Assembly (NCBI GenBank): GCA_937916485.1
Contig: CALFSV010000374.1
Coordinates: 1-10,258 of the forward strand
Direction: 5' to 3'
Source: an uncultured Paracoccaceae bacterium
Lineage (GTDB): Bacteria > Pseudomonadota > Alphaproteobacteria > Rhodobacterales > Rhodobacteraceae
Length of the DNA stretch: 10,258 nucleotides
Shown here: positions 1 to 10,258 of the stretch, piece by piece
How the letters are laid out: each line of letters opens with the position of its first letter
Position numbering within the stretch: the stretch's first letter is position 1
Notes under the pieces: generated by a model
Told to the model about the DNA's origin: nothing
Databases searched by the model: none
What the model saw: the letters and a program-made list of their open reading frames with translations, nothing else
Position numbers and translations under genes: made by a program

Positions 1-632
1 GCCTCTAGTAGGACAATGCTGTCCCACAATGGCCCATTGAAGTCGTTGTAAAACCCAGCGGCCTCGGCAACGCTCAGAAGCGCGGTCGCGGCCATCCCGT
101 CATATTTGAGGTTCGACAAAAGCACGTTTTCGGCCAGATGTTTGTTCACCCGCTGACGCGTGACACGACGCCCTTTGGGTTCGGGCTTTGGCGGAGTAAA
201 CCCGGATGGGATCTCTCCAACCGACAAACGTCCGCGCGCAACCGTTTTGCCATTTTGTACCGCCTCGCCGTGATAGTCATAGCCTGTCGTTGTACTCAGC
301 CGATGCGCCGTGATCTGCGTCGCGGCCTTTTGGCAAAAATTCGGAAACTCGAACTTCATCCGCCGCAAAAAGACCGGATCGCGCGGGTCCGCGCCGTCGC
401 GGTAAAGGACATCGGCGCGCACCAACTGGCTGATCGCTTCTGATAGGTGCAGGCCCGAGACGTGGTCCAGCGGGTGGTCAAAGAACAGCGGGTGACCTTC
501 GTCGATGATCAATCCGGCTGCGGCCCGCGCTGACTTCCCCGACCCCACAGAGGGGCGCGAAATCAGCAGATTCATCGGGTCGGATTTCTGGCTGCTTGCG
601 TAGAGATCTAGATGCAACCGGTGCGCTTGGTC
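1..632 (-). other. AfsA-like (A-factor biosynthesis) double hot-dog domain, putative chain-release domain; C-terminus cut by window edge
   Basis: About 210 residues follow ACP-D in the same frame. The first repeat (residues about 3209-3350) has NLLISRPSV and then FFDHPLDHVSGLHLSEA (codons 435-485), the hallmark of the AfsA family. A second repeat starts near residue 3368 (VNKHLAENVLLSNLKYDG) and reaches FYND ... LLE at the window edge; the spacing from Asp to Glu is the same in both repeats. The first two bases complete a GCN alanine codon, giving LLEA. AfsA enzymes transfer a beta-ketoacyl group to dihydroxyacetone phosphate in gamma-butyrolactone synthesis. I infer that this domain releases the chain onto a C3 unit. 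His in DHP (474-476) and Glu in SEA (438-440) resemble the FabZ-type catalytic His/Glu pair, by analogy only. Alternative: a diverged DH-like hot-dog of other function. Confidence 0.85.
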
Positions 633-3600
633 GACATCTGCAGCCACCTCGCTTGGTTCTATAATCTCGTCCACCTGCTTTTGCAGGGCATCAAGCGTGC
701 GGACATGCAACAAGCGCTCGCCCAGACCCGCAACAGATTTCAGAGCAGGCAGTTGCGCCTGCAGACGGCTGACGATGGTCATTAACCCTATGCTGTCGAT
801 CCCCAAATCACCCAGCCCTGCCCCGCTGTCGATCTCGTCGCTTGGAATGCCAAGGAAGGCCGCTGTTATGGCTAAGACAGGGCTATCAGCGGGGCTAGCT
901 GCCAGCTGTGGTTCAGGCGCCTTGGCGGGCTTTGCCGCAGCTCCTGGCGCGCTGACCCAATAGCGGTCCCGCGCAAAGGGATAACTCGGTAACGCGATCC
1001 GGCGTGGCGGGTCGGTTCGAAACCGGGGCCAATCAACGGGCAACCCGTTCAACCACGCATCACATGCCGCCGAGATATCCATTTCGGCCACCCAGCGGTC
1101 CTGTAGCAGCGCCACATCAGAATCCGAAAGGCCGCTGGTTTGGGTGACATGCACGCTGCGAGCGGTCCCAGAGCGAAGTGTCTGGACCATCTCTTCGACG
1201 GAGCACGCCACAAAGGCCAAACGATGCGGCATCGCCTCGCGCCCCACCTGCAGCGTATGAGAAACCCGTGCCAACAGGCCGGGGGCATCTTGCAGCGCCT
1301 CAACATGGCTGGCCAAAGCCTTGGCCTGTGAAGTGAGCGCCTCGGCACTGCGCGCCGACAGCACTATGATCTCTTGCGAGGTATCAGGTTGCGCGCAGTC
1401 ACCATTGGGCCACGACATGTCCCCTTCCTCGAGGAGGACGCTAGCATTCACACCGCCAAATCCAAACGAACTGACACCTGTCATCAACCGCTTGCCCGGC
1501 GCTGGTTGCCACTCGCGTGTCTCAAGCGCCAGATCAAATGCACTGCCTTTGACCTTTACGGCAGGGTTCAGCGTCTCAAAGTTCAGGTTACCCGCAATCC
1601 GCCGGTGCCGCATCTGAAGCACAGCTTTGATCAGCCCAGCGACGCCTGCAGCGACCTCAAGATGGCCGATATGGGACTTGGCCGTGCCGACGACACATGT
1701 GCCGCCGTCCTCAGCACCGTGGGACTTAAAGGCCGACTTCAGCCCCTCGATCTCAATCGGATCACCCAATGCTGTGCCGGTGCCATGCGCCTCCCAGCAG
1801 GTTATGTCGCTGGCATCCACGCCCGCACGACCGATAACCTCGGCGATTAGGCTGGCCTGCGACGCGGGGTTCGGGGCAGTCAGCGATGCAGCGCGCCCGG
1901 CATGGGCCACGCCAGAAGCTTTGACAACAGCAAGCACCTCATCACCGTCACGCCGCGCATCGGCCAAGCGTTTGAGAACGACAATGCCCACACCCTCGCC
2001 ACGCACATAGCCATTGGCAGACGCGTCAAACGTCTTGCAGCGCCCATCAGGCGACAGCATCCCAGCTGACGCAAAGGCCACGTGCATGTCCGCATTGGGT
2101 ATCACGTTCACGCCGCCCGCAAGCGCCATGTCAGTATACCCCGCCTTAAGATCTTCGACCGCGCGATGCAGCGCCACAAGGCTTGAGGAACACGCCGTAT
2201 CAAAAGGTTCGCTGGGGCCCTGCAGGTTGAGCATATGGCTGATCCGGCTCGGCCCGATCGAGGCCACGTTGCCCGTCACCCATCGGGGATCGCAGGTGTC
2301 GCCGCGCGCCTCGATGTTACGACAGTAGCTCGAATTCGAGGTACCAATATAGAGCCCTGTCTTGGTGCCAGCGAGGCTTGCCGGTGCGTAACCTGCATTT
2401 TCAATCGCAGCCCAAGAATGGGTCATCATCACGCGCTGCTGAGGGTCGGTCAACTCGGCCTCGGTCGGCGACATACCGAACATTTCGGGGTCAAACTCGG
2501 CGACGCTGTCGGTAAACCCACCCCAATGCACGTTGGTTTTCCCCTGCTCAGTCCGAGGGTCACCATCAACCGCGCGCCAATCCCAACGCCATTCGGGTGG
2601 ACGCGTGATGACATCGCGCCCAGCCATGAGGTTGGCCCAGAACGTTTCGATACTGTCTGCGCCAGGGAATGCGCCGCTCATGCCGATGATTGCAATGTCC
2701 GTGCTGTTTTGCTCGGGCGCCGGAGGTGTGATTACTTCGGGGGCCTTTAACGCTGGTTGTGCGGTGGGCTCGGTCACAGCAAGCAATGGGGCTGGGACAG
2801 GCTGCAGCTCTGGATGCGGCGCCTCGGACGCGCCCACGCCGTAATCCGCCACCAAAGCCGCACAAAGATCGCCCACAGTGTCCGTCCCGTAGAACAATAT
2901 AGGCTTGACCTCGACGGCAAACCGCGAGGTCAAGCGGCTGCCAAGCTCTGCATAAAGCAGGCTGTCAAAGCCAAACTCCGCCATGCTGATATCGGCGTCC
3001 AACTCGTCCCGCGGGATTTGAATGAGCGCCGAGATATCCTCCAGCACTTCTGACAAAACCCCTTGTACCGGCGCGCGCTCCAAACGGTTGGCGGGTTCAG
3101 GCGTATGATTCGCGACAGGCTCGGGGCGCGGCATTTGAGCCTCTGGCGCAGGCTTGAGCCGGGCAGCAAGCCCGTCAACGCTCGGGCTTTCGTAGAATAG
3201 CGTCGGCGCGATCTCTGCCCCTATCAACGTCTCAAGCCTTGCGCCCATCTCGGCAAAATTGATCGAGGTAAGCCCGAATTCAGAGAACTCGGCATCGCTC
3301 GCGATGTCGTCCGGGCTGACATGCGCCATTTCTGCAATCATTGTCTTGAGCGTTTGGACTAGATCCAAGCTCGCCTGTGACGGCTGCTGCACAGATGTGC
3401 GATCCCGCGTCTTGTCCGGGCGGCTCGGCACACGCGCGGTCTTTAGCCCAGCCAAATCGACCAGCACGGTCCCACTTGGAGCTTTGATCTGAATGTCAGT
3501 TCGCGAACCATCACGCTGCTCTGCCACTGCGATATCAACTTGGCGTGGCAAAGGACCAAGGACACGGACACAGTCTAGGTAGACCGGAACGCTGGTGGGC

Positions 3601-6600
3601 AGGGTCTTCTGCCCCAACACTAGGCCAAGCGTGGTCTGTAACGCCGCATCGAGCATGTTTGGCGGCAAAGCCAGCTGTGCCTCAAACGCGCCTTCAGGGA
3701 GCACCTGCGCCAGTCTTGCCTCTACCTGCCCCTTCGCCAACTCAGCGCTTTGGATAAGGCGGAAGGCCGGGCCATAATCGATGCCCATTTGTTGGAACGC
3801 TTCGTAAAACCGCGCACCCTCAGAAGTCACAGCAGCCGCAGAGATTGAAGGAAGTGCGACAACATATGTCTCGGTACAGGCTCCAAGCTTGCCTGTAGCA
3901 AAAACCTTGCCCTGCGCATCCTCCAGACCAAAGTCCCAGCGGGGACCGTCGCCACGCACGGCGAGAGACAGCCCACGGGTGACATCTTCCGCCGTTACCA
4001 TAGAGCGGAACGTCAGGCCGGTAATCTCGACTGCATCTGCGCCCGTAATTTCAACCGCTGCTGCGCGGGCGATCTCGATATAGGCGGTAGCAGGGAGGAT
4101 TTGTCTCCCCTGCACGACATGATCTGTAAGAAAGCTCGCGTCCGGTCTAAAACTCAGGTCAAAACGCCACCCTTCGGACGTGCGGGTTCCCTCACCGATT
4201 AGGCGCGGCGGCGTATGTGCGGGCGTGTCCGCATCCTTGTACCAACAGCGCCGCATATCCATCGCGGTCGGAGGCAGGCGCAATCGTTGCGGCAGACCAC
4301 GGCCAGTCGCAAGGCGCCAATCACGCCAATTCATAGGTTGTCCTGCAACAAAGGTTTGCGCCATGTCCGCGGGCGCTACGTCCACAGCAGACACTCCGCC
4401 GGTTTTTCCGGCCCGAACAGCCCCTGTGAGGACCTGAGACGCGCGCCCAGACAGCCAAGCCCGCAGTTCATCTTCAAGTTCCGGCAAGCTCGCTGCTACG
4501 ACGCCCAAACGGTGGCGCAACGGAGCGCGACCCAGTTGCACCGTCGCGCATAGTGCGTCGATGCTGATCTCTGGATTGCCGCCAATGAAATTGAGAAGGC
4601 TCTGCGCGGTGGCCTTTAAGGCCTTTTCAGATTGCGCTGACAGTATGAAGACCTCCGGTCCCGCCTGCGGACTCACTGGCTTTGGCTCCGGTGCATTCTC
4701 GACCACGACATGCGCATTCACGCCGCCAAATCCGAATGAGCTAACCCCCGCAACGCGCCGGGATTGCGCGGACCAAGCGCGCATCTCATCCACCAGTTCG
4801 AAGGGCGTTCCATCTAGCTTAATTGCCGGGTTTACCGCCTGCCTATGCCGGTCCGGGATCAATGTACCGTGCCGCATTTGCAGGAGCATCTTGATCAAAC
4901 CGACAAGCCCAGCCGCCACTTCTGCATGGCCAACATGGGATTTGACGCTCGACAGGGCGATGCTGCCCGAGGGCGAGACAAAGCTCTCAACTGCCTTCGC
5001 AATCCCGGCAAATTCAATGGGGTCCCCCACTGCAGTGCCGGTCCCATGCAGTTCGATCGCGCCCACGTCCTGTGGCGTTACGCCTGCCTCGTGCCAAACC
5101 TGTTCGATTAACGCCTGCTGCGCCTGGGCGTTTGGTGCGAACAAGGAACTGGACTTGCCCGAGTGGTTCACGCCCGATCCACGGATTACGCCATAGATCG
5201 GCAGCCCCTCTGCCTGCGCAAAGCTTAGTGGTTTCAGAACCAGGCTGCAGACCGCTTCGGACCGGACATAGCCGTTCGCATTCGCGTCGAACGTCCGGCA
5301 CCGCCCTTCGGGGCTAAGCATCGCAGACCGCGCAAAACTGACATGCGCGTAGGGCATCATCATTGTGTTGGTTGCGCCCACGATGGCGCCGTCGCAACCA
5401 TTGTGGATAGCCTCAACCGCGCGGTGAAGCGCGACAAGGCCGCTGGAACAAGCCGTCTCCACCGGTTCGGAGGGTCCATGCAGGTCCAGATAGGCCGAGA
5501 TCCGATTAGGTGACATCGAGCCGACCATGCTTGACGGCGACATCTGCTTCAGAACCAGCCCATCCTCACGTGCCATATCTGCGTAATCACTGGGCGAGGT
5601 CGCCATGAACACCGCCATCGAAGATCCGGCAAGAGCCGTTGGCGCAATGCCGGCATCCTCTAGCGCGCGCCAAACATGGGTCAGCAAAAGGCGCTGGTGC
5701 GGGTCCATAAAAGCCGCCTCGCGTGGCGAGATCCCAAAAAACAGCGGATCGAATTGGCTCAGGTCCTCGAGGAAGCCACCGAATTTGATGTCGCTCTTGC
5801 CTGGTTCGGACTTCGGGTCCCCCCAAATGGCGCGCCAATCCCATCGATCCCCAGGAATCTCGGAAATGACTTCGGAGGCGGCCCGCAGGTTTTGCCAGAA
5901 CTGATCAATCGAATTGGCGCCTGGGAAGGCCCCACTCATCCCAACAATGGCGATTGGGTCCCGGGTCCGCGTTGGCTCTGTGCGCCGGATTGCGGGGGCC
6001 GCTACATCCGGTTGGTTCAAGGCAAGTTCTTCCGTGATCGCCGTGCTGACCTCGGCCAGAGTGGTGTTCGAGTAAAAGAGGCTAGGATCAATCTGCACCC
6101 CGAGCGTTTGGGTGCACTGCGCCGCAAGTTCCGTAAACGCGATACTGTCGAACCCAAGATCGGCGAGCGCTTCATGAACATCGAGGTCTTCTGGCGCGAC
6201 ACGAACGATCTCGGCCACCGTGGCCCGCAATTGCGCGAGCACGTCCTGTACGGGTTGCGGGCGTTTTTGCGGAGAAGGTTTTGGCTCCGCACGCGGTGCA
6301 CACGCGCTGCCGTCGTCCAAGGTCTCTATGATCTTTTCTGGCCGTCCATATCCCACCACGAATTGGCCGTCCCCTTGATGAAGGGCTGCGTTCAATGCGT
6401 ACATACCGGCATCTGTCGGCATCGCCTCCAACCCAAAGCGGTTGGACATCGCATGCGCAGCCGCCTCTGGCACCGTCATCCCGCCCTCGGCCCAAAGAGG
6501 CCAATTGATCGAGACGCTACGCCCGCCCCCCTGCCCTTGGGCCACCTTCACGGCTCGTTCGCTCACGAAACCGTCTTGCCATCCATTGGCAAAAGCATAG

Positions 6601-9600
6601 CTGCTCTGACCCATATTACCGCTTAGCCCGGCCAGGGAAGAGCACAGGACAAACGCCTCAAGCCGATCCCCTCGCGTGGCCCGGTCAAGGGCGAGTGTAC
6701 CGGCGATCTTGGGTGCGGCCACGGTGGCCGCGTCTTGTGGCGTAGTCGCCATCAAGAGCCCATCGCGCAGCACGCCAGCCGCATTAATGACAGCCGAAAT
6801 CTCAGTGCCCGCCGCGCGAATGTCCTGTAGACAGCGCGCCAGCGCGTCTTCGTCTGCGATGTCGAGCGCGTGGTAGCTCGGTACCGCACCTAGATCTTTC
6901 AGTTCGTTCAAGACAGCGTTGATGCGTGCGTCGGCGGCCCCGCGCCCCAATAGCACCAGCCGCGCGCCCGCGTTTTGCTTGCTCAGATGCCGCGCGAAAT
7001 GCAGCCCGATGCCGCCTGCGCCTCCGGCAATGATTACAGCGCCCTGAGGTGCGAACGCGGGTACGGAGGCCGAGGTTTGCGAAACCAGCGCCCGGACGAG
7101 GCGTTGTCCACCATTGTAACGGATAAAGCGGTCCTCGCTGCGCGCGTCTTCTGCCAAGACAGCAACATCGCCGGCGATCTGGATCACCTGTCCGTGCAAA
7201 CCGGACCGCTCAGACCGGAGACTGCCGACAAACCCACAAACGGCATGCACGAGTGACAATGGCGCATCGTTCGGCAGAACCAGCTGCAACCCACCTGGAA
7301 CCCTCGCGCTTCCAAAGATCGGTGCCAGCTCAGCAACCAAGGCCTCTAAGAGAGTGCCAGGTTGTGTGTCTGGGCTCAGGTCGATGACCTCGGCATCCTT
7401 TACCCCTGCCAAGCGCGCTCCAGTCAGATTGACGACCAAACGACCTTCGGGGGCCGCGCGTGTTGCTGTCACAGCAGCCGGTTTCCAATCTACGGTGAAG
7501 CAGGCAAGGCCCTCTACGGGATCCGTCTGCAAAGAAGCTTCGGGCGTAGCAACCAATTTGCGTGACACGCCCCAATATCGGTGCTTGGCGAAAGGATACC
7601 CCGGCAGTGTCACCCTTTGTGGCTGCCATGTCTCGCTCCTTGGCCAATCCACGGACAGCCCATCCAACCAAGCCTGCACGGCCTCTTGCCAGTCGGCAGG
7701 CAAAGCAAGAGGTGTCGGATTGAGTCCGGGCGCAACGCGCCGTAAATCTCGGATCGCATCAGCCAAGTTGTCGGCAACAACTACACAACGATGTTTGAGA
7801 TCGCGGCGTCCAGTTTGCAGCGTAAAGGCAACCCCTGCTAGGCTGGGCTGATGCTTCTCTAAGTGAACAGAAATGTTCTGCACTAGAACTGCAAGCTGAT
7901 CCGCTGAAGCTGCCGAAAGCGGCAAAACACATGGGCCGGTTTCTTGGTTGGCCTGATCCAGCTTCACATATTCGCCGATCACCAGATGCGCATTACTGCC
8001 GCCGGCCCCAAAAGAGCTCAGCCCCGCGATACGTGGCCCTTCGCCCTGCGGCCAGGGCATCGACGTGAGAGGGATGTCAAAACCAAGTCCTTGAAGGCCC
8101 AAATCAGGGTTCTGTGTCTGCGCATGGATATTTGGTGCAATCTCAGCGTGCCGGAGCTGCAACAAGAGTTTTGTGAGCCCTGCAATCCCGGCCGCGCTTT
8201 CGCAATGGCCGATATTCGCTTTGACCGAGCCTAGCGACAGCGCAGTATCGCCATACGCGCGACGTAGGCCGGCAATCTCAATCGGATCACCAAGCGAGGT
8301 GCCCGTGCCGTGACATTCAACAAAACTCACCTCATCCGGCGTGACCCGAGAGCGCGCCAATGCGTCCGCGATTGCATCACCTTGCGCCACCGGATCAGGC
8401 ACTGTGTAGCCATTGGCACGACCACCATGGTTGACCGCCGATCCCTTGATCACGGCCAAAATTGGATCGCCGTCGCGTTCTGCTGCATCAACTGGCTTCA
8501 AGACTACCGCGCCAACACCTTCGGACGGGACATAGCCATCACCGCCCGCACCGAACGCCCGGCACCGACCATCGCTCGCCTCGAACCCGCCATGGGCCAT
8601 CATCAGGTATTTGTTGGGGTGCAATGTCAGGTTCACGCCGCCAGCAACCGCCGCCTCGCACTCGCCGTTTTGCACCGCCTGCACTGCCAGATGGATCGCG
8701 CTGAGCGAAGATGAGCACATCGTATCCACGGCCATGCTCGGGCCCGTCAGATCCAACGCATAGGATACCCGGTTCGCAATCGACGCGGGACTTCCGGACA
8801 GGGCGGTCGGCGTTCCGGCTAGGGTCTGTTCAACGCCCAATAGCTGGTACTCTTCGTACATGACGCCAACAAAGACACCCACACGCTGACCAAGCGTTTC
8901 CGGTCTATGCCCGGCGCTTTCAATCGCGTGATAGCTCGTCTCAAGGAAGAGCCGCTCTTGCGGGTCGGCAAGCTCTGCATCTTTTGGAAGCATCCCAAAG
9001 AATGGCGCGTCGAATGCGTCGACATCGGTCAGGAAGCCGCCCCATTTGCTGCGGGTCTTGCCCTTGACTTTGTCCGAACTGAAATAGGGTGTGTGATCCC
9101 AGCGGTCTCGCGGGATCTCGGTGATGCTGTCGCGACCAGCGCGCAGGTTATCCCAGAATTGATCCAGTGTGTCGGCGCCAGGATAGCGCCCTGCCACGCC
9201 TATAATTGCAATGTCAGACGCATTTTCGAGCGGCCTAGCGGGAGTCTGAGCCGCCTTGCGGTCATATGTGCCATCCAAATGTTGGGCCAGACTGCGAAGC
9301 GTGCGGTACTCAAAGAAGAGCGTCTTTGGCAGTTCACCGAAATGCGCCTCAAGCTGCTCGGTCAGGTGAATCACCATGATCGAGTCCAGCCCGTAGCCTT
9401 CGAGCAGCGCTTCGGCGTCGATGCTCTCGGGCGGCAGCTTCAGCAGCGTTGCGATTTCAGCCCGCAGAACATCGATCACGTCTGTGCCACTGGGACTTGG
9501 AGGTAAAACTTCGAGTGCCGTGGAGTTTGGCGTTTCCTCTGATGGCGCATCGATCCAATAGCTGTCTTGCGCGAACGGATAGAGAGGCAGTGCAACAGGT

Positions 9601-10258
9601 GCCAAGCGATCCTCGGCAAACAGGGCGTCCCAATCAATGTCATGACCAGTCGTCCAAAGGTCAGCAATCACCGCAAGATCTCTCGCGGCCCAAAGAGCTT
9701 GTGCCGCCGACTTGGACAACGGTTTGGATGCAGCAACTGTACCCAACTTGGCAGTCGTCGGCGCTCCACTTAGCCAAGCGCGCAAGTTCTGTTGCCACTC
9801 GTCCCAGTCGCTCGCGACAACCGCAAGGCGCGTCACATGTTGGTCTCGGCCCAACTGCAGTGTCCGCGCTGTCGCGGCAAAGTCAGGACGCGAGTCCAGA
9901 GACGCAAAATGCTCTGCCAATTGGCGCAATTGATCCTGCGTCCGCGCCGACAGAACGCATAGCTGAGGACCAGCCAGAGGTCGCGGCGCGCGTGCATCAG
10001 GTGCCTCCGACAGTATCAAGTGCCCGTTTGCGCCCCCTGCTCCGAAAGAGCTCAGACCCGCATGCCTTGGTCCGTCCGCTGGCCATTCTCGCAGTCGAGC
10101 CGGGATGCTAAAGCCTGCGCTGTCTAGGTCGATTTCCGTGTTAAGCGGCTCGGCCCCGAGGCTTGGCACGATTTGCCGGTGTTGCATTTGTAAAATCAGT
10201 TTGAAGAGCCCTGCGAACCCGGCCGCGCTTTCGCAATGGCCAATATTGGGCTTTACGG
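1..10258 (-). CDS. Giant trans-AT modular polyketide synthase, internal-to-C-terminal part (both ends outside window)
   Basis: A single minus-strand frame (codons starting on the plus-strand triplets at 3-5, 6-8 and so on) is open for 3418 codons, and translating it throughout gave no stop. The protein builds a polyketide chain while it is tethered to carrier-protein arms, probably in the cytoplasm. Domain order is partial KS, ACP, KS, KR, ACP, KS, DH, ACP, ACP, KS, ACP, AfsA-like. Four ketosynthases are recognised by the NIGH, DTACSSS and HGTGT motifs, and five ACPs by a phosphopantetheine serine in G(L/F/I)(D/T)S(I/L). No acyltransferase GHS motif occurs after any KS, so malonyl loading must be done in trans. 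No thioesterase is seen; an AfsA-like domain takes its place. The start lies beyond 10258 and the stop before base 1. More modules upstream are likely, because KS-A is already cut. Class assignment is very secure; the product is unknown. Confidence 0.97.
660..884 (-). other. Acyl carrier protein domain ACP-D (terminal carrier)
   Basis: The last carrier domain lies between KS-D and the AfsA-like domain. The serine is in LGDLGIDSIGLMTIV (codon 792-794, residue 3155). The rest (VSRLQAQLPALK ... LLHVRTLDALQKQVDEII) fits helices II to IV. An alanine- and proline-rich linker precedes it. It would present the finished beta-ketoacyl chain to the release domain. Helix III lacks the LFxY signature seen in the other four carriers, which may reflect a partner other than a KS. 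Confidence 0.9.
957..2699 (-). other. Ketosynthase domain KS-D (last condensing domain) with post-KS linker
   Basis: The last KS starts at DIAIIGMSGAFPGA (residue 2520). Its catalytic residues are complete: Cys in DTACSSSLVALH (codon 2190-2192, residue 2689), His in AHGTGTALGDP (1785-1787, residue 2824) and His in KSHIGHLEVAAG (1662-1664, residue 2865). The core closes in SSFGFGGVNASVLLEE, where serine replaces the histidine of the usual NAH. The linker ends in YPFARDRYW at residue 3100. It should carry out the last malonyl extension. No KR, DH or ER lies between it and the following ACP, so the product is a beta-ketoacyl thioester, the type of substrate used by the AfsA-like domain downstream. 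Confidence 0.96.
2841..3068 (-). other. Acyl carrier protein domain ACP-C2 (second of a tandem pair)
   Basis: The second carrier domain of module C has the standard motif FGFDSLLYAELG, with the serine at 2961-2963 (residue 2432), and a helix III reading KPILFYGTDTVGDLCAAL. Tandem ACPs usually raise flux at a step or serve trans-acting tailoring enzymes. Neither copy has the tryptophan typical of beta-branching ACPs, so HMG-CoA-synthase-type branching is not supported. A linker of about 45 residues, rich in proline and alanine, connects it to KS-D. Confidence 0.93.
3156..3371 (-). other. Acyl carrier protein domain ACP-C1 (first of a tandem pair)
   Basis: This is the first of two carrier domains in series after the DH. 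The attachment serine is kept, but the motif reads FGLTSINFAEMG: the usual aspartate before the serine (codon 3264-3266, residue 2331) is threonine. Helix II (INFAEMGARLE) and helix III (APTLFYESPSVDGLAARL) look normal, so the domain is probably folded. The aspartate helps the phosphopantetheinyl transferase recognise an ACP, so the change could lower loading, although TS-type carriers are known. The linker to the next ACP is rich in proline and glutamate and about 35 residues long. Confidence 0.9.
3429..4187 (-). other. Dehydratase domain DH of module C
   Basis: This double hot-dog dehydratase removes water from a beta-hydroxyacyl-ACP to give an enoyl chain. The N-terminal motif HxxxGxxxxP is intact in DHVVQGRQILPATAY, with the catalytic His at 4119-4121 (residue 2046). 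The YGPAF motif is at residue 2161, and the second catalytic residue, Asp in NMLDAALQ, is at 3648-3650 (residue 2203). The conserved proline and DxxxQ both argue against a double-bond-shifting or pyran-forming variant. The module has no KR to make its substrate, so the hydroxyl probably comes from the module B KR (a dehydrating bimodule) or from a trans-acting KR. Confidence 0.93.
4242..5960 (-). other. Ketosynthase domain KS-C with post-KS linker
   Basis: A complete KS starts at DPIAIVGMSGAFPGA (residue 1433). Catalytic residues are all present: Cys in ETACSSGLVALH (codon 5448-5450, residue 1603), His in LHGTGTAVGDP (5046-5048, residue 1737) and His in KSHVGHAEVAAG (4926-4928, residue 1777). 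The core closes with SSFGFGGVNAHVVVE near residue 1850. The motifs match KS-D rather than KS-A and KS-B, so this is a different KS lineage. The linker is atypical: it ends RLPPTAMDMRRCWY and has no YPF motif. Since the next domain is a DH and the module has no KR, KS-C could either extend the chain or simply pass it on. The intact histidines favour extension, but passive transfer cannot be excluded from sequence. Confidence 0.95.
6021..6251 (-). other. Acyl carrier protein domain ACP-B
   Basis: This carrier domain closes module B. The phosphopantetheine serine is in LGFDSIAFTELA (codon 6144-6146, residue 1371). The helix-III region reads DPSLFYSNTTLAEVS. It is preceded by a linker rich in proline and lysine after the KR and followed within about 25 residues by KS-C. 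It would carry the beta-hydroxyacyl chain made by the module B KR. No tryptophan marker of beta-branching is visible after the serine. Confidence 0.94.
6318..7502 (-). other. Ketoreductase domain KR of module B
   Basis: This NADPH-dependent domain reduces the beta-ketone made by KS-B to a hydroxyl. It has a structural N-terminal half (residues about 920-1070) and a catalytic Rossmann half. The nucleotide-binding loop is GGAGGIG (codons 7005-7025, residues 1078-1084). The catalytic set is complete with normal spacing: Lys in APKIAG (codon 6708-6710, residue 1183), Ser in SSLAG (6636-6638, residue 1207), Tyr in QSSYAFAN (6597-6599, residue 1220) and Asn four residues later (6585-6587). The stereochemistry loop reads GVLRDGLL, keeping the last aspartate of the LDD motif, which suggests a B-type KR. 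That stereochemical call is weak, because the first aspartate is replaced by arginine. No DH or methyltransferase lies in this module. Confidence 0.95.
7572..9215 (-). other. Ketosynthase domain KS-B with post-KS linker
   Basis: This is a complete decarboxylative condensing domain. It begins at DIAIIGVAGRYPGA (residue 348) and has all three catalytic residues: Cys in DTMCSSSLSAIH (codon 8715-8717, residue 514), His in CHGTGTSLGDP (codon 8310-8312, residue 649) and His in KANIGHCESAAG (codon 8205-8207, residue 684). The core closes with SSFGAGGSNAHLVIG, and the linker ends in YPFAKHRYW at residue 895. KS-B takes the chain from ACP-A and extends it with a malonyl unit on ACP-B, which must be loaded by a trans-acting AT because none is encoded between the KS and the KR. 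A methionine replaces the usual alanine before the active cysteine, a variant I believe is common among trans-AT ketosynthases. Confidence 0.96.
8175..8216 (-). repeat. KS-B copy of a near-identical 42-base stretch shared with KS-A
   Basis: This stretch encodes the region around NIGHCESAAG of KS-B. By direct comparison it matches 10206-10247 in KS-A at 39 of 42 bases, including an uninterrupted identical run of 24 bases (8187-8210). Third-codon positions are also conserved, which points to recent duplication or gene conversion between modules rather than protein-level constraint alone. Confidence 0.85.
9273..9482 (-). other. Acyl carrier protein domain ACP-A
   Basis: A carrier domain of about 70 residues lies between KS-A and KS-B. 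The phosphopantetheine attachment serine is in YGLDSIMVIHL, with the serine codon at 9381-9383 (residue 292). The third-helix region, LPKTLFFEYRTLRSLAQHL, is typical of trans-AT PKS carrier proteins sitting just upstream of a KS. The domain holds the growing chain as a thioester between KS-A and KS-B. It has no tryptophan just after the DSI motif, so it lacks the usual marker of a beta-branching ACP. Confidence 0.94.
9552..10258 (-). other. Ketosynthase domain KS-A (C-terminal part) with post-KS linker
   Basis: The window opens at the third catalytic motif of a condensing ketosynthase: PNIGHCESAAG, with the catalytic histidine at 10236-10238 (residue 7). The active-site cysteine and the HGTGT histidine lie outside the window. 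The KS core closes with LSSFGAGGANGHLILSE near residues 63-79. A linker of about 150 residues follows and ends in YPFAQDSYW at residue 234. The linker goes straight to an ACP, with no acyltransferase or reductive domain, so this module is a bare KS-ACP and its beta-keto group should stay unreduced unless a trans-acting enzyme intervenes. The KS type resembles KS-B, both having NIGHCESAAG and a GAGG closing motif. Confidence 0.93.
10206..10247 (-). repeat. KS-A copy of a near-identical 42-base stretch shared with KS-B
   Basis: This is the partner of 8175-8216, with 39 of 42 bases identical and a perfect 24-base core at 10218-10241. It lies at the edge of the window, so the homologous tract may extend further upstream into the part of KS-A that is not visible. 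Confidence 0.85.

What the first reader, a model, noticed from the sequence alone, without database searches (positions are those of the whole stretch)
1..632. AfsA-type gamma-butyrolactone synthase domain fused to the end of a trans-AT PKS
The sequence shows an in-frame double hot-dog domain with the AfsA hallmark FFDHPLDHVSGL..SEA directly after the last ACP, where a thioesterase would normally sit. AfsA proteins are usually free-standing enzymes that make signalling butyrolactones. Fused here, it would release the polyketide by transferring it to a C3 hydroxy-ketone (dihydroxyacetone phosphate or similar), followed by ring closure to a butenolide. From memory, the gladiostatin/gladiofungin PKS of Burkholderia gladioli uses an AfsA-like release domain; this looks like another member of that rare class, with a different module order before it.
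Basis: partly seen in the sequence, partly recalled or inferred. Interest (0 to 1): 0.88.

Follow-up and report, generated by a model that had tools for sequence, protein, structure and literature searches.

The report
Polyketide assembly line ending in AfsA
The window is the tail of a giant bacterial enzyme assembly line that, instead of cutting its product free with a thioesterase, most likely joins it to a small sugar phosphate to make a butenolide ring, a new relative of a release method described in Burkholderia.

Summary
The window is one open frame (minus strand, 3418 aa, open at both ends) of a trans-AT polyketide synthase whose last carrier domain is followed by an AfsA-family double hot-dog domain (PF03756, E 9e-11) and no thioesterase. 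The window cuts the domain inside its second half; near-identical contigs show it complete and ending the protein. The last module is KS-ACP-AfsA without a ketoreductase, so it should carry the beta-keto thioester that the proven AfsA-like release domain of the gladiostatin PKS condenses with dihydroxyacetone phosphate. A HAD-like (putative phosphatase) gene follows directly in 9 of 9 loci with this domain type (seven distinct). Upstream on a 98%-identical contig lie glutarimide-starter genes and the KS-DH-KR-ACP-KS-B-ACP module, so this is a gladiostatin-type line in Rhodobacterales, with eight modules, not nine. Unexpected: the domain's two halves are in the reverse order to classical Streptomyces AfsA/ScbA, and the DHVSG-type PKS-fused domains form one clade apart from free-standing Rhodobacterales AfsA proteins (two other PKS fusions fall outside it). 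The chemistry is inferred. New member of a known kind; the swapped order is the most novel point, and I could not test whether the Burkholderia domain shares it.

The parts
3..632 (-). AfsA-family (phosphorylated butenolide synthase-like) domain, first hot-dog half complete, second half cut by the window end
   Evidence: PF03756 E 9.1e-11; AlphaFold2 model of the twin's whole domain is a double hot-dog, pLDDT 86.1, pTM 0.88
426..494 (-). HPLFFDHPLDHVSGLHLSEAISQ, the first-half signature
   Evidence: HP.FFDH.LDHVSG invariant in 11 of 11 domains of alignment A1
117..149 (-). VNKHLAENVLL, start of the second half
   Evidence: VNK and NVL invariant in 11 of 11 of A1
666..872 (-). last acyl carrier domain (GIDSI), directly before AfsA
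   Evidence: weak profile score, 26 bits; Ser motif present
1407..2705 (-). last ketosynthase (C-H-H motifs intact); module KS-ACP-AfsA, no KR
2835..3344 (-). tandem carrier domains (two ACPs; the first has GLTSI in place of GxDS)
3393..4190 (-). dehydratase domain with HxxxGxxxxP
4674..5963 (-). ketosynthase (C-H-H motifs intact)
6018..6224 (-). carrier domain
6477..7061 (-). ketoreductase domain
7947..9221 (-). ketosynthase (C-H-H motifs intact, TMCSS)
9255..9461 (-). carrier domain
9984..10256 (-). C-terminal part of a ketosynthase cut by the window end

Best explanation
This is the last part of a trans-AT PKS of the gladiostatin/gladiofungin type. The final KS makes a beta-keto acyl chain on the last ACP; no KR reduces it. 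The C-terminal AfsA domain transfers the chain to the hydroxyl of dihydroxyacetone phosphate and closes the ring by aldol-type condensation, freeing a phosphorylated 2-acyl-3-hydroxymethyl butenolide. The next gene, a HAD-like putative phosphatase, probably removes the phosphate. Shown here: domain identity, order, motifs, absence of KR and TE in the last module, complete domain in the twin contigs, the conserved HAD-like gene, the glutarimide-starter genes on the twin contig. Inferred: acceptor, ring closure, dephosphorylation, and that the product carries a glutarimide at its other end.
For: AfsA profile match and no other. Terminal module KS-ACP-AfsA. The domain of P0001 found 22 large PKS proteins, itself included (E<=1e-3 among 3923 candidates); all 22 carry DHVSG and end in the AfsA domain. 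The gladiostatin ACP-PBS di-domain released 3-ketoacyl groups with DHAP in vitro (PMC7756379, section 10 read), and deleting most of the AfsA domain abolished gladiofungin (PMC7756420, passages and part of section 3 read). A HAD-like gene lies from 4 bases before to 20 bases after the PKS stop in 9 of 9 loci, by match start, and has no match in 14 of the 45 other AfsA loci, those given to the same search. The gladiofungin cluster also has a HAD phosphatase, glaP (PMC10574677, passages). Twin contig: AT-AT-PfaD-type ER protein, ACP, asparagine-synthase-like protein and KS-DH-KR-ACP-KS-B-ACP, as described for gdsB/C/D/E. Motifs of KS, ACP, DH and KR are present.
Against: No product or activity is known for any of these proteins. 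The gladiostatin release domain itself could not be fetched, so its residues were not compared; it did not surface in the one genome-contig scan. The Arg of the EAxRQ motif in the DH-bearing half, invariant in 18 of 18 classical AfsA aligned, is S, C, A, G or V in the PKS-type domains, and in P0020/P0021 the Glu is Gln as well. The HAD-like gene is below Pfam's cut-offs wherever it scored (L002, L008, L009) and had no hit for L007, and its motif II Ser/Thr appears replaced (CYGG; my reading). The B domain rests on a match of 118 residues to RhiE, about 80 of them beyond the stretch that most other KS structures share. One ACP of the tandem has GLTSI.
Confidence: 0.84

Rival explanations
1. The domain is an AfsA-fold hydrolase or cyclase: it releases the chain as an acid, or cyclises it, without DHAP, using the double hot-dog fold as hot-dog thioesterases do.
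Against: A shared double hot-dog fold shows no function; by sequence the domain is AfsA; a putative phosphatase gene kept directly behind it in 9 of 9 loci is best explained by a phosphorylated product.
Confidence: 0.08
2. The domain uses another C3 acceptor (for example glyceraldehyde 3-phosphate or glycerol phosphate) and gives a related lactone or furan.
For: AfsA-family pathways end in diverse products: butyrolactones, butenolides and furans (PMC7756379). No stand-alone SDR-type reductase was seen among the neighbouring genes searched on the twin contig, so the later steps differ or lie elsewhere.
Against: DHAP is the acceptor in the one reconstituted PKS-fused case.
Confidence: 0.06
3. 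The assembly line is a pseudogene or assembly artefact.
For: At near identity it is known here only from two MAG contigs and from P0003, which has no named source; MAG labels conflict.
Against: Open frame over 10 kb with motifs present; the same kind of line in other contigs and in the genome record of Cognatishimia sp. F0-27.
Confidence: 0.02

Closest known systems
Gladiostatin / gladiofungin PKS of Burkholderia gladioli (PBS or AfsA-like release domain)
   Same: trans-AT line; AfsA-family domain after the last module; AH-AT-ER protein, ACP and asparagine-synthase-like starter genes; KS-DH-KR-ACP-KS-B-ACP first module; HAD phosphatase in the cluster (papers; here)
   Different: Eight modules, not nine; modules 5-7 here are KS-ACP, KS-KR-ACP and KS-DH-ACP-ACP, which does not fit the published description of gladiostatin modules 5-8; alphaproteobacterial. 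The sequence of the Burkholderia domain and its full gene table were not compared
Classical AfsA/ScbA/BarX butyrolactone synthases (Streptomyces)
   Same: Two PF03756-type hot-dog halves, FFDHPxDHV.G and EAxRQ motifs
   Different: Halves in opposite order; fused to a PKS; DHVSG mostly in place of DHVPGM; Arg lost from the DH-bearing half; below the NF041195 cut-off
Sesbanimide PKS of Alphaproteobacteria (e.g. Magnetospirillum)
   Same: Glutarimide trans-AT line in Alphaproteobacteria with an amidotransferase
   Different: Ends with NRPS modules and a thioesterase (PMC8262917 and PMC10574677, passages), not AfsA
Free-standing AfsA-hotdog proteins of Rhodobacterales (compare the AfsA-domain protein of the Ruegeria pomeroyi killing cluster, PMC7426152, passages)
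   Same: DH-bearing half comes first in L012-L014, L020, L022, L024, L027, L038
   Different: Frames of 275-581 aa, no KS hit in the two longest; LLEAFMQ-like motif without Arg in the second half; separate clade; no HAD match in the locus. The R. pomeroyi sequence itself was not examined

Membership tests
PKS released by an AfsA-like phosphorylated butenolide synthase (gladiostatin type) | AfsA-family domain at the C-terminus after the last ACP, no TE | tested here: met
   the C-terminus itself seen in L001/L002, not in the window
PKS released by an AfsA-like phosphorylated butenolide synthase (gladiostatin type) | last module delivers a beta-keto thioester (no KR/DH) | tested here: met
   KS-ACP-AfsA
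PKS released by an AfsA-like phosphorylated butenolide synthase (gladiostatin type) | phosphatase gene in the cluster | tested here: met
   HAD-like gene next to the PKS in 9 of 9 loci; Pfam scores below cut-off, so phosphatase activity is an inference
PKS released by an AfsA-like phosphorylated butenolide synthase (gladiostatin type) | release of 3-ketoacyl-ACP with DHAP | not testable with these tools
   needs protein; shown for gladiostatin
PKS released by an AfsA-like phosphorylated butenolide synthase (gladiostatin type) | sequence relationship of the domain to the gladiostatin/gladiofungin domain | not tested
   the Burkholderia sequence was not reached
trans-AT PKS | no AT in the modules, AT as a separate protein | tested here: met
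   no PF00698 in the window, PKS1 or the first half of PKS2; AT-AT-ER protein upstream on the twin contig
Glutarimide PKS | AT, ACP and asparagine-synthase-like starter genes | tested here: met
   on the 98%-identical contig, not in the window:
Glutarimide PKS | KS-DH-KR-ACP-KS-B-ACP first module | tested here: met
   B domain supported by a partial match to RhiE (4kc5, E 9.8e-18)
Glutarimide PKS | glutarimide in the product | not testable with these tools
   no metabolite known
ScbA/BarX butyrolactone synthase (NF041195 equivalog) | score over the curated cut-off of 200 bits, collinear along the model | tested here: not met
   whole L002 domain 53.1 bits in two stretches, best on profile 194-288 of 290; classical controls L041 and L016 score 247 and 319 in one stretch over 1-285 and 1-289; window piece 45.9 bits
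PKS DH / FabA / FabZ | match of the domain to a DH, FabA or FabZ family | tested here: not met
   none in Pfam at E 10 for the whole L002 domain or at E 0.01 for the window piece

The most novel reading that the evidence does not exclude
The DHVSG-type PKS-release AfsA domains are their own lineage of the AfsA fold, with the two hot-dog halves in swapped order (a natural circular permutation) relative to the Streptomyces signalling synthases. They are kept together with a dedicated HAD phosphatase and have travelled with their assembly lines into Rhodobacterales rather than being recruited from local butyrolactone synthases.
Probability: 0.62. Interest if true: 0.62.

Novelty: new member of a known kind. 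Interest (0 to 1): 0.55.

Why it matters
In the papers I saw, AfsA-like chain release is shown for one Burkholderia product (gladiostatin = gladiofungin). A family of clusters in Rhodobacterales, one of them in the genome record of a named strain (Cognatishimia sp. F0-27), gives new glutarimide-butenolide candidates (glutarimides inhibit eukaryotic translation, PMC7756379) and a second test of the mechanism. The swapped halves and the tightly kept HAD gene give two directly testable ideas: that the AfsA active site tolerates permutation, and that release and dephosphorylation work as a pair.

Tried and rejected
A thioesterase, DH or FabZ reading of the domain was tested by profile and not supported. 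A close solved structure was sought with the single domain and with a profile of eleven; the best matches had E 0.2 and 0.51. Among plasmid records the window piece had no match at E 1e-5; whole-domain queries at laxer limits gave 42 and 27 records, weak and named as AfsA-related or ScbA/BarX proteins where named. I looked at two: the Mycetohabitans hit is a 561-base gene, not a PKS, and an Aliiroseovarius hit is a free-standing gene with an oxidoreductase beside it. The window has no megablast match among plasmids.

I tried to reach the gladiostatin domain for direct comparison: the one genome-contig scan did not list Burkholderia gladioli, a 16S route found no rRNA in two handles, and a draw of 369 genomes of the class of G401 gave G401 itself (already known, L011) and one weak 199-aa frame. 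Left untested. The solved chain that best matches the KS domains (7zma) could not be tied to a paper.

Papers on an AfsA circular permutation were sought once (20 of 516 listed): two rows showed 'afsa', once each, in papers on unrelated subjects by title; nothing relevant. Papers with glutarimide, Rhodobacter and polyketide synthase: 0. The library holds only openly licensed PMC papers.

Against the swap reading: as separate pieces the second half of L002 and of L012 had no NF041195 match, and that of L009 matched profile 171-228, not the N-terminus; the fused second half scored about equally against the classical first half (50.7, 155 columns) and second half (49.7, 51 columns), and the free-standing Rhodobacterales second half matched the classical first half only weakly (26.4%).

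Full report
1. What is there. The window is a single frame on the minus strand, 3..10256, 3418 aa, open at both ends. Its domain order in the direction of translation is (KS)-ACP | KS-KR-ACP | KS-DH-ACP-ACP | KS-ACP-AfsA. The three whole KS domains have the Cys, HGTGT and GH motifs, four of five ACPs have GxDS and one GLTS, the DH has HxxxGxxxxP, and the KR its glycine-rich and Ser/Tyr motifs. The AfsA part matches PF03756 with E 9.1e-11.

2. The missing end. The window is 98.2% identical over all 10258 bases to L002, part of a 49-kb contig of a Paracoccaceae MAG, and 98.6% over 2525 bases to L001. There the domain is complete, has two PF03756 stretches (the second below the cut-off in both genomes) and ends the protein. 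The model of the L002 domain (24 sequences) is a confident double hot-dog, pLDDT 86.1 and pTM 0.88. The nearest solved folds are TesB thioesterases, PKS dehydratase and product-template domains, acyl-ACP thioesterases and a trypanosome mitoribosome-assembly protein.

3. The whole cluster (on L002's contig, fetched; frames). In order of the assembly line: a 1115-aa AT-AT-PfaD-type ER protein, a 92-aa ACP, a 660-aa asparagine-synthase-like amidotransferase, PKS1 (2907 aa, KS-DH-KR-ACP-KS-B-ACP-KS) and PKS2 (6852 aa, KR-ACP | KS-ACP | KS-DH-KR-MT-ACP | KS-ACP | KS-KR-ACP | KS-DH-ACP-ACP | KS-ACP-AfsA). The B domain rests on a match to RhiE and a weak DH-like hit in the same place (22 bits). Then follow a HAD-like gene, an ABC exporter of the cyclic-peptide type (TIGR01194, over its cut-off), DUF697, Band_7 and a ligand-binding protein. 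Transposase genes, an ornithine-cyclodeaminase-like protein and a phosphopantetheinyl transferase lie further upstream. The starter trio and seven-domain first module are what the gladiostatin paper gives as the glutarimide machinery, including the AH-AT-ER tri-domain GdsB (PMC7756379, sections 6, 9 and 10 read). That line has nine modules; this one has eight.

4. Relatives. A search with the domain of P0001 found 22 large PKS proteins, itself included (E<=1e-3, 3923 candidates). P0003 is 99.0% identical to the window over all 3418 residues; it has no named source, so it may not be independent of the window. Nine of the 22 show exactly the PKS2 order above (P0002-P0006, P0008-P0011); P0007 and P0012 have one more ACP; P0013-P0016 have a KR in the KS-DH module; P0018-P0021 end differently; P0001, P0017 and P0022 are shorter, and in P0022 no ACP was detected between KS and AfsA. 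Named sources are Antarctobacter jejuensis, Cognatishimia sp. F0-27 and Humidesulfovibrio idahonensis. Cognatishimia sp. F0-27 also carries the AT-AT-ER and amidotransferase genes, a PKS1-size ORF, and HAD and ABC genes. In a draw of 394 genomes of its family, 6 match, of which 2 are the PKS-fused kind, both already known (G004 and G007). So the fused form is rare in that family.

5. The phosphatase. tblastn with the HAD protein hit all nine loci with this kind of AfsA domain (L001-L009), right behind the PKS, and none of the 14 other AfsA loci given to the same search, out of 45 others held. L001/L002 and L003/L004 are near-duplicates, so this is seven distinct cases, Paenibacillus included (43% identity). 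The match starts -4 to +20 bases from the PKS stop. All nine reach back into carrier and, except the short L005, ketosynthase domains. Pfam scores are below cut-off where there is a hit (17.4 bits against 26.4 for L002) and L007's protein has none, but the DxDG and DD motifs are kept in the seven sequences aligned.

6. Swapped halves. In classical Streptomyces and Nocardia AfsA the FFDHPxDHVPGM half comes second; here it comes first. Profile comparison of halves (11 fused, 24 classical): first half of the fused domain against the second classical half 99.5% probability, E 1.6e-22; against the first 67.6%. Second half of the fused against the first classical half 92.8% over 155 columns; against the second 94.1% but over only 51 columns. 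The curated model NF041195 agrees: two classical controls match it in one stretch from end to end (1-285 and 1-289 of 290), while the L002, L008 and L034 domains match in two stretches, the best at the model's C-terminus. As separate pieces, the first half matches profile positions about 179-289 in 5 of 5 proteins; the second half matches the model's N-terminus in 2 of 5 (L034 5-156, L008 3-62), elsewhere in 1 (L009), not at all in 2. I regard the swap as well supported for the family, with the second half the weaker leg. The free-standing Rhodobacterales proteins and three actinobacterial ones also have the DH-bearing half first. In a tree of 41 rows (P0003, P0006, P0008, P0009, P0011 and L004, near relatives of rows kept, left out by me) the 28 DHVSG-type rows, window included (L009 reads DHISG), form one side of a branch (97/99), apart from 8 free-standing Rhodobacterales proteins (100/99); two other PKS fusions, L010 and L011, fall outside. 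Of the 28, P0023 and P0024 are short pieces not seen joined to a KS. Long branches make the deeper order unsure.

7. How it works. Gladiostatin's ACP-PBS di-domain releases 3-ketoacyl groups with DHAP in vitro and the gladiofungin domain is needed in vivo. The same layout here, with no KR in the last module and a putative phosphatase next door, makes DHAP-dependent release the best explanation. Nothing here shows the chemistry. Recalled, not from a call: that E and R of EAxRQ matter in ScbA, and that the fold's FabZ-like His/Glu may be catalytic.

8. Known or new. AfsA-terminated lines were already reported in Gloeobacter, Paenibacillus and Ruminiclostridium (PMC7756420, passages), and a gladiofungin-like cluster in Massilia (PMC10213415, passages); glutarimide lines in Alphaproteobacteria are known as sesbanimides (PMC8262917, passages). 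My searches listed no paper on this combination in Rhodobacterales. It is a new member of a known kind.

Noticed in passing
L001 vs L002; L003 vs L004: MAG labels conflict for near-identical DNA: Sphingomonadales vs Paracoccaceae (98.0% over 3356 bp) and Sphingomonadaceae vs Pseudorhodobacter (99.5% over 10585 bp); mis-binning or recent transfer.
   Followed up: partly
L058:8771-12119 (contig C93 of G001, upstream of the cluster): Mutator/IS256-type and rve-type transposase genes beside the cluster, suggesting mobility.
   Followed up: partly
L002:13343-16059 and the same order in L003, L004, L006, L007: DUF697, Band_7 and ligand-binding-receptor genes kept behind the exporter, not found in L008; role unknown, perhaps self-protection.
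   Followed up: no
window 3393-5963: Module KS-DH-ACP-ACP lacks the KR that P0013-P0016 have in the same module, so reduction must come from elsewhere or not occur.
   Followed up: no
L010 ORF 4898-10816 and L011 ORF 3302-10810: Other PKS-AfsA fusions (DHVPG/DHIPG type), with about 30% similarity to the AT-AT-ER protein in the same ORF, in genomes labelled Deltaproteobacteria (Myxococcota in the tree's taxonomy) and Gammaproteobacteria: perhaps a second, cis-AT fusion class, without a HAD match in the locus.
   Followed up: partly
L012-L014, L020, L022, L024, L027, L038: Free-standing Rhodobacterales AfsA-hotdog proteins have the Arg of EAxRQ replaced by Met (LLEAFMQ and alike) in 8 of 8; their chemistry may differ.
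   Followed up: no
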